Assembly: GCF_024006985.1 (NCBI RefSeq)
Contig: NZ_JAMXIB010000002.1
Span: 1 to 64,000, forward strand
From: Robiginitalea marina
GTDB lineage: Bacteria > Bacteroidota > Bacteroidia > Flavobacteriales > Flavobacteriaceae
DNA: 64,000 nt
Reading direction: 5' to 3'
The translations under genes were made by a program, and so were the position numbers. This document shows, piece by piece, positions 1 through 64,000 of the stretch. How positions within the stretch are numbered: the stretch's first letter is position 1; every line of letters starts with the position of its first letter. The notes beneath the pieces were generated by a model. It did no database searches. It worked only from the letters and a program-made list of their open reading frames with translations, and had not been told where the DNA came from.

Positions 1-95
1 GGCAGGTAAGAATCCTGCCCAATCCAATATTTTATTCGGCCCTGCGGCCTTCCCGCCAAAGGCGGGACGCGATAACCGGGCTACGCTACACCCCG
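1..95 (-). other. tRNA-Pro-like element, 3' end cut by window edge
   Basis: Read on the minus strand from 95, the sequence starts with an acceptor strand CGGGGTG and a D-arm GCGTAGCCCGGTTATCGCG that look like the 5' half of a flavobacterial tRNA-Pro. A possible anticodon arm follows (stem TCCCG/CGGGA, 67-51, loop CCTTTGG), then about 30 unusual bases, then a T-arm-like hairpin (GGCAGG/CCTGCC, 19-1, 7-base loop). The loop has C where tRNAs have U33 and the variable region is far too long, so this is probably a decayed or tRNA-derived repeat rather than a working tRNA. Only about 6 bases of the 3' acceptor strand would lie outside the window. Confidence 0.5.
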
Positions 96-111
96 GGCCG
101 AGCGTTAAGAT

Positions 112-128
112 AACGTCCAGTGGACGTT
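112..128. repeat. Hairpin, 8-bp arms with 1-base centre
   Basis: AACGTCCA and TGGACGTT flank a single G and are followed by TTTT on the plus strand. It may be a small terminator-like hairpin or part of the palindrome cluster beside the tRNA genes. A perfect hairpin with a 1-base loop cannot fold fully, so at least the central pairs would open. Confidence 0.5.
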
Positions 129-133
129 TTTAG

Positions 134-151
134 TCCCGATAGCTATCGGGA
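134..151. repeat. Perfect 18-bp palindrome TCCCGATAGCTATCGGGA
   Basis: The 18 bases are an exact palindrome, directly after the 112-128 hairpin and in gene-free DNA beside tRNA genes. From memory this word recurs as an intergenic palindrome in flavobacterial genomes, often near stable-RNA genes. I noticed it only once here. Bases 152-318 hold nothing I can assign. Confidence 0.6.
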
Positions 152-318
152 AGCCAGCTGGCGCGTGGGCCTCAATAACTCAACTCTCAAACCGGTAATT
201 CCGCCAAAAGCAGAAAACAAGTTTTTAAATCCCGCTGCTGCCCAAGCAACAAAGGGACCCGGCAGAGTTTACCGCGAACAACACCTACCGGTCTGGTTCA
301 GGGCAACGCCGCGCTGTG

Positions 319-345
319 AAAAAAAAACAGCGGACAGGTCCGCTG
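319..345 (-). terminator. Terminator of tRNA-Ser
   Basis: On the minus strand CAGCGGA/TCCGCTG (345-339 and 334-328, 4-base loop) is followed by a run of nine T. It lies 25 bases beyond the 3' end of tRNA-Ser, in the right orientation to end its transcript. Confidence 0.75.
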
Positions 346-369
346 CAGCCTCGCTGGGCGAGGTTTGAG

Positions 370-453
370 CGGAGAGACTGGGACTCGAACCCAGGCGACG
401 GTTACCCGTCGACAGATTAGCAATCTGCTCCGTTACCACTCCGGCACCTCTCC
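370..453 (-). tRNA. tRNA-Ser(GCU)
   Basis: The minus strand folds as a class II tRNA: acceptor stem GGAGAGG with TCTCTCC (one G-U pair) and discriminator G, anticodon loop TGCTAAT in stem CAGAT/CTG, a long variable arm (CGACGG GTAA CCGTCG) as expected for serine, and a T-arm with GGTTCGAGTCC. The anticodon GCU reads AGC and AGU serine codons. No CCA is encoded. A consensus promoter (507-537) lies upstream and a terminator (319-345) downstream, so it is a single-gene unit. Confidence 0.95.
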
Positions 454-506
454 AATTTTTTTCCTGAAAAGAACGTTCCGAAACTACCTCCGGGTTAATG
501 CGGATG

Positions 507-537
507 CAAAGGTAGTTTTTATGGTTTTGGGACGCAA
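507..537 (-). promoter_or_regulatory. Promoter of tRNA-Ser
   Basis: TTG (537-535), 20 bp, then TACCTTTG (514-507), matching the Bacteroidota housekeeping pattern TTG-N19-21-TAnnTTTG. Transcription would start near 500, about 48 bases before the mature tRNA. Confidence 0.7.
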
Positions 538-566
538 CTTTTTACGGAAGTTTTTCCTGCACCCGG

Positions 567-2939
567 CTACCGCATTTCCCTTAAGTCTTTTCGGAACGAG
601 CCCGGCAGGCCATCTGGGGAAAGTGCTTCCACCCTAAACTGCAAATTTTCAGTGTCTTCAGGGATGTCGAAGCGGATTACGGCCTCCCCGTTTTCATCGG
701 TTTGCACCCCGGGGTTCCAGTATACGGTGGAAAGCTCGGTTTTCCGAAGCTTTCGGTTTCGGTTGCGCTCAGCCAGGTAGGATTCGAAATCCAGTTCGGG
801 TTCGTAACCTTTAAAATTAAGCCCCCCTTCCTTCCGGTCCACATAATCCAGGAAATTGCCGCTACGGGTATAGATCAACACCACGCCGGTAGGCGCCTGC
901 ACGCCAAATATGGAGGTTTGCCCCGCATCGATAAGGAATTCAATCCTGAGGATATCCAACGGGGTAAGGTAAACCAGGGGGGAATATTCCGGATCCCCTC
1001 CGGTGCGGATGATCTGCCCGTCCACTACCCAGAGCACTCCTCCCCCGCCCCTTCGCAAATGATACGCCACGGGAATCCCCTCTACGGTGGGCCTTACCTG
1101 GAACCCGGGAATTTTAAGCAACAACAAATCGATGGGCAGGGGTTTTTCAAGGTCCTGATACACGATGTCCCTGGGGTTGGGTTGCACCCCGTAAAGGCTG
1201 GGCACCAACTCGTGTTGCAGCCTGCGTTTATCCTCAACGGTGGCTTCCCTTAGCTTTATGACCCCTGTGGTGTCGTAAGGTACCGGCTGTGTAGCTTCCA
1301 CAACCTCCATTTTCCGCTGGGTTTTCGCATAGCTTTTGCTCTTCGCGGGTTCGGCTATGCCCACTCCTTTGCCGGGTGTTTTTTCCCGGATCGGGACCAC
1401 CTTCACCAACCGTTCTTTCTGGTCGTCACCCCGGGTGCGGAAGACGAGTTGGGTCTCTCCCACCACCTCCAGGCCTTCGAGGTGCAGCACCCCGGCGGCA
1501 TCGGTGGTCACTTCCCGGATGACCAGGGTGGAATCGGAGGTGGCCAGTACCTGTACCCTGGTTTTGGCCAGTAGGTTGTTCTCCAGGTCATAGGCTGTGC
1601 CGTGCAACTCCAGGCTCCGCTGTACCGGATACCTGATTTCACCGGGGAATGCCTTCTCCCGGGCCTCCCCTGTATTGCTTAGTGCTTTCAGGTCGGATAG
1701 AAACCGTTCCCTCCGGTCGCCCGGGTTGCGCGTCGAAAGCCACCCCGGTTGCAAAAAGGCGTCAAGCCCCCACTCCCCAGATACCGCGCCCTTGCGGACA
1801 CCCACGGAGAGGTCGGTTTGCACGGGGGTCCCGTCGGGGGCGGTTACCCGTATTCTGAAGGCGGCCTGCTTTGCAGATCCGTCGGCCGGGCCGATCGGGG
1901 CCACCTCAATGTCCAGTTCCTTCCTTGGATCCAGCCAAACAGAGCGCTCTGCCCACTGCGTCCCGTCGTAATCCCTTAGCCGGAAAGTCATCAGCCCCCG
2001 GGCCAACCCCGCCGTAGGGATTTCGAAGGCCTGGGTGGGTCCGTCCTTGAATTCGAGCACATGGACGAACGGCAACCGTCCATCCTGCTCCCCCTCGAGC
2101 AACAGGGGCTGCGCGCCCATGCCTTCGGTGGCCTCCACCTCGATAAGGAGCTTCTCCGGGGAAAGGTTGTTCATCTTCAGGGCATACCCCCGGGGTTCCA
2201 CCCCGGGCAGTGGAAAAAGTTCCCCGTTGGCCGTTTGGAACTGGTAGGATTTACCCTCCAGGGGACGGAAAATAGCCAGGCCATAGCCATCCGCATAGCC
2301 CTGGACCTTTACCACGGCATCCCCTGTTTCATCGACGATAGCACCTTGCAGGTCATCGGTTGACCGCAATATGAGCCGGTTCGGGAGGCCTGCCAGCAAC
2401 CGGCCCCCTTCGGGGTGGAAGGAGATGCCTTCCGACGGGGGGGGCTCAGGCAAATCAAGGTTTTCCGTAGCCTCCCCTACCCGGATCGGCATCCTGAAAA
2501 ACTGTCCTTCCCCGTAATTCTTCATCCAGCGGGTATACGCCAGGAGCTCGTAGGAGCCCTCACGGAGCTTCCCGGGAAGCCTTAGCACGCCTTCCCCCGT
2601 CCCCTCCCGGATCGGGTGGTACTGGGCCGCGACCAGGGCATTTTCCCTGTCGCGCAGTTCCACACGCAACACCCCGCTGGGGCTGAACCGCCTGCGGGTA
2701 GGGCTGTTGAAAACATAGGCTTTGAAAAAAAGGACATCCCCGGGCAGGGCCTGGTCCCGGTCGGTATGGAGGTAAACCCGCTCCTCCCACCGCGCCAGGG
2801 AATCGGCGATCACCTGGTCCTGGTATGGGAATGCCCCCTGCTCCATAAAGGAAGGCAAAGGGGTCCTGGCCTGGCCCTGGGCAGACAGGGAAAAAATAGC
2901 GAAAAGGGTGAGCGTCGAAAAGAGGGCTGCCTTTACCAT
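567..2939 (-). CDS. Secreted MG2/plug-domain protein
   Basis: This 790-residue protein has a signal peptide (hydrophobic residues about 4-20, then SAQGQA) and so is exported. Near residue 55 is a YLHTDRDQALPGD-type stretch followed by beta-rich sequence, as in the macroglobulin-like MG2 domains of Bacteroidota surface proteins. About residues 600-715 resemble a TonB-receptor plug-like segment (PIDLLLLKIPGFQV, VLWVVDGQII), without a following barrel. The C-terminus (YWNPGVQTDENGEAVIRFD) is A2M-like. Such proteins are often described as TonB-plug or carboxypeptidase-regulatory-like proteins of unknown role, possibly cell-surface assembly or polymer binding. It stands alone, transcribed away from pgpH, with an inverted repeat at 2990-3011 upstream. 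Function is inferred from architecture only. Confidence 0.75.
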   Translation of the reverse strand: MVKAALFSTLTLFAIFSLSAQGQARTPLPSFMEQGAFPYQDQVIADSLARWEERVYLHTDRDQALPGDVLFFKAYVFNSPTRRRFSPSGVLRVELRDRENALVAAQYHPIREGTGEGVLRLPGKLREGSYELLAYTRWMKNYGEGQFFRMPIRVGEATENLDLPEPPPSEGISFHPEGGRLLAGLPNRLILRSTDDLQGAIVDETGDAVVKVQGYADGYGLAIFRPLEGKSYQFQTANGELFPLPGVEPRGYALKMNNLSPEKLLIEVEATEGMGAQPLLLEGEQDGRLPFVHVLEFKDGPTQAFEIPTAGLARGLMTFRLRDYDGTQWAERSVWLDPRKELDIEVAPIGPADGSAKQAAFRIRVTAPDGTPVQTDLSVGVRKGAVSGEWGLDAFLQPGWLSTRNPGDRRERFLSDLKALSNTGEAREKAFPGEIRYPVQRSLELHGTAYDLENNLLAKTRVQVLATSDSTLVIREVTTDAAGVLHLEGLEVVGETQLVFRTRGDDQKERLVKVVPIREKTPGKGVGIAEPAKSKSYAKTQRKMEVVEATQPVPYDTTGVIKLREATVEDKRRLQHELVPSLYGVQPNPRDIVYQDLEKPLPIDLLLLKIPGFQVRPTVEGIPVAYHLRRGGGGVLWVVDGQIIRTGGDPEYSPLVYLTPLDILRIEFLIDAGQTSIFGVQAPTGVVLIYTRSGNFLDYVDRKEGGLNFKGYEPELDFESYLAERNRNRKLRKTELSTVYWNPGVQTDENGEAVIRFDIPEDTENLQFRVEALSPDGLPGSFRKDLREMR

Positions 2940-2989
2940 TTTATCAGCATTTTGCGGTTGTTGATTAAAAGTTAAGGCCGAAACCGCAT

Positions 2990-3011
2990 AATTCCTACAT
3001 TTTTAGGAATT
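2990..3011. promoter_or_regulatory. Inverted repeat upstream of the MG2/plug gene
   Basis: AATTCCTA (2990-2997) and TAGGAATT (3004-3011) are exact inverted arms around a 6-base spacer, about 50 bases before the start codon at 2939. It could be an operator or an mRNA hairpin; no regulator is identifiable. Confidence 0.4.
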
Positions 3012-3085
3012 TATTAGTAAAAACCAGGGGTAGTCCCGAAAAGACCAGCCTCTTCCCCTTGGCGTTCCCCTGAAATAAACCAGAC

Positions 3086-5134
3086 TTATTCCGGGTATTC
3101 CACGCGCAGGTGGTAGATATTGGTTAGGCGTTGTTTGAGGACCTTTTTCACCGTTTCGATGTCCTTGAAGGTAATATCGGCATTCAGGAACTGCCCCGCC
3201 TGCATTTGGCCCCCTACGATGCGGTCCACGAATTCATCGATGATCGGGTAGGTCGGGTTTACCAGGCTTTTGGAGGCCGCCTCCACCGCATCCGACATCA
3301 TCAGGATGGCGGTCTCCCTTGAGAACGGGATGGGGCCGGGATAACGGAATTCCTCTTCCTGAATTCCCTCGGGGTCGGCTTCCCGGGCCTTTTTAAAGAA
3401 ATAGTAGACCAGGGTGGTGCCGTGGTGGGTCCTGATAAAGTCGATAATCCGGTCGGGGAGCTTGTTCTTTCGGGCCATTTCGATCCCTTCCAGGACGTGC
3501 TTTATGATGACCCGGGCGCTGGTTTGGGGGTCCAGGTCGTCGTGGGGGTTGATGTTGGTGGTCTGGTTTTCCGTAAAGAAGGTGGGGTTGTTCATTTTAC
3601 CGATATCGTGGTACAGGGCCCCTACCCTCACCAGCATGGCGTTTGCCCCGATCTCGTTGGCCGCAGCCTCGGCCAGGTTCGCCACCTGCAGGGAATGGTT
3701 GAAGGTCCCCGGGGCCTTGTTCGACAATTCCTTAAGCAACCTGGAATTCGTATCGGAAAGCTCCAGCAGCGACACATCGGAAACCATCCCAAACATCTTT
3801 TCATAGATATAGATCAGGGGCTGGGCGAATAGGGTAATCATGCCGTTGAGCAGGAAGTACCCGAAGGTCACCCACACGATATTGTCCAGGTTGCCCTCGT
3901 GGATCACGTGGAAGGCAAAATACCCCAGGATGTAGATCAGGGTGATCTGGCCCACGGAAATAAAAAGGTTGGCCCGCTTGTACAATTCGGAAACCGTGAG
4001 GATCGTTACAATCCCGGCTACGATCTGCAGGAAAATGTATTCGAAGCTGTTGGGCACTACAAAGCCGAGGATCAGCACGGTCAGTACATGGACAAACAGC
4101 CCCAGGCGGGCATCGAAAAAGGTCTTCAGAATCAGCGGCAGGATACACAGGGGCACCACAAACACCATGGCCTGGTCATATTTGACCACAAGGGTGGTCA
4201 GAAACACCATCACAAGGATATTGAAGAAAATAAAGGTGACGTTAACATTGTTTCGATATACCTCCGGGCGGTACTTTTTCAGGAACAGAAGCAGCATCAT
4301 CAGCACCAGGGCAACCAGCACGGTATAGCCGGCCTGTATGAAATAGGTATTGCGGACCGACCAGAGTTCCGATTCGTATTCTGCCTTCAGGGATTCCAGG
4401 ACCTTCAGGTTTTCCGCTTCCACCACCTCCCCTTTGGCGATGATCAGTTTACCCTCGTCCACGCTGCCCCGTGTAAGGGAAATCCCCGACAACCGGTTTT
4501 GCAATTCCCTTTCCATAAGGCCCTTGTCGAGGACCAGGTTTGGCTTGAGCACCCTGAGCAGGAGGGAACGGTACGCCGCCGCAAAGGGTTCTTCCCGTTT
4601 TTGGGAAACCAGGCGCCCCAGGTAACCTTCCATTTCCCCGGGATGAAGCAGGGTGTGCGCAGGCACCCGGCTGGCCTCATTGTTACGCACCAAATACACT
4701 TCCGTGGATTTGGGAACCGCCCCTTCTTCAAGAAGGCCCCGGCTGTATACGCTGTCGATCATTTCCCGCCCTTTTCGGCCCAGGCGCGCCCATTGGGCCG
4801 GGGAAAATTCAGATTGCGGAAAAAAATTCGGGAACTGCGCCTCGTAATCCTGGTGTACCTCCCGGGCGGTATCGGATTCGTACCGGTAGTAGGGGATCTG
4901 CTCCTGTTCGATCGCCTGCCGCTCTGCGGCAAGTTCTTCAGCCGACTTCCGTATGGAAAAATCGAAAGGGGCGTAGAGGTTCTCGTACTGCCAGGGTTTC
5001 CCTTTCTGGAATTCGTATTTGAACTGCCCGCCCCGTGGGAAGAAAAAAACGATGCATCCAATGGCCGCAAAATACAGGATATACTTGTATATCGTCGCTT
5101 GGGATCGGTACAGGGAATCCAGGGTTTTGGACAT
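3086..5134 (-). CDS. pgpH: 7TM-HD family phosphohydrolase (c-di-AMP phosphodiesterase)
   Basis: The protein (about 682 residues) has one N-terminal membrane helix, a large extracytoplasmic region (about 40-270), a block of roughly seven hydrophobic helices (about 270-460) and a C-terminal HD domain with HDIGK at residues 509-513. This is the PgpH/7TMR-HD architecture, whose characterised members hydrolyse the signal nucleotide c-di-AMP. A further in-frame TTG upstream (5155) is possible, but the TAnnTTTG box at 5153-5160 covers it, so ATG 5134 is preferred. Divergent from the thiolase gene. The substrate is assigned by family; no cyclase is present in the window. Confidence 0.88.
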   Translation of the reverse strand: MSKTLDSLYRSQATIYKYILYFAAIGCIVFFFPRGGQFKYEFQKGKPWQYENLYAPFDFSIRKSAEELAAERQAIEQEQIPYYRYESDTAREVHQDYEAQFPNFFPQSEFSPAQWARLGRKGREMIDSVYSRGLLEEGAVPKSTEVYLVRNNEASRVPAHTLLHPGEMEGYLGRLVSQKREEPFAAAYRSLLLRVLKPNLVLDKGLMERELQNRLSGISLTRGSVDEGKLIIAKGEVVEAENLKVLESLKAEYESELWSVRNTYFIQAGYTVLVALVLMMLLLFLKKYRPEVYRNNVNVTFIFFNILVMVFLTTLVVKYDQAMVFVVPLCILPLILKTFFDARLGLFVHVLTVLILGFVVPNSFEYIFLQIVAGIVTILTVSELYKRANLFISVGQITLIYILGYFAFHVIHEGNLDNIVWVTFGYFLLNGMITLFAQPLIYIYEKMFGMVSDVSLLELSDTNSRLLKELSNKAPGTFNHSLQVANLAEAAANEIGANAMLVRVGALYHDIGKMNNPTFFTENQTTNINPHDDLDPQTSARVIIKHVLEGIEMARKNKLPDRIIDFIRTHHGTTLVYYFFKKAREADPEGIQEEEFRYPGPIPFSRETAILMMSDAVEAASKSLVNPTYPIIDEFVDRIVGGQMQAGQFLNADITFKDIETVKKVLKQRLTNIYHLRVEYPE

Positions 5135-5152
5135 AGGGCCGGCTCTTCGGGT

Positions 5153-5160
5153 CAAAAATA
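5153..5160 (-). promoter_or_regulatory. -7 box of pgpH
   Basis: TATTTTTG on the minus strand matches TAnnTTTG and sits about 20 bases before the ATG at 5134. I found no convincing -33 element at the right distance. Confidence 0.5.
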
Positions 5161-5225
5161 GGAAAATCCCCCGCTATTTGGTGGCCTTTTGCACCACCCG
5201 GCCGGAGCATCCGGGTTTAATTTAG

Positions 5226-5233
5226 TAAATTTG
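5226..5233 (+). promoter_or_regulatory. -7 box of the thiolase gene
   Basis: TAAATTTG matches the Bacteroidota -7 consensus, 20 bases before the ATG at 5254. A -33 TTG at the expected spacing is not evident. Confidence 0.5.
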
Positions 5234-5253
5234 CAACAGAAAAAATCCATCCA

Positions 5254-6429
5254 ATGAAAGAGGTTGTCATCGTGTCCGCCGTCCGGACCCCAATAGGTAG
5301 TTTCATGGGATCCCTCTCCAGCATCCCCGCCCCCAGGCTCGGGGCAGTAGCCATCCGGGGGGCACTCGATAAAATAGGGCTCGACCCTGCAAAGGTGGAA
5401 GAGGTCCTGATGGGCCACGTGGTGCAGGCAGGGGCCGGGCAGGCGCCCGCACGGCAAGCTGCGATCTATGCCGGAATCCCGGATACGGTTCCCTGTACAA
5501 CGGTGAACAAGGTATGCGCCTCAGGCATGAAGGCTGTCATGCAGGCAGCCCAGGCCATCGCCCTGGGTGACCGGGCCATCATGGTCGCCGGGGGCATGGA
5601 AAATATGAGCCTTATTCCCCATTACCTCCACCTGAGGAGCGGACAAAAGTTCGGGCCGGCCACCCTGTTGGACGGGATGCAAAAAGACGGGCTGGTGGAT
5701 GCTTATGACGAGCAGGCCATGGGCGTCTGTGCCGATGCCTGCGCTGCAGAATACCAGTTCAGCCGGGAAGACCAGGATGCCTTTGCCATACAGTCCTACG
5801 AGCGTTCCGCGGCGGCCTGGGAGGGCGGGAAGTTCGCCGACGAGGTGGTGCCCGTGGAAGTCCCCCAGCGACGGGGGGATGCCCTGGTAGTCGCCCGGGA
5901 TGAAGAATACAGGAATGTGCATATGGATAAAATCCCGCAACTCCGGCCTGCGTTCTCAAAGGAAGGCACGGTAACCGCGGCCAATGCGTCCACCATCAAT
6001 GACGGCGCGGCTGCCCTGGTACTGATGAGCGCGGAAAAGGCAAAAGAACTGGGGCTTGAACCCCTGGCGCGTATCCGAAGCTACGCCGATGCCGCTCAGG
6101 AACCCAAATGGTTTACCACGGCCCCTGCCAAAGCCCTCCCCCTGGCCCTCGACAAAGCCGGGGTATCCCTTGGCGACATCGACTATTTTGAGTTCAACGA
6201 GGCCTTCAGTGTAGTCGGGTTGGCAAACATCAAATTACTGGGGCTGACTGACCGCAATGTCAATGTACACGGTGGTGCCGTATCCCTCGGCCACCCCCTG
6301 GGCTGTTCCGGGGCAAGGATCCTGGTCACCCTTATCCATATCCTCCGGCAAAATAATGCCCGCCTGGGGGCCGCCGCCATCTGCAACGGAGGGGGGGGCG
6401 CCTCAGCCATGGTCATCGAAAGGTCCTAA
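5254..6429 (+). CDS. atoB: Acetyl-CoA C-acetyltransferase (thiolase)
   Basis: The 391-residue length and all thiolase landmarks are present: nucleophilic Cys88 in NKVCASGMKAVM, the GGMENMS loop, NEAF, His347 in SLGHPLGCSGAR and Cys377 in CNGGGGASAMVIE. The enzyme condenses two acetyl-CoA to acetoacetyl-CoA or runs the reverse cleavage. The HEAF-type motif appears as NEAF, as in acetoacetyl-CoA thiolases. The next gene starts 18 bases downstream on the same strand, so the two may share a transcript. The exact chain-length preference cannot be read from sequence, hence the symbol is tentative. Confidence 0.9.
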   Translation: MKEVVIVSAVRTPIGSFMGSLSSIPAPRLGAVAIRGALDKIGLDPAKVEEVLMGHVVQAGAGQAPARQAAIYAGIPDTVPCTTVNKVCASGMKAVMQAAQAIALGDRAIMVAGGMENMSLIPHYLHLRSGQKFGPATLLDGMQKDGLVDAYDEQAMGVCADACAAEYQFSREDQDAFAIQSYERSAAAWEGGKFADEVVPVEVPQRRGDALVVARDEEYRNVHMDKIPQLRPAFSKEGTVTAANASTINDGAAALVLMSAEKAKELGLEPLARIRSYADAAQEPKWFTTAPAKALPLALDKAGVSLGDIDYFEFNEAFSVVGLANIKLLGLTDRNVNVHGGAVSLGHPLGCSGARILVTLIHILRQNNARLGAAAICNGGGGASAMVIERS

Positions 6430-6447
6430 ACCCCGCGAGCAGAAGGA

Positions 6448-7206
6448 ATGCAATACGGTATTTGTTCCCTGAGCCTACTTCCTGTCCACGAAACCGCGGA
6501 CGGCCATAGCGGCCTGGTGACCCAATTGCTGTACGGGGAGCTGTTTTGCCTGTTGGAATCCCGAAAGCACTGGAGCCGCATCAGGACACAGGCCGACCAA
6601 ACCGAAGGATGGGTGCGCAACAGCCAGGTCCACTCCCTGGAGGAAGCCGCCTACCGCGCTTTGGAACAGGAGTCGGGCGGCGGGTGCGCCGCAGACCTGG
6701 TGTCGCACATCTGTACCGTTGACGGGGTACTGCTTGCCGTCCCCCTGGGGGCTAGCGTCAGGCATGCCGCACACCTCGGCCATTCGCATGAAGGAGCCGT
6801 ATTTCCCCAACAGGGGGCCGGGAAGGAGGCCCTGGTCGAAACAGCCCTCCTGTACCTGGGTACCCCGGAAATGCAGGGGGGGCGTTCCCCGTTTGGGATT
6901 GATGCCGGGGGCCTGAGCCAGATGGTTTACCGCAGCCAGGGCCTGTTGCTGAAACGAAACCCGAACCAGCAAGCCACCCAGGGGGTTCCCCTGAGCTTTA
7001 TCGAAGAAAGCGACCCGGGAGACCTCGCGTTCTTCGACGGACCCGATGGGGTGATCAACCATGTGGGGATCATCATGAAGGACAACTACATCATCCATTG
7101 CGACGGGGAGGTCCGCATCGACCGGATCGACCACACGGGCATCTTCAACACCAGCCTTAGGCGCTACACCCATCCGCTGAGGGTCATCAAGAAAATCGCA
7201 GAATAA
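6448..7206 (+). CDS. NlpC/P60 (C40) fold protein lacking the catalytic Cys
   Basis: The C-terminal half (about 125-252) follows the NlpC/P60 endopeptidase pattern: FGIDxGGLSQMVY, NPNQQATQG, DPGDLAFF, HVGIIM (His205), IIHCDGEVRID and a terminal YTHPLRVIKKI. The N-terminal half looks like two SH3b-like segments, as in gamma-D-glutamyl-diamino-acid peptidases that cut peptidoglycan stem peptides. In active homologues the motif is DCSG; here it reads Asp-Ala-Gly-Gly with Ala153 in place of the nucleophilic Cys. The usual YxWGG motif just before is also changed (EMQGG). The fold is intact and there is no frameshift, so this is probably a pseudoenzyme that still binds cell-wall peptides. No signal peptide is visible. 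ATG start chosen 18 bases after the thiolase stop. Confidence 0.8.
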   Translation: MQYGICSLSLLPVHETADGHSGLVTQLLYGELFCLLESRKHWSRIRTQADQTEGWVRNSQVHSLEEAAYRALEQESGGGCAADLVSHICTVDGVLLAVPLGASVRHAAHLGHSHEGAVFPQQGAGKEALVETALLYLGTPEMQGGRSPFGIDAGGLSQMVYRSQGLLLKRNPNQQATQGVPLSFIEESDPGDLAFFDGPDGVINHVGIIMKDNYIIHCDGEVRIDRIDHTGIFNTSLRRYTHPLRVIKKIAE

Positions 7207-7231
7207 AAAAAGCCCCGGGGGTAACCGGGGC
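7205..7231 (-). terminator. Terminator of the gyrA-TPR transcript
   Basis: GCCCCGG/CCGGGGC (7231-7225 and 7218-7212) with a 6-base loop is followed on the minus strand by seven T. It sits between two convergent genes and overlaps the end of the plus-strand one; on the plus strand the T run is weak. Confidence 0.75.
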
Positions 7232-7254
7232 CTCATTTCATCAGGTGCCTGGAC

Positions 7255-8517
7255 TTATTCGCCCAGCAGTTTTTTGATGCGCATAAAGTTCTCGGTATCC
7301 CCAAGGGCACCGTAGATGTTCTTGAGTTGCGAAAGCACACTTTGGTTGTCGGGGTTTGTCTTCAGGGCATCTTCCAGGACCCTGGCCCCTTCGGAAAACA
7401 AGTCGTCCTTCTTTTGCTTGAGTTCGTCGTATTTGGCGATATCGGCCCGGGAGGTCCCCAGGGCGTTCATTTCGTCAATCAGGGCGTTCCCCTCGTTCAC
7501 ATACGTGGTGGAAAGGTTCAACTGGGCATTTACGTATCCGGGGTTGACTTCAATCGCCTTCCGGTAGGCTGCACGGGCTGCCTCCAGGTCTCCCTGCTCC
7601 ATGTTGATCACCCCGATGTTGTAATGCAGGTCCGGGTTGTCGGGAGCCATGCGTGCCGCCTCACCCATCAGGGACTTGAATTTGTCCTTATCCCCCATCT
7701 GGTAGTACAGGTTGGCCTCATTCAGCACCAGGTTTACGTCGTTCGGGTTGTCGGCACGCGCATCCTTATAGGCTTCAAGGGCTTCGTCATTCTGGCCCAG
7801 CTGGGTGTAGATCAGGGCAATATTCCTTACAATTTCAGCGTGTTTGGATTCGGTTTTCTCATCCATCGGGTTGGTGTAGGTGCCCGATTTCACCATGATG
7901 TCGCGCTGGGTTTTGTCCATTTCCTCCACCTCGCCAGTTTCCACGTTGGTAGCCTTGTAAACCATGGTGCTCCCGTCGTACCCGACATCTTTCAGCTCCT
8001 TGTAGTAGTCCAGGGCCATTTCGTACTCACCCCCGTTCACCGCGCTGCTGGCGGCATAGTACAGGAATACCGTATCCCTGGGGCTGAGTTTGTAGCTCAT
8101 GTAGAGTTTTTCGGCAGCATCCTTGAAATTTTTGTTTTTGTTGTCTTCCACAGCGGCATTCACCAGGTCATTTGCCACTGTCGTCATCTGGGTCTTGGCG
8201 TCGGCAGTGTATTTGGCCTTGCCGCTGGCCTCCTCGATGCTCACTACTTTGTTGTAGGCGTCCACAGCCTGCTGAAAGGCACTGGCATCACCTTTCCTTC
8301 CCAGGTCGGCAAATACCTGCCCCTGGAGGAAATAATACTGGGCCTGGGTCCGTTCATCGGCCCCGGAAATCAGCCCTGCAGCGCTTTCAAGGCTGGCCTT
8401 TGCTGTGGCGATATCGCCGCTCTTCAAGGCTTTTTCCGCTGCCTTGATTTCGTTCTTCTGAGAAAATCCGGCCACGCTCATCAGCAGGGCCGCCATAAGA
8501 AAGATTTTGGTTTTCAT
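7255..8517 (-). CDS. Secreted/periplasmic TPR protein
   Basis: The protein (420 residues) starts with MKTKIFLMAALLMSVAGFSQ, a clear signal peptide ending near FSQ. Tetratricopeptide-like helical repeats run through the rest (for example NPDLHYNIGVINMEQGDLEA and NPGYVNAQLNLSTTYVNEG, both about residues 285-345). TPR arrays bind partner proteins; no enzymatic motif is visible and the role is unknown. It begins 52 bases after the gyrA stop on the same strand and ends at a terminator, so it is probably the second gene of the gyrA transcript. An upstream in-frame ATG (8535) exists, but the signal peptide fits the 8517 start. Confidence 0.8.
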   Translation of the reverse strand: MKTKIFLMAALLMSVAGFSQKNEIKAAEKALKSGDIATAKASLESAAGLISGADERTQAQYYFLQGQVFADLGRKGDASAFQQAVDAYNKVVSIEEASGKAKYTADAKTQMTTVANDLVNAAVEDNKNKNFKDAAEKLYMSYKLSPRDTVFLYYAASSAVNGGEYEMALDYYKELKDVGYDGSTMVYKATNVETGEVEEMDKTQRDIMVKSGTYTNPMDEKTESKHAEIVRNIALIYTQLGQNDEALEAYKDARADNPNDVNLVLNEANLYYQMGDKDKFKSLMGEAARMAPDNPDLHYNIGVINMEQGDLEAARAAYRKAIEVNPGYVNAQLNLSTTYVNEGNALIDEMNALGTSRADIAKYDELKQKKDDLFSEGARVLEDALKTNPDNQSVLSQLKNIYGALGDTENFMRIKKLLGE

Positions 8518-8569
8518 GTAATCGTGTTTATTCAAATTAGTGTTTATTCAAATTCAGTGTTTGGATTAT

Positions 8570-11107
8570 TTACGAGTTTTCAGGGGAATCCGGATGTTCC
8601 TGGTCAAGGACCGTGCCATCTTCGGTTTTTACCTCCATATCCATGATTTCGGCCTCATCGAGGTTTTCCTCATCCTTCATCACCTTAGCCACTGCGGCGA
8701 TGGAATCGTTATCCCTGAGGTTGATAAGCTTTACCCCCTGGGTGGCCCGCCCCATGGTGCGCAGGTCTTCCACGCTCATGCGGATGGCGATGCCCGATTT
8801 GTTGATGATCATCAGGTCATCGAGGTCGGAAACGTTCTTGATAGCCACCAGGCCACCGGTCTTTTTGGTGATGGAGATGGTCTTGACGCCTTTGCCGCCC
8901 CGGTTGGTAATCCGGTAATCGTCGATGCTGGAGCGTTTCCCGTAGCCATGCTCTGAAACTACCAGGATATCCTCGTCGAAATTGTTTACGGAAACCATCC
9001 CGATGACCTCATCCTTGTCATTGGCAAGGGTGATGCCGCGAACCCCGGAGGCATTGCGACCCATGGGCCGGGTCTTGCTTTCCTCGAACCTGATTGCCTT
9101 GCCCGATTTCAGCCCGAGGAAGATCTGGCTTGTGCCCGTGGTGAGCTTCGCCTCCAGCAATTCGTCACCTTCCCTTACATTGATGGCAATGATCCCGTTC
9201 TGACGGGGGCGGGAATACTGCTCCAGGGGGGTCTTTTTCACGATCCCCTTCTTGGTGGCCATTATTACGTAATGGCTGTTGACGTACTCCTCGTCCTTGA
9301 GGTCTCGGGTACAGATAAATGCCTTTACCTTATCGTCCTGGGCAATATTGATCAGGTTCTGGATCGCCCTTCCCTTGGAGGTGCGGCTCCCTTCCGGGAT
9401 CTCGTAAACGCGAAGCCAGAAACACTGCCCGTTCTGGGTAAAGAAGAGCATGTACTGGTGGTTGGTCCCAACGAAAAGGTGTTCGAGGAAATCCTCATTG
9501 CGCGTGGAAGAGGCTTTCTGCCCCACCCCGCCCCTGTGCTGGGTCTTGTATTCCGTCAGGGGGGTGCGCTTGATGTAGCCGGCGTGGGAAATGGTGATCA
9601 CCACCTGCTCATCGGGGATCATGTCCTCGATGCTGAGGTCCCCCCCTGCATAGTTGATCTCCGAACGGCGGGCATCCCCGTACTTTTCCTTTACCTCCAG
9701 GAGTTCTTCCTTAATGATCTCCATCCGGCGCTCCTCCCTGGCCAGGATGTCCTTGAGGTCTTCTATGGAGGCCAGGACCTCCTCGTATTCCGAGCGGAGC
9801 TTATCCTGCTCCAGGCCCGTGAGCTGGCGCAACCGCATCTCCACGATGGCCCGCGCCTGGATTTCGGTAAGCTTGAAGCGCTCAATCAGGTTTTCCCGGG
9901 CTTCTTCCGGGTTTGCAGACCCCCTGATGATCGCGATCACCTCGTCGATGTTGTCTGAGGCGATGATCAGCCCTTCCAGGATGTGTGCGCGTTCCTCCGC
10001 CTTCCGCAGCTCGTACTGCGAACGCCGCGTCACCACCTCGTGGCGGTGTTCCACAAAATACCCGATCATTTCCTTCAGGTTCAGCAGTTGCGGCCTTCCG
10101 CCCACCAGGGCGATATTGTTCACGCTAAAGGAAGTTTGCAGGGCGGTATACTTGTACAGGGTATTCAAAACGATGTTCGGGATGGCGTCCCGTTTCAGGA
10201 CATAGACCACCCGCATACCCTTCCGGTTGGATTCATCGCGGATATCTGCAATGCCCTCCACCTTTTTCTCGTTGATCAGGTCAACCGTTTTCTTGATCAT
10301 ATCGGCTTTGTTGACCTGGTAGGGGATTTCGGTGACCACGATGCATTCCCGGCCCTGGATTTCTTCAAAATGGGCCCGGGCCCGCATCACCACCCTTCCC
10401 CGGCCGGTGTGGAAGGCCTCCCGCACCCCGTCGTATCCGTAAATAATCCCGCCTGTTGGGAAATCCGGGGCTTTGATGTGCTGGATCAGCTCGTCGATTT
10501 CGATCTCGCGGTTGTCAATATAAGCAACGGTACCGTCAACCACCTCGGAAAGGTTGTGGGGGGCCATGTTGGTGGCCATACCCACGGCTATCCCGGAAGC
10601 CCCGTTAACCAGCAGGTTCGGGATGCGCGTGGGCAACACGGTGGGTTCCTGCAGGGAATCGTCAAAATTCAGCTGGAGGTCAACGGTCTCCTTGTCGATG
10701 TCGGCAAGCATCTCGTCGGCTATCTTGCGCATGCGGGCCTCGGTATACCTCATGGCCGCAGGGCTGTCGCCGTCTATGGAACCAAAATTCCCCTGCCCGT
10801 CGATAAGCATATACCTCAGGCTCCATTCCTGGGCCATCCGGACCATGGTGTCATAAACGGAAGTATCGCCATGGGGGTGATACTTACCCAAAACCTCCCC
10901 GACAATCCTGGCCGATTTTTTATGCGCGCTGGTGGACCGAACCCCCAGTTCGTGCATCCCGAAAAGCACCCTCCGGTGTACGGGTTTCAGGCCATCCCTG
11001 ACATCTGGCAGGGCACGTGACACAATGACCGACATCGAATAGTCGATGTAGGCCGATTTCATCTCATCTTCAATGTTGATGGGGATCAATTTTTCTCCTT
11101 CCGCCAT
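8570..11107 (-). CDS. gyrA: DNA gyrase subunit A
   Basis: The 845-residue protein is full length. The N-terminal breakage-reunion domain carries the catalytic tyrosine in [10 protein letters not shown] and the quinolone-pocket sequence [17 protein letters not shown]. The C-terminal half has six repeated beta-pinwheel blades (for example [46 protein letters not shown]). With GyrB it introduces negative supercoils. An acidic tail (residues about 800-845) follows the last blade. Thr sits at the position of E. coli Ser83, which I take as normal for flavobacteria. Head-to-head with clpC across 261 bases. Confidence 0.97.
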
Positions 11108-11346
11108 AGTACTGTTTTAGTTCAGATTTTGGGGTTAAAAAATCATGCCAATATACGTAAAATCGAAGGTTTTGAGGGTAGCCGGCGGAGTTTTATTCAA
11201 GAATTTATCAACAGAATCCGGGGGGGTGAAGGTGGATAAATGCCGCGTTAATTTTTTTGTAAATCGCCTTATTTTTTGTCTATTCGGACAGGTTTATCGA
11301 ATATGGGTACGGTATTTGTCTATCTTAAAAATAGATTTCGTAATTT

Positions 11347-11354
11347 TAATTTTG
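11347..11354 (+). promoter_or_regulatory. Possible -7 box of clpC
   Basis: TAATTTTG fits TAnnTTTG but lies only 14 bases before the ATG, giving an almost leaderless mRNA, and no -33 element is well placed. The rest of the 261-base gyrA-clpC intergenic region is AT-rich, with no other feature I can support. Confidence 0.3.
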
Positions 11355-11368
11355 ATTAAGGAGCATTT

Positions 11369-13924
<2,556 letters not shown>

Positions 13925-13948
13925 GGCCTGTAGGAAATTGATTATACG

Positions 13949-13979
13949 GGGTGTCCCTGAAAGGGGACGCCCTTTTTTT
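13949..13979 (+). terminator. Terminator of clpC
   Basis: GGGTGTCCC (13949-13957) pairs with GGGACGCCC (13964-13972; one G-U pair) and is followed by seven T. It lies 25 bases after the clpC stop. Confidence 0.85.
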
Positions 13980-14018
13980 GTACCCCTTTCCCCCTTTCGT
14001 AGGAATAGGAATACAGGC

Positions 14019-14032
14019 GCCTGCCGGCAGGC
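14019..14032. repeat. Perfect 14-bp palindrome GCCTGCCGGCAGGC
   Basis: An exact palindrome in the clpC downstream spacer, separate from the clpC terminator and without a T run. It resembles short GC-rich palindromic words seen in flavobacterial intergenic DNA. Confidence 0.5.
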
Positions 14033-14116
14033 ACCTTATATGCGATATTTCGGTCATTAATCTAATAATTTTCCGTTTCGGGGGGCTTACGGGTACTTTC
14101 GCCCTGAGACACTAAA

Positions 14117-14539
14117 ATGAAAAATGGAATGAGCTACGGACCGGCCAAAAAGACCGTCATCGTCAAGGAGTACCTGCTCGATGTTGGAAAGATTCAGGTT
14201 TATGACAATTACATGGTTTCCCTCTTCGACGAAGGATCGACCCTCACCCTGGAACGCGCTTACCAAATCATCGGGATCTCCGAGATCCATTTCAGGGACC
14301 GAAACTTCGGCTTTATCAGCCACCGGACGAATTCCTATGCCATCGACCCCACGGTATACACCTACCTCAGGGAACTGGAAAACCTAAAGGCTTTCGCCAT
14401 CGTTTCCAATAAGGAAGTGGATATGCATAACTTCCATATCGAGAAAATGTTCTACAGAAAGTCCATGAAATTCTTTGTGGATTACCAGAACGCACTGAAG
14501 TGGGTGCGCAAAAGGCTGGTGATCAGCAATCCTGAATAG
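14117..14539 (+). CDS. Conserved small protein of unknown function
   Basis: This 140-residue soluble protein has no signal peptide or membrane segment. It alternates short beta-strand-like stretches (KTVIVKEYLLDVGKIQVYDN, AFAIVSNKE) with helices, ending in a basic helix (ALKWVRKRLV), a pattern compatible with the STAS/SEC14-like small proteins common in Bacteroidota. I do not recognise a specific family. ATG 14117 follows the AT-rich ACTAAAATG typical of leader ends here. It stands alone, convergent with nnr. Confidence 0.65.
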   Translation: MKNGMSYGPAKKTVIVKEYLLDVGKIQVYDNYMVSLFDEGSTLTLERAYQIIGISEIHFRDRNFGFISHRTNSYAIDPTVYTYLRELENLKAFAIVSNKEVDMHNFHIEKMFYRKSMKFFVDYQNALKWVRKRLVISNPE

Positions 14540-14575
14540 CCTTTCCTGGCCACTGAAGGGCCTTTGCCCACAACT

Positions 14576-16117
14576 TCACCCCCCGGCAGTATGCTTTTGG
14601 TCCGGGCCCGCAGGGCCCGACAATTCAAGGAATGCCTGAGAAATCGAGGAGATTATCTCCGTAGCAGTCAGGGCCTCATACCCCGTTCGGGAAGCACCGA
14701 GATCCCCGGCCCTCCCGTGGAGGTATACCCCAAGCAACGCTGCCTGCAGCGGCTCATACCCCTGGGCGAGCAACCCCGTAATCATCCCGCTTAGTACATC
14801 CCCGCTTCCGGCCGTGGCCATGCCCGGGTTGCCTGTGGTATTGACATACCCTTTCCCCTGTGCAAAAACCATGGTATGGGCGCCCTTAACGACAAGAATG
14901 CACTTGTGGGCGCCGGCAAATACCAACGCTTTTTCAAGTTTGTCAAAATCATCTTTCCAGGGACCAACCAGGCGTTTCAGTTCCCCCGGGTGGGGGGTCA
15001 GGATACTCCCCCCGGGGATCCGATGCAGGTCCGCAGGGTGGAGGCTCAGGATGTTTAGCGCGTCCGCGTCCAGCAGTACCGGTGTTTGCATTTTTTCGAG
15101 CCAGGCGAGGAACGCCTTTTGTACAGGTTCACCCGTACCCATGCCCATGCCGATGCCACACACCTGTGCTGCCCCCACGTCGGGAAGCTCCGTATGCTCT
15201 GAAAAACCGGGGGTGGTCAGCACCATGACCTCAGGTAGCTGGGCCTGCAGGGGCACATACCCGCACTCCGGCACACAGGCGGTAACCAGCCCGGCCCCGC
15301 TGGCCAATGCCGCCTTTGCAGCCAGGGCCACCGCCCCGATTTTCCCATGGCTGCCCCCCAATACCAGGGCATGCCCATAGGTCCCCTTATGGGAAAACTT
15401 CGTCCGGGGCCTGTAAAATGTGCGCACCATTTCACGCCCGACCAGGTTATATGCGGCCTCTGCCTCCTCCATATATACGGGGTCCTGACCGATATCGAGC
15501 ACTTCCCAACGCTCTGCAAATACCCCGGTTTGGGGTAGGAAAAAAACGAGTTTGGGGGCCATGAACGTCAGGAGGACATCAGCCCCCACCACGGCAGAAG
15601 GGTCTTCCGGGACCCGGTGCAGGTAGAGGCCCGAGGGCATATCGATGCTCAGGACAAACGCCCCGGAGCTATTCAGGTGCCGGATCAGGTCTGCCACCCA
15701 CGGATCGGGGGGGCGATTCAGGCCAATGCCAAATATCGCGTCTATAATTACCCCGTTGGCGGGGATTTCCGGGAGGGGACTTCCCTGGTCGAGGTATTCC
15801 GGCCACTTCTTTCGCCCCTTCAGCCGTTTCAGGTTGGTCAGGAAATCCTCCGATCGCGCCTGGCTGTAATCCACCACAAAAACATCTACTGTGTACCCAT
15901 GGTCCAGAAGGTGTCGGGCCACGACCAGGCCATCGCCACCATTGTTCCCCACGCCGCAGAAAACAAAAACAGGCACCGGCGCTCCCTCAAGGCGGGCATG
16001 GAGCCAGTCAAAGACCCGCGTTGCCGCCCGTTCCATAAGGGCTTCGCCAGGGATCCCTTCAGCGGAAAGCGTCCGTCGGTCTGCCTCGTAGAACTGTTCT
16101 CGACTAAGTATTTTCAT
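14576..16117 (-). CDS. nnr: Bifunctional NAD(P)H-hydrate epimerase/dehydratase
   Basis: At 513 residues this is the fused form of the NAD(P)HX repair enzymes. The N-terminal YjeF epimerase domain (about 1-210) has FCGVGNNGGDGLVVARHL and a Pro-Ser-Gly-Leu loop. The C-terminal ADP-dependent dehydratase domain (about 230-500) has LVLGGSHGKIGAVALAAKAA, LTPHPGEL and NTTGNPGMATAGSGDVLSG with the catalytic Asp in GSGD. Together they reconvert hydrated NAD(P)H. Its 5' side faces thrA. A small inverted repeat TTCCTT-ATA-AAGGAA (16137-16151) lies just upstream and may belong to its promoter region. Confidence 0.95.
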   Translation of the reverse strand: MKILSREQFYEADRRTLSAEGIPGEALMERAATRVFDWLHARLEGAPVPVFVFCGVGNNGGDGLVVARHLLDHGYTVDVFVVDYSQARSEDFLTNLKRLKGRKKWPEYLDQGSPLPEIPANGVIIDAIFGIGLNRPPDPWVADLIRHLNSSGAFVLSIDMPSGLYLHRVPEDPSAVVGADVLLTFMAPKLVFFLPQTGVFAERWEVLDIGQDPVYMEEAEAAYNLVGREMVRTFYRPRTKFSHKGTYGHALVLGGSHGKIGAVALAAKAALASGAGLVTACVPECGYVPLQAQLPEVMVLTTPGFSEHTELPDVGAAQVCGIGMGMGTGEPVQKAFLAWLEKMQTPVLLDADALNILSLHPADLHRIPGGSILTPHPGELKRLVGPWKDDFDKLEKALVFAGAHKCILVVKGAHTMVFAQGKGYVNTTGNPGMATAGSGDVLSGMITGLLAQGYEPLQAALLGVYLHGRAGDLGASRTGYEALTATEIISSISQAFLELSGPAGPDQKHTAGG

Positions 16118-16219
16118 AGGTTCCCGGATTGCCTATTTCCTTATAAAGGAAGCAAATGTTGGAAAGATCCAAAAGAAAAATCCCCGATTTCTGAATCCTG
16201 TGTATTTCCGGGGTCAGGA

Positions 16220-16250
16220 TTTGGACAGGGTTTCAAATGTACTACTTTTG
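16220..16250 (+). promoter_or_regulatory. Promoter of the thrABC operon
   Basis: TTTG (16220-16223), exactly 19 bp, then TACTTTTG (16243-16250): an almost ideal Bacteroidota housekeeping promoter. Transcription would start near 16256, giving an 80-base leader. In it CGGGCC (16260-16265) can pair with GGCCCG (16302-16307), but I see no threonine-rich leader peptide or terminator. Confidence 0.8.
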
Positions 16251-16334
16251 GGGTGTTACCGGGCCGGGGCCGGACTTTTTGGGACCTGAACGGGATACCC
16301 GGGCCCGCAACCCCGCCCGATGAATACCTGACCT

Positions 16335-18773
16335 ATGATTGTCTTAAAATTTGGGGGGACCTCCGTGGCCACCCCGGAGTCCATCGCCAGTACCCTGGCG
16401 ATTGTGAAAGCTACCGAAACCCCCGCCCTGGTGGTCGTCTCTGCCCTGGGGGGCATAACCGACCTCCTGGTAAAGGCCACCCAGCAGGCTGCAGCCCAGG
16501 ACGAGGCGTGGCGGGAATCCCTGGAAGCCATTGAAAGCAGGCACCTGGATACCGTAAGGGGGCTCTTGCCCCCCCAGGGGCAGCCCGCTGTGGTTGGAAA
16601 AGTCAAAAAAGACCTGAATACCCTTGAAACCCTGTTGGAAGGCTCATTCCTGATCGGGGAAACAACCCCGAAAATCCAGGACAAAATCCTGAGCTACGGG
16701 GAACTATTGTCCTCATTTATCATCGCCTCCTACTATTCCGGCCAGGGCCTTCAGGCCGGTTTCAGGGATAGCCGGAAACTGATCCGCACCGATAATACCT
16801 ATGGAAATGCCCGTGTTGCAGAAGACAACACCTATGCCCTCGTCAGGGAAGCACTCGACGGCTCTCCACCCATCGTGGTACTCCCCGGGTTTATCGGGGC
16901 CACCCCGGAAGGGCATACCACCACCCTGGGGCGGGGGGGCTCAGACTATACGGCCGCCCTCTATGCTGCGGCTACCGGGGCCTCGGAACTGCAAATCTGG
17001 ACCGACGTAAGCGGGATGTACACCGCCAACCCACGGGTGGTGCCGCAAGCCCGGCCAATTGCTGTGATCTCTTATGAAGAGGCCATGGAATTGTCCCATT
17101 TCGGGGCCAAGGTCCTCTACCCGCCCACCATCCGCCCGGTCTTGCAGGCAGGGATCCCGCTATCGATCCGAAATACCTTTGACCCCAAGGCGCCGGGGAC
17201 CCGCATCGAAGCTTCCGCCAACGGGGCGGGAAGGACGGTCAGGGGCATCAGCTATGTGCCGGAAATCGGGCTGCTCTCCCTGGAAGGGCCCGGGATGGTC
17301 GGCATCCCGGGGGTAAGCAGGCGCTTTTTTGAGGTCCTGTCGGCCGAACGGATCAACGTGGTCCTGATTACGCAGGCGTCTTCAGAGCATTCGCTCTGCG
17401 CCGGCATCCATGAAAAAGACCTCGCCCGGGCTGCATCGGCCCTGGACGAGGCATTTGCCTTCGAGCGTTCCAAGGGGGAAGTAAAACCGGTACTGGTGGA
17501 AAACGGGTTATCCATCGTAGCCCTGGTTGGGGACCAGATGAAACACCACCAGGGGCTCAGTGGAAAAATGTTCAGCGCCCTGGGGCGCAACAACGTCAAT
17601 ATCCGGGCCATTGCCCAGGGGGCTTCCGAGCGGAACATCTCGGCCGTAATCGCGTCATCCGATGTCAAAAAGGCCCTCAACACCCTGCATGAAGAATTCT
17701 TCGAAGAGCGGATAAAGCCCCTGAACCTGTTTATTATGGGGGTCGGCAATGTGGGTTCGCGCCTCCTCGCGCAAATCCGCAACCAGCAACACTACCTCAG
17801 CGCGCAGCACCGGTTGCAACTCCGGGTGGTTGGGATCTCCAATTCCCGGAAAATGGTATTCGCGGAAGACGGCCTGGACCTGGACCAATGGGAACGCCTG
17901 CTGGAAAACGGCATCCCGGCCGACCCCGACGCCTTTTACCAAACGGTCAGGACGCTTAACTTAAGGAATGCCCTCTTTGTGGATAATACGGCCAGTGAAT
18001 CCATTGCAGGGGGATACGCCCGGTACCTGCAGGGCAGTATTGCCGTGGTGACCTGCAACAAAATAGCCTGTTCCGCTGCCTATGGGGAGTATGCCCGCTT
18101 AAAAGGCCTTGCCCGGACCTATGGGGTCCCCTTCCTGTTTGAAACCAATGTGGGGGCAGGCCTTCCGGTGATCGACACCCTGAAAAACCTCGTGCTGTCA
18201 GGCGATCGAATCCACCGTATCCAGGCGGTACTTTCCGGGAGCCTGAATTATATCTTGAATACCTATACGGGGGAAAGGCCTTTCGTTGAAATCGTGAAGG
18301 AAGCCCGTGAGGAAGGGTATACCGAGCCCGACCCCAGAATCGACCTCAGCGGGGTAGATGTGATGCGCAAAATCCTTATCCTCGCAAGGGAAAGCGGGCA
18401 CGGCCTGGAACTGGATGACATCGGGAACCGGGGCTTCCTGCCCCAAGGGGCCCTGGAGGCCCCTGCCCTGGAAGGGTTTTACGAGGCCCTTCAAGCCGGG
18501 GAGCCCCATTTTCAGGCCTTGTACAACAATGCCACCCGGGGTGGCAAACTCCTGAGATTCGTCGCGGAGTTCAATGCAGGAAAGGCCTGGGTAGGCCTGG
18601 AGGAGGTCCCGGAGGGCCATGATTTCTTCTCCCTTAAAGGGAGTGACAACATTGTCCTCTTCTACACCGACCGGTACCGGGAGCAGCCCCTGGTGGTGAA
18701 GGGGGCCGGGGCCGGGGCCGAAGTTACCGCCTCCGGGATTTTCGCCGACATCATCAGGGCAGGAAAGGTATAA
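16335..18773 (+). CDS. thrA: Bifunctional aspartokinase / homoserine dehydrogenase I
   Basis: The 812-residue fusion catalyses the first and third steps from aspartate to homoserine. The aspartokinase domain (about 1-290) starts with MIVLKFGGTSVATPESIA and includes the GRGGSDYTAAL loop. Two ACT-like regulatory segments (about 310-455) come next, which in the family mediate threonine feedback. Homoserine dehydrogenase begins near residue 463 with the NAD-binding FIMGVGNVGSRLL and contains FETNVGAGLPVI and GSLNYILNTY. thrB starts 28 bases downstream and thrC follows it, so all three should be one operon from the promoter at 16220. Confidence 0.97.
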   Translation: MIVLKFGGTSVATPESIASTLAIVKATETPALVVVSALGGITDLLVKATQQAAAQDEAWRESLEAIESRHLDTVRGLLPPQGQPAVVGKVKKDLNTLETLLEGSFLIGETTPKIQDKILSYGELLSSFIIASYYSGQGLQAGFRDSRKLIRTDNTYGNARVAEDNTYALVREALDGSPPIVVLPGFIGATPEGHTTTLGRGGSDYTAALYAAATGASELQIWTDVSGMYTANPRVVPQARPIAVISYEEAMELSHFGAKVLYPPTIRPVLQAGIPLSIRNTFDPKAPGTRIEASANGAGRTVRGISYVPEIGLLSLEGPGMVGIPGVSRRFFEVLSAERINVVLITQASSEHSLCAGIHEKDLARAASALDEAFAFERSKGEVKPVLVENGLSIVALVGDQMKHHQGLSGKMFSALGRNNVNIRAIAQGASERNISAVIASSDVKKALNTLHEEFFEERIKPLNLFIMGVGNVGSRLLAQIRNQQHYLSAQHRLQLRVVGISNSRKMVFAEDGLDLDQWERLLENGIPADPDAFYQTVRTLNLRNALFVDNTASESIAGGYARYLQGSIAVVTCNKIACSAAYGEYARLKGLARTYGVPFLFETNVGAGLPVIDTLKNLVLSGDRIHRIQAVLSGSLNYILNTYTGERPFVEIVKEAREEGYTEPDPRIDLSGVDVMRKILILARESGHGLELDDIGNRGFLPQGALEAPALEGFYEALQAGEPHFQALYNNATRGGKLLRFVAEFNAGKAWVGLEEVPEGHDFFSLKGSDNIVLFYTDRYREQPLVVKGAGAGAEVTASGIFADIIRAGKV

Positions 18774-18801
18774 GCCAGGACAGAACCATTAGAGCCACAA
18801 A

Positions 18802-19755
18802 ATGAACCCAACTGAATTGCGCGTATTTTGCCCGGCGACCATCGCCAACCTTTCCTGTGGATTTGACGTCCTGGGACTCGCCCTGGAAGGGGTTGGAGAC
18901 TACATGACCCTCAGGCTCTCCGAACAGCCCGGGGTCCGGATTACCCGGATCAGCGGGGGGTCCCTCCCCCTGGAGGCCGAAAGGAACGTGGCCGGGGTGG
19001 CTGCCCAGGCCCTGCTCAGGGTTTCCGGCTATGGCGGGGGCGTGGAAATGGAAATCGAGAAGCACATCCTTCCGGGGAGTGGGATCGGTAGCAGCGCAGC
19101 CAGTGCGGCCGGTGCGGTTTGGGGGCTGAATACCCTGCTGGGAAACCCCTTTACCCTGACGGAACTGACCGGGTTTGCGGCTTCGGGGGAAGCCCTGGCC
19201 AGCGGGGCCCCGCATGCCGATAATGTAGCGCCGGCCCTCTTCGGGGGTATCACCCTGATCCGAAGCTACACACCCCTGGATATCGCCCGGGTGCATTGCC
19301 CCCCCCTGCTCCACGCCGTGGTACTGCACCCCCAGATTGAGCTTAAAACATCCGATTCCCGCAGCCTCCTTAAAAAAACGATTACCCTGCAGCAGGGAAT
19401 CCGGCAGTGGGGCAATGTCGGGGGACTTATCACCGGGCTTTTTACGGAAGACTACGACCTGATCAGCCGGTCCCTGGAAGATGGCATTGTGGAGCCTGTG
19501 CGCTCCCTCCTCATCCCCGGGTTTGGGAAACTCAAAGAAGCAGCCCTGCAGGCGGGAGCCCTGGGCTTCGGGATTTCCGGTTCGGGCCCCTCGGTCTTTG
19601 CCCTCACCCGGGGTGCGCAACCCGCCCGCCAGGTCGGCGAAGCCCTGAAGGAGGCCTATGGGCCCCTCGGGATCCCTTTTAACCTCTACGTATCAGCAGT
19701 AAGCCCACAGGGGGTACGCCCGGCGGAAACTGGACAAAACGACCAAATTGCCTGA
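18802..19755 (+). CDS. thrB: Homoserine kinase
   Basis: A GHMP-family kinase of 317 residues: the N-terminal PATIANLSCGFDVLGLAL strand, the phosphate-binding LPGSGIGSSAASAAGAVWG loop near residue 90 and the C-terminal GFGISGSGPSVFAL. It phosphorylates homoserine with ATP. It lies between thrA and thrC with a 28-base gap before it and one base after it. Confidence 0.96.
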   Translation: MNPTELRVFCPATIANLSCGFDVLGLALEGVGDYMTLRLSEQPGVRITRISGGSLPLEAERNVAGVAAQALLRVSGYGGGVEMEIEKHILPGSGIGSSAASAAGAVWGLNTLLGNPFTLTELTGFAASGEALASGAPHADNVAPALFGGITLIRSYTPLDIARVHCPPLLHAVVLHPQIELKTSDSRSLLKKTITLQQGIRQWGNVGGLITGLFTEDYDLISRSLEDGIVEPVRSLLIPGFGKLKEAALQAGALGFGISGSGPSVFALTRGAQPARQVGEALKEAYGPLGIPFNLYVSAVSPQGVRPAETGQNDQIA

Positions 19756-19756
19756 C

Positions 19757-21052
19757 ATGGAGTACTACAGCCTGGAGGGTAAAGCACCAAAGGTCGGTTT
19801 CCGGGAAGCGGCCCTGCGCGGGATCGCCCCAGACCGGGGCCTCTATTTCCCTGAGCGGATCCCTGCCTTCCCGAAACGCTTCTGGTCGGAAATGCACCAC
19901 CGCCCATTTTTGGAAATTGCCCTGGAACTGATGCTCCCCTTTACGGGGGATTCCCTTCCGGGACCCCAGCTCAGGACCATCCTCGAGAAAACCCTTGCCT
20001 TTGACACCCCCCTGGTTTGGCTCGGGGATAAGGTCGGGGTACTTGAATTGTTCCACGGCCCCACCCTGGCGTTTAAAGATGTCGGCGCCACGTTCATGGC
20101 AGGGTGCCTGGGCTATTTTTCCCAGGCCGCCAATACCCGCACCACAGTGCTGGTAGCCACCAGCGGCGACACCGGGGGTGCCGTGGCCAGGGGGTTCCTG
20201 GGGGTTCCGGGGGTAGACGTGGTTATCCTATACCCAAAAGGCATGGTCAGCGACATCCAGGAACGGCAGCTGACCACCCTGGGTGAAAACATCAGGGCTT
20301 TCCGGGTGGAAGGCACTTTTGACGATTGCCAGGCGATGGTTAAGAAAGCCTTCCTGGACCCTGAAATGAACGAATCCCTGACCCTGACCTCTGCCAACAG
20401 CATCAACGTGGCCCGGTGGCTGCCCCAAATGCTTTATTACGTTCGGGCTTTCCAACAGGCCGGGCCTGGAACCCCGGAACTGGTTTTTGCAGTGCCCAGC
20501 GGCAACTTCGGGAACCTTTGTGCGGGCATGCTGGCCTGTAAAATGGGGATGCCCGCCGCGCACTTTGTGGCCTGCACCAACCAGAACGATACCGTACCCC
20601 GGTACATGGCTTCCCGCACGTATGCCCCGAACCCCGCTGTGGCTACTTTGTCCAATGCCATGGATGTGGCCGACCCGAGCAATTTCAGCAGGGTCCTGCA
20701 GCTGTTTCAAAACCGTTCCGAAGTTCTGGCCCGGTACCTGAGCGCCTACGCCTTCTCCGATGACCAGACCCTGGAGGGGATCAGGGAACTCCATGAGCGC
20801 TTCGGCTATGTGGCAGACCCACATGGGGCTGTGGGGTACCTGGGCCTGAAACGCTACCTGGAAGCCTCAGGGGGGGGGCGGGGTGTCTTTCTGGAAACGG
20901 CCCACGCCATTAAATTCCGGGAAACGGTGGAAGCATGCCTGCATCTCGAACTCGAGCTCCCCCCGGGGTTACGGGAATTGATGCCCCGAAAAAAAGTGTT
21001 TACCTCCATAGCCGGCTATGCCCAGCTCAAGGAGGCCCTTCTCGCAAAGTGA
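19757..21052 (+). CDS. thrC: Threonine synthase
   Basis: PLP-dependent lyase of 431 residues that converts O-phosphohomoserine to threonine. The PLP lysine is in HGPTLAFKDVGATF; the phosphate-binding loop is ATSGDTGGAVARGF, and PSGNFGNLCAG is also conserved. ATG 19757 is preferred because it follows the thrB stop by one base; a TTG at 19748 would overlap thrB by 8 bases. Last gene of the operon; no strong terminator is visible before the gcvT promoter. Confidence 0.96.
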   Translation: MEYYSLEGKAPKVGFREAALRGIAPDRGLYFPERIPAFPKRFWSEMHHRPFLEIALELMLPFTGDSLPGPQLRTILEKTLAFDTPLVWLGDKVGVLELFHGPTLAFKDVGATFMAGCLGYFSQAANTRTTVLVATSGDTGGAVARGFLGVPGVDVVILYPKGMVSDIQERQLTTLGENIRAFRVEGTFDDCQAMVKKAFLDPEMNESLTLTSANSINVARWLPQMLYYVRAFQQAGPGTPELVFAVPSGNFGNLCAGMLACKMGMPAAHFVACTNQNDTVPRYMASRTYAPNPAVATLSNAMDVADPSNFSRVLQLFQNRSEVLARYLSAYAFSDDQTLEGIRELHERFGYVADPHGAVGYLGLKRYLEASGGGRGVFLETAHAIKFRETVEACLHLELELPPGLRELMPRKKVFTSIAGYAQLKEALLAK

Positions 21053-21074
21053 ACCCAAACGAAGGGAAATGCTT

Positions 21075-21107
21075 TTTGCCCCCTGTCAACTATTTTCAAT
21101 ACTTTTG
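21075..21107 (+). promoter_or_regulatory. Promoter of gcvT
   Basis: TTTG (21075-21078), 21 bp, TACTTTTG (21100-21107). The start would be near 21113, leaving a leader of about 15 bases, too short for a glycine riboswitch. Confidence 0.7.
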
Positions 21108-21127
21108 CGGGGTAGCAAACCATCCTG

Positions 21128-22213
21128 ATGAAAGAAACTGCATTATCCGCCACACATAAGGCCCTCGGGGCCAAAATGGTCCCTTTTGCGGGCTATAACA
21201 TGCCCGTTTCGTACGAGGGGGTCAACGCTGAGCACCAAACCGTGCGGGAGGCCGTTGGGGTTTTCGATGTGTCCCATATGGGAGAGTTCCTTATCGAGGG
21301 GCCAAAAGCGCTCGAGCTCATCCAGAAGGTGACCTCCAATGACGCCTCCAGGCTGGAGGTGGGTCGGGCACAGTATAGTTGCATGCCCAATGAAACCGGC
21401 GGCATAGTGGACGACCTGATCGTCTACAGGGTCAAGCCGGAGACGTACCTGCTGGTGGTGAATGCCTCGAATATCGCCAAGGACTGGGCGCATATTGCCA
21501 AATACAACAAAGCCGTGGGGGCTGACATGAGGGACCTTTCGGACGAGTACTCCCTGCTGGCCATTCAGGGGCCCAAAGCGGCGGATGCCATGCAATCGCT
21601 GACCTCCGCAGACCTGGGGGCCATCCCTTTCTACCACTTCGAGGTGGGGGATTTCGCAGGGGTGCCCCACGTGATCCTTTCGGCCACCGGATACACCGGC
21701 TCCGGGGGCTTTGAGGTGTATTGCCGCAATAGTGAAGTACAGCAGGTCTGGGACCGGGTCATGGAGGCCGGTGCGCCTTTCGGGATCAAACCGATCGGCC
21801 TGGCGGCTCGCGATACCCTGCGCCTGGAAATGGGTTACTGCCTGTACGGCAATGATATCGATGACACCACCTCCCCCCTGGAAGCAGGCCTGGGATGGAT
21901 CACGAAATTCACCAAGGACTTCGTCAACAGCGAGGGCCTTGCCCGTCAGAAAGAAGCGGGGGTGGAGCGCAAACTGGTCGGCTTTCAGCTGGAAGAGCGG
22001 GGAATTCCCAGGCACGACTACCCAATAACCGACGCCCAGGGCAACCCCGTTGGAAAGGTAACCTCCGGGACCATGTCGCCCTCCCTTGGCATGGGGATCG
22101 GCATGGGGTATGTACCGATTGCGCTTTCGGCGCCCGGAACGGAAATCCATATTCAGATCCGCAGGAACCTTTTGCCGGCCACCGTGGTCAAACTCCCGTT
22201 TTATAAGGGATAG
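21128..22213 (+). CDS. gcvT: Glycine cleavage system T protein
   Basis: The 361-residue aminomethyltransferase transfers the methylene group from lipoyl-bound aminomethyl on the H protein to tetrahydrofolate. Recognisable parts are [24 protein letters not shown], the folate-contact [12 protein letters not shown] and the C-terminal IGMGYVP. Length is normal. gcvH and gcvP are not in the window. The next gene begins 23 bases downstream on the same strand, so co-transcription is likely. Confidence 0.96.
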
Positions 22214-22236
22214 GAAGGAAAAACCAGAACAGAAGG

Positions 22237-23064
22237 GTGCGGGAAGCAGGAAAGAAAATTTTGATCTTAGGGGGAAGCGGGTTTCTGGGGAACGCCATCT
22301 ACAGGGAGTTGTGCAATTACTTTGACACCTATGCGACCTATTGCTCCGCGCGCCGGAGTTTTGAGGGAAACCGGAAATTTTTTCACTATGACCTGCTGGA
22401 GGATGACATATACCGCCTGCTGGAGGAAGTGAAGCCCGACCTGGTGATTTCCGCCCTGCGCGGGGATTTCGGGGCGCAAATACAGGCCCATGCACATCTG
22501 GCGGAATACATCGCCAAAAACCCGGTGCGCATGCTCTTCCTTTCCTCTGCCAACGTTTTTGACGCCTACAGTAAATTCCCTTCCTACGAATACGACAAGA
22601 CCCTGTCGGAGAGTGTCTACGGCCGGCTCAAAATCCGCATCGAAAATATGCTGCTGCGCCTGCCGGCCAGGAAAATGGGGATCCTCCGATTGCCCATGGT
22701 TTTTGGCAATGCCTCCCCAAGGGTGCGGGAAATCCGCGATGCCCTCGACCTGGGGGCCCCTATTGAGGTATTTCCCAACCTCGTGATCAACGTGACCTCC
22801 CACGACCGGCTTTGCCAGCAGGTGCATTACCTCATCAACCGCGATAAGTACGGGATTTACCACCTGGGCTCCCGCGACCTGGTGCATCACGACGACCTCA
22901 TCCGGGAGATGGCTGCGCACCTTGACCAGGGTACCCCCGTGTTCAAAAGGGTCTATACCACCAATGAAGAACGCTACCTGGCGGTACTCCCAAAAGACAA
23001 CCTTTTGCCCAAAAACCTCCAATTGAGCTATCAGGAGGTTATCGATGACCTGATTAAGCAATAA
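22237..23064 (+). CDS. SDR-type NAD(P)-dependent epimerase/reductase (RmlD-like)
   Basis: The 275-residue protein starts with the nucleotide-binding ILILGGSGFLGNAIY, has an LFLSSANVFDAY active-site strand and a YGRLK (YxxxK) catalytic pair, matching extended short-chain dehydrogenases, closest in style to dTDP-4-dehydrorhamnose reductases. The substrate cannot be told; no sugar-nucleotide genes are adjacent. GTG at 22237 is the only start that keeps the whole Rossmann strand. It lies between gcvT and PCD on the same strand. Confidence 0.8.
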   Translation: MREAGKKILILGGSGFLGNAIYRELCNYFDTYATYCSARRSFEGNRKFFHYDLLEDDIYRLLEEVKPDLVISALRGDFGAQIQAHAHLAEYIAKNPVRMLFLSSANVFDAYSKFPSYEYDKTLSESVYGRLKIRIENMLLRLPARKMGILRLPMVFGNASPRVREIRDALDLGAPIEVFPNLVINVTSHDRLCQQVHYLINRDKYGIYHLGSRDLVHHDDLIREMAAHLDQGTPVFKRVYTTNEERYLAVLPKDNLLPKNLQLSYQEVIDDLIKQ

Positions 23065-23104
23065 GCTTCGTAGCTTTACAGGGAAACGCTAAAACCAGAA
23101 ATCC

Positions 23105-23395
23105 ATGGACCCATTATCTGAAAAGGAAATTGAAGACCGCCTCGCGGAACTCGAAGGGTGGGAATACGACGAGAACGCCCTGGAAACCACCTTTGAATTC
23201 CAGAATTTCCGGGAAGCCTTTACCCTGATGACCCGCATTGCCTTTGAGTGTGAAGCGCAGGGACACCACCCCGACTGGACCAATGTGTACAACCGGCTCC
23301 ATATCCGCCTGAGCACCCACGATGCCGGGGGCGTAACGGCGAAGGATTTCCGACTGGCCAAAACGATTGAAGCCCTGGTGGGCACAGACGAGTAA
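23105..23395 (+). CDS. phhB: 4a-hydroxytetrahydrobiopterin dehydratase
   Basis: A 96-residue PCD/DCoH-family protein with the hallmark HHPDWTNVYNRLHIRLSTHD, containing the catalytic His pair and Asp. It dehydrates 4a-hydroxy-pterin made by aromatic amino-acid hydroxylases. Full length for the family. It starts 40 bases after the SDR gene; no hydroxylase is near. Confidence 0.93.
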   Translation: MDPLSEKEIEDRLAELEGWEYDENALETTFEFQNFREAFTLMTRIAFECEAQGHHPDWTNVYNRLHIRLSTHDAGGVTAKDFRLAKTIEALVGTDE

Positions 23396-23422
23396 GGGGG
23401 GGCTGGGGATTGTCGTTTCCAG

Positions 23423-23453
23423 TTTGACCGGGACGGGGGAATTCCTATTTTTG
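23423..23453 (+). promoter_or_regulatory. Promoter of the YebC-family gene
   Basis: TTTG (23423-23426), exactly 19 bp, TATTTTTG (23446-23453), about 23 bases before the ATG at 23477. Confidence 0.8.
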
Positions 23454-23476
23454 TTCCTCAAATTTAGCAGCTGTTT

Positions 23477-24187
23477 ATGGGAAGAGCATTTGAGTTTCGC
23501 AAAGCCCGAAAATTCAAGCGCTGGGCCGCCATGTCCAAGGCCTTCACGCGGATCGGGAAAGATATTGTGATCGCGGTCAGGGAGGGTGGGCCCGAGCCGG
23601 AAAACAACTCGCGCCTGCGGGCTGTGATCCAGAACGCCAAGGCGGTGAACATGCCCAAGGAGAACGTCGAGCGGGCCATCAAACGTGCCTCCGACAAATC
23701 GCAGGGCGACTTCAAGGAACTCCTCTACGAGGGCTATGCCCCCCACGGCATTGCCATTTTGATCGAAACGGCCACCGATAACCACACGCGCACCGTAGCC
23801 AACATCCGCAGCTATTTCAACAAGTGCAACGGCAACCTGGGCACCTCCGGCTCGGTGGAGTTCCTGTTCGACCACACCTGTAATTTTACGATCAAACCCG
23901 CAGGCCTCGACCCGGAAGAACTAGAGCTGGACCTGATCGATTTCGGGGCCGAAGAGGTTTTCCTCGATGAGGACGGCATCCACATTTATGGCCCCTTTGA
24001 GGCCTTCGGGGCCATCCAGAGGGAACTCGAAGCCCGCGGCATCGAAATCCTCTCCTCCGGCTTCGACCGTATCCCCCAGGTCACCAAGGAACTCTCCCCT
24101 GAGCAGGCCGGGGACGTGGAAAAACTCCTTGAAAAAATCGAGGAAGACGACGACGTGCAGAACGTCTTCCACAATATGCAGGAATAA
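23477..24187 (+). CDS. YebC/PmpR-family regulator
   Basis: The 236-residue protein has the family pattern throughout: a basic N-terminus (RKARKFKRWAAMSKAFTRIG), NSRLRAVIQNAKAVNMPKEN, YEGYAPHGIAILIE and DNHTRTVANIRSYFNK. Members act as transcriptional regulators or as translation-activating factors that relieve ribosome stalling at difficult motifs such as polyproline; which applies here is not known. Its N-terminus is the short-spaced FEFRKARK form rather than the GHSKW form. Convergent with the acyltransferase gene across 11 bases. Confidence 0.92.
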   Translation: MGRAFEFRKARKFKRWAAMSKAFTRIGKDIVIAVREGGPEPENNSRLRAVIQNAKAVNMPKENVERAIKRASDKSQGDFKELLYEGYAPHGIAILIETATDNHTRTVANIRSYFNKCNGNLGTSGSVEFLFDHTCNFTIKPAGLDPEELELDLIDFGAEEVFLDEDGIHIYGPFEAFGAIQRELEARGIEILSSGFDRIPQVTKELSPEQAGDVEKLLEKIEEDDDVQNVFHNMQE

Positions 24188-24198
24188 CCTTTGATGAT

Positions 24199-24738
24199 TC
24201 AGAAAGAATACTCGGGAACCCGGCCTACCACGCCTTTAAAAAACTCCCGATACCCCGCATAGTCTTTCTCATAATCGCCCGTGGGGGTTTGGGGTTCTGA
24301 AATGCGTATGGTCCGGCTGCCATAGTCAAAAGCTACCAGGACGATGGGAACCTGCGCAGCCTGGGCGATGTAATAGTATCCCGTGCGCCAGCGCTCGACT
24401 TTTTTACGGGTCCCTTCAGGGGAAAGGGCCAGGCGGAATTCTTCGCGCTCCCTGAAAATATCGGCAATGGCCTGTACGGTGTCGCTGCTTTTGGTACGTT
24501 CTACCGGGGTCCCCCCCATCCACCGGAAAAACCAGCCAAAGGGCCCTTCGAAAAGGCTTTTCTTACCAATGTAATGGATGTCGGTACCCACCACCCTGCG
24601 GATCAGGAGGCCGAGTAAGAAATCTACCCAGTGGGTGTGGGGGACAACAATGACCACGCACTTGTCGACGTTCGGGAAACTTCCCTCCAGGGTCCACCCC
24701 AGAAGGCGATAGTAGATAAAAGAGGCGATGGCCTTCAT
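24199..24738 (-). CDS. PlsC-like acyltransferase
   Basis: A 179-residue glycerolipid-type acyltransferase with the H(x4)D motif HTHWVD and the acceptor-binding LSPEGTRKK; GGTPVERTK is also typical. It is shorter than PlsC (about 240) and lacks a strong N-terminal membrane anchor. It is the last gene of the kdsB operon, 12 bases after kdnB, so it may acylate a lipid or a Kdo-region amine rather than lysophosphatidate; that is inference. No essential motif is missing. Confidence 0.82.
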   Translation of the reverse strand: MKAIASFIYYRLLGWTLEGSFPNVDKCVVIVVPHTHWVDFLLGLLIRRVVGTDIHYIGKKSLFEGPFGWFFRWMGGTPVERTKSSDTVQAIADIFREREEFRLALSPEGTRKKVERWRTGYYYIAQAAQVPIVLVAFDYGSRTIRISEPQTPTGDYEKDYAGYREFFKGVVGRVPEYSF

Positions 24739-24750
24739 ACCCTTTGGGGC

Positions 24751-25872
24751 TTAGATTTTTCGATAAATATCCTTGATGCGTTCGGGCCCTACCTGCTCCC
24801 TCCATCCTTCGCCCAGGGCGTTTTCCCAAAGGGGCTCCATCTCAAGGGCCACCTGTGCCATAAGGTCGAGTTCTTCCTCGGGCAACCCGGAGCAAAAGCC
24901 CTCCGGCAAAACAATCCCCTGTTTTTTCATCATCCTTTCGAAAAGCCGTACCCCTTCGGGGTAGAATTCAGACAAATGCTGAAACACCAGGCAATTCCCC
25001 AGGCCATGGGGAATATGCAACACATAGGACAGGCCGTAACTCAGGGCATGGGCAACCCCCACCTGGCTGTAGGCGATGCTCATGCCCCCGTGCCAGGAGG
25101 CCATCATCAGGTTTTCGCGGCTTTCCTCCGGGGAAAGGTCGCCAAGGAATACCTCCTGGCATAACTCCATGGCCTTTTCCCCGTAACTCCGGCTAAACGC
25201 ATTGATATAGCCTCCATTCAGCGATTCGACGCAGTGGATAAAGCAGTCCATCCCGGTGTAGAACCATTGTTCCCTGGGGACCCCCAGGGTAAGGTCCGGG
25301 TCGAGGACCACCTGGTCGAAAGGGGTATGGTCCGAATTGATGCCCAGCTTCCGGTCGGGGCCAAGCAATACGGTGGTACGGGAAACTTCAGCCCCGGTCC
25401 CACTCAGGGTAGGCACCCCGACATGGTATACTGCGGGGTGGCGGACCAGGTCCCAGCCCTGATAGGCCTCGGTGGGGCCTTCATTGTTGATCATAATGGC
25501 GACAGCCTTGGCCAGGTCGAGCAGGGTCCCCCCCCCTATGCCCACAATCCCTGAAGGCGGATAAGGGCTTTCAGAACGAATCCTTCGCACCAGGGCATCC
25601 ACCTGTCCGGTCCGGGGTTCCTCCCTGGCGGAAATCAGGATGATACGGTCTTCCATTATGGCAGGGATGCGACCCATCAGGGTTTTTCCCTCGAAGACAT
25701 CATCGACCAGGAAAATCATGGGGGCCTGGGCATGCTTGCGGGCTGGCAGCAGGATTTCCCCCAACTGGTCGAAGCAGCCCGACCCGAATATTACCCTGGG
25801 GACCATGGGGAAATTCCGGTATTTGGTACCCTTCAGGGCGGCGCTGACATTCGTTTGATCCTTCAATTTCAT
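24751..25872 (-). CDS. kdnB: KdnB-like 3-deoxy-D-manno-octulosonate 8-oxidase
   Basis: An iron-containing alcohol dehydrogenase of 373 residues: GIGGGTLLDLAKA binds NAD, PTLSGTGAEVSRT is family-typical, and the metal ligands are in GMDCFIHCVES, GVAHALSYGL and IPHGLGN. Clustering with kdsB in the same operon points to KdnB, which oxidises the C8 hydroxyl of Kdo before KdnA transaminates it to 8-amino-Kdo. KdnA is absent from the operon, so the gene could have another alcohol substrate. The gap to the HAD gene is four bases. Confidence 0.78.
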   Translation of the reverse strand: MKLKDQTNVSAALKGTKYRNFPMVPRVIFGSGCFDQLGEILLPARKHAQAPMIFLVDDVFEGKTLMGRIPAIMEDRIILISAREEPRTGQVDALVRRIRSESPYPPSGIVGIGGGTLLDLAKAVAIMINNEGPTEAYQGWDLVRHPAVYHVGVPTLSGTGAEVSRTTVLLGPDRKLGINSDHTPFDQVVLDPDLTLGVPREQWFYTGMDCFIHCVESLNGGYINAFSRSYGEKAMELCQEVFLGDLSPEESRENLMMASWHGGMSIAYSQVGVAHALSYGLSYVLHIPHGLGNCLVFQHLSEFYPEGVRLFERMMKKQGIVLPEGFCSGLPEEELDLMAQVALEMEPLWENALGEGWREQVGPERIKDIYRKI

Positions 25873-25876
25873 AGCA

Positions 25877-26572
25877 TCAGATTAAATACCTTAGCAGTTC
25901 CCTGAGGCTGGGAAGGGTAAGGTGCTCATTGTTGTGCAGGTGCGGTTCCACCTCTTCGTGAGCCCAGGTCGTGTGAAAGGGGACATGGATGGCCCGGGCC
26001 CCGATGTTCAGGATAGGGAGGACATCTGATTTCAGGGAGTTCCCCACCATTAGGAATTCATCCACCCCGATTTCAAGGTGGTCCAGCAATCGGCGGTAGT
26101 TGTCCTCCTTCTTATCGCTGAGCACTTCCACATGGTGGAAGTATTGTATCAGCCCCGATTTTTCAAGTTTGCGCTCCTGGTCCAGGAGATCCCCCTTGGT
26201 GAGCACCAGCAGGCGGTATTTGTGGTGGAGGGCCTCCAGGACCTCTGCAACCCCGTCGAGCAGTTCCAACGGGTGGGCAATCATGTTCTTCCCGATCTGC
26301 AGGATGTGGGCCAGGGTACTCTGGGAGACCTGCTGGTTGGAAAGTTCCAGGGCCGATTCAATCATGGAAAGCATAAACCCTTTGATGCCATATCCGTACA
26401 GGTCCAGGTTTTGCATTTCCTTCCTGAAAAGTTCCTGGTCAATGGTGTTCTTGGTTTCATAGGGTTCGAGCAGGGCGGCAAATTCCTCCTCCGCCTCCCG
26501 GAAGTAGGTCTCATTTACCCACAGGGTATCATCGGCATCAAAACCAATTGTGGTTATGTTTTCGAATTTCAT
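25877..26572 (-). CDS. HAD-family hydrolase
   Basis: The 231-residue protein has HAD motif I as GFDADDTLW, motif II LVLTKGD, a lysine region near SDKKEDN and motif [12 protein letters not shown], with a helical cap in between, as in C1-type phosphatases of the YjjG sort. It is not the short KdsC form, though KdsC-like 8-phosphatase activity would fit the operon. The ATG at 26572 overlaps the kdsB stop as ATGA; an ATG at 26578 is also possible. Substrate unknown. Confidence 0.83.
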
Positions 26573-27303
26573 GTCCATGCTGCCTTGGCCCGTTCCAGGT
26601 CCTCCGGGGTATCGATCTCGATGCCCGTAACCCTTGTTTCCACCATTTTGATCTTTTTCCCGTACTCAAGGTACCGGATGGCTTCAATTTTTTCCACAGT
26701 TTCCAGGGGTTGCATCGGCAGGTTCCTGAAATCGAGCAGGGCCCGTTTTCGGAAAGCGTATACCCCCTTATGCTTGAAATACCGTGCTTTTGGCTGCTCC
26801 GCCCGCTGGTACGGGATGGGGGCCCTTGAAAAATACATGGCAAAACCCAACCGGTCCGTAATGACCTTGACGGTATTCGGGTCGCGGATTTCATCGGCAT
26901 CAGAGATTTCGGTCATCAGGGAAGCCAGGTCAACCTCCTCTTTCGGGTCTTCCCTGAACACCTGGAGGAGCTTCTCCAGACTTTCCCGTTCCGTAAAGGG
27001 TTCATCGCCCTGCACGTTGACTACAAGGTCCACCTCGAGGCCCTCCACGGCTTCGGCTATCCGGTCACTTCCCGTTTCATGGGCCTCCCGGCTCATCATC
27101 ACCTTTCCACCTTCCTTCCTGATAGCCCCGGCAATTTCTTCGCTGTCGGTAACCACCAACACCTCATCGAAAAGCCCGGTGCCCAGGGCGGCCTCGTAAG
27201 TCCGTACGATGACGGGTTTCCCCCCCAGGTCTTGCATCAGTTTTCCCGGAAACCGGGAGGCGGCGTAGCGCGCCGGGATCATGGCTATGGTTTTCAAACG
27301 CAT
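26569..27303 (-). CDS. kdsB: CMP-Kdo synthetase (3-deoxy-manno-octulosonate cytidylyltransferase)
   Basis: The 244-residue protein opens with [18 protein letters not shown], the CTP-binding signature, and contains [10 protein letters not shown] and HKGVYAFRK. It activates Kdo with CTP for lipopolysaccharide assembly. The reading frame is open for another 500 bases upstream, but homology begins at ATG 27303, which lies 20 bases after a TATTTTTG box. First gene of a four-gene operon continuing through HAD, kdnB and the acyltransferase. Confidence 0.95.
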
Positions 27304-27322
27304 CGGCTTGTGGTTCGTTTCG

Positions 27323-27330
27323 CAAAAATA
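27323..27330 (-). promoter_or_regulatory. -7 box of the kdsB operon
   Basis: TATTTTTG on the minus strand, 20 bases before kdsB. A TTG (27348-27346) is 15 bp further up, shorter than the usual spacing. Confidence 0.5.
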
Positions 27331-27344
27331 CATTAATTCCCCGG

Positions 27345-27917
27345 TCAATCTCCCCGGCGATGCGGCCTTAGTTTCCGGTAGATCCGGAACACAAATACCA
27401 GTACCACGATCACCAGCAAGGCCGCCAGTACAGGGGCCAGCACGGCGGCCAGGCTCAGGGTCGTTGCCGTGGCGGTCTCCACGGCGGCTATAGCCGGGTT
27501 GGCAAGCCCCCCGGTCCCCGCCGAAGATACCAGCCTGCCCCCTGTAGCGGCCCCTTTGATAGCCGTTGCCGTGCCGCCCCCGGCGATGATCGCCAGGCTC
27601 CAGGTAACCACCGGATCCATCCCGGCGAGGGTGGATACCACCACCGCGGTCCCCGCCAGGGCGGCCAGGGGAAGGGCCAGCGCATCGAGGAGGTTGTCCA
27701 CCAGGGGTATAAAATAGGCGAAAAGTTCGGCTACTGTCGCCACTCCCAGGGTAATCAGGGCGGGCAGGCTCCCCATCCAGGCCCATTCCGGGTTGAGTTC
27801 CCACAACCCGGCGTAGGATGCCAGGGAAAGGGCAAACAGGGGAAGGAATACCCGAAATCCGGCAGATGCCGCCAGCCCGATCCCCAGGAAGACGCTCATT
27901 ATCGTCTCTGCGGTCAT
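27345..27917 (-). CDS. DUF4126-type membrane protein
   Basis: A 190-residue integral membrane protein of four to five Ala/Gly/Val-rich helices with a basic tail ([13 protein letters not shown]). The N-terminal [19 protein letters not shown] and the central [19 protein letters not shown] match the DUF4126 family of unknown function. It ends 41 bases before kdsB, on the same strand, and begins 26 bases after the helicase gene. Confidence 0.82.
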
Positions 27918-27943
27918 AAAACAGGTTTTCCTTTAAAAGTAAG

Positions 27944-29383
27944 TTATTCGCCGTTGAGAAAAAAATCGGACTGGAACCCGATCAGGAACAGGCGGGTCCT
28001 CGCCCGGGTAACTGCCGTATACAGCCAGCGCTGGTAGTCCCTGTCGGGGCTCCCTTCCAGGTAGGGCTGTTCTATGAAAACCTGCTCCCATTGCCCGCCC
28101 TGGGCCTTGTGGCAGGTAATGGCATAGGAAAACTTTACCTGCAGGGCATTGAAATACGGGTTGTTTTTGACACTGAGGAATTTCTTGTAGCCCGACCGTT
28201 CCCCTTCATAATCCTTCATCACCTCCTGGTAGAGGCGGTTATTGTCTTCGTAGGTCAGGGCCGGGCTTTCTGCCTGAAGCGTATCCAGCAACAACACCGT
28301 TTCAAAGGCGGGTTGGCCGGGGTAGTCTACCATCCGGACCCTTACCTCTGCAAAGTGAAAACCGTAAAGGTTTTTAAAGGCAAAGATCTCCAGGACTTCC
28401 AGGATATCGCCGTTGGCGATGAAACCGGCTTCAGAGGAGCTTTTCAACCAAAAGTAATTGTTTTTGACCACCATGAGGAAATCGCCCGCAGCCAGCTCAT
28501 TTTCCAGAAAAAGCAACCGGCTCCGGATATTCTGGTTGTACAGGTTGGCCCTTTTGTTCGACCGCACGATGAGGGCGGTTTCTTCCTTCCCGTACGTGTC
28601 GAAAGACTCGTTGATGGCATCCTGTATTTCGTAACCGTCCACAAGCCGCACCACATCGCTGAACCCCGAAAGGGCAAAACGGAATTCCGGAAGGGGCTCC
28701 GAGGCAATGCCCTCCCGAAGGCGGGTGGCATTCATCAGGATCCCCGAGCCCTCAGCCTGCCGCATCACCTCATCGAGTTCGAGTTCCACCACTGTTTTTC
28801 CATATTGCAATTCAAGCCGCTGAGCATCCAGGGCTGGACTGAGCGACAACCTGACCGGTGGGAGCTGGGCCGTGTCGCCAATTAGGACCAGCATGCATTT
28901 GTGTCCCGAATAGACAAAGGTGATCAGGTCGTCCAGCAGGGAGCCGGCGTTACCAGGCCCGGTATCGGTAGGGTTGTCGGGGATCATAGAGGCCTCATCG
29001 ACGATGAAAATGGTGTCGCGGTGGCGGTTGGGGGCAAGGGTAAACCGCACTCCCCCACCCCGTTCTTTTTTTGGAAAGTAAATCTGCCGGTGGATGGTGT
29101 GGGCTGCGGTGCCGGTGTAGGAGGCCATGACCTTGGCAGCCCTCCCAGTAGGCGCCATCAGTACCGCTTTTTTGCGCAGGTGCCAGAGGTTGGCGATCAG
29201 GGTGCCCAGCAAAGTGGTCTTACCTGTGCCCGCATACCCTTTCAGGAGGAAAAGTTCTCCCGGGTTCCCCCTGATCAGGAACCCGGAAAGGGCCCGGAGG
29301 GCTAAATCCTGTTTGGCGGTGGGGACGTGGGGGAATTTTTCGCTCAGAAGCGCGTAAAAAGAGGCCTCGGTAAGGGGTTTCAT
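27944..29383 (-). CDS. RecD-like / Dda-type ATP-dependent DNA helicase
   Basis: A 479-residue SF1 helicase: Walker [10 protein letters not shown] near residue 50, [11 protein letters not shown] (motif Ia), [10 protein letters not shown] (Walker B), [11 protein letters not shown] (motif III), and near the C-terminus [20 protein letters not shown] (motif V) and [15 protein letters not shown] (motif VI). It lacks the extra domains of RecD of RecBCD and is closer to RecD2/Dda forms acting in DNA repair or replication restart. Not flanked by recB or recC. Confidence 0.9.
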
Positions 29384-29442
29384 AGGCCCTCAAAGATAGG
29401 GAGGATTTTAAGGGAAAGCCTTTCGCGATTAAAAAAAAAGTG

Positions 29443-29450
29443 TAGTTTTG
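29443..29450 (+). promoter_or_regulatory. -7 box before the 216-residue protein gene
   Basis: TAGTTTTG fits the consensus, 34 bases before the ATG, with a TTTC (29421-29424) 18 bp upstream in place of TTTG. Confidence 0.5.
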
Positions 29451-29484
29451 TGTTTACCACTAAATCAAATTAACATTCTCTAAA

Positions 29485-30135
29485 ATGAAAACCATACTTC
29501 AGATTGTTCTTTGGATCGTATGTATTTTCCTCGGGTATATGATCTACAAATCCGTGACCGGGCCCATCGAATTCGATAAAGTCAAGAAAGAACGATTTGC
29601 AGAAGTGATTCAAAAGCTCAAGGATATCCGCAACGCCCAGGAAGCCTATAAAACGGTGAACGGGCGCTACGCCAATGATTTCAATAGCCTGGTGGCTTTT
29701 GTGGATACCGCAAAATATACCATTACCCAGCAGCGCGACTCTTCCTACATGGAATTCGATAAGGTGTACCAAATCGATATGCTCAAGGAAATTACCATTA
29801 TCGACACCCTGGGCTTTGTGCCGGTTAAGGACTCCATCTTCCGCAATAGCGAACGCTACAAGCAAATGATGTATGTGCCCTACGGACAAAACAACGAACA
29901 GTTCACGATGAAGGCCGAAATAATTGAAAAAAGTGGATACAAGGCTCCGGTTTTTGAAGCCAAGGTAGCCAAGTCCGTGGTGCTTTACGATCAGCCCAAG
30001 GACCTCCTGGCCCGCGAAAACGTACAGGTTAGCGTGGAGGAAGTAAATGGTACGGAAATAAAAGTAGGCTCGCTTACCGAAGTGAGCACCAGCGGAAACT
30101 GGCCCCCGATCTATGACAAAAAAGGAGACCAATAA
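29485..30135 (+). CDS. Conserved inner-membrane protein of unknown function
   Basis: The 216-residue protein has one N-terminal membrane helix (ILQIVLWIVCIFLGYMIYKSV) and a soluble remainder that starts with a pilin-like helix (FAEVIQKLKDIRNAQEAYKTV). The rest is beta-rich. The arrangement resembles type IV pilin-like or secretion-linked envelope proteins but I do not recognise a known family. It overlaps the following gene by 23 bases, so they are coupled. Functionally unassigned. Confidence 0.7.
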   Translation: MKTILQIVLWIVCIFLGYMIYKSVTGPIEFDKVKKERFAEVIQKLKDIRNAQEAYKTVNGRYANDFNSLVAFVDTAKYTITQQRDSSYMEFDKVYQIDMLKEITIIDTLGFVPVKDSIFRNSERYKQMMYVPYGQNNEQFTMKAEIIEKSGYKAPVFEAKVAKSVVLYDQPKDLLARENVQVSVEEVNGTEIKVGSLTEVSTSGNWPPIYDKKGDQ

Positions 30136-30943
30136 CCCGGAGGAGACTACGGAAAACGCCTTTCACAAACTGTCCATCCAGGTAAGCCTGGATGGACTTT
30201 CTTTTTGCGTGCTGGATACCCTGTCAAACTCCCTGGCCCTGAGTCATTCGGTGCACTTCAAACAAGACGTAAGCCCTTTTGACCTCCACCGGGAACTCAG
30301 GGAAAGCTTCGCTGAGAAGGGGGTGCTTGAATACTTTTTTTCCGAAGTGATTGCCATCCACCGCAACGCCCTATTTACCCTTGTGCCCCAACCCCTTTTC
30401 GACCCGGATCACCTGGCCAATTATTTAAAGTTCAATGCCCGGATCCAGGCCTCTGACCACCTCGATTATGATCGCCTGGAAGGACTGGATATGGTGAATG
30501 TGTACGTCCCTTTTGCCAATGTGAACAATTATATCTACGACCTGTTCGGGGAGTTCGAATTCAGGCATAGTGGTACCGTTTTGCTGGAAAGCCTCCTTAA
30601 ACTCCCGAGCAGCAGGCAGGGGACCCTCTGCTTTCTGCACCTGTCCGGGACGCAGATGGACCTCGCAATTTTTGCGAACCGAAAATTATTATTCTACAAC
30701 TCCTTTCCCTTCTCCGGGCCCCCGGAAGTGATTTATTACCTTTTGTTTTCCCTGGAACAACTGGGATTGGATCCCGCGGTTACCAGGGTAAGGCTCTTCG
30801 GGGAGGTCGGGGAAGGGGACCCGGTTTACGAGCAATGCGCTGAATTCTTTGAACAGGTATCCCTGCTGCTTCCTTCGGATACGGCACTTTTACCGGCATC
30901 CCCTCCGCCTGGCATCGACTTCACCCTGATCAACGCCCTGTGA
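30113..30943 (+). CDS. DUF3822 family protein
   Basis: The 276-residue soluble protein reads as a DUF3822 member: KLSIQVSLDGLSFCVLD near the start, then DLDYDRL-type and NVYVPFANVNNYIYDLFGEF blocks and a LHLSGTQMDLAIFANRKLLFYN strand-turn-strand, suggesting an actin/ASKHA-like fold, as in type IV pilus PilM-like proteins (inference). It overlaps the upstream membrane-protein gene by 23 bases and shares its stop with the rsmD start. In many Bacteroidota DUF3822 precedes rsmD. Confidence 0.8.
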   Translation: MTKKETNNPEETTENAFHKLSIQVSLDGLSFCVLDTLSNSLALSHSVHFKQDVSPFDLHRELRESFAEKGVLEYFFSEVIAIHRNALFTLVPQPLFDPDHLANYLKFNARIQASDHLDYDRLEGLDMVNVYVPFANVNNYIYDLFGEFEFRHSGTVLLESLLKLPSSRQGTLCFLHLSGTQMDLAIFANRKLLFYNSFPFSGPPEVIYYLLFSLEQLGLDPAVTRVRLFGEVGEGDPVYEQCAEFFEQVSLLLPSDTALLPASPPPGIDFTLINAL

Positions 30944-31485
30944 TACGCATCATCTCTGGCACCCACAAAAGCCGGCGGCTCCAGGCGCCTAAAAACCTGC
31001 CGGTTCGCCCCACTACCGATCGGGCCAAGGAAGCCCTTTTCAACATCCTTGGCGGCGGATTGCATTGGACGGAAGCTTCGGTACTCGATCTGTATGCCGG
31101 CACGGGAAACATCAGTTATGAATGTGCATCCAGGGGATGCACATCGGTGACTGCCGTGGATGCACACCCGGGCTGTGTGAAATTCATTGAAAAAACCGCA
31201 TCCCAGTTGGGCATGCAGATTTCTGTGGTTCGCAGGGATGTGATGAAATTCCTCGAACAGTGCGGGCAATCCTTTGACCTGATCTTTGCAGATCCTCCTT
31301 ATGAGATTACCCCGGAGGAACTCGGGAAACTGGTGTCGACCTGCCTGGAAAGGGGCCTCCTTAAGCCGGGAGGGGTTCTGGTCCTTGAGCATGCCTCCTC
31401 ACGCGATCTGGGAAACCTTATGGGCTTTCAGGAGGTGCGTAGGTACGGCAGGACACATTTCAGTTTCTTTACCCAGGATAAATAA
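30940..31485 (+). CDS. rsmD: 16S rRNA m2G966 methyltransferase
   Basis: A 181-residue class I methyltransferase with GTG start overlapping the upstream stop (GTGA). RIISGTHKSRRLQ and RPTTDRAKEALFNIL are typical of RsmD. The SAM-binding loop is VLDLYAGTGNISYE and the catalytic motif is FADPPYE. It methylates G966 of 16S rRNA. Convergent with rnpB, whose 3' end is 5 bases away. Confidence 0.94.
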   Translation: MIRIISGTHKSRRLQAPKNLPVRPTTDRAKEALFNILGGGLHWTEASVLDLYAGTGNISYECASRGCTSVTAVDAHPGCVKFIEKTASQLGMQISVVRRDVMKFLEQCGQSFDLIFADPPYEITPEELGKLVSTCLERGLLKPGGVLVLEHASSRDLGNLMGFQEVRRYGRTHFSFFTQDK

Positions 31486-31490
31486 AAAAA

Positions 31491-31797
31491 GCAGGCCGTA
31501 AGCCGGATTCTGTATCCCCGGTAAACCGGGTACCTGTCATCTATCTGGACCCAGGGTTGCCCCGGGGTTCTATCCGCCTACCCGTCAGCTCAGGCGTGCC
31601 ACCTTCGGGCGCTGACCTACATGGCGTTTCACCGCATAGAGTTTGCCGATTTCACTACAGCCGAACTGTACATACTTTCTGTTGCACTGGTCCTCTCCGC
31701 CGGGGGCGGAGGGCGGGCGTTACCCGCTATGCCGCACTATGGTGTCCGGACTTTCCTCCCTGACTTTTCGAGTCAGGGCGACAGGCTGGCCTGCTCT
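31491..31797 (-). ncRNA. rnpB: RNase P RNA (class A)
   Basis: The minus strand contains the conserved bacterial RNase P blocks: a 5' GGAGGAAAGTCCGGAC core, the P4 partner near the 3' end in CAGAATCCGGCTTACGG, and a P1 helix between GCAGGCC (31794-31788 region) and GGCCTGC (31497-31491). The RNA cuts 5' leaders from pre-tRNAs. A consensus promoter at 31802-31834 would start transcription at about 31797, agreeing with the predicted 5' end. The 3' end is followed by a T run on the minus strand that probably serves as terminator. Confidence 0.95.
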
Positions 31798-31801
31798 GTT
31801 G

Positions 31802-31834
31802 CAAAGGTACTCCAATTGTTGATAAAATAAGCAA
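31802..31834 (-). promoter_or_regulatory. Promoter of rnpB
   Basis: TTG (31834-31832), 22 bp, TACCTTTG (31809-31802). The expected start coincides with the rnpB 5' end. Confidence 0.65.
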
Positions 31835-31874
31835 TAGCTGTGCCAAACAGGGGGCAGGAACGGAGCTGTATCTG

Positions 31875-31882
31875 TATATTTG
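31875..31882 (+). promoter_or_regulatory. -7 box of dnaX
   Basis: TATATTTG, consensus TAnnTTTG, 33 bases before the dnaX ATG; no -33 TTG is well placed. It is divergent from the rnpB promoter within 118 bases. Confidence 0.5.
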
Positions 31883-31915
31883 TAAGAAGGCACTCCCTGA
31901 CAGAGCATCAAGAGC

Positions 31916-33652
31916 ATGGAACCGTTTATAGTATCCGCAAGAAAATACAGGCCCCAGCACTTCGAAGACGTGGTCGGGCAGGAGGCCATTACCCGAACCC
32001 TGACCAGCGCGATTGAAAACAACCACCTGGCACAGGCCCTGTTGTTCTGTGGCCCAAGGGGGGTGGGGAAAACCACCTGCGCCCGCATCCTGGCCAAAAA
32101 AATCAACGAAGACGGCAGCCAGAAGGAAGGGGAAGATTTTGCCTTCAATATTTTTGAGCTGGATGCGGCCTCCAACAATTCGGTGGATGACATCCGGAAC
32201 CTGATCGACCAGGTTCGTATCCCGCCCCAGGTTGGCAAGTACAAAGTATATATCATCGACGAGGTGCATATGCTTTCCCAGGCGGCTTTCAACGCCTTCC
32301 TGAAAACCCTGGAAGAACCCCCCAGGCATGCGATCTTCATCCTGGCCACCACGGAAAAGCACAAAATCATCCCCACCATCCTTTCGCGGTGCCAAATCTT
32401 CGATTTCCGGCGCATCACCGTTGGGGATGCGGTGAAATACCTGCAGTACATTGCGCAGGAACAGGGGATAACCGCAGAGGAAGATGCGCTGCACATCATT
32501 GCCCAGAAAGCCGATGGGGCCATGAGGGACGCCCTTTCCATCTTTGACAGGGTCGTCAGTTTTGCGGGAACTACCCTCACCCGGAAAGCAGTGGCCGAAA
32601 ACCTCAATGTGCTGGACGTGGAGGTGTATTTCCGCGTTACCGACCTGATCCTGGGCCAGGACATCCCCGGCCTCCTGTTATACTTTAACCAGGTCCTTAG
32701 TTCAGGGTTTGAGGGCCACCATTTTATCAGTGGCCTGGGCTCCCATTTCCGTGACCTGATGGTTTGTCGCGATCCCCAGACGGTTTCGCTGCTGGAAACC
32801 AGCGACAATATCAAAAAGCAATACCTGGACCAGTCCCGCCTGACCGATTCAGACTTCCTGCTGCAGGCCCTTGAACTCACCACCCAGTGCGAGCTAAACT
32901 ACAAAGCCAGCAGCAACCACAGGCTGCTGGTGGAACTCTGCCTGATGCAACTGGCCTCCCTGGGGGTCCATGAAAAAAAAAAGGGCACTAAGGCCGTCCC
33001 ACTGATCCCGGCGAGCCAGTTCCGCGGGCAGGAAAGACAAACCCCTGCATCTCCGTCGAATGAAGCTCCCACCCGCCCCGAACCGAGCTTAAAGGAGGAT
33101 GCCCCCGCAGCGGAAGCCGCCCCCGACACCCCTGCAGAGCCTGAAAAAAGGCCCAAGAAACCGGCAATAGCCGTGGACCACCTTCGGGCGGAAAAAGTCT
33201 CGGCCCTGTCGCTCTCTTCCATCAGGGCCAAAAAACTCCATGAAGCCCAAAAGAAAGCCCACTTACCGGCGGAAGAAGCCCTTCCGGAAGATGCAGTTCC
33301 GGAAGAAGACCTCGTCCGACACTGGGAGACATTCACGCACAGAATGGAGGAAAATGGCAGGAAAATCCTGGCTTCAAGCCTGGCCATGGACCGTCCTAAA
33401 CTAAAGGAGGACTGCGTAATTTGGATTGAACTGCCCAACCTCACCATGAAAAAGGAGGTGGAGCGCGAGCAGCAGGAATTGATGGGGTATCTGAAAAAAA
33501 CCCTGAACAATTACAGCCTGCAGCTCAGGATTACCGTAAATGAAGAAACCGCCCGGCAGTTCGCCTTTACCCCGGAGGAAAAATACCAGAAGTTGAGGGA
33601 AAAAAACCCGGCCCTGGACCTGCTTCGCAAAACCTTTGACCTGGACCTGTAG
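31916..33652 (+). CDS. dnaX: DNA polymerase III subunit gamma/tau
   Basis: A 578-residue clamp-loader ATPase with Walker A GPRGVGKTT near residue 45, IIDEVHMLS (Walker B), sensor I ATTEKHKI and SRCQIFDF. It loads the sliding clamp during replication. The four-cysteine zinc module between Walker A and the DAASNNS segment is missing; that stretch is only about 20 residues (KKINEDGSQKEGEDFAFNIF). The C-terminal part from about 370 is a Pro/Ala/Glu-rich linker and a tau-like domain. It ends 4 bases before the convergent TMEM220 gene. Confidence 0.95.
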   Translation: MEPFIVSARKYRPQHFEDVVGQEAITRTLTSAIENNHLAQALLFCGPRGVGKTTCARILAKKINEDGSQKEGEDFAFNIFELDAASNNSVDDIRNLIDQVRIPPQVGKYKVYIIDEVHMLSQAAFNAFLKTLEEPPRHAIFILATTEKHKIIPTILSRCQIFDFRRITVGDAVKYLQYIAQEQGITAEEDALHIIAQKADGAMRDALSIFDRVVSFAGTTLTRKAVAENLNVLDVEVYFRVTDLILGQDIPGLLLYFNQVLSSGFEGHHFISGLGSHFRDLMVCRDPQTVSLLETSDNIKKQYLDQSRLTDSDFLLQALELTTQCELNYKASSNHRLLVELCLMQLASLGVHEKKKGTKAVPLIPASQFRGQERQTPASPSNEAPTRPEPSLKEDAPAAEAAPDTPAEPEKRPKKPAIAVDHLRAEKVSALSLSSIRAKKLHEAQKKAHLPAEEALPEDAVPEEDLVRHWETFTHRMEENGRKILASSLAMDRPKLKEDCVIWIELPNLTMKKEVEREQQELMGYLKKTLNNYSLQLRITVNEETARQFAFTPEEKYQKLREKNPALDLLRKTFDLDL

Positions 33653-33656
33653 AAGG

Positions 33657-34001
33657 CTACTTTTTTTGCGGAAAAACCCATAAAATGAGGAAAAACAAGG
33701 CTGTAACCGCCATTCCCAGGGATTCGCGACCTCTTTCGATATTGACGATATCCCCCCCTCCAATGGTGACGCCTTCAAACACATCCGGCCAGAAAGCCAC
33801 AGCAAGGCCCCCGAACGCAAGCGCCAGCAACAGGCTTACCGCTTTGGGAAGGCGGTTCAGGCCGTAAAGCAGGGATCCGAGTGCAGCGACCAGGTAGATA
33901 CCTATCCAGATCCCGGCATCAGGGTCGTTCAATTGCACGTAAGCTGCCCACAGAAAAAGGGCTGAAAACAGGAATGATAAGTACTTCAATACGCTTTTCA
34001 T
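33657..34001 (-). CDS. TMEM220-like membrane protein
   Basis: A 114-residue protein with four predicted helices and the motif WAAYVQLNDPDAGIWIGIY near the start, characteristic of the TMEM220 family of unknown function. It is the last gene of the ebo transcript, starting 10 bases after eboF. Whether it takes part in the ebo pathway or merely shares the transcript is open. Confidence 0.82.
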   Translation of the reverse strand: MKSVLKYLSFLFSALFLWAAYVQLNDPDAGIWIGIYLVAALGSLLYGLNRLPKAVSLLLALAFGGLAVAFWPDVFEGVTIGGGDIVNIERGRESLGMAVTALFFLILWVFPQKK

Positions 34002-34011
34002 GACTTATGGT

Positions 34012-35388
34012 TTAAGAGACCACATGATCCCATAGTTGCGAATATACTTCTGTGGGCTGTAGCTGCCCACCCCTGAGCAGTTCTGCCCGGTTGGTTATGA
34101 AAACCGGGTAATCTTCTTCCGAATCCGGAATCCTCCCGTGTGATCCCCTGACGAGCCCTGCCTTTAGGGGGATGATATCCATGACCGTGCGAAACCCCAA
34201 CTTTTTCGCAAGGAGTTTTCGGGCGACCCTGAGGCTGACCAGGGGGTCGGAGGGATCCGTGAATAACTCCACCGGGTCGTACCCGGGTTTTTTATGAATG
34301 TCTACCATCCGGGCAAAATCCGGGGCTTTTCGGTCATCTTCCCAGAAATAATAGGTGAACCAGGAATCGGCAGCAGCCACAACCAGAAAATCCCCGGACC
34401 TCGGATGCCCCAGGCCCCGTTGGCGCTGCGCCTGGCGATCCAACACTTCCTCCACCCCGGGCACGGCTTCCAGGATTCCCCTGACCTTCTCCAGCTCCCC
34501 CGGTTCGTTGACATATACATGGGCAACCTGGTGGTCGGCCACCGCAAAGGCCCTGCTCGCCCCGGCATCCAGCAGTTCCAGGCCACGCTCTTCCCTGATC
34601 GCCAGGTATCCATGGTGGCGCAGCACCCTGTTGAGGTGGACCGGGCGTTCCACATTGGTGATGCCGTATTCCGACAGCAGCACAATATTCGCCTGGCGTT
34701 CGCTGTAGTAAGCGATTAGCTTTCCCACCACAGTATCGATCTCCAAAAGGTCCTTTCCAATCCCCGGAAAATCGTTTCCATAGCGCTGCAGGTTGTAATC
34801 GAGATGGGGAAGGTAAATCAGCGAAAGGGTGGGGTTATACTGCCGGTCGGTTTCCATGGCGGCATCGGCAATCCACTGCGAGGCCTTTATAGAAGTCCTG
34901 GGGCCCCAGAAATTGAAGAGCGGAAACCTGCCGAGGTTTTCCTGCAGCGAATCCCTCAATTCGGCCGGGTAGGTATAAATGTCGGGGATCTTCCTTCCGT
35001 CGGCCAGATAGTTGGGTCGCGGGGTAATGCTATAATCCACGGAAGAATACATGTTATACCACCAGAAGGCATTCATGCAGGTAAACCCGGGGTTTTCCTC
35101 CCGAAGGGCTTCCCAGATTTTCCTCTCCTTAACGAGGTTGTTGGACTGCCTCCAGAACTTCACCTCGCATTCCTCGTCAAAATACCATCCATTGCCAACA
35201 ACCCCATGGCGATCGGGCAGTGTTCCCGTAAGGTAGGTGGCCTGAGCCGTACAGGTAACTGCGGGCAGGACCGGGCTGATACGGGCCCTCCCCCCCTTTT
35301 CCATAAACTGAAAGATCTGAGGCGTGTTTTCCGCGGAAAGCAGGCGGGACGAAAGCCCTACAACATTGATTACTGCCGTTTTCCTCAT
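34012..35388 (-). CDS. eboF: EboF: alkaline-phosphatase/NPP-family protein
   Basis: The 458-residue protein belongs to the type I phosphodiesterase/nucleotide pyrophosphatase group: LPAVTCTAQATYLTGTLPDR carries a nucleophile-type Thr, and HLDYNLQRYG, LLSEYGIT and VADHQVAHVY match metal-ligand positions, with a late DIHKKPGYDP. No signal peptide or anchor is visible, so a cytoplasmic location is likely. In ebo clusters this enzyme is the sixth member; its substrate is not established to my knowledge. Its ATG overlaps the eboE stop by 4 bases. Confidence 0.82.
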   Translation of the reverse strand: MRKTAVINVVGLSSRLLSAENTPQIFQFMEKGGRARISPVLPAVTCTAQATYLTGTLPDRHGVVGNGWYFDEECEVKFWRQSNNLVKERKIWEALREENPGFTCMNAFWWYNMYSSVDYSITPRPNYLADGRKIPDIYTYPAELRDSLQENLGRFPLFNFWGPRTSIKASQWIADAAMETDRQYNPTLSLIYLPHLDYNLQRYGNDFPGIGKDLLEIDTVVGKLIAYYSERQANIVLLSEYGITNVERPVHLNRVLRHHGYLAIREERGLELLDAGASRAFAVADHQVAHVYVNEPGELEKVRGILEAVPGVEEVLDRQAQRQRGLGHPRSGDFLVVAAADSWFTYYFWEDDRKAPDFARMVDIHKKPGYDPVELFTDPSDPLVSLRVARKLLAKKLGFRTVMDIIPLKAGLVRGSHGRIPDSEEDYPVFITNRAELLRGGQLQPTEVYSQLWDHVVS

Positions 35389-36581
35389 GGGTTCAGTTCA
35401 TTGAGGAACCACTGCAGTTCCCGCGAAATTGAGTTTTCCAAATCCTGTTTCAACCCGGAAGGCAGGACTTCCCAGGTATAGGTTTCCACTTCGAAGTGGA
35501 CGCATTCAGGATGTTCCCTGAAGTAGGACGCGGCCTCCGTAATTTCTGCCTGGGTTGCGCCCAACACCCCGTATGTGTTCACAAAAATGGGGACATGAAA
35601 ATGCGACCGCAGTTCAGAGAACGGAACCGGGTTCTCCAGGAAATCGGACAAATCCCTGTAGGTGCGTAACCCCTCTTCGGTTTTCAGGGAAACCTGATGG
35701 AGGTACGTGGGTTCATCAAAGGGTTTAAGGGCCCGGATAACCTCCTGAAAATCGCCTGCCCCCGCAACCGCCCGCAGGGCGGCGCTAACCTGTACCTTGC
35801 CAACCCGGATGCCGTTTTGCCTCATCCGTTCCAATACCTCCCGGGGCGATTCAAAAGCCAGGGCAAAATGACAAATATCAAAACACAGGTTAACATGCCT
35901 CCTTACCGCGGCTTCCGCCTCCCGGGCATCCAGCCCCAGGGCCTCCTGCAGGAACGACTGCCCTGCGGGAATCAGGTAGTCCCGGTAAAAGGACAGCACC
36001 TCCCCGGAATTTTCCAGCAAGCCGTCCGGTTCGGGTTCAATGTCAAGGTGCAGAAAAACCCCGCTTTCCCTTTCTTTATCGTATAAATCCCCCACCAGTC
36101 GGGCCATCTGGGAAGCCCCCTTCGCCAGGGCCCCTGCTTTTTGCCCGGGGGTGGGGTAACTGTGCCTGTACCCTATCGGGGAGGTGGAAACACCCCCTTC
36201 CAGGCCTTCAGGAAGCAAATAGGACAGCTGGTTAAATAGCCTTTGCGTATAGGCGAGACGTTCGGGGTGCGTCCAATCGGGTTCATGGACTTTTTCTTTG
36301 ACAGGCGCGCCGTGGAACTCTCCATAGGGAAAACCGTTCATCGTAAAGACATAGAAATCGTTTTTCCTGAGCCACTCCCGAAACTCCTGAAGGGCATTTC
36401 CCCGGGAAAGCTGAAGGCTGGCCAGGTTAGAAAGGCGGAGGCCTATCCCAAATACCTTTGACGGCGCCACTTTTTCCCTGATCCCCGGCAAATGGGTTTT
36501 AAGGGAATCAAAAGTGTCCTCCCAGGTAGTTCCGGGGTGGATATTGGTACAGTAGGTAAGGTGAAAATCCTTCAATCGCAT
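35385..36581 (-). CDS. eboE: EboE: TIM-barrel protein, xylose-isomerase-like
   Basis: The 398-residue protein starts DFHLTYCTNIHPGTTWEDTF, typical of EboE, and has further barrel-type motifs: CFDICHFALAFE, FLHLDIEPEPDGLLEN and FVNTYGVLGATQAEI. Xylose-isomerase-like barrels are usually metal-dependent sugar isomerases or endonuclease-type enzymes; in ebo loci it has been called a metabolite-traffic protein, but no reaction is known to me. It starts 15 bases after eboD. Confidence 0.84.
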   Translation of the reverse strand: MRLKDFHLTYCTNIHPGTTWEDTFDSLKTHLPGIREKVAPSKVFGIGLRLSNLASLQLSRGNALQEFREWLRKNDFYVFTMNGFPYGEFHGAPVKEKVHEPDWTHPERLAYTQRLFNQLSYLLPEGLEGGVSTSPIGYRHSYPTPGQKAGALAKGASQMARLVGDLYDKERESGVFLHLDIEPEPDGLLENSGEVLSFYRDYLIPAGQSFLQEALGLDAREAEAAVRRHVNLCFDICHFALAFESPREVLERMRQNGIRVGKVQVSAALRAVAGAGDFQEVIRALKPFDEPTYLHQVSLKTEEGLRTYRDLSDFLENPVPFSELRSHFHVPIFVNTYGVLGATQAEITEAASYFREHPECVHFEVETYTWEVLPSGLKQDLENSISRELQWFLNELNP

Positions 36582-36596
36582 GGCTAACGGCCCGTT

Positions 36597-37751
36597 TTAG
36601 TCTGCCAGGACGGGAAACAGCTCTGCCATGGCCTGCTCCATGAGTCCCCGGTCTATCTGGTGCACTTCTGTTTTTTGCCCTATCCCCTTAAGCAAGGTTA
36701 TGGTGAGGGTTCCCCCGAGGTGTTCACGGAATTCCTCAATCCCTTCAAGGAGCATTTCCCTGGGAAAATATGGCGGGTTCTCCAGGAAATTCCGAAACCC
36801 GAGGTTTTTCAGCAGGGCCAGAATCCGCTCCTTTTCCTCCCCGGAAATCAGCCCCAACAAGTGACTGTAAATGCTATCGAGTGCCATGCCAATGGCAACA
36901 GCTTCCCCATGCCTCAGGGAATAGTCGGTAAGGTGCTCCAGTTTGTGCGCGGCCCAGTGGCCAAAGTCCAGGGGCCTCGCACTCCCCTTCTCAAAAGGAT
37001 CGCCCCCCTGAGCGATGTGTTCCATGTGCAATCGGGCACAGCGAAAAATAAGGGTTTCCATGGGGTCCGGGTCGCGCCGAATAAGAGCAGCGGACTGGTT
37101 CTCGAGGTATTCGAAGAAATCCCGGTCGCGGATCAGGGCTACTTTTACAGCCTCGGCCATTCCGGAATTCCAATCGCGGTCTTCAAGGGTCGTCAGGAAA
37201 TCCCGGTCGTTGATGATGGCCAGGGGCACGGAGAAGGTGCCGACGAAATTTTTCTTGCCAAAATAATTTATGCCATTTTTTACCCCCACGGCTGCATCGT
37301 TCTGAGCCAGCACCGTGGTGGGGATCCTCAGCAGCCGGATCCCCCTGTGGGCGATTGCCGCGGCATACCCAGCCATGTCGATCACAGCACCCCCGCCGAC
37401 CACCACCAGGACTGAATGCCGGCAAATTCCGTGCTGGTTGATCGCACTCAGGACTAATTCGACATTTTCGGGATCGTTTTTTGCCCCTTCCCCCCCGGGA
37501 ATTTCCAACAGGCCCGAAAAAAGCAGGTCCTTCTGGTAGTGCCTGCAGTACTCCCGGATTTTGGCCCCGAGGCCACGGTGGTTTTCCAAAACCCCCTGGT
37601 CGGCCACAAAGAGTGACTTAACAGGCCTGCCGGGCTTAAGCTCCCTTAGCACCGAGGCAAACAAGGGGTTTTCTATCTCAAAAACACCCCGGGTAAACTT
37701 CAGTTCGTAGTGATAACTCACCTGAAAGGTACTGCGGATTGATTTTTCCAT
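36597..37751 (-). CDS. eboD: EboD: 3-dehydroquinate-synthase-like sugar phosphate cyclase
   Basis: The 384-residue protein has the sugar phosphate cyclase layout: NAD-binding VVGGGAVIDMAGYAAAIAHR, IPTTVLAQNDAAVGVKNGI and zinc ligands in GMAEAVKVALI, DFGHWAAHKLE and LRHGEAVAIG. The family includes dehydroquinate and 2-epi-5-epi-valiolone synthases, so the product is a cyclised sugar or polyol; EboD-type proteins form their own group. ATG 37751 chosen because homology begins at MEKSIRSTF; a longer frame would overlap eboC. It lies 11 bases after eboC. Confidence 0.86.
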   Translation of the reverse strand: MEKSIRSTFQVSYHYELKFTRGVFEIENPLFASVLRELKPGRPVKSLFVADQGVLENHRGLGAKIREYCRHYQKDLLFSGLLEIPGGEGAKNDPENVELVLSAINQHGICRHSVLVVVGGGAVIDMAGYAAAIAHRGIRLLRIPTTVLAQNDAAVGVKNGINYFGKKNFVGTFSVPLAIINDRDFLTTLEDRDWNSGMAEAVKVALIRDRDFFEYLENQSAALIRRDPDPMETLIFRCARLHMEHIAQGGDPFEKGSARPLDFGHWAAHKLEHLTDYSLRHGEAVAIGMALDSIYSHLLGLISGEEKERILALLKNLGFRNFLENPPYFPREMLLEGIEEFREHLGGTLTITLLKGIGQKTEVHQIDRGLMEQAMAELFPVLAD

Positions 37752-37762
37752 CCTCTGAGTTG

Positions 37763-38668
37763 TTACGTAACGGCAAACTTCCTTGCAATTAAACCGGATA
37801 GCGGCCACAGGAGCAAAACCAGGAGGGCAATATATCCCTGCGCAAATCCGGCCACCCATGCGGCATCCATCACAATCAGGCCCAAAACCCCTGCCTTAAC
37901 GGCCTTCCTGATGGCTCCTGGGGTCTTTTCCCGATAGGCCCGGAGCAGCGGGGAATAAACCAGTACGGCAAAAAAGCCCAGAAAGGGCAGCATTTGCCAG
38001 AAATGGCCTTTTTGCACCCATGTTATAGCTCCAACGCTGAAAATTGCCAAAGCGTATAGCAAAATTGCCCAAAGCACAGAAACCTTCCCTCCCCCGCTTA
38101 CTTCGCTCCGGCTCACGGCGGTGATGGCAAAGATATAGATTACGGGGATCCAAACGAACCCCGGGGCCCCGCTGAACGGGACCAGACTCATCCCAAGCCA
38201 CAGGTTCAGCCCCCGGCACATCCCCATCACCAGGGGCCCGAAAAAACCGTGCTTTTTGGCCAGGCCGTCATAAATCAGGATCCCGGCGGCCAGGGAAAGG
38301 GCGATTATTCCGCTTTCCAGCCTTGAAAGAAAAGCCAGAACTACCCCAAACACCAGCAGCACCGCCCCGAAAACCGCTGCGTGGCCCCATGGGATAAGGC
38401 CACTGGGGATCGGCCTTTCAGGGCGTTCCCTGAGATCCGTTTTCAGGTCGAAAACATCATTGAGCACTACCCCGGCCGCGTACAAAAACACGGAAGCCAC
38501 CAGGAGGGCCAGGAATCCTGCGATAAGGTGCGGCTGCATTTCGGGGCCGGCAAGCAGGGATGCAATCCCACCCGAGATGGCCGCTCCCGCGGCGATATCC
38601 GCAGCTGCGGTCGGAAGGTTTGCCGGCCTGCATAATTGCAGGTATCCCCTTATAACATTCCGGTCCAA
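37763..38668 (-). CDS. eboC: EboC: UbiA-family prenyltransferase
   Basis: A 301-residue integral membrane protein of about eight or nine helices. The two UbiA Asp-rich motifs are present: LNDVFDLKTD near residue 70 and YDGLAKKHGFFG near residue 132. UbiA enzymes attach a prenyl chain to an aromatic or ring acceptor at the membrane. The acceptor could be the EboD-derived ring (inference). The start is TTG at 38668, two bases after the eboB stop; no internal ATG preserves the first helix. Confidence 0.86.
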   Translation of the reverse strand: MDRNVIRGYLQLCRPANLPTAAADIAAGAAISGGIASLLAGPEMQPHLIAGFLALLVASVFLYAAGVVLNDVFDLKTDLRERPERPIPSGLIPWGHAAVFGAVLLVFGVVLAFLSRLESGIIALSLAAGILIYDGLAKKHGFFGPLVMGMCRGLNLWLGMSLVPFSGAPGFVWIPVIYIFAITAVSRSEVSGGGKVSVLWAILLYALAIFSVGAITWVQKGHFWQMLPFLGFFAVLVYSPLLRAYREKTPGAIRKAVKAGVLGLIVMDAAWVAGFAQGYIALLVLLLWPLSGLIARKFAVT

Positions 38669-38669
38669 A

Positions 38670-39578
38670 TCAGGTAATTTCTTCGGAATCGATCCGGGGG
38701 CTTTGCCCCCTCAGAACACTGTTGTCATTGAACAGCAGGCGTTGGTCCACCCCTTTGGCCTCCAACCAGTCGGCTTCCTTCATGGTGCTGTTTTTTCCAA
38801 AGGCTTCAAGGGCGTTCTGATAACAGCTGCGGTGCACTTCCGCCGCGTCGATCCCCCGCTTCAGCATCAGGGAAGCCGTTTTGGGGACTGCCAGGGGGTC
38901 GCTGACCCCCCAGTCGGCAGAACTGTCGACAATGATGCGCTCACTGCCGTATTTCCGGATGACCTCCACCATTCGTTCGTTGCCCATCTTGGTTTTCGGG
39001 TAGATTGTAAAGGCGGCCCAAAAGCCCCTGTCGAGTACCTCCTTAACCGTCTCCTCGTTGTTGTGGTCAATCACCACGTCGGCCGGGTCCAGGCCGTGTT
39101 CCAGGCATACCTCCATACTCCGGATGGTACCGGATTTTTTATCGCGGTGCGGGGTATGCACCTGAACGCTCATCCCGTACTCCCGGGCGAGCTCCAGCTG
39201 GGCCCGGAAATACTTGTCTTCTGCCGGGGTCTGGTCGTCATAGCCTATCTCACCTATGGCCACCACATTTTCTTTATTCAGATACAACGGCAGCAGGTCC
39301 ATTACAGCTTCCGCCAGGGGCTCATTGTTGGCTTCTTTCGAATTCAGCCCGATGGTGCAGTAATGCTTTATCCCAAACTGGCTGGCCCTGAAGGGCTCCC
39401 AACCCACCAGGCTGCTAAAATAATCCTGGAAAGAACCGACTTGTGTCCGGGGTTGCCCAAGCCAGAAAGAAGGTTCTATTACGGCTACCACGCCGGCCGC
39501 GGCCATGGCCTCATAATCATCGGTGGTGCGCGAGGTCATGTGCACATGGGGGTCAATAAATCGAAGTTTTGAATCCAT
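38670..39578 (-). CDS. eboB: EboB: TatD-family metal-dependent hydrolase
   Basis: The 302-residue amidohydrolase-fold protein has FIDPHVHMTSRT (metal-binding HxH), GEIGYDDQTPAEDKYF (E-ligand), QVHTPHRDKK and VIDHNNEETV, then IVDSSADWG with a terminal Asp. This is the EboB/TatD-like pattern. The substrate is unknown. It begins 2 bases after eboA and is followed by eboC after 1 base, so the genes are tightly coupled. Confidence 0.85.
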   Translation of the reverse strand: MDSKLRFIDPHVHMTSRTTDDYEAMAAAGVVAVIEPSFWLGQPRTQVGSFQDYFSSLVGWEPFRASQFGIKHYCTIGLNSKEANNEPLAEAVMDLLPLYLNKENVVAIGEIGYDDQTPAEDKYFRAQLELAREYGMSVQVHTPHRDKKSGTIRSMEVCLEHGLDPADVVIDHNNEETVKEVLDRGFWAAFTIYPKTKMGNERMVEVIRKYGSERIIVDSSADWGVSDPLAVPKTASLMLKRGIDAAEVHRSCYQNALEAFGKNSTMKEADWLEAKGVDQRLLFNDNSVLRGQSPRIDSEEIT

Positions 39579-39580
39579 AC

Positions 39581-40432
39581 TCAGTTATTTATATCCTTCC
39601 AGGTATACGGGTTTTTGATAAATGTTTTGTAGAGTTCATGGTCTTGGGCCCATTGGGTTGCCTGCGGGTCCCCACTTTGGAGCGCACAGAGGAACCCCGC
39701 CTTCTGCTCGGCCGGCTCAGAACTGGCCAGTAAGCGCTGCACATCGCCTAGCAGTGGGCCTGAGATAAATTTTGCAACAGGTTGCCATATCAACGGGTCC
39801 ACTTTCCGGGAAGCCGCCCATCGCTCATGGGCATAATCGGAAATGATCCGGGCAAGGGGTCCATTCGCCCGCTCGTCTATCCCATGGATGCGCAGCAGGT
39901 CGAGCCCCATAAAAGCGGCCTTCAGATACATCTGGTTCCATTGCTGCTCGTTGAAATACGTTTTTGGATAAGGGTTGTCCATGGCGATTGCCTCAAACAC
40001 GGGGGCGATATTGGTCCTCAAGGCCTCCACTGCCGCCTGGCGGAATTCCCCCGCCCGGGGCAGGAAGCTCAAAAAACGCAGGAAGGTGATCAATTCCCCG
40101 GTATCAGCCACCTGGATCAATTTGGTGATAGCCGGGATAAAATACTCCGGGTTCTCCCTCAAAACTTCACAGAGCAGGTAAACCCTACCCAAATCCCTTA
40201 CGCTAACGGCACCGCCGCCGGGCAGCTGCAGGCCGTGCCCGGGGGCATCTGCGGGGATTACGGGTTTCCCTTCGAATTTCCTGCCGATCAGGCTATAGGT
40301 CAGATAAAGGTTCCTGGTGGAAGGAGGTTGGCACACCGCCTGAAGTTGGTCCGCGAACCAGCGTCGGTCAGATGCCTCCAGATGGCCAAACAAAAGATCC
40401 CCAGAGGCGGAACAAATGGGATTCGAATCCAT
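39581..40432 (-). CDS. eboA: EboA domain protein
   Basis: The 283-residue soluble protein is alpha-helical (about ten helices, HEAT-like) and reads FGHLEASDRRWFADQLQ, LITFLRFLSFLPRAG and DNPYPKTYFNEQQWNQMYLK, a sequence typical of EboA. No catalytic motif is visible; it could be a scaffold. It is the first gene of the operon, using ATG 40432 (a TTG lies 6 bases upstream), with TAACTTTG at 40491-40498 as its -7 box. Confidence 0.82.
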   Translation of the reverse strand: MDSNPICSASGDLLFGHLEASDRRWFADQLQAVCQPPSTRNLYLTYSLIGRKFEGKPVIPADAPGHGLQLPGGGAVSVRDLGRVYLLCEVLRENPEYFIPAITKLIQVADTGELITFLRFLSFLPRAGEFRQAAVEALRTNIAPVFEAIAMDNPYPKTYFNEQQWNQMYLKAAFMGLDLLRIHGIDERANGPLARIISDYAHERWAASRKVDPLIWQPVAKFISGPLLGDVQRLLASSEPAEQKAGFLCALQSGDPQATQWAQDHELYKTFIKNPYTWKDINN

Positions 40433-40490
40433 TACCAAGGTATTTACCGGAAAACTGGTTCACAATAACGCAGTACTATGAACGACTTCA

Positions 40491-40498
40491 CAAAGTTA
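40491..40498 (-). promoter_or_regulatory. -7 box of the ebo operon
   Basis: TAACTTTG matches the consensus; transcription would start near 40485 with a leader of about 53 bases. A -33 TTG is not well placed (TTTC 14 bp upstream). Confidence 0.5.
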
Positions 40499-40566
40499 CT
40501 TATTATAACTTGGAAAGGAACATGGGGTTCCCCTGAAAGTCCCCTGAAATGCCGGGAGATTCTTTA

Positions 40567-40574
40567 TACCTTTG
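40567..40574 (+). promoter_or_regulatory. -7 box of miaE
   Basis: TACCTTTG, consensus TAnnTTTG, 14 bases before ATG 40589. It lies inside the longer open frame that starts at 40478, which supports the later start codon. Confidence 0.5.
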
Positions 40575-40588
40575 AAAAAAACGCAACT

Positions 40589-41170
40589 ATGCTGGGCCTC
40601 AAACTCCCAACGGACCCCAGGTGGGTAAACCTGGTGGAAAAAAACATCGATGAAATCCTCACCGATCATGCCTTTTGTGAGCAGAAAGCGGCGAGCACCG
40701 CCATTTCCCTGATCGTGAGTTTTCCTGAATTCCCCGAACTGGTTGACGAAATGGTCGCCCTTTCCCGCGAGGAAATGGGGCATTTCAAGATGGTGCACGA
40801 CCGCATTAAAGCCAGGGGCCGTACCCTGGGGAAATACCGGAAAGACGATTACGTTATTGAGCTGATGAAATTTTTCCCGAAAGGGGGCGACCGGACCTCC
40901 CAGCTGGTCCACCGCCTGCTCTACGCGGCCCTGATCGAAGCCCGGAGCTGTGAGCGCTTCCGCCTGCTTTCAGAGCAGCTTAAAGACCCCGACCTGGCCG
41001 AATTTTACCGAAAACTCATGGTGAGCGAAGCCGGGCATTACACCCTTTTCCTGAAGTTTGCCCGGAAATTCGGGGATCGCAGGGAAGTGGACCAAAAATG
41101 GGAGGCCCTGCTCGAATACGAGGCCGGGATCATGAAAAACCTCGGAAAAAAAGAAACCGTCCACGGTTGA
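40589..41170 (+). CDS. miaE: tRNA-(ms2io6A37) hydroxylase
   Basis: A 193-residue ferritin-like di-iron monooxygenase: MLGLKLPTDPRWVN start, TDHAFCEQKAAS, SREEMGHFKMVHDRI, EARSCERFRLL and SEAGHYTLFLKFA supply the carboxylate/His ligands. It hydroxylates the isoprenyl group of ms2i6A at tRNA position 37. Start ATG 40589 chosen over the 40478 extension because family homology begins here and the -7 box lies just upstream. Convergent with ppx across 19 bases. Confidence 0.92.
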   Translation: MLGLKLPTDPRWVNLVEKNIDEILTDHAFCEQKAASTAISLIVSFPEFPELVDEMVALSREEMGHFKMVHDRIKARGRTLGKYRKDDYVIELMKFFPKGGDRTSQLVHRLLYAALIEARSCERFRLLSEQLKDPDLAEFYRKLMVSEAGHYTLFLKFARKFGDRREVDQKWEALLEYEAGIMKNLGKKETVHG

Positions 41171-41189
41171 TTCCCGGCCCAAACCTGCG

Positions 41190-42095
41190 TCAACCCCCTG
41201 CAGGGATGCCTTCTTCGCGGTAGTACAAATCGCGGATAAGGCCGTCCGCAAGGCCAATCTGGGGTACGTGGATCATTTTTGCCCCGCTCCATTTGGCTGC
41301 CTGCAGGAAGATCTGGGCCGCCGGAAGGATCACATCGGCCCGGTCGGGGTTCAGGCCGAGTTCCGCTACCCGGTCTTCATATGACATGGCCTTCAGGAAA
41401 TGGTACTGGGCATTGAGCCAGATAAAGGAAAGGGGTTGTTCCCGTTTCCTTCCCGACATTTTATGCAACTTATTGATGTTCCCGCCCGAACCGATAATGG
41501 ATATCCCGGGGTAGCCGCTGGTTTGCCCTGTGATCCACGCCTTTAACCCGGCCCAATCCTCCTCCGTAACCATGGACTTCAGAAGGCGAACCGTGCCTAT
41601 TTTGAAGGATCTGGAAGAAACGATCTGCCCGCCGGAAAACAAGGTGAATTCCGTGCTCCCCCCACCGACGTCCACATAGAGGTAACTGCTTTCCTGCCGG
41701 ATGAGCTTGCGGAGGTCCGTATGGGCGATGATAGAGGCTTCTGTGGGCCCGTCGATCACCTCCACTTCCATACCCGTGGCCCGATGAATCTCCGCAATCA
41801 CTTCGGGGCCGTTACGGGCTTCCCTGAGGGCAGAGGTAGCACAGGCCCTGTATTTTTCCACGCCGCTTACCTCCATGAGCAGGCCGAAGGCCTTCAGGGT
41901 ACTGGCGATGCGCCGGGTGCTCTGAGGCGAGATCACCCCGGAGGTAAAACTATCTTCCCCCAACCGCACAGGCACCCTGACCAGGGCACTCTTGTAAAAC
42001 TTCACGGGTTTTCCGGGAGATTCCACTACGTTGTGGACCAGCAACCGAATGGCATTGGAACCGATATCAATGGCGGCAAACTTACGGACCTTCAC
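41190..42095 (-). CDS. ppx: Exopolyphosphatase (Ppx/GppA family)
   Basis: The 301-residue ASKHA-fold phosphatase starts with FAAIDIGSNAIRLLV and has YVDVGGGSTEFTLF and GSGGNINKL. It removes phosphate from polyphosphate (or pppGpp). It is shorter than the E. coli enzyme, lacking the C-terminal HD-like half, as in many Bacteroidota. The start is GTG at 42095 and overlaps the last 14 bases of ppk. Confidence 0.92.
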   Translation of the reverse strand: MKVRKFAAIDIGSNAIRLLVHNVVESPGKPVKFYKSALVRVPVRLGEDSFTSGVISPQSTRRIASTLKAFGLLMEVSGVEKYRACATSALREARNGPEVIAEIHRATGMEVEVIDGPTEASIIAHTDLRKLIRQESSYLYVDVGGGSTEFTLFSGGQIVSSRSFKIGTVRLLKSMVTEEDWAGLKAWITGQTSGYPGISIIGSGGNINKLHKMSGRKREQPLSFIWLNAQYHFLKAMSYEDRVAELGLNPDRADVILPAAQIFLQAAKWSGAKMIHVPQIGLADGLIRDLYYREEGIPAGG

Positions 42096-44169
42096 TTCCC
42101 TGTTTTAATTTTCTGACATAATAGTCATACATTTCAAATTGGGACCGAAAGGCCGGGGCATCATTCCGGCGGTATTCGTTGTCCTGCTCCACATTGAAAA
42201 CCCGGGCCTTGACATTGTCCTTCCAGGAGATATCAAAGGTATCTATGAGTTCCTGGCGGATTTGCGGATCATAAATAGGACACCCCACTTCCACGCGATA
42301 ATCCAGGTTCCGGGTCATCCAGTCCGCAGAGGAGATAAACACCCTGGGGTCCCCGTCATTGCCGAAAATAAAGATCCTGGGGTGTTCCAGGAATTTATCG
42401 ACAATACTAATCGCCTCTATGTTCTCGCTCATGCCGGGCACCCCGGGCACCAGGCAGCAAATCCCCCGGATGATCAGCTGTATCCTTACCCCGGCATTGC
42501 TGGCCTGGTAGAGCAGGTCCACCATGTCATAAGAGGTCAGGCTGTTCATCTTGATCTGGATATAGGCTTCCTTACCCTCTTTGGCATTTTTTATTTCCCT
42601 GTATATCAATTTTTTAAATCGACTACGGGTATAATGGGGAGAAACAATCAGGTGCTTGTATTTATTGATTTTGTAAGTGGTTTCAAAAAACCCGAAGACC
42701 TTGTTGAGTTCTTTCAGGATGGCCTCGTGGGCTGTAAATAGGGTGTAATCCGTGTAGATGCGGGCCGTGTCTTCGTTAAAATTCCCGGTGCTGATAAATC
42801 CATACCTGCGCAGGCCCTCCCCTTCTTCCCGTTCGATAAGGCAGATCTTGCTGTGTACCTTCAGGCCGCGTACCCCGAAAATAAGGCGTACCCCCTCTTC
42901 CTGCAGCTGTTCGGCATACTGGATATTGGCCTGCTCGTCAAAACGGGCCTGCAATTCGATCTGTACAGTTACCTGTTTCCCATTCTTGGCCGCATTGATC
43001 AGGGAGGCTGCCACCTGGGAGTTATTGGCCAGGCGGTAGAGGGTGATGTTGATGGTCCGCACCTTGGGGTCCAGGGCCGCTTCCCGAAGGAATTTTATTA
43101 CGTACATAAAGGAGTGATAGGGCGCATACTGCAGGTAATCCTTCCTGCCGATCCGCTCAAACAGGCTCCCTTCCAGGCTGAGGCCCTTAACCGGCAGGGG
43201 GGTGATCTTCTTATACATCAGGTCGGCTCGTCCGAGGCTGGGAAAGCCCATGTAATCGCGTCGGTTGTGGTAACGCCCCCCGGGGATGACGCTGTCGGTA
43301 TCCTGGATGTTCATTTTATCCTGGAGGAATTTCAGGGTATCGGGTTCGATGGAGCTGTCGTATACGAATCGCACCGGGTCGCTGATCTTGCGGTTTTCGA
43401 CACTGCTGGAAATCTTCTCGATAAAACTCTTGCTCAGGTCATTGTCTATGTCGAGCTCGGCATCCCTGGTGATCTTGATCATATGGGCCGAAATGGAGGA
43501 ATAGGAAAACATGTTGAAAATGCTCCTCAGGCAATACCGGATCAGGTCGTCGAGCAGGATGATATAATTCCGCTGTCCCTCCCTGGGAAGTTCTATAAAG
43601 CGGTTGATCTCCCTGGGAATCTCAATCAGGGCATACCTCCTGGCCTCTTGCCCCGAAGGGCTGCCGGCCTCGTCGATCAGGACCATCCGGACGGCCAGGT
43701 AGGCCGCGGTATCCTTCAGGGTGGGAAATTCCGTGTGCTCATCGAGGATAATGGTCATCAGGGCCGGGCTCACTTTCTGGACGAAATAGCTCCGGAGGAA
43801 TTCCTCCTGGTGTTCCTGGATTTCGGTCTCATCGATCAGGAAGATATTCTCCTTTTCAAGTTCTTCCTCGATTTCCTGGAGGATCACAAGGCTTTCCTTT
43901 TGCTGGCGGATCACAATATTGGTAATCTCTTCCAGGAGGTCCTTGGCTTTCTCCCCGCCCAGGACGCTTTTCCCCGATTTACCCGCCTGCACGATCCGCT
44001 TTACCGTGGCGTAGCGGACTTTGAAGAATTCGTCGAGGTTGTTGGAGAAGATTCCGAGGAACCGGAGCCTTTCGATCAGGGGCACCCTTTTGTCGGCACT
44101 TTCCTGCAGTACGCGCTCATTGAACCGGAGCCAGCTGATCTCCCGGTTGATATATTGGTTTTTGTTCAT
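42082..44169 (-). CDS. ppk: Polyphosphate kinase
   Basis: The 695-residue protein starts INREISWLRFNERVL, has KVHSKICLIER (the phosphohistidine His), FISTGNFNEDTARIYTDYTL and SSADWMTRNLDYRVEV. It makes polyphosphate from ATP. It follows sixA by 4 bases and overlaps ppx by 14, so synthesis and breakdown enzymes are translationally coupled. Confidence 0.96.
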   Translation of the reverse strand: MNKNQYINREISWLRFNERVLQESADKRVPLIERLRFLGIFSNNLDEFFKVRYATVKRIVQAGKSGKSVLGGEKAKDLLEEITNIVIRQQKESLVILQEIEEELEKENIFLIDETEIQEHQEEFLRSYFVQKVSPALMTIILDEHTEFPTLKDTAAYLAVRMVLIDEAGSPSGQEARRYALIEIPREINRFIELPREGQRNYIILLDDLIRYCLRSIFNMFSYSSISAHMIKITRDAELDIDNDLSKSFIEKISSSVENRKISDPVRFVYDSSIEPDTLKFLQDKMNIQDTDSVIPGGRYHNRRDYMGFPSLGRADLMYKKITPLPVKGLSLEGSLFERIGRKDYLQYAPYHSFMYVIKFLREAALDPKVRTINITLYRLANNSQVAASLINAAKNGKQVTVQIELQARFDEQANIQYAEQLQEEGVRLIFGVRGLKVHSKICLIEREEGEGLRRYGFISTGNFNEDTARIYTDYTLFTAHEAILKELNKVFGFFETTYKINKYKHLIVSPHYTRSRFKKLIYREIKNAKEGKEAYIQIKMNSLTSYDMVDLLYQASNAGVRIQLIIRGICCLVPGVPGMSENIEAISIVDKFLEHPRIFIFGNDGDPRVFISSADWMTRNLDYRVEVGCPIYDPQIRQELIDTFDISWKDNVKARVFNVEQDNEYRRNDAPAFRSQFEMYDYYVRKLKQGSEGP

Positions 44170-44173
44170 TTGC

Positions 44174-44659
44174 TCATTTAAGTTGTCCGGGGAATACCGT
44201 CATCCGGGTCTTTCCCGTAGATACCTCTTTCCAGGTGGCCGCCTGCAGGTCCAGGTAAACCAGGCCGGCTGTAGGCACATTTTCCACATATTTGTTCCCC
44301 CAGGCATTGGCAATATAGGTCATGGCGTGGTTGTGTCCAAAAACCATAACCCGGTGGAGGCCCTCGTCCAGCCCATGAACAAAATCCCGCACCGAGGTAC
44401 CTGAAAAGTCATAAAGGTCGCGGTGGACCCGGAGTTTTTCCAGGGGGATGCCCAATTCGCGCATCAGGATCATACAGGTATGCAGGGCGCGGTTGGCAGG
44501 GCTGGAAAAAACCGCCTGCACCTCAGGAAGCCGGGCTGCAACGGCCGCAGCCACCCGGTGTGCATCGGAAATGCCCCGTTCCTTCAAGGGGCGGTCAGCG
44601 TCGTCTGCATCGTAGTCCCAGGAGGATTTGGCGTGCCGGACCAGGATCAGTTCCTTCAT
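44174..44659 (-). CDS. sixA: SixA-type phosphohistidine phosphatase
   Basis: The 161-residue histidine phosphatase starts with ILVRHAKSSWD (RH motif) and contains VFSSPANRALHTCMI and FGHNHAMTYIA (second catalytic His). SixA dephosphorylates His-phosphate on signalling proteins; next to ppk it may act on Ppk or another phospho-His protein (inference). It begins the sixA-ppk-ppx unit, 46 bases after pdxH. Confidence 0.9.
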   Translation of the reverse strand: MKELILVRHAKSSWDYDADDADRPLKERGISDAHRVAAAVAARLPEVQAVFSSPANRALHTCMILMRELGIPLEKLRVHRDLYDFSGTSVRDFVHGLDEGLHRVMVFGHNHAMTYIANAWGNKYVENVPTAGLVYLDLQAATWKEVSTGKTRMTVFPGQLK

Positions 44660-44705
44660 TGTGCTATCGGTTTAGGGTGTTTGTCTTATCTGCAAGCCTC
44701 AAGGC

Positions 44706-45353
44706 TCAGGGAGCAAGCCGTTCCAGCTTCCAATCCCAGTCTTCCTGCAGGGTGTAGCGGAGCCGGTCATGCAGCCTGTTGGGCCTTCCCTGCCAGTATT
44801 CAATAGACCAGGGACGCACCAGGAACCCGCCCCAGTACGGGGGGCGTTGGATTTCTTTTCCCTCGTATTCCGCTTCGAGGGCTTTGAGACCGTCTTCCAG
44901 GAATTCGCGGGAGGGAATGACTTCGCTCTGGCGAGAGAGGATGGCGCCCAGCCGGCTGCCTTCCGGCCTGGATTCAAAATATCCGTCAGAAAGGTTTTCC
45001 GCAAGGCGTTCCGCCTCCCCTTTGACGATCACCTGCCGCTCCAGGTGGGACCAGTAAAATGAAAGGCATACCCGGGGGTCCGCGGCGATGGCCCTGCCTT
45101 TTTCACTTTCATAATTGGTATAAAAGATGAAACCCTCGGCCGTAAAACGCTTGAGCAGGACCATCCGGTTCTTCGGGAACCCGTCCAACCCGTTGGTTGC
45201 CACGGCCATGGCATTGGGTTCATCAATACTCCCGCTTTCCTGTACCTCATAGAACCATTTGCGGAATAATTCCATGGGGTTGGAAGGCACCTCGGACTCA
45301 AGGAGCTGCTCCTTTTGATAGGTTTTCCGAAAATTTCCGAGGTCTTCGTGCAT
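44706..45353 (-). CDS. pdxH: Pyridoxine/pyridoxamine 5'-phosphate oxidase
   Basis: The 215-residue FMN enzyme makes PLP. It includes FRKWFYEVQESGSIDEPNAM, GFPKNRMVLLKRF, FYTNYESEKG, LSFYWSHLERQVIVKG and the C-terminal WSIEYWQGRPNRLHDR. ATG 45353 (MHEDLGNFRKTYQ) fits the family; a longer frame exists upstream. It lies 92 bases after rnz. Confidence 0.95.
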   Translation of the reverse strand: MHEDLGNFRKTYQKEQLLESEVPSNPMELFRKWFYEVQESGSIDEPNAMAVATNGLDGFPKNRMVLLKRFTAEGFIFYTNYESEKGRAIAADPRVCLSFYWSHLERQVIVKGEAERLAENLSDGYFESRPEGSRLGAILSRQSEVIPSREFLEDGLKALEAEYEGKEIQRPPYWGGFLVRPWSIEYWQGRPNRLHDRLRYTLQEDWDWKLERLAP

Positions 45354-45445
45354 GGGTTCGCTGTAGGGGCGCAAGATACGAACAAAGTTCGAAAAAGTAA
45401 GGGCTTCCCCCCTTGCCCTCCAGGCCCGCCGGGGGCCTTGCAGGA

Positions 45446-46369
45446 CTACCATTCAAAGGTTTTCCCGTCTTCGGCCAGGGAAACCCTTGGAAACACCGCA
45501 AGGGCCTCCTCCCTAAAGTCCTCAAGGTTGCTGTACCGGGTGGAATAATGGCCCAGCAGGAGCTCGCCCACCCCTGCATCCCGGGCTATGGCAGCGGCCT
45601 GGGCCGCTGTGGCGTGCTTCGTTTTGGCAGCCAGGCCGGCATGTGCCTCAAGGAAGGTGGCTTCATGGTAGAGGACGTCCACCCCTTTGATCAAAGGCAC
45701 CAGGGAGGGCTTGTATGCGGTATCGCTGCAAAAGGCATAGTGTTTCGGGGGTGGCGGGGGATCTGTGAGCAGGGCATTGGGGATCACCGTACCGTCGGCT
45801 GCCGGGGCGTCCGCCCCTTGCTTTATGCCCTGGAAATGCGCCCGGTCGATACCATGGGCACGGGCCACTTCGGCCCGCAGGGACCGCTCCCCTTCCCGAA
45901 GCTCAAAATGGAACCCGTTGGTATATACCCGGTGGTCCAGGGGAAGGGTCCTGACCCTGATCCTGGCGTCTTCAAAAATAACCTCCGGTTCGGTCGCGGT
46001 GAGCTCGTGGAAATGCAGGGGATAATTGGTCCAGGAATCTCCCAGTTTAAGCAGGAGGGTAATGGCTTCCTTTATTCCCGGGGGGCCATAGAGGTGCAGG
46101 GGGTTTTCCCGTCCCAGGAGCCTGAAGGTCGATATCAGCCCGGGAAGGCCGAAAAAATGGTCCCCATGCAGGTGCGAAATGAAAATATGCTCAATCCTGG
46201 AAAAACGGACCTTAAACCTGCGCAATTGCATCTGTGTCCCTTCCCCGCAATCGATTAGTACCAGGTGGCCCCCCAACTCCAGCACCTGGGCGGTAGGATG
46301 TGTCATAAAGCGGGGGGTCGCCGCGTGGCACCCCATGATCTGCAGCTTTATCCGTCGGCCATCACCCAT
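45446..46369 (-). CDS. rnz: Ribonuclease Z
   Basis: The 307-residue metallo-beta-lactamase-fold enzyme has FISHLHGDHFFGLPGL, LGHYSTRYS and ATFLEAHAGLA. It matures tRNA 3' ends. It is preceded at 3 bases by a STAS-like gene on the same strand, a pairing common in flavobacteria. Confidence 0.94.
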   Translation of the reverse strand: MGDGRRIKLQIMGCHAATPRFMTHPTAQVLELGGHLVLIDCGEGTQMQLRRFKVRFSRIEHIFISHLHGDHFFGLPGLISTFRLLGRENPLHLYGPPGIKEAITLLLKLGDSWTNYPLHFHELTATEPEVIFEDARIRVRTLPLDHRVYTNGFHFELREGERSLRAEVARAHGIDRAHFQGIKQGADAPAADGTVIPNALLTDPPPPPKHYAFCSDTAYKPSLVPLIKGVDVLYHEATFLEAHAGLAAKTKHATAAQAAAIARDAGVGELLLGHYSTRYSNLEDFREEALAVFPRVSLAEDGKTFEW

Positions 46370-46372
46370 GGG

Positions 46373-46705
46373 TCAGAGGTCGAGGTCCCTTTCGATGTCT
46401 TCCATCTCGATAATGTCGCGGGCCTCCTGAAGGGTGGGCACCAGGTTCATCTCCTCGGGGACTTCGTCAAAAGGGATGGTCTCGCTCACCAGCACAAAGG
46501 ATTTCCCCCGGCCGCGGTGGCGGTTTGAAAGTTCCAGGAAATCGCGCACATCCCGCGGCCTGAAAGAAGCAAGGGCGGAAAGGTTGATGATCAGGTGGTC
46601 ATCCCTGAGGCGCGGGTAGGCCTCTTCAAGGTTTGCCAGAAAGGTAGGCAGGGAGGTGCGTTCCTGGATGACGATAGTGGTATTCCCTTCTTTGTCGAAT
46701 ATCAT
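46373..46705 (-). CDS. STAS-like small protein upstream of rnz
   Basis: The 110-residue protein starts MIFDKEGNTTIVIQERTSL and has the alternating strand/helix pattern (HLIINLSALASFRPRDVRDF, SFVLVSET) of STAS or anti-anti-sigma domains, with an acidic C-terminus. No conserved Ser/Thr-phosphorylation site can be assigned with certainty. Its role beside rnz is unknown. Gap to rnz is 3 bases and to pyrB is 6. Confidence 0.7.
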   Translation of the reverse strand: MIFDKEGNTTIVIQERTSLPTFLANLEEAYPRLRDDHLIINLSALASFRPRDVRDFLELSNRHRGRGKSFVLVSETIPFDEVPEEMNLVPTLQEARDIIEMEDIERDLDL

Positions 46706-46711
46706 GGCGTC

Positions 46712-47638
46712 CTACTTGATTTTGGAGGCGAGCAGGTAAATGACCGCCATCCGAATGGCTACGCCGTTTTCTACCTGGTTGAGGATAATGGACTGGCTGG
46801 AATCGGCCACATCGCTGGTAATCTCAACCCCCCGGTTGATGGGTCCCGGGTGCATGATGACAATTTCCCGTTCCAGGCTGTCGAGCAGGGCCTTGTTGAT
46901 CCCGAACTGACGGGTGTATTCCCTGGTAGTGGGAAAATAACTCATGTCCATCCGTTCATTTTGTATCCGCAGCATGTTGGCCACGTCGCACCACTGAAGG
47001 GCGCGTTTCAGGTCGTATTCCACGCCGATCCCAAGCGATTCCACATACTTGGGGATCAATGTCCTGGGGCCGCAAACCTTTACCTCTGCCCCCAGCATCT
47101 GCAGGGTGAATATATTGGAAAGGGCTACCCGCGAATGCAGGATATCCCCGACTATAACGACTTTTTTACCCCCCACTTCCCCCAGGCGTTCCCTGATGGA
47201 ATAAGCGTCGAGAAGGGCCTGGGTGGGGTGTTCATGGGCCCCGTCCCCGGCGTTTACTATAGATGCCTTTACATGGTTGGAAAGGAATATGCCCGCCCCC
47301 GGGTTCGGGTGCCGCATCACCACCATGTCGACCTTCATCGAAAGGATGTTATTGACGGTATCGATGAGCGTTTCGCCCTTTCGGACGGAAGACTGGGCTG
47401 CCGAAAAATTGATGACATCGGCCGATAGCCTCTTTTCCGCAAGTTCAAAGGAAAGTCGGGTACGGGTACTGTTCTCAAAAAATATGTTGGCAATGGTCAG
47501 GTCCCTCAGGGAGGGTACCTTTTTAATCGGACGCGCGAGGACCTCCTTGAAATGGTCGGCCGTTTCGAAGATCAGGTCCAGGTCGGACCGCTTCAGGTAC
47601 TTGATGCCCAGTAAATGACGTACGCTCAGTTCACTCAT
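46712..47638 (-). CDS. pyrB: Aspartate carbamoyltransferase catalytic subunit
   Basis: The 308-residue enzyme has IFFENSTRTRLSFELAEKR (carbamoyl phosphate site), HPTQALLDAYSIRE and VIMHPGPINRGVEI. It makes N-carbamoyl-aspartate, the first committed step of UMP synthesis. It starts 4 bases after pyrR. No pyrI is adjacent. Confidence 0.97.
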   Translation of the reverse strand: MSELSVRHLLGIKYLKRSDLDLIFETADHFKEVLARPIKKVPSLRDLTIANIFFENSTRTRLSFELAEKRLSADVINFSAAQSSVRKGETLIDTVNNILSMKVDMVVMRHPNPGAGIFLSNHVKASIVNAGDGAHEHPTQALLDAYSIRERLGEVGGKKVVIVGDILHSRVALSNIFTLQMLGAEVKVCGPRTLIPKYVESLGIGVEYDLKRALQWCDVANMLRIQNERMDMSYFPTTREYTRQFGINKALLDSLEREIVIMHPGPINRGVEITSDVADSSQSIILNQVENGVAIRMAVIYLLASKIK

Positions 47639-47642
47639 GCGC

Positions 47643-48182
47643 TTATTGGCTAACCAGGTAGACCGTATCTTCTCCTTCGTTCTCTTTCCAGCAGACCTTC
47701 ACCCGTTCCTCCTTGATGGCATCCACCTGCCGGCCCCGGTAATCGGGTTGGATGGGCAGGTGCCTGCTGAACCTCCGGTCGATAAGGGTCAGCAGTTCAA
47801 TTTCCCCCGGGCGACCGAAAGACTGAAGGGCCGTGAGGGCAGCGCGAATACTGCGCCCGGTGTAGAGGACATCGTCTACCAAAACCACCCTTTTCCCCTC
47901 TACCAAAAAATCGATCTGCGTGCTGCTGGCTGCCAGGGTCTTGTCGCCCCGCCTGAAATCGTCCCGGTAAAATGTAATATCCAAAAGGCCAAAAGGGATG
48001 TGCCGTACCTTGTAGTCATTCTGGAGCACGCCCAGGAGGCGTTTTGCCAGGAAGGTACCCCGGGGCTGCAACCCGATCATGACGGAATTTGAAAAATCGA
48101 GGTGGTTCTCTAATAATTGGCAGGCCAGTCTGTGCAGGATGATATCGATTTCCCGGGAAGAGAGGAGCACTTTTTGACTCAT
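47643..48182 (-). CDS. pyrR: PyrR bifunctional regulator / uracil phosphoribosyltransferase
   Basis: The 179-residue protein has the PRPP-binding VVLVDDVLYTGRSIRAALT near residue 99 and the PyrR-typical GLQPRGTFLAKRL and GLLDITFYRDDF. In Bacillus PyrR binds UMP and the pyr mRNA to cause attenuation. ATG 48182 (MSQKVLLSSRE) chosen over a longer frame. The leader before it is only about 23 bases, leaving no room for a classic attenuator (see findings). Confidence 0.93.
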   Translation of the reverse strand: MSQKVLLSSREIDIILHRLACQLLENHLDFSNSVMIGLQPRGTFLAKRLLGVLQNDYKVRHIPFGLLDITFYRDDFRRGDKTLAASSTQIDFLVEGKRVVLVDDVLYTGRSIRAALTALQSFGRPGEIELLTLIDRRFSRHLPIQPDYRGRQVDAIKEERVKVCWKENEGEDTVYLVSQ

Positions 48183-48210
48183 TCGAGGTAGGCCCTTAAG
48201 GTTCGGTTCA

Positions 48211-48218
48211 CAAAAATA
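48211..48218 (-). promoter_or_regulatory. -7 box of the pyrR operon
   Basis: TATTTTTG on the minus strand, 28 bases before the pyrR ATG; no TTG at the usual -33 spacing. Confidence 0.5.
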
Positions 48219-48279
48219 TACAATTCCCCCTAATTCCCGGCCATCCTCCGGCAAGGGATTGCATCCGGGGCCCCGGCAT

Positions 48280-48306
48280 AAAAAAACCCCGGACACGCGT
48301 CCGGGG
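48280..48306 (-). terminator. Terminator of rpsA
   Basis: CCCCGGAC (48287-48294) and GTCCGGGG (48299-48306) form a perfect 8-bp stem with 4-base loop, followed on the minus strand by seven T. It separates rpsA from pyrR. Confidence 0.9.
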
Positions 48307-48331
48307 TTTCTATGGATAGATGGAGGCAACC

Positions 48332-50170
48332 TTACTTTTTCTTCTTGTTGCTGGCTTCCATCCGGTCTTTCAGCGCCTGCAACTGCTCGTTGGCATCTCC
48401 CAGGGTCGGCTTGGCCTCCTCTGAGGCGGTTGCCTTTTTCCGGGCAGCCCGCACATTGCGCTGTTCTTCCTCCTTGAAAATCGCGGTATGGCTTGCCACC
48501 ACGCGTTTCAGGTCTTTATTGAACTCGATGATCTTGAATTCCGCTTCCTCCCCGCGGCCCAGCTTCTTGCCATCTTCTTTTTCCAAATGGCGCTGGGGTA
48601 CAAAGGCGGTTATGTCTTCATTGAATTCAACGATCGCTCCCTTGTCGACAATTTCCTTGATGGAAGACTTGTGGACGGTTCCCTCCGCATAGTCATCCTC
48701 GTATTTGTCCCAGGGGTTCTCAGTGGTCTGCTTGTGGCCAAGGCTCAGTTTGCGACCATCCACATCCAGCTCCAGCACTTCCACCTCCAGCACATCGCCT
48801 ACGGTGACGAACTCAGAGGGGTGCTTGATTTTCTTGGTCCAGGAGAGGTCGGAGATATAAATCAGTCCGTCGATCCCTTCCTCCAGTTCCACGAAGACCC
48901 CGAAGTTGGTAAAGTTGCGTACAATCCCCTTGTGGCGCGAGCCTACCGGGTATTTTGAAGTGATATCGGTCCAGGGGTCCGGCGTAAGTTGCTTGAGCCC
49001 GAGGGACATTTTGCGGTCTTCCCGGTCGAGGGTCAGTACCACAGCCTCCAGTTCATCGCCTACTTTCACAAAATCCTGGGCACTCCTCAGGTGGGTAGAC
49101 CAGGACATTTCAGAGACGTGGATCAGTCCTTCAACCCCTTCGGCTACTTCCAGGAATGCACCGTAATCGGCAATGACCACTACTTTCCCCTTAACCTTGT
49201 CGCCAACCTTGATCTCATCGCCCAGGGCATCCCAGGGATGCTTCTCAAGCTGCTTGAGACCCAACTGGATACGCGACTTGTTGTCGTCGAAATCCAGGAT
49301 GACCACATTGAGTTTCTGGTCGAGGTCGACCACTTCGCTCGGGTGGTTGATCCGGCTCCAGGAAAGGTCGGTAATGTGCACCAGGCCATCCACGCCCCCA
49401 AGGTCGATAAAGACCCCGTAGGAGGTAATGTTCTTGACCACCCCTTCCAGGACCTGCCCTTTTTCGAGCTGGCTGATGATTTCTTTTTTCTGTTCTTCGA
49501 TATCCGCTTCGATCAGCGCTTTGTGGGATACCACCACGTTCTTGAATTCCTGGTTGATTTTCACCACTTTGAATTCCATGGTCTTCCCTACATACTGGTC
49601 GTAATCGCGAATCGGCTTGACGTCGATCTGTGAGCCCGGCAAGAAGGCCTCGATGCCGAAAACATCGACGATCATCCCTCCTTTGGTACGGCATTTCACA
49701 AATCCGGTCACAACCTCTTCCTTCTCATAGGCGGTGTTTACGCGCTCCCAGGCTTTGATCGTGCGGGCCTTGCGGTGCGAAAGCACCAGCTGTCCGCTGC
49801 GGTCTTCCCTGATATCGATAAGGACTTCCACCTTATCCCCAACTTTCAGGTTAGGGTTATAACGGAATTCGTTCAGGGAAATCACCCCTTCCGATTTCGC
49901 GTTGATATCGATGATTGCCTCGCGGTCGGTCAGGTGGGTTACGGTACCTTCCACAACCTCCTCGTCGGCGGTATCCACAAAATTGCGGGTTACCAGGTCT
50001 TCGAATTCCTTAAGTTTCTGGTCTTCGACCCGTTCGATCCCTTCCTCGTACTTTTCCCAATCGAAATTTTCGAGGAATTCCTTCGGATCCTGCTGTTGGG
50101 CCGGCGCGGCGGCCGGCGCTTCTGCCTGGGTGGTTTCCACCTCTGCGGCGACTTGTTTTTCTTCAGCCAT
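48332..50170 (-). CDS. rpsA: 30S ribosomal protein S1
   Basis: The 612-residue protein has six S1 RNA-binding repeats, with signatures such as GVFIDLGGVDGLVHITDLSW and GAFLEVAEGVEGLIHVSEMSW. An extra acidic/Ala-rich N-terminus (about 1-55) is common in Bacteroidota. S1 recruits mRNA to the ribosome. It has its own promoter (50287-50317) and terminator (48280). Confidence 0.96.
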   Translation of the reverse strand: MAEEKQVAAEVETTQAEAPAAAPAQQQDPKEFLENFDWEKYEEGIERVEDQKLKEFEDLVTRNFVDTADEEVVEGTVTHLTDREAIIDINAKSEGVISLNEFRYNPNLKVGDKVEVLIDIREDRSGQLVLSHRKARTIKAWERVNTAYEKEEVVTGFVKCRTKGGMIVDVFGIEAFLPGSQIDVKPIRDYDQYVGKTMEFKVVKINQEFKNVVVSHKALIEADIEEQKKEIISQLEKGQVLEGVVKNITSYGVFIDLGGVDGLVHITDLSWSRINHPSEVVDLDQKLNVVILDFDDNKSRIQLGLKQLEKHPWDALGDEIKVGDKVKGKVVVIADYGAFLEVAEGVEGLIHVSEMSWSTHLRSAQDFVKVGDELEAVVLTLDREDRKMSLGLKQLTPDPWTDITSKYPVGSRHKGIVRNFTNFGVFVELEEGIDGLIYISDLSWTKKIKHPSEFVTVGDVLEVEVLELDVDGRKLSLGHKQTTENPWDKYEDDYAEGTVHKSSIKEIVDKGAIVEFNEDITAFVPQRHLEKEDGKKLGRGEEAEFKIIEFNKDLKRVVASHTAIFKEEEQRNVRAARKKATASEEAKPTLGDANEQLQALKDRMEASNKKKK

Positions 50171-50286
50171 GTGCTGAGTAATGTTTGTATTCCAAGGTAT
50201 TCAGGAGCCTGACAGATGCCCTGGAAGCTGTTCTACATGTCTTTGATCGTACCCTTTTCCTCCTGATTCCCTGTCAAAAAGGTGTG

Positions 50287-50317
50287 CAAAAATACAACAT
50301 TTATCGCGTTTCGCCAA
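50287..50317 (-). promoter_or_regulatory. Promoter of rpsA
   Basis: TTG (50317-50315), 20 bp, TATTTTTG (50294-50287). The leader to the ATG at 50170 is about 110 bases and may hold translational control. Confidence 0.7.
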
Positions 50318-50414
50318 CATTATTTTTTAGTTATCCCCCCGGCAGGCTTCCGGGTTTTTGGCGCATAATTCGTATCTTTAAAGGCATTAGCAAACCACAT
50401 AACACCAGTTATTC

Positions 50415-50795
50415 ATGAGCGCAAAAGACAAGTACCAGGCTGTACTCGACCTGGGGGAAAAACTCGGGGCCAAAGACGGTAAGGTTTCAGAGGAAAACGG
50501 AGTCCTTAAAATCAAGGGCACGGTAAAAACCCCCTATGAAAAAGACATCCTTTGGGATAAAATCAAGGCAATCGGAGGGGAGAAACCTTCTGACATCATG
50601 GCCAACATTCTGGTGGAAGATTCCTCCGTCTACCACAGGCACGAGGTGAAATCAGGGGAATCCCTCAGCAAAATCGCCAAGCACTATTACGGCGACCCTA
50701 TGAAATACCAGCGGATTTTTGAAGCGAACCGCGATATCCTGAAAAACCCTGACCTGATCCATCCCGGGCAAAACCTGGTGATCCCAAACCTGTAA
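50415..50795 (+). CDS. LysM-domain protein with BON-like N-terminus
   Basis: The 126-residue protein has a C-terminal LysM domain (about 74-126: HRHEVKSGESLSKIAKHYYG, NPDLIHPGQNLVIPNL) that binds N-acetylglucosamine in peptidoglycan. The N-terminal part (VSEENGVLKIKGTV) resembles a BON domain, as in YgaU/Kbp-type proteins. No signal peptide is visible, consistent with cytoplasmic Kbp-like proteins. It faces cmk at its 3' end. Confidence 0.85.
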   Translation: MSAKDKYQAVLDLGEKLGAKDGKVSEENGVLKIKGTVKTPYEKDILWDKIKAIGGEKPSDIMANILVEDSSVYHRHEVKSGESLSKIAKHYYGDPMKYQRIFEANRDILKNPDLIHPGQNLVIPNL

Positions 50796-50825
50796 CTGTA
50801 AGGTTTCCAAAGAATCGGGCGCCTG

Positions 50826-51530
50826 CTACCCGGGCGCCTGATTTGTTTTTTCGATGATCCTGAGGGCGTGGGAATGGATGCGCTCGAATTGCTCTTCCAG
50901 CCCCATATCACTGTTGTCGAAGAGGATGGCGTCTTCGGCCTGCCTTAATGGGGAAACCTCCCTGTGGGAATCGAGGTAGTCGCGCTCCCTGACGTTTTTA
51001 AGGACCTCTTCGTAGCTGACCTGCTCCCCCCGATCCAGCAATTCCTTATACCTGCGGGCCGCCCTGATTTCCGGTGAAGCCGTCATGAATATCTTCAATT
51101 CGGCTTCAGGGAGGACTACCGTGCCTATGTCGCGCCCGTCCATAACCACCCCCCGGTTGCGGCCCATTTCGCGCTGGAGTTTCACCAGCTTCTCCCTGAC
51201 CCCCGCAATGGCGGAAACCTGGCTGACGTGGCTGGATACCTCTATGGTTCTTATTTGCTTTTCGACATTCTCCCCATTTAGCCTGATTTCCGAGCGCCCG
51301 TTATCGGGGTTCAGGGCAAAATCGAGCTCGACACCCCGCAGGAGTTCCACCAGCCTTTCGGCGTTGGGCTGCCCGTTCAACAGGCCTTCCCTGAGGGCAA
51401 AAAGGGTGACGGCCCGGTACATGGCGCCAGAGTCGATATAAATATAGCCAAGGGATTTTGCCAGTTGCCTGGCCAGGGTGCTTTTCCCCGTGGAAGAGTA
51501 GCCGTCTATGGCTATGGAAATCTTGCGCAT
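50826..51530 (-). CDS. cmk: Cytidylate kinase
   Basis: The 234-residue nucleoside monophosphate kinase has IAIDGYSSTGKSTLARQLA (Walker A), YIDSGAMYRAVTLFAL, VMDGRDIGTVVLPEA and RRYKELLDRGE. It phosphorylates CMP and dCMP. ATG 51530 (MRKISIAIDG) chosen over an upstream frame extension. lon lies upstream on the same strand, across a 26-bp palindrome. Confidence 0.95.
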   Translation of the reverse strand: MRKISIAIDGYSSTGKSTLARQLAKSLGYIYIDSGAMYRAVTLFALREGLLNGQPNAERLVELLRGVELDFALNPDNGRSEIRLNGENVEKQIRTIEVSSHVSQVSAIAGVREKLVKLQREMGRNRGVVMDGRDIGTVVLPEAELKIFMTASPEIRAARRYKELLDRGEQVSYEEVLKNVRERDYLDSHREVSPLRQAEDAILFDNSDMGLEEQFERIHSHALRIIEKTNQAPG

Positions 51531-51554
51531 GCGCAAAAATAAGGAATTAAATCG

Positions 51555-51593
51555 CTGCAAAAAGCAGCCCAGGGGCGCCATGGCGCCCCTGGG
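51555..51593 (-). terminator. 26-bp palindrome and terminator after lon
   Basis: Bases 51568-51593 are a perfect 26-bp palindrome (half-site CCCAGGGGCGCCA). On the minus strand it is followed by CTGC-TTTTT-GCAG (51567-51555), so the lon transcript should end here or fold alternative hairpins. The flanking GCAG (51564-51567) can also pair with CTGC at 51595-51598, extending the stem. Confidence 0.7.
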
Positions 51594-51605
51594 TCTGCAA
51601 GCCGT

Positions 51606-54056
51606 TTATAATTTTTTGGCATTCTTTACCTTCTGGGAGGTAATCGCAATGTCGATGACTTCCATCATGTCCTTTACGAAGTGGAAGGTCAGGCCCTTGA
51701 GGTAATCTGCCTTAATCTCCTCCACGTCGCGCCGGTTCTCTTCACAGAGGATGACCTCCCTGATCCGCGCCCTTTTGGCGGCCAGGATCTTCTCCTTGAT
51801 GCCCCCAACCGGCAAAACCTTCCCCCTCAGGGTGATCTCCCCGGTCATCGCCATACTGCGTTTCACCTTCCGTTGCGTAAACAGGCTGACCAGCGAGGTC
51901 AGCATGGTAATCCCCGCACTGGGGCCGTCCTTGGGGGTTGCCCCTTCGGGCACGTGGATGTGGACGTTGTATTTCCCGAATACCTCGGGGTCAATCCCCA
52001 GCTCGGCAGCATGCGATTTGATATATTCCAGGGCGATGGTCGCGGATTCTTTCATCACCTGCCCCAGGTTACCGGTGATGTTCAGGGTACCCTTGCCCCT
52101 GGAGAGTATGGATTCAATAAACAGGATATCGCCGCCCACACTGGTCCAGGCCAGCCCGGTGACCACCCCGGCCACCTCGTTGCTCTCGTATTTGTCGCGC
52201 AGCATGCGGGGGGCACCCAGCACTTTTTCGATGTCCTCATCGGTTACCTTCACGTTATACGGTTCTTCGGTGGCAATGTTCTTCGCGGCATGACGGACCA
52301 TTTTGGCGAGCTGCTTTTCCAGCCCCCTTACCCCAGATTCCCGGGTATAGCCCTCCACGATCTTTTCAAGCTGCCGTTTGCCGATCTTCAGGTCCTTTGC
52401 AGTGAGGCCGTGCTCCCTGAGTTGTTTGGGCAATAGGTGCCGCCTGGCTATTTCCACCTTCTCTTCTATGGTATATCCGGTCACATTGATGATTTCCATC
52501 CGGTCGCGCAGGGCCGGCTGAATGCTCGACAGGCTATTGGCCGTGGCAATGAACATCACCTTGGACAGGTCGTACCCCATCTCCAAGAAGTTATCGTGGA
52601 ATTCCGTATTCTGTTCAGGGTCAAGTACTTCCAGCATGGCGGAGGAAGGATCCCCCTGGTAACTGGTGGAAAGCTTGTCGATCTCATCGAGGACAAACAC
52701 CGGGTTGGAGGTCCCCGCCTTCCGGATACTCTGCAGGATACGCCCCGGCATGGCACCGATGTAGGTTTTCCGGTGCCCCCTGATCTCCGCCTCGTCGCGG
52801 AGGCCGCCCAGCGACATCCGGATATATTCCCTCCCGAGGGCCTCGGCCACGGATTTGCCGAGGGACGTCTTCCCCACCCCGGGGGGGCCATACAGGCAAA
52901 GGATGGGTGATTTCATGTCTTTCCTCAATTTGAGGACGGCGAGGTATTCGATGATGCGCCTTTTGACATCCTCCAGGCCATAGTGGTCCCGGTCCAAAAT
53001 GCGTTCTGCCCGTTTCAGGTCAAACTGGTCCTCGGAATAGTGGTCCCAAGGGAGTTCCAGCATAAGGTCCAGGTAATTGCGCTGGATGGAATATTCGGCC
53101 ACCTGGGGGTTCATGCGCTGGAGCTTGGCCAGTTCCCGCTCGAAGTGTTCGCTCACTTTCTCGCTCCATTGCTTTTCCCTGGCACGGGCTTCCATTTCCT
53201 CGATCTCCTCATCGTAGGAAACGCCCCCGAGTTCCTCCTGTATGGTCTTCATCTGCTGGTGCAGGAAATACTCCCGTTGTTGCTGGTCCATGTCGGAGCG
53301 CACGCGGGATTGCAGCTCATTTCGAAGCTCCAGCTTCTGGAGTTCCACATTGAGGTGCTTCAGGGTTGCCAGGGCGCGCTCCTGCAGGTTGCCCAGCTCC
53401 AGGAGTTGCTGTTTTTCCGCTACGGTGAGGTTCAGGTTGGAACAGACAAAGTTGATGAGGAAGGAGTTGCTCTGGATGTTTCGGATGGCAAAGGCGGCCT
53501 CACTGGGGATATTCGGGTTGTCCTTGATGATCTTCAGCGCCAGTTCCTTGATGGACTCTATAATGGTGACAAACTCCACACTTGCCTCATCGGGCCGCTC
53601 CTCCTCCGCTTCCCTGATGGTGGCGGTGAGGTACGGCTCCTCGGTGAGGACCTCGGCGATCTCAAACCGCTTTTTACCCTGGATGATTACGGTGGTGTTT
53701 CCGTCCGGCATCTGCAGGACCCTGAGGATGCGGGCAACCGTGCCCAGGGTATTGATATCCTGTACGCCCGGGTTCTCCACGTTTTCATCCTTTTGCGACA
53801 CCACCCCGATTACCTTCGGGCCGGAATTGGCGTCCCTGATCAGGTGGATAGACTTGTCCCTGCCCGCCGTGATGGGGATAACGACACCCGGAAAGAGCAC
53901 CGTATTGCGCAGGGGGAGGATGGGCAGGGTCTCCGGGAGCTGCTCATTGTTCATCTCTTCTTCATCCTCCGGCGTCAGCAGGGGGATGAGTTCAGAATCC
54001 TCCCCCACCCCCTGAAGCGACAGATTGTCAATGGATATAAATTTTGTTCTCGACAT
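51606..54056 (-). CDS. lon: ATP-dependent Lon protease
   Basis: The 816-residue Lon has an N-terminal substrate domain ([19 protein letters not shown]), AAA+ domain with [15 protein letters not shown], and a protease domain with Ser713 in [11 protein letters not shown] and Lys in [13 protein letters not shown]. It degrades misfolded and regulatory proteins. ATG 54056 ([11 protein letters not shown]) fits family starts; an ATG at 54074 is also possible. Confidence 0.95.
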
Positions 54057-54202
54057 AGCGTGTTTTTCGGTCATTCTGTCACCTGAGGACAGTATTTTGC
54101 TGTTCAGGCCGGGCCACCTGCAGGCTAATTTGCCTCGTCTTCATCCCGAAAAGCTGTGTTTTCGCCCGACCTTCACCCACTTTTGGGCAATTCCTGTGCC
54201 AA

Positions 54203-54218
54203 GGCTGAAATTTTAGCC
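54203..54218. promoter_or_regulatory. Near-palindrome upstream of the ECF operon
   Basis: GGCTGAAATTTTAGCC is a 16-bp near-perfect dyad (one mismatched pair) in the divergent lon/ECF intergenic region, about 56 bases before the sigma gene. It may be an operator; no regulator can be named. Confidence 0.3.
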
Positions 54219-54274
54219 GGGCCAAACTGTAACAATGCGAAATTTACTTCATCTTTAAAGCAAACTATCACTTT

Positions 54275-54832
54275 TTGAGCCGCCAGAAAGAAGATATTGA
54301 AGAATTGCTGCAGTCCTGCAAGCAAGGGAACCGACGAGCACAAATGAAGGTTTACGACCGGTACTACCGCGCCATGTACAACACCGCGGTACGGATCGTG
54401 AAAGATCCTGCAACAGCTGAAGATATCATGCAGGAATCCTTCCTGAGTGCCTTCACAAGGTTACACACCTTTAAAGGGGAGGTCACCTTTGGTTCCTGGC
54501 TGAAACGGATTGTCATCAACAACAGTATCCACCACTACCGGAAACAACAAAAACGTCAGGAAGTGGGACTTGAAAGTGTATTGTACAAGGTCGAAGATAA
54601 CGACGGGGCTTCCACGGATCATGGAAGTACGGAACGAATGGCTCAAAAAGTGATGGAAACCATGAAACAACTCAAGGATAGCTACCGCGTTTCTTTGACC
54701 TTACACTTGATTGAAGGGTATGACTATGAAGAAGTTTCCGAAATCATGGATATCAGTTATGGAAACTGCCGGACGCTGATCTCCAGGGCCAAGGAAAGCC
54801 TCAGAAAGAAATTAACCGCACCACAGGTATGA
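54275..54832 (+). CDS. ECF-type RNA polymerase sigma factor
   Basis: The 185-residue protein has a sigma-2 region (YDRYYRAMYNTAVRIVKDP, AEDIMQESFLSAFTRL) and a sigma-4 helix-turn-helix (GYDYEEVSEIMDISYGNCRT). It should direct RNA polymerase to a small envelope regulon. The start is TTG at 54275; no closer ATG keeps the first helix. The stop overlaps the next ATG (ATGA), so it is coupled to a putative anti-sigma factor. Confidence 0.9.
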   Translation: MSRQKEDIEELLQSCKQGNRRAQMKVYDRYYRAMYNTAVRIVKDPATAEDIMQESFLSAFTRLHTFKGEVTFGSWLKRIVINNSIHHYRKQQKRQEVGLESVLYKVEDNDGASTDHGSTERMAQKVMETMKQLKDSYRVSLTLHLIEGYDYEEVSEIMDISYGNCRTLISRAKESLRKKLTAPQV

Positions 54833-55386
54833 AACAAAACCAGGACATCGAAAACCTTTTTAAAACCCTGGAGGGGCAACTCGACCGGGAGGAGGCGCCC
54901 GAAGGCCATCGCGAACGCTTCCTGCAGCGTCTGGAATCGGGAAGTACCCCGGGTACAGGCAGGGGGCAGCCCTGGTGGAGGCACCTTTCCGTGGCCGCCG
55001 CGGCGGTCCTGCTCCTCGCGGCCACTGCCTTCCTTTGGCTCCCCGGGCCTTCCCTGGAGCAACAGGTAGCTGAAATTTCCCCGGAGGTTTCCCAGACGTC
55101 CAACTACTTTGCCGGAATGGTCTCCCGTCAGGTACAGGAACTCCGCCAACTGGAAAGCCCGCAGACCCGGCCCCTGATTGAAGATACCTTAAAGCAGCTG
55201 GAAGCCCTGGACCGCAGCTACCGCCAACTGGAGGAAGACCTCCTTGCCGGGGGCAACAGCAAAATGATCCTCGGGGCGATGATCCAGAATTTCCAGACCC
55301 GCATCAGCCTGTTGCAGGAAGTGATGAAAGAAGCAGAACGCGTAAATCAATTTAAAAATCAAACCCATGAAAATAGTTCCCTTTAA
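54829..55386 (+). CDS. Putative membrane anti-sigma factor
   Basis: The 185-residue protein has an N-terminal cytoplasmic part (about 1-50), a single membrane helix (LSVAAAAVLLLAATAFLWLP, about 54-73) and an extracytoplasmic helical C-terminus. The layout and the ATGA overlap with the ECF gene point to its anti-sigma factor, although no zinc HxxxCxxC motif is seen. The C-terminal helices (SYRQLEEDLLAGG, QTRISLLQEVMKEAERV) are coiled-coil-like. It overlaps the next gene by 20 bases. Confidence 0.7.
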   Translation: MKQNQDIENLFKTLEGQLDREEAPEGHRERFLQRLESGSTPGTGRGQPWWRHLSVAAAAVLLLAATAFLWLPGPSLEQQVAEISPEVSQTSNYFAGMVSRQVQELRQLESPQTRPLIEDTLKQLEALDRSYRQLEEDLLAGGNSKMILGAMIQNFQTRISLLQEVMKEAERVNQFKNQTHENSSL

Positions 55387-56446
55387 GATTGCAATCGCCT
55401 TTTTGATCGCTCTTGCCCTCCCTTTAACCGGACGTTGCAACGACTTCAAAGGAAGGCATACCCAGGAGAAAACCATTAAAAAAGAATTCGAGGTAAACCC
55501 GGATGCCCTGTTGAAAATCGACAACAGCTACGGCAACCTGGTGCTCAGTTCCTGGAACGAAAACCGGGTGGTCATCGAAGTTCACATCACCGTAACCGGG
55601 AGCAACGAGAGCCGGGTGGCGCGAAAACTGGAGGAGATCACCGTCGCTTTTGAGGCTTCCCCGGGAATGGTTTCGGCAAAAACAGTGTTTAACCGGGGTT
55701 CCGGCTGGAACTGGAAGGGAAACAACGTAAACATGCAGGTCAATTACAATGTGAAACTCCCGGTTAAGAACAGCATCAACCTCAGCAATGACTACGGCGG
55801 CATCACCCTCGACCGTATCGACGGCCATGCCAAAATAAGCTGCGACTATGGACGGGTAGACCTGGGGGAACTGCGCGGGCGGAACAACCAGCTCAGCTTC
55901 GACTACCTCTCCAAATCGCGGATCGGGACCATGAACAGCGGGGAAATCCGGGCCGATTACTCGCGGTTTACCCTGGAAAAAACCGGGGCGCTGATCCTTA
56001 AGGCCGACTATACGGATGCCACCCTGGAAGCCGTGGAAACGCTTGATTACACTTGTGATTATGGCTCCCTTGAAGTGGGAAATGCCCGCGACATCATCGG
56101 GAAGGGTGACTATATCAGCGTCCGCCTGGGAACCCTCCAGGGCAATGTGGACATCAAGGCAAACTATGGCAGCATCAGCATAGACCGGATGGCTCCAGAC
56201 GCGGGAAACATCACCCTTTCAACAGACTATACGGGTATAAAAATCGGATATGACCCCGAATACCATTTCGATTTCGAAATCAGTACGGAATACGCCGGCG
56301 TGAGCGGGCGGGAGCCCCTGGAAGTCAGGGTAAGCCGCGAAAAATCGAGCGAGCGCTACTACAGCGGGTTCCACGGTGTTCCGGACAGCGGAAACCGGGT
56401 AAGCATTAGAAGCCAATACGGAAACATCTCCCTTAAAAAGAATTGA
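55367..56446 (+). CDS. Secreted beta-repeat (DUF4097-like) protein
   Basis: The 359-residue protein has a signal peptide (IAIAFLIALALPLTGRCN). The rest is short repeated strands ending in DYGG, DYGR, ADYSR, ADYT, CDYGS, ANYGS, consistent with a parallel beta-helix-like DUF4097 domain of putative adhesin type. Its place in an ECF operon suggests an envelope-stress role. Overlaps the anti-sigma gene by 20 bases. Confidence 0.78.
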   Translation: MKIVPFKIAIAFLIALALPLTGRCNDFKGRHTQEKTIKKEFEVNPDALLKIDNSYGNLVLSSWNENRVVIEVHITVTGSNESRVARKLEEITVAFEASPGMVSAKTVFNRGSGWNWKGNNVNMQVNYNVKLPVKNSINLSNDYGGITLDRIDGHAKISCDYGRVDLGELRGRNNQLSFDYLSKSRIGTMNSGEIRADYSRFTLEKTGALILKADYTDATLEAVETLDYTCDYGSLEVGNARDIIGKGDYISVRLGTLQGNVDIKANYGSISIDRMAPDAGNITLSTDYTGIKIGYDPEYHFDFEISTEYAGVSGREPLEVRVSREKSSERYYSGFHGVPDSGNRVSIRSQYGNISLKKN

Positions 56447-56469
56447 ACACCCTGAAAAACACAAAACTC

Positions 56470-57198
56470 ATGAAAAAATTACACTTGTTTGGCCTTTGCA
56501 TGCTCCTGGCGCTTCCGGCCACCGCCCAATGGGGAAAGAAGATCAAAGGAAACGGGAACCGGGTTACCGAAACACGGAATGTAGGTTCCTATGAGGAAGT
56601 CTCCGTGGCGGGCTGGTTCGACGTGGAACTGGTCAGCGGGCAGGAAGGGACCCTTGAGGTAAAAGGGGAAGAAAACCTTTTGGAACACCTGGTTACGGAA
56701 GTCAAGAACGGTAAGCTGGTCATTAAACCGGAATCCGGGTACAATCTGCAACCCTCTTCCTGGAAATCAGACGGGATCCTGATTACCATACCCGTGCAGG
56801 ACCTCAGCGGGGTATCCCTCTCCGGGTCCGGCGACATCCGCGGAAAAACCAAGCTGGAAGCGGAAACCTTTGCCGCCGTCATGTCGGGCTCAGGCGACAT
56901 TGAGCTCGATATAGAGAGTGAGCAGGTGGAGGCCACCCTGTCGGGTTCCGGAAACCTTACCCTGAGGGGGCGGAGCGGGAGCCTGACCGTGAGTGTTTCG
57001 GGTTCCGGGGATGTGGATGCCTACGGCCTGGAAGCCCGTTCGGTGGATGCCTCAGTGTCGGGTTCCGCAGACATCCGGGTGACCGCCACCCAATCCCTCA
57101 AAGCGCGCATTTCCGGTTCCGGGGACATCCATTACCGGGGCAACCCTGAAATCATCGATAGCAAATCGGCAGGTTCGGGAGACGTAAAAAAAGGATAA
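56470..57198 (+). CDS. Head-GIN (DUF2807) secreted protein with SGSGD repeats
   Basis: The 242-residue protein has a signal peptide (LFGLCMLLALPATAQ) and a GNGNRVTETRNVGSYEEVSV head, then at least six SGSGD/SGSGN/SGSAD turns at about 20-residue spacing, as expected for a right-handed beta-helix putative autotransporter-like adhesin. ATG 56470 (MKKLHLFG) chosen; the frame extends to a TTG at 56443. Last gene of the ECF operon, followed by the terminator at 57219. Confidence 0.85.
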   Translation: MKKLHLFGLCMLLALPATAQWGKKIKGNGNRVTETRNVGSYEEVSVAGWFDVELVSGQEGTLEVKGEENLLEHLVTEVKNGKLVIKPESGYNLQPSSWKSDGILITIPVQDLSGVSLSGSGDIRGKTKLEAETFAAVMSGSGDIELDIESEQVEATLSGSGNLTLRGRSGSLTVSVSGSGDVDAYGLEARSVDASVSGSADIRVTATQSLKARISGSGDIHYRGNPEIIDSKSAGSGDVKKG

Positions 57199-57218
57199 CC
57201 CACAGGATCCGCAACTGC

Positions 57219-57255
57219 ATCCCTGGGGCCAGGTCGGCCTCAGGGATTCTTTTTT
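57219..57255 (+). terminator. Strong terminator of the ECF operon, overlapping the MFS gene
   Basis: ATCCCTGGGGCC (57219-57230) pairs with GGCCTCAGGGAT (57236-57247) over 12 bp, one G-U, loop of 5, followed by TCTTTTTTG. It lies across the last 16 coding bases of the opposite-strand MFS gene. Confidence 0.88.
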
Positions 57256-58568
57256 GAGGGTACCCGCAGTAAAAGCAGCATGCCCCCTATAAAGAATACC
57301 CCGAGGAAAATGGTGGCATTGCGCATGCTCCCCGTGAATTGTGCCACCAGGCCGTAGAGGAAGGTCCCGATGACGATCCCAATCTTTTCCGCCACATCGT
57401 AAAAGCTGAAGAAGGAAGCGGTATCGCGCGTCTCAGGGATAAACTTGGAATACGTCGACCTGGAAAGCGCCTGTATGCCCCCCATGACCAGGCCAACAAT
57501 GCCCGCTGCCAGGTAAAAATCCATGGGGTCCACCAGGAAATAGGCGTAAACGCAGATCCCCACCCACATAAAATTGATCGCTACCAGGACCGGGATGTTC
57601 CCAAAGGCCCTGGAAGCCCGGGCAGTGGCTGTTGCCCCCGCTATAGCGACCAGCTGGATGAGCAGGATGCTTACGATCAGTCCTGTGGTGCGCTGTTCAT
57701 CGGACCCCCAGGCGATTTCCTCCTCCCCGAAGTACGTGGCGATCAGCATTACGGTTTGCACGGCCATACTGTAAACGAAAAAGGCAGCCAGGTAGGCCTT
57801 CAGGGTTGGGGTATTGCCCAATTGCCCCCAGACCTCCCGCAATTCGCGAAAGCCATTGAAGACGATATTGGTGGGGGTTCCCTCCCGCTTGTTCCCCCGG
57901 GGCAGGTAATGGAAGGTGTACTGGCTGAACAGGATCCACCAAAGGCCCACCGAAACAAAGGAATACCGCATGGCCATCATTGGCGCAGGGTGGTCGGGAT
58001 GGTCGGAAATCCCAAACCTGCCGGGTTCCATGACCATGGCCAGGTTGAACAACAGCAAAATCACGCTCCCGATATACCCGAGGGAAAACCCTTTGGCACT
58101 GATGCGGTCCTGTTGTTCGGCAAAGGCAATGTCGGGCAGGTAGGAATTGTTTATGGCAAAACTAACCCAGAACCCGACCAGGCCCATGAAATAGCAGAGC
58201 AGGCCGAAATAGATGGATTCAAGGGAAAACCAGTAAAGCCCCATACAGGAGAGTCCGCCCAGGTAACAGAAAAATCGCATAAAGACTTTTTTGTTCCCCA
58301 GGTAATCTGCAATGCCCGAAAGCAGGGGGGTAATCAGGGCGATAAAGACAAAGGCAGCCGAAGTTACATAGCTGATCAGGGGTGCCCTCGCGATCTCCCC
58401 GCCGAATACCGAAACTTTCTCTACCCCCGCCAGGCGGAAAAGCGCCCCATAGTAGATTGGGAAAATGGCGGAAGCGATTACCAGGCTGTACACCGAATTT
58501 GCCCAATCGTAGAAAGCCCAGGCGTGGAGCAGTTTTTTGCTTCCTTTTGGGAGAAAGGGACTCGGCAT
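57240..58568 (-). CDS. MFS transporter, UMF1/Atg22 type
   Basis: The 442-residue protein has twelve predicted helices and the UMF1 features HAWAFYDWANSVYSLVI, MGGIQALSRSTYSKFIPE and SFYDVAEKIGIVIGTFLYG. It resembles bacterial UMF1 and the yeast vacuolar amino-acid exporter Atg22; the substrate is unknown. ATG 58568 (MPSPFLPKG) chosen over an upstream extension. It ends at the opposite-strand terminator. It may share a transcript with the M48 gene 60 bases upstream. Confidence 0.88.
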   Translation of the reverse strand: MPSPFLPKGSKKLLHAWAFYDWANSVYSLVIASAIFPIYYGALFRLAGVEKVSVFGGEIARAPLISYVTSAAFVFIALITPLLSGIADYLGNKKVFMRFFCYLGGLSCMGLYWFSLESIYFGLLCYFMGLVGFWVSFAINNSYLPDIAFAEQQDRISAKGFSLGYIGSVILLLFNLAMVMEPGRFGISDHPDHPAPMMAMRYSFVSVGLWWILFSQYTFHYLPRGNKREGTPTNIVFNGFRELREVWGQLGNTPTLKAYLAAFFVYSMAVQTVMLIATYFGEEEIAWGSDEQRTTGLIVSILLIQLVAIAGATATARASRAFGNIPVLVAINFMWVGICVYAYFLVDPMDFYLAAGIVGLVMGGIQALSRSTYSKFIPETRDTASFFSFYDVAEKIGIVIGTFLYGLVAQFTGSMRNATIFLGVFFIGGMLLLLRVPSKKNP

Positions 58569-58628
58569 AGGCAACCCTGTTAGACGGATATCCAGGGGAA
58601 GATACAATAATTCCCCAATGGGCCCATG

Positions 58629-59435
58629 CTACTGAAAAGTGGTTACCCCGAACTTCCTGGCTTCGGCTTTGGCCTCGGGTACCCACTTGGTCAGGTTGCT
58701 GATGCGGGTATCGTTGGAAGGGTGGGTGCTGAGGAATTCCGGCGGGGCGCCCTGGCTGTTTGCCTTCATCCGCTTCCAAAGCTCCGGGGCCGCCCCAGGG
58801 TCATACCCGGCGATGGCCATAATCCGCAGGCCGATCAGGTCCGCTTCGGTCTCATGGCTCCGGCTGAAGGGCAACATAACCCCCACCGAGGAGCCCACGC
58901 CATAGGCCATATTGAAGGCATTCCGCGTTTCCGGGTCCTGAATGGCCACATTGCCGGCCACGGCGCCCAAGGTCTGCAGGGTGCCGGCACTCATGCGCTG
59001 CGCCCCGTGGTCTGCCAGGGCGTGGGCCACTTCGTGCCCCATTACCACGGCGATCCCAGTCTCGTCCTGGCAGATGGGGAGGATACCCGTGTAGAATACG
59101 ATTTTGCCCCCCGGCATACACCAGGCGTTTACGGTTTTGTCATCGACCAGGGTATATTGCCAGCGATAATCCTTAAGGTAACCCGGATGGCCGTTTGCGG
59201 TAAGCCAGCGTTCAGCCGCTTTGGCGATGCGCTGGCCCACGCGGGTAATCATGGCAGCCTGCTCCGTCCCCGTTACCACCTTGTTCTCCTCCAGGAATTG
59301 GTCGTACTGGGCAAAGGCCGTCGGGAAAAGGCTTTGGTTGCCGTAAAAGTTCAGGGTGCTTTTTCCGGTAAAGGGGTTGGTCTTACAAGCCACTACCCCC
59401 AGGAAAATGAAAAGGGTAAGCACTGTTTTTTTCAT
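58629..59435 (-). CDS. M48-family lipoprotein metalloprotease
   Basis: The 268-residue protein has a lipoprotein signal (FIFLGVVAC, lipidated Cys17), the zinc motif GHEVAHALADHG (HExxH) and a third ligand in SHETEADLIGL. It resembles LoiP/BepA-like envelope proteases that degrade misfolded outer-membrane proteins. It lies 48 bases downstream of the GH31 gene, on the same strand. Confidence 0.92.
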   Translation of the reverse strand: MKKTVLTLFIFLGVVACKTNPFTGKSTLNFYGNQSLFPTAFAQYDQFLEENKVVTGTEQAAMITRVGQRIAKAAERWLTANGHPGYLKDYRWQYTLVDDKTVNAWCMPGGKIVFYTGILPICQDETGIAVVMGHEVAHALADHGAQRMSAGTLQTLGAVAGNVAIQDPETRNAFNMAYGVGSSVGVMLPFSRSHETEADLIGLRIMAIAGYDPGAAPELWKRMKANSQGAPPEFLSTHPSNDTRISNLTKWVPEAKAEARKFGVTTFQ

Positions 59436-59483
59436 GTCCGGGAATTTTTTGGTCTCCTTAGGCCTTAAATTAAAAAATATCCC

Positions 59484-61880
59484 TTACCCCCGGATGACCA
59501 GGGACGTGAAATTTTTGTCTACTTCGATGGTATTCTCCCCGTTGAGGCGAACATCGTTCAGGTTAACAGGTTCATTATCTACCTGGATCTTCCGGATACG
59601 AAAGGGGAGTCCGATCAGGTTTACCCTGAAGGTCGAATATGGGGTGATATACGTACCATCCTTGTATTGCTGGATAATGAGTTCCTTCTCCTTGCCGGTA
59701 AGCTTGAAGTTCCTCAGGCTGTATTCCCCCTTTTTGTAGTCGTAGCCATCCTGTGCGTCCTCGTAAAGGGTCGATTGCTCCGTCCCCAAAAGGAAATACG
59801 TGTTCAGGGTAAGCTGTTCCATCTTTACTTCCCCCACATATTGCTGTACGGGGTATTTTGGGATCATGGCCCCTGCCTTGATGAAGATCGGGATTTTGTC
59901 GATGTCGGCAACGACCCATTTCTCCATCCCGCCATCGACCACTTCGCCGGTCCAGTAGTTGTGCCATTTCCCGCGGGGGATGTACATGCGGCGCCCCTGG
60001 GCGTTCGGTTCCTGAATGGGGCATACCAAAATCTGGTCGCCACACAGGAATTCATCGGTGCGGAAATGGGTTTGGTGGTCTTCCTGGTCGTAGTAAACCA
60101 GGGATTTCAGCATGGGCACCCCTTCCCGGATATATTTCCAGAACATGGTATAGAAGTAGGGCAGCAGCTGGTAGCGCAACTCGATAAACTTCCTCACGAT
60201 GCCGGTAACCTCCTCATCGAAGGACCAGGGCTCCTGATCTCCGTGGTCGCCACTGGAATGCACCCTGCAGAACGGGTGGAAAATCCCCATTTGTATCCAG
60301 CGGGCAAAGAGCTCCCCGTTGGGCTGTTCCGCGAATCCGCCGATATCGGACCCGGCAAAGGACATCCCGCTCATACAAAGCCGTTGTACCTGGATATTGG
60401 CCAGCCAGAGGTGTTCCCAGGTCGCCACATTGTCGCCGGTCCAGGTGCTCGAATAGCGCTGCGTCCCGGCATAGGCGGCCCTGGTGATCACGAAAGGGCG
60501 TTTGGGGAACACATATTTCTTTACCCCGTGGTAGGTAGCCCGTACCATTTGCATGCCATAGATGTTATGCGCCTTGCGGTGGCTGCACGGGTGGCCGTCG
60601 TAGTCATGGCGGGTGTCGAGGGGGGCAGTTTTGCTGGGGACCTCCATCACGGCAGGTTCGTTCATGTCGTTCCAGACCGCGTGCACCCCGGATTCCTGGA
60701 TAAGGCCCTTGTACAACTCGGCCCACCATTCCCTGACTTCAGGGTTGGTGAAATCGGGAAAACTACAGGGCCCGGGCCATACCTTGCCCTGCATAATGGG
60801 GCCGTCGGCCCTTTTGCAGAAATAATCCTTTTCCAGGGCCTCCCGGTATACCCAGTAATTCCGGTCGACCTTGATCCCCGGGTCGATCATGACCACGGTT
60901 TTGAAGCCGTCTTCCTCCAGTTCGGAAATCATGCGCTTGGGGTCGGGGAAACGCTCCCGGTCCCAGGTAAAGCACCGAAACCCGTCCATGTAATCGATGT
61001 CGAGGTATATGGCGTCGCAGGGAATCCTCAGTTTGCGGAAGGTGGTGGCGATCTCCTTCACCCGGCTTTCCGGGTAATAACTCCATTTGGACTGGTGGAA
61101 GCCAAGGGCCCACAGGGGCGGGAGTTCCGGGGTTCCGGTAAGATCGGTATAGGCACTGACCACCCGGCGCATCTCGGGGCCGTAGAAAAAGTAATAGTTC
61201 ATTTCCCCCCCATCGGCCCAGAAACTGGTGATGTTCCTGCGCTCATGGGAGAAATCGAAATGGGTGCTGAAGGAGTTGTCAAAAAAGACCCCGTAAGCGA
61301 TATTGTTGTGCAGGCCCACGTAAAAGGGAATGGCCTTATAGAGGGGTTCCTGGTCCTTGCTGTAGGCGTACTGATCGGTTACCCAGTTCTGAATGCGCTT
61401 GCCTTTGAGGTTGTTATGGGTGGCTTTGTCGCCCATACCGTAAAACGATTCCGCTGCCTGGGCGACCTTGCTCATCTTCACCGTATTCCCGCCGAACTCA
61501 TAGTTTTCCTCCCAGTGGAACCCGAGTTCATCCTCGTTGATCACCCGTCCCTCGAGGTCGGAAATCTGCACCCGCAGGCTGGCCTTGTCGACGGTAACTT
61601 TAAGCTTGGAGGTGTAAATCAGGTAATCCGTATCGGTCTCCTCCTTCCGGATTTCATCGAAGCCCCTGCTGTGGTTCGGGCTGATGGCATAGGAAAAATC
61701 GGGCTCAAAAACGTGGTCCGTGGCATAGCGGAACCGCAGGACGCTATTGCGGAGGATCGTCAACTCCAGGATGACCCCGTTTTCTGTGGTAAAATAGAAT
61801 TTATCGGTATCCTTACGAAAATCAACAACCTGTTTGGGGTACAGGTTGCCTTTGTATTCCAGCTCGGTATTGGTAATCAT
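59484..61880 (-). CDS. GH31 family alpha-glucosidase
   Basis: The 798-residue glycoside hydrolase has the nucleophile Asp in HAVWNDMNEPAVMEV and the acid/base Asp in TWTGDNVATWEHL. No signal peptide, so it is likely cytoplasmic or periplasmic. Probable role: hydrolysis of alpha-linked glucose oligomers or release of glucose from glycogen-type glucans. ATG 61880 (MITNTELEY) chosen; glgB ends 101 bases upstream. Confidence 0.93.
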   Translation of the reverse strand: MITNTELEYKGNLYPKQVVDFRKDTDKFYFTTENGVILELTILRNSVLRFRYATDHVFEPDFSYAISPNHSRGFDEIRKEETDTDYLIYTSKLKVTVDKASLRVQISDLEGRVINEDELGFHWEENYEFGGNTVKMSKVAQAAESFYGMGDKATHNNLKGKRIQNWVTDQYAYSKDQEPLYKAIPFYVGLHNNIAYGVFFDNSFSTHFDFSHERRNITSFWADGGEMNYYFFYGPEMRRVVSAYTDLTGTPELPPLWALGFHQSKWSYYPESRVKEIATTFRKLRIPCDAIYLDIDYMDGFRCFTWDRERFPDPKRMISELEEDGFKTVVMIDPGIKVDRNYWVYREALEKDYFCKRADGPIMQGKVWPGPCSFPDFTNPEVREWWAELYKGLIQESGVHAVWNDMNEPAVMEVPSKTAPLDTRHDYDGHPCSHRKAHNIYGMQMVRATYHGVKKYVFPKRPFVITRAAYAGTQRYSSTWTGDNVATWEHLWLANIQVQRLCMSGMSFAGSDIGGFAEQPNGELFARWIQMGIFHPFCRVHSSGDHGDQEPWSFDEEVTGIVRKFIELRYQLLPYFYTMFWKYIREGVPMLKSLVYYDQEDHQTHFRTDEFLCGDQILVCPIQEPNAQGRRMYIPRGKWHNYWTGEVVDGGMEKWVVADIDKIPIFIKAGAMIPKYPVQQYVGEVKMEQLTLNTYFLLGTEQSTLYEDAQDGYDYKKGEYSLRNFKLTGKEKELIIQQYKDGTYITPYSTFRVNLIGLPFRIRKIQVDNEPVNLNDVRLNGENTIEVDKNFTSLVIRG

Positions 61881-61981
61881 CTGTCTTGGTCCGTTTGTAG
61901 CCCGACAAAAGAAAGACAAAACGGTCAAAAACCGAAATCTTCAGGCTCCCAAATATGAACTACATCGTTTGCGCCCCTTGT

Positions 61982-63877
61982 TTACCTGAAAATAACGACC
62001 CCGAGGGGTGGCAAGTTCACGGAAATAGAACGATCAAAGCCATGCCAGGGGGTCCTGGAAACCTTTGCGGACCCATTTTCCATGCCGCTGCCCCCATACC
62101 GGGTTGCATCGGAGTTGAAAATCTCCTTCAGCTGCCGGGTTTTGGGCACCCCGATCCGGTATCCCTCCCGGGGCACAGGGGTGAAATTGCAGGCTACAAT
62201 AAGGTCATCTTTGGAATCCCTGCCCTTGCGGATAAAAGTAAGGACGGAATTTTCCCAGTCGCCGTAATCGATCCACTGGAACCCTTCGGGGCTGAACTGC
62301 TTTTCGTACAGGGCAGGCTGGCCCCTGTACAGGGTATTCAGGTCCTGCACCAGGGCCTGGACCCCCTTATGGAAATCATACTGCAGCAGGTGCCAATCTA
62401 GGCTTTGCTGGAAATTCCATTCCGACGACTGCCCGAATTCCCCTCCCATGAACAGGAGGTTCGTGCCGGGGTGGGTGAACATGTATCCAAACAACAGGCG
62501 AAGGTTGGCAAAACGCTGCCATTCATCCCCTGGCATGCGATACAAGAGGGATTGCTTGCCATATACGACCTCGTCATGGGAAAAAGGCAGCATGAAATTC
62601 TCGGTAAACGCGTAAGTCATGCTGAAGGTGAGGTCATTCTGGTGGTGCCTCCGGTAAATGGGTTCCTTTTTGAAATATTCCAGGGTATCGTGCATCCAGC
62701 CCATCATCCACTTCATCCCGAATCCGAGCCCGCCAAGGCTCACGGGCCTGGAAACCATGGGAAAGGAGGTGGATTCCTCTGCGATGGTCTGCACCCCGGG
62801 GTAATTGCCATAGACTTCGGCATTGAGCTCTTTCAGGAAAGATATCGCCTCGAGGTTTTCCCGTCCCCCATAGATGTTCGGTTCCCATTCCCCTTCTTCC
62901 CGGGAATAGTCGAGGTAGAGCATGGAGGCCACGGCATCGACCCTGAGGCCGTCAATATGGTACTGGTCGAGCCAGAAAAGGGCATTGCTGATCAGGAAGG
63001 CCCGCACTTCGTTCCTGCCGTAGTTGAAGATCAGGCTTTTCCAGTCGGGGTGATACCCTTTCCGCCTGTCGGGGTGCTCATAGAGGTGCGACCCGTCAAA
63101 AAAGCCCAGCCCGTGCGCGTCTTCCGGGAAGTGCGAGGGCACCCAGTCCAGGATCACCCCGATGCCGTTCTGGTGCAGGGCATCCACCAGCAATTTGAAA
63201 TCTTCCGGCTTCCCGAAACGGGAGGTCGGGGCAAAATACCCGGTGAGCTGGTATCCCCAGGAAGGGTCATAGGGGTACTCCATAATGGGCATCAGCTCCA
63301 CATGGGTAAAGTTCATCTCCTTCACATAGGCGACCAGTTCCTTCGCCAGTTCCACGTAGGAAAGGAACCGCCCCCCCTTGCCGCGCCTCCACGAACCCAG
63401 GTGTACCTCATACACCGAAAACGGTTGGTCGAGGCTGTTGTGCGCTGCCCGGCTTTGCATCCAGGCACCATCCTTCCAGGGGTAATTCGACTCCCAGACC
63501 ACCGATGCCGTCTTCGGGGGCGCCTCGCAATAGCGGGCAAAGGGGTCCGCCTTTTCCGTCTTTATGTCGTTGTGGTGCGAATGGATTTTGTATTTGTAGA
63601 GTGCCCCGCGTTCGACCCCCGGAATAAACCCTTCCCAGATTCCGCTTTGGTCCCAGCGCACGCTGAGGGGATGCTCCCCCTCCAGCCAGTAATTGAAATC
63701 ACCGACCACGGAAACCGCCTTGGCCGACGGCGCCCAAACGGCAAAGTAAACCCCTTTTACCCCATTGACCTCCGTGAGGTGGGAACCGAGTTTTTCATAG
63801 AGGCGGAAATGCTTCCCCGCCTTGAATAGTTCAATGTCGAAATCCGAAAATAAGCTGTGGGGGACTACATTTCCCAT
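61982..63877 (-). CDS. glgB: 1,4-alpha-glucan branching enzyme
   Basis: The 631-residue GH13 enzyme has a CBM48 (YFAVWAPSAKAVSVVGDFNYW), VPSHFPEDAHGLGFFDGSHL, nucleophile region GLRVDAVASMLYLDYSR, acid/base ITIAEEST-like TIAEESTSF and FSHDEVVYGK. It lacks the extra N-terminal N1 domain of E. coli GlgB. It adds alpha-1,6 branches to glycogen-like glucan. Starts 8 bases after the partial maltokinase gene. Confidence 0.95.
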   Translation of the reverse strand: MGNVVPHSLFSDFDIELFKAGKHFRLYEKLGSHLTEVNGVKGVYFAVWAPSAKAVSVVGDFNYWLEGEHPLSVRWDQSGIWEGFIPGVERGALYKYKIHSHHNDIKTEKADPFARYCEAPPKTASVVWESNYPWKDGAWMQSRAAHNSLDQPFSVYEVHLGSWRRGKGGRFLSYVELAKELVAYVKEMNFTHVELMPIMEYPYDPSWGYQLTGYFAPTSRFGKPEDFKLLVDALHQNGIGVILDWVPSHFPEDAHGLGFFDGSHLYEHPDRRKGYHPDWKSLIFNYGRNEVRAFLISNALFWLDQYHIDGLRVDAVASMLYLDYSREEGEWEPNIYGGRENLEAISFLKELNAEVYGNYPGVQTIAEESTSFPMVSRPVSLGGLGFGMKWMMGWMHDTLEYFKKEPIYRRHHQNDLTFSMTYAFTENFMLPFSHDEVVYGKQSLLYRMPGDEWQRFANLRLLFGYMFTHPGTNLLFMGGEFGQSSEWNFQQSLDWHLLQYDFHKGVQALVQDLNTLYRGQPALYEKQFSPEGFQWIDYGDWENSVLTFIRKGRDSKDDLIVACNFTPVPREGYRIGVPKTRQLKEIFNSDATRYGGSGMENGSAKVSRTPWHGFDRSISVNLPPLGVVIFR

Positions 63878-63885
63878 ATTTTGCT

Positions 63886-64000
63886 TTAGTTTTTATCGTT
63901 GATAATGCTGCGGATGCCTTCCAGGGGGATCACAGCCCAGTGGGGGCGGGAATTCATTTCATAACCCAATTCATAAACGGCTTTTTCCAGCATACAGTAC
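63886..64000 (-). CDS. C-terminus of maltokinase / trehalose synthase (partial)
   Basis: The minus strand from 64000 reads a frame ending in LEKAVYELGYEMNSRPHWAV-IPLEGIRSII, which is the typical end of maltokinase (Pep2) and TreS-Pep2 fusions. The 38-codon fragment ends 8 bases before glgB. It would make maltose-1-phosphate or convert trehalose for the GlgE glucan route. Only this tail is in the window. Confidence 0.75.
   Translation of the reverse strand, partial: YCMLEKAVYELGYEMNSRPHWAVIPLEGIRSIINDKN

Follow-up and report, generated by a model that had tools for sequence, protein, structure and literature searches.

The genome of Robiginitalea marina very probably encodes a pathway for 8-amino-3,8-dideoxy-Kdo (Kdo8N) that is split over several loci and includes a CMP-Kdo synthetase (KdsB) adapted to the amine, with both product and specificity being predictions. 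Kdo8N is the amino form of the sugar linking lipid A to the remainder of the LPS in the outer membrane. The stretch analysed (the window, 64,000 nucleotides) carries kdsB and kdnB. In the proposed route, KdsA and KdsC would make free Kdo, KdnB would oxidise C8 of Kdo to an aldehyde, and KdnA, encoded on another contig, would transaminate this aldehyde to Kdo8N. The KdsB of the window would then use CTP to activate Kdo8N, so that it can be transferred to lipid A. The new observation is that a residue next to the metal site of KdsB, Glu229, co-varies with the main KdnA/KdnB type. This residue would adapt KdsB to Kdo8N, most probably through pairing with the 8-ammonium.

The operon described in an earlier note on this DNA was confirmed as four adjoining, tightly packed genes on the minus strand (24199-27303), in the order kdsB, HAD, kdnB, plsC-like. 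The first (26569..27303) encodes a KdsB of predicted 8-amino-Kdo type, recognised by TIGR00466 (195 bits, cut-off 155) and by comparison with KdsBs in the PDB; the codon of Glu229 is at 26617..26619 on the same strand. An overlap of 10 bp joins kdsB to the gene for a HAD-IA phosphatase-like protein of 233 aa (25877..26578, minus strand; PF00702, 55.9 bits). A gap of 4 bp separates the latter from kdnB (24751..25872, minus strand), which encodes a predicted Kdo 8-oxidase of the iron-containing alcohol dehydrogenase superfamily, and 12 bp lie between kdnB and the gene for a short PlsC-like acyltransferase of 179 aa (24199..24738, minus strand; PF01553, 44.6 bits). Upstream, in the same gene run, is a gene for a DUF4126 membrane protein (27345..27917, minus strand; PF13548, 155.5 bits), for which we propose no role, and a RecD-like gene is a further neighbour.

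KdnB was matched over its full length by the Shewanella Kdo 8-oxidase (5k8c; 428 bits, E 3.9e-127, 52% identity) and also by 3rf7 (436 bits), which is named merely 'iron-containing alcohol dehydrogenase'. The next kind of iron-containing alcohol dehydrogenase matched in the PDB reached 92 bits. The metal ligands Asp-His-His-His (DHHH) are intact. Fourteen NCBIfam models of iron-containing alcohol dehydrogenases match KdnB, none of them a KdnB model, the best with 118 bits against a cut-off of 700. By match scores (428 vs 92 bits), the protein sides with the Kdo 8-oxidase and not with ordinary NAD(P)-dependent iron-containing alcohol dehydrogenases, contrary to the family placement that the earlier note had named as a refutation; judged by these scores and its intact ligands, KdnB is correctly named.

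As the earlier note had remarked, kdnA is absent from the operon, and the first of its two explanations, that KdnA is encoded elsewhere, proved right. A PF01041 search of the genome, combined with comparison to the PDB, located kdnA on a different contig (C11, 234376-235563). Its product matches Shewanella KdnA (5k8b) over residues 1-394 with 459 bits, the next match having 185 bits, and the possibility that the genome lacks KdnA is thus rejected. The lysine that binds PLP is kept, the lysine in FDYVKTITCGEGG aligning with that of Shewanella FDSVKTITCGEGG. KdsA (TIGR01362, 380.5 bits, cut-off 314) and KdsC (TIGR01670, 117.1 bits, cut-off 106.95), which the note had suggested seeking together with KdnA, are likewise encoded outside the operon. 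The enzymes are present with orthology-grade similarity, and the view that kdnB and kdsB together point to 8-amino-Kdo is supported. In full-length similarity, metal ligands and PLP lysine, KdnA and KdnB are like those of the Kdo8N pathway of Shewanella oneidensis. However, kdnA, kdnB and kdsB lie together in Shewanella, in this order, whereas kdnA and the operon are on separate contigs here.

A survey of 395 genomes of the phylum comprised 30 with KdnB and 365 without. All 26 genomes in this draw that have a KdnA of at least 333 bits also have KdnB. The genes are joined as kdnA-kdsB-HAD-kdnB in one genome (G029) and as kdnA-kdsB-kdnB in three (G320, G196, G389), and in another (G367) KdsB and KdnB form a single fusion protein of 614 aa. 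Five genomes (G249, G190, G146, G091, G385) carry a divergent KdnA/KdnB pair. In G118 the search did not find KdnA, the KdnB ligands are DQRH instead of DHHH, and the KdsB residue corresponding to Glu229 is Gly. A sample of 80 named-genome loci was also drawn from at least 574 kdnB loci, and in 56 of the 80 a KdnA of at least 250 bits was found within the fetched stretch.

Glu229 stands two residues before the metal-binding Asp231 of the window's KdsB. The equivalents in KpsU, counted from the alignment, are Gly223 and Asp225, and Asp225 is a metal ligand according to PMC2901514. E. coli KdsB (3k8d) and KpsU (1gq9) share family and fold class with the window's KdsB, and Asp231, Gln98, Asp100, Arg160 and His178 are conserved. 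In contrast, Gly takes the place of Glu229 in all five alignments (four different proteins) to PDB KdsBs among the matches listed (13 sequences matched). The position was picked from a scan of around 244 columns. Glu occupies it in all KdsBs (21/21) of those relatives whose KdnA and KdnB are of the main type, but in 0/50 KdsBs from 49 kdn-negative relatives. The Flavobacterium-like relatives without kdn (G335, G084, G289, G057) have KdsBs 62-64% identical to that of the window and share its RecD-like/kdsB/plsC-like neighbourhood, but a search found neither KdnA nor KdnB in them and their KdsB site is Gly. The site is Cys, Ser or Thr in the five genomes with the divergent pair and Ser in one genome found by its KdnB (G434).

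Two further counts come from outside the set in which the residue was spotted. Among the 80 named kdnB loci, all 36 KdsBs above 60 bits near kdnB (13 of them Shewanella) have Glu; the two excluded for falling below 60 bits were L334, whose broken frame left the site unread, and L336, which has Glu (IEIDTP). In the 13 Shewanella KdsBs read, Glu likewise stands two residues before the metal Asp. Of 36 further kdnB genomes, 35 had at least one Glu KdsB, in a search that favours the Glu type because the query was itself a Glu KdsB, and that left out a truncated Shewanella locus (L285). Some kdnB genomes carry two kinds of KdsB, and none of the five divergent KdsB paralogues in these further genomes has Glu.

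In the KdsB tree, the window's KdsB groups with other Bacteroidota KdsBs and not with those of Shewanella. A single clade of Glu KdsBs was rejected (p-AU 5e-6), the test group having been chosen after the residue was seen. Independent pairs on well-supported branches numbered three, each pointing the expected way (p 0.25), too few to give significance by this route; once the divergent type was added, 1.5 of 4 independent pairs were without difference. The tree has 100 rows, omits 13 near-duplicate named loci and seven extra or divergent KdsB copies, and labels every named kdnB locus kdnA-positive, though KdnA was seen in the 56 of 80 given above. A second candidate mark of KdsB specificity, the change of Gln in the LEQLR motif to Ala or Cys (IEAIR in the window), was dropped because Cys or Ala also occurs in kdn-negative relatives (11/47) and Shewanella keeps Gln; the position is Cys, Ala or Pro in 21/21 kdn-positive relatives.

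A rather unlikely alternative is that Glu229 is an extra metal ligand or a loop change and does not read the 8-ammonium, so that its co-variation with the pathway would have an indirect cause, for example a change in catalysis with a poorer nucleophile or binding pose. In the CMP-Neu5Ac synthetase of N. meningitidis, D209 and D211 are magnesium ligands with the same spacing as Glu229 and Asp231 (PMC2901514), and therefore Glu229 may bind metal rather than amine. A predicted model, in which both residues fall within loop 223-232 before the last helix, is compatible with this, and it led us to reject the idea that the two face one way on a strand. However, PMC2901514 also equates D209 with Asp98 of K-CKS, a residue that KdsBs, including that of the window, already possess (Asp100, invariant in alignment A2). 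Moreover, Glu goes with the main KdnA/KdnB type in more than one phylum, as would not be expected of a residue with a general catalytic role. Pairing of Glu229 with the 8-ammonium is the reading we prefer. A deletion mutant of the Kdo8N pathway in S. oneidensis is reportedly viable, and because it lives the KdsB of that species cannot be strictly amine-specific.

Two structural papers (PMC6357163 and PMC3210612) associate Kdo8N with Shewanella in particular, calling it a hallmark or a peculiar linking unit of this genus; PMC6357163 reports a C8 carbon shift near 44-45 ppm for the sugar. We give even weight, for and against, to a broader proposal: that Kdo8N is a widespread inner-core sugar and not a Shewanella peculiarity, and that control over its incorporation into LPS lies with CMP-Kdo synthetases in which an acidic residue that recognises the 8-ammonium arose more than once next to the metal site. 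The sugar is predicted in Bacteroidota, sulfur-oxidising Gammaproteobacteria, Desulfobacterota and further groups. If this is true, Glu or Gly at one KdsB position would predict whether the amino sugar or plain Kdo serves as LPS linker, making the site a one-residue test of the activated sugar and a route from sequence to inner-core chemistry. Many marine and sediment bacteria would then have a positively charged amine at the junction of lipid A and core, a matter of consequence for membrane charge and for the recognition of such LPS.

The HAD and PlsC-like genes are operon neighbours that would have no required part in the Kdo8N route. The HAD protein is nearest to TIGR02253/YjjG, scoring 54.7 bits, under the cut-off of 169.75. 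It is doubtful that it acts as a second Kdo-8-phosphate phosphatase feeding free Kdo beside KdsB and KdnB, a role that would suit its place between kdsB and kdnB here and next to kdsB in 2/11 kdnB-negative genomes (G088, G312). A KdsC above cut-off is already present, the HAD gene is frequently far from kdsB in relatives, and none was detected at E<=1e-20 in G367, which has both kdnA and kdnB; furthermore, the substrate of a HAD protein is not readable from its sequence.

It is improbable that KdnA and KdnB serve some other amino-ulosonate or capsule sugar while the LPS keeps plain Kdo. Such a use is suggested by the genomes of one group (f18), in which a KdnB-like protein occurs without KdnA in clusters for surface polysaccharides that also hold a NeuB-like gene (NeuB by reading only), and by the two kinds of KdsB noted in some kdnB genomes. 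However, only one KdsB was found in the window's genome (G000) at E<=1e-15, and it is of the Glu type; kdnB and kdsB belong to one operon, and in G367 the two are fused.

Of the earlier note's claims, one was not supported: that the HAD and PlsC-like proteins take the place of KdnA or make an acylated derivative. Both genes are tightly packed with kdnB, and among kdnB-bearing genomes of the window's family HAD adjoins kdsB in 11/12 and PlsC adjoins kdnB in 11/12. However, HAD occurs in 73/395 genomes of the phylum, including 55/365 without KdnB, and PlsC-like in 99/395, including 81/365 without KdnB, so that the spread of this acyltransferase does not follow that of the kdn genes. Within the window's own family, each is found in 25 of the 29 kdnB-negative genomes. 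In 6/13 kdnB-negative genomes examined, PlsC and kdsB are on the same strand and no more than 2.5 kb apart; G118 keeps both genes despite a KdnB without two of its metal ligands, and in G029, which has kdnA and kdnB, PlsC is 227 kb away. Being common without KdnB, the two lend no support to replacement of KdnA or acylation of the amine and are rejected as kdn-specific enzymes; with KdnA encoded elsewhere in the genome, such replacement, or a modified product such as N-acylated 8-amino-Kdo, is highly improbable. The position of the DUF4126 gene is conserved in relatives, and the loci of Pseudozobellia and Maribacter have the same gene order as the window, whose GC content is 55.4%.

The operon at 24199-27303 on the minus strand comprises kdsB, a HAD-IA hydrolase gene (HAD), kdnB and a short PlsC-like acyltransferase gene, closely packed with gaps of -10, 4 and 12 bp in gene order. 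Just upstream are a DUF4126 gene (family match) and a gene that we take, from reading its sequence, to be RecD-like. KdsB scored above its equivalog cut-off. KdnB matched 3rf7 (an unnamed Fe-ADH) at 436 bits and the Shewanella Kdo 8-oxidase 5k8c at 428 bits (52% identity), with the next match at only 92 bits, confirming the name it was given in the earlier note; the metal ligands Asp-His-His-His are all kept. A search of the same genome with PF01041 returned 11 matches, four of them strong. KdnA was found on another contig (C11, 234376-235563), with 459 bits to Shewanella KdnA (5k8b, residues 1-394), a second-best match of 185 bits and the PLP lysine aligned with that of 5k8b. The earlier note's option that KdnA is encoded elsewhere was therefore right. 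KdsA and KdsC were both above cut-offs in this genome. In the three kdnA neighbourhoods read in the window's family (L143, L145, L150), kdnA is flanked by what we take to be nitroreductase-like and riboflavin-synthesis-like genes. As these flanks are shared, the split of kdnA from the kdsB/kdnB operon looks inherited. The predicted pathway, that to 8-amino-3,8-dideoxy-Kdo (Kdo8N), is an already known type in a new setting, with a split layout. Kdo8N is said to be confirmed in 'other bacterial species' in the Shewanella section of PMC4052302. Among the titles and abstracts listed by literature searches, none dealt with Kdo8N in Bacteroidota or with a residue of KdsB linked to this sugar.

The pathway was screened for in 395 genomes from the phylum, taken in a single draw. 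KdnB was present in 30 and KdnA-like matches in 106 (both E<=1e-60), the latter with an empty score interval between 268 and 333 bits. With the KdnA line placed inside this gap, a choice made after the gap was seen, KdnB was present in 26/26 genomes above the line. The remaining four KdnB genomes, G118 and three of one group (f18), had no KdnA above that threshold. Gene order in relatives links the enzymes: kdnA-kdsB-HAD-kdnB in G029, kdnA-kdsB-kdnB in G320, G196 and G389, and kdnA next to kdnB in G146, G249, G385 and G091, as well as in G190, where a small reading frame separates the two. Moreover, G367 carries a natural fusion, KdsB then KdnB, in a single 614-aa frame (L111:5939-7780). The PlsC-like gene adjoins this fusion, and KdnA is elsewhere in that genome. 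The KdnB-like genes of f18 (L129, L131) lie without KdnA inside surface-polysaccharide clusters, alongside genes that by our reading are presumably NeuB-like and CMP-sugar-synthetase-like; oxidation of a nonulosonate is a possible role.

The part that a specialist would wish to test is a residue of KdsB. KdsB was compared in 80 chosen genomes (30 with KdnB, 50 without), 79 of which gave a match, the exception being one kdn-negative genome (G013). One alignment column, Glu229 of the window, two before the metal ligand Asp231, fully separated the groups. Glu was present in 21/21 genomes with the main KdnA/KdnB type and in 0/47 KdsBs from 46 kdn-negative genomes, where the residue was Gly in 31, Ala in 11, Ser in 3 and Asn in 2; three further kdn-negative KdsBs, read later, had Ser, Gly and Gly. 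The site held Cys, Ser or Thr in five genomes with a divergent pair (6 KdsBs) and Gly, Ala or Ser in the three f18 genomes (7 KdsBs). The divergent kdnA-kdnB pair is that of L123-L127 (G190, G146, G249, G385, G091), its KdnBs having 45-47% identity to that of the window and intact metal ligands.

Beyond this set, named genomes were scanned with a KdnB alignment, which confirmed at least 574 relatives, of which 80 loci were kept: 14 from Shewanella, Thiomicrospira and relatives, many Desulfobacterota, one Cloacimonadota genome, two Verrucomicrobia, one Pseudozobellia and two Maribacter. KdnA (>=250 bits) was inside the fetched stretch in 56/80. A KdsB above 60 bits was found in 36/80 (13 Shewanella), and all 36 had Glu. 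The host genomes of 41 of the remaining loci were then searched (40 genomes covered, KdsB in 36); at least one Glu KdsB was present in 35/36 (33 by alignment, 2 by motif reading), although the query was itself a Glu KdsB and so favoured such types. The only exception in this second test set was G434 (L342/L383), with Ser in its single KdsB match. Five additional, more divergent KdsBs in these genomes had Gly or Ser, each alongside a Glu-type KdsB (L380, L381, L382, L379, L375). Two kinds of KdsB in one genome suggest that Kdo and an amino-Kdo are activated separately. KdsBs in the PDB had Gly in all five alignments shown (four proteins).

In a KdsB tree of 100 rows, built with the site column removed, the Bacteroidota Glu KdsBs were placed among Flavobacterium-like Gly KdsBs, far from the Shewanella/Thiomicrospira/Desulfobacterota Glu clade. 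On this tree, Glu needed a minimum of 7 changes and kdnA a minimum of 9. Forcing all 44 Glu rows, a group picked after the fact, into one clade cost 168 log units (p-AU 5e-6). When the divergent type was excluded, independent pairs on supported branches agreed in 3/3 cases (p = 0.25); counting it gave four pairs, of which 2.5 agreed, none opposed and 1.5 showed no difference. G118 (L128/L039) is a natural control for this co-variation: KdnA is absent at the cut-off, KdsB has Gly and the operon is otherwise conserved, whilst the KdnB ligands are D-Q-R-H, where Shewanella and the 29 other KdnBs from the phylum have D-H-H-H. It looks like a decayed pathway.

Asp225 of KpsU, given as a magnesium ligand in PMC2901514, aligns with Asp231 of the window KdsB, which places Glu229 (KpsU Gly223), as judged from the alignment, next to the active site. 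In a predicted model (mean pLDDT 92) both Glu229 and Asp231 lie in loop 223-232. The simplest reading of the co-variation with the pathway is that Glu229 may form an ion pair with the 8-ammonium. Its main rival is that Glu229 may act as an extra metal ligand, for which D209/D211 of CMP-Neu5Ac synthetase are a precedent.

The earlier idea of an acylated derivative found no support, as HAD and PlsC-like genes (E<=1e-20) occur in 55/365 and 81/365 genomes without KdnB, against 18/30 each with it (73/395 and 99/395 overall). Of the 41 genomes in the window's family, 12 have KdnB; HAD was present in 11/12 of these and in 25/29 kdnB-negative genomes, and PlsC in 12/12 and 25/29. In the kdnB-bearing members, HAD lies beside kdsB in 11/12 and PlsC beside kdnB in 11/12, which favours a link. 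Against this, PlsC is on the strand of kdsB and no more than 2.5 kb from it in 6/13 kdnB-negative relatives in which both genes were located (G057, G068, G084, G142, G289, G335), HAD adjoins kdsB in 2/11 (G088, G312), and G118 has kept both genes despite losing two KdnB metal ligands. Therefore, HAD and the PlsC-like gene are part of the kdsB neighbourhood rather than of the kdn pathway.
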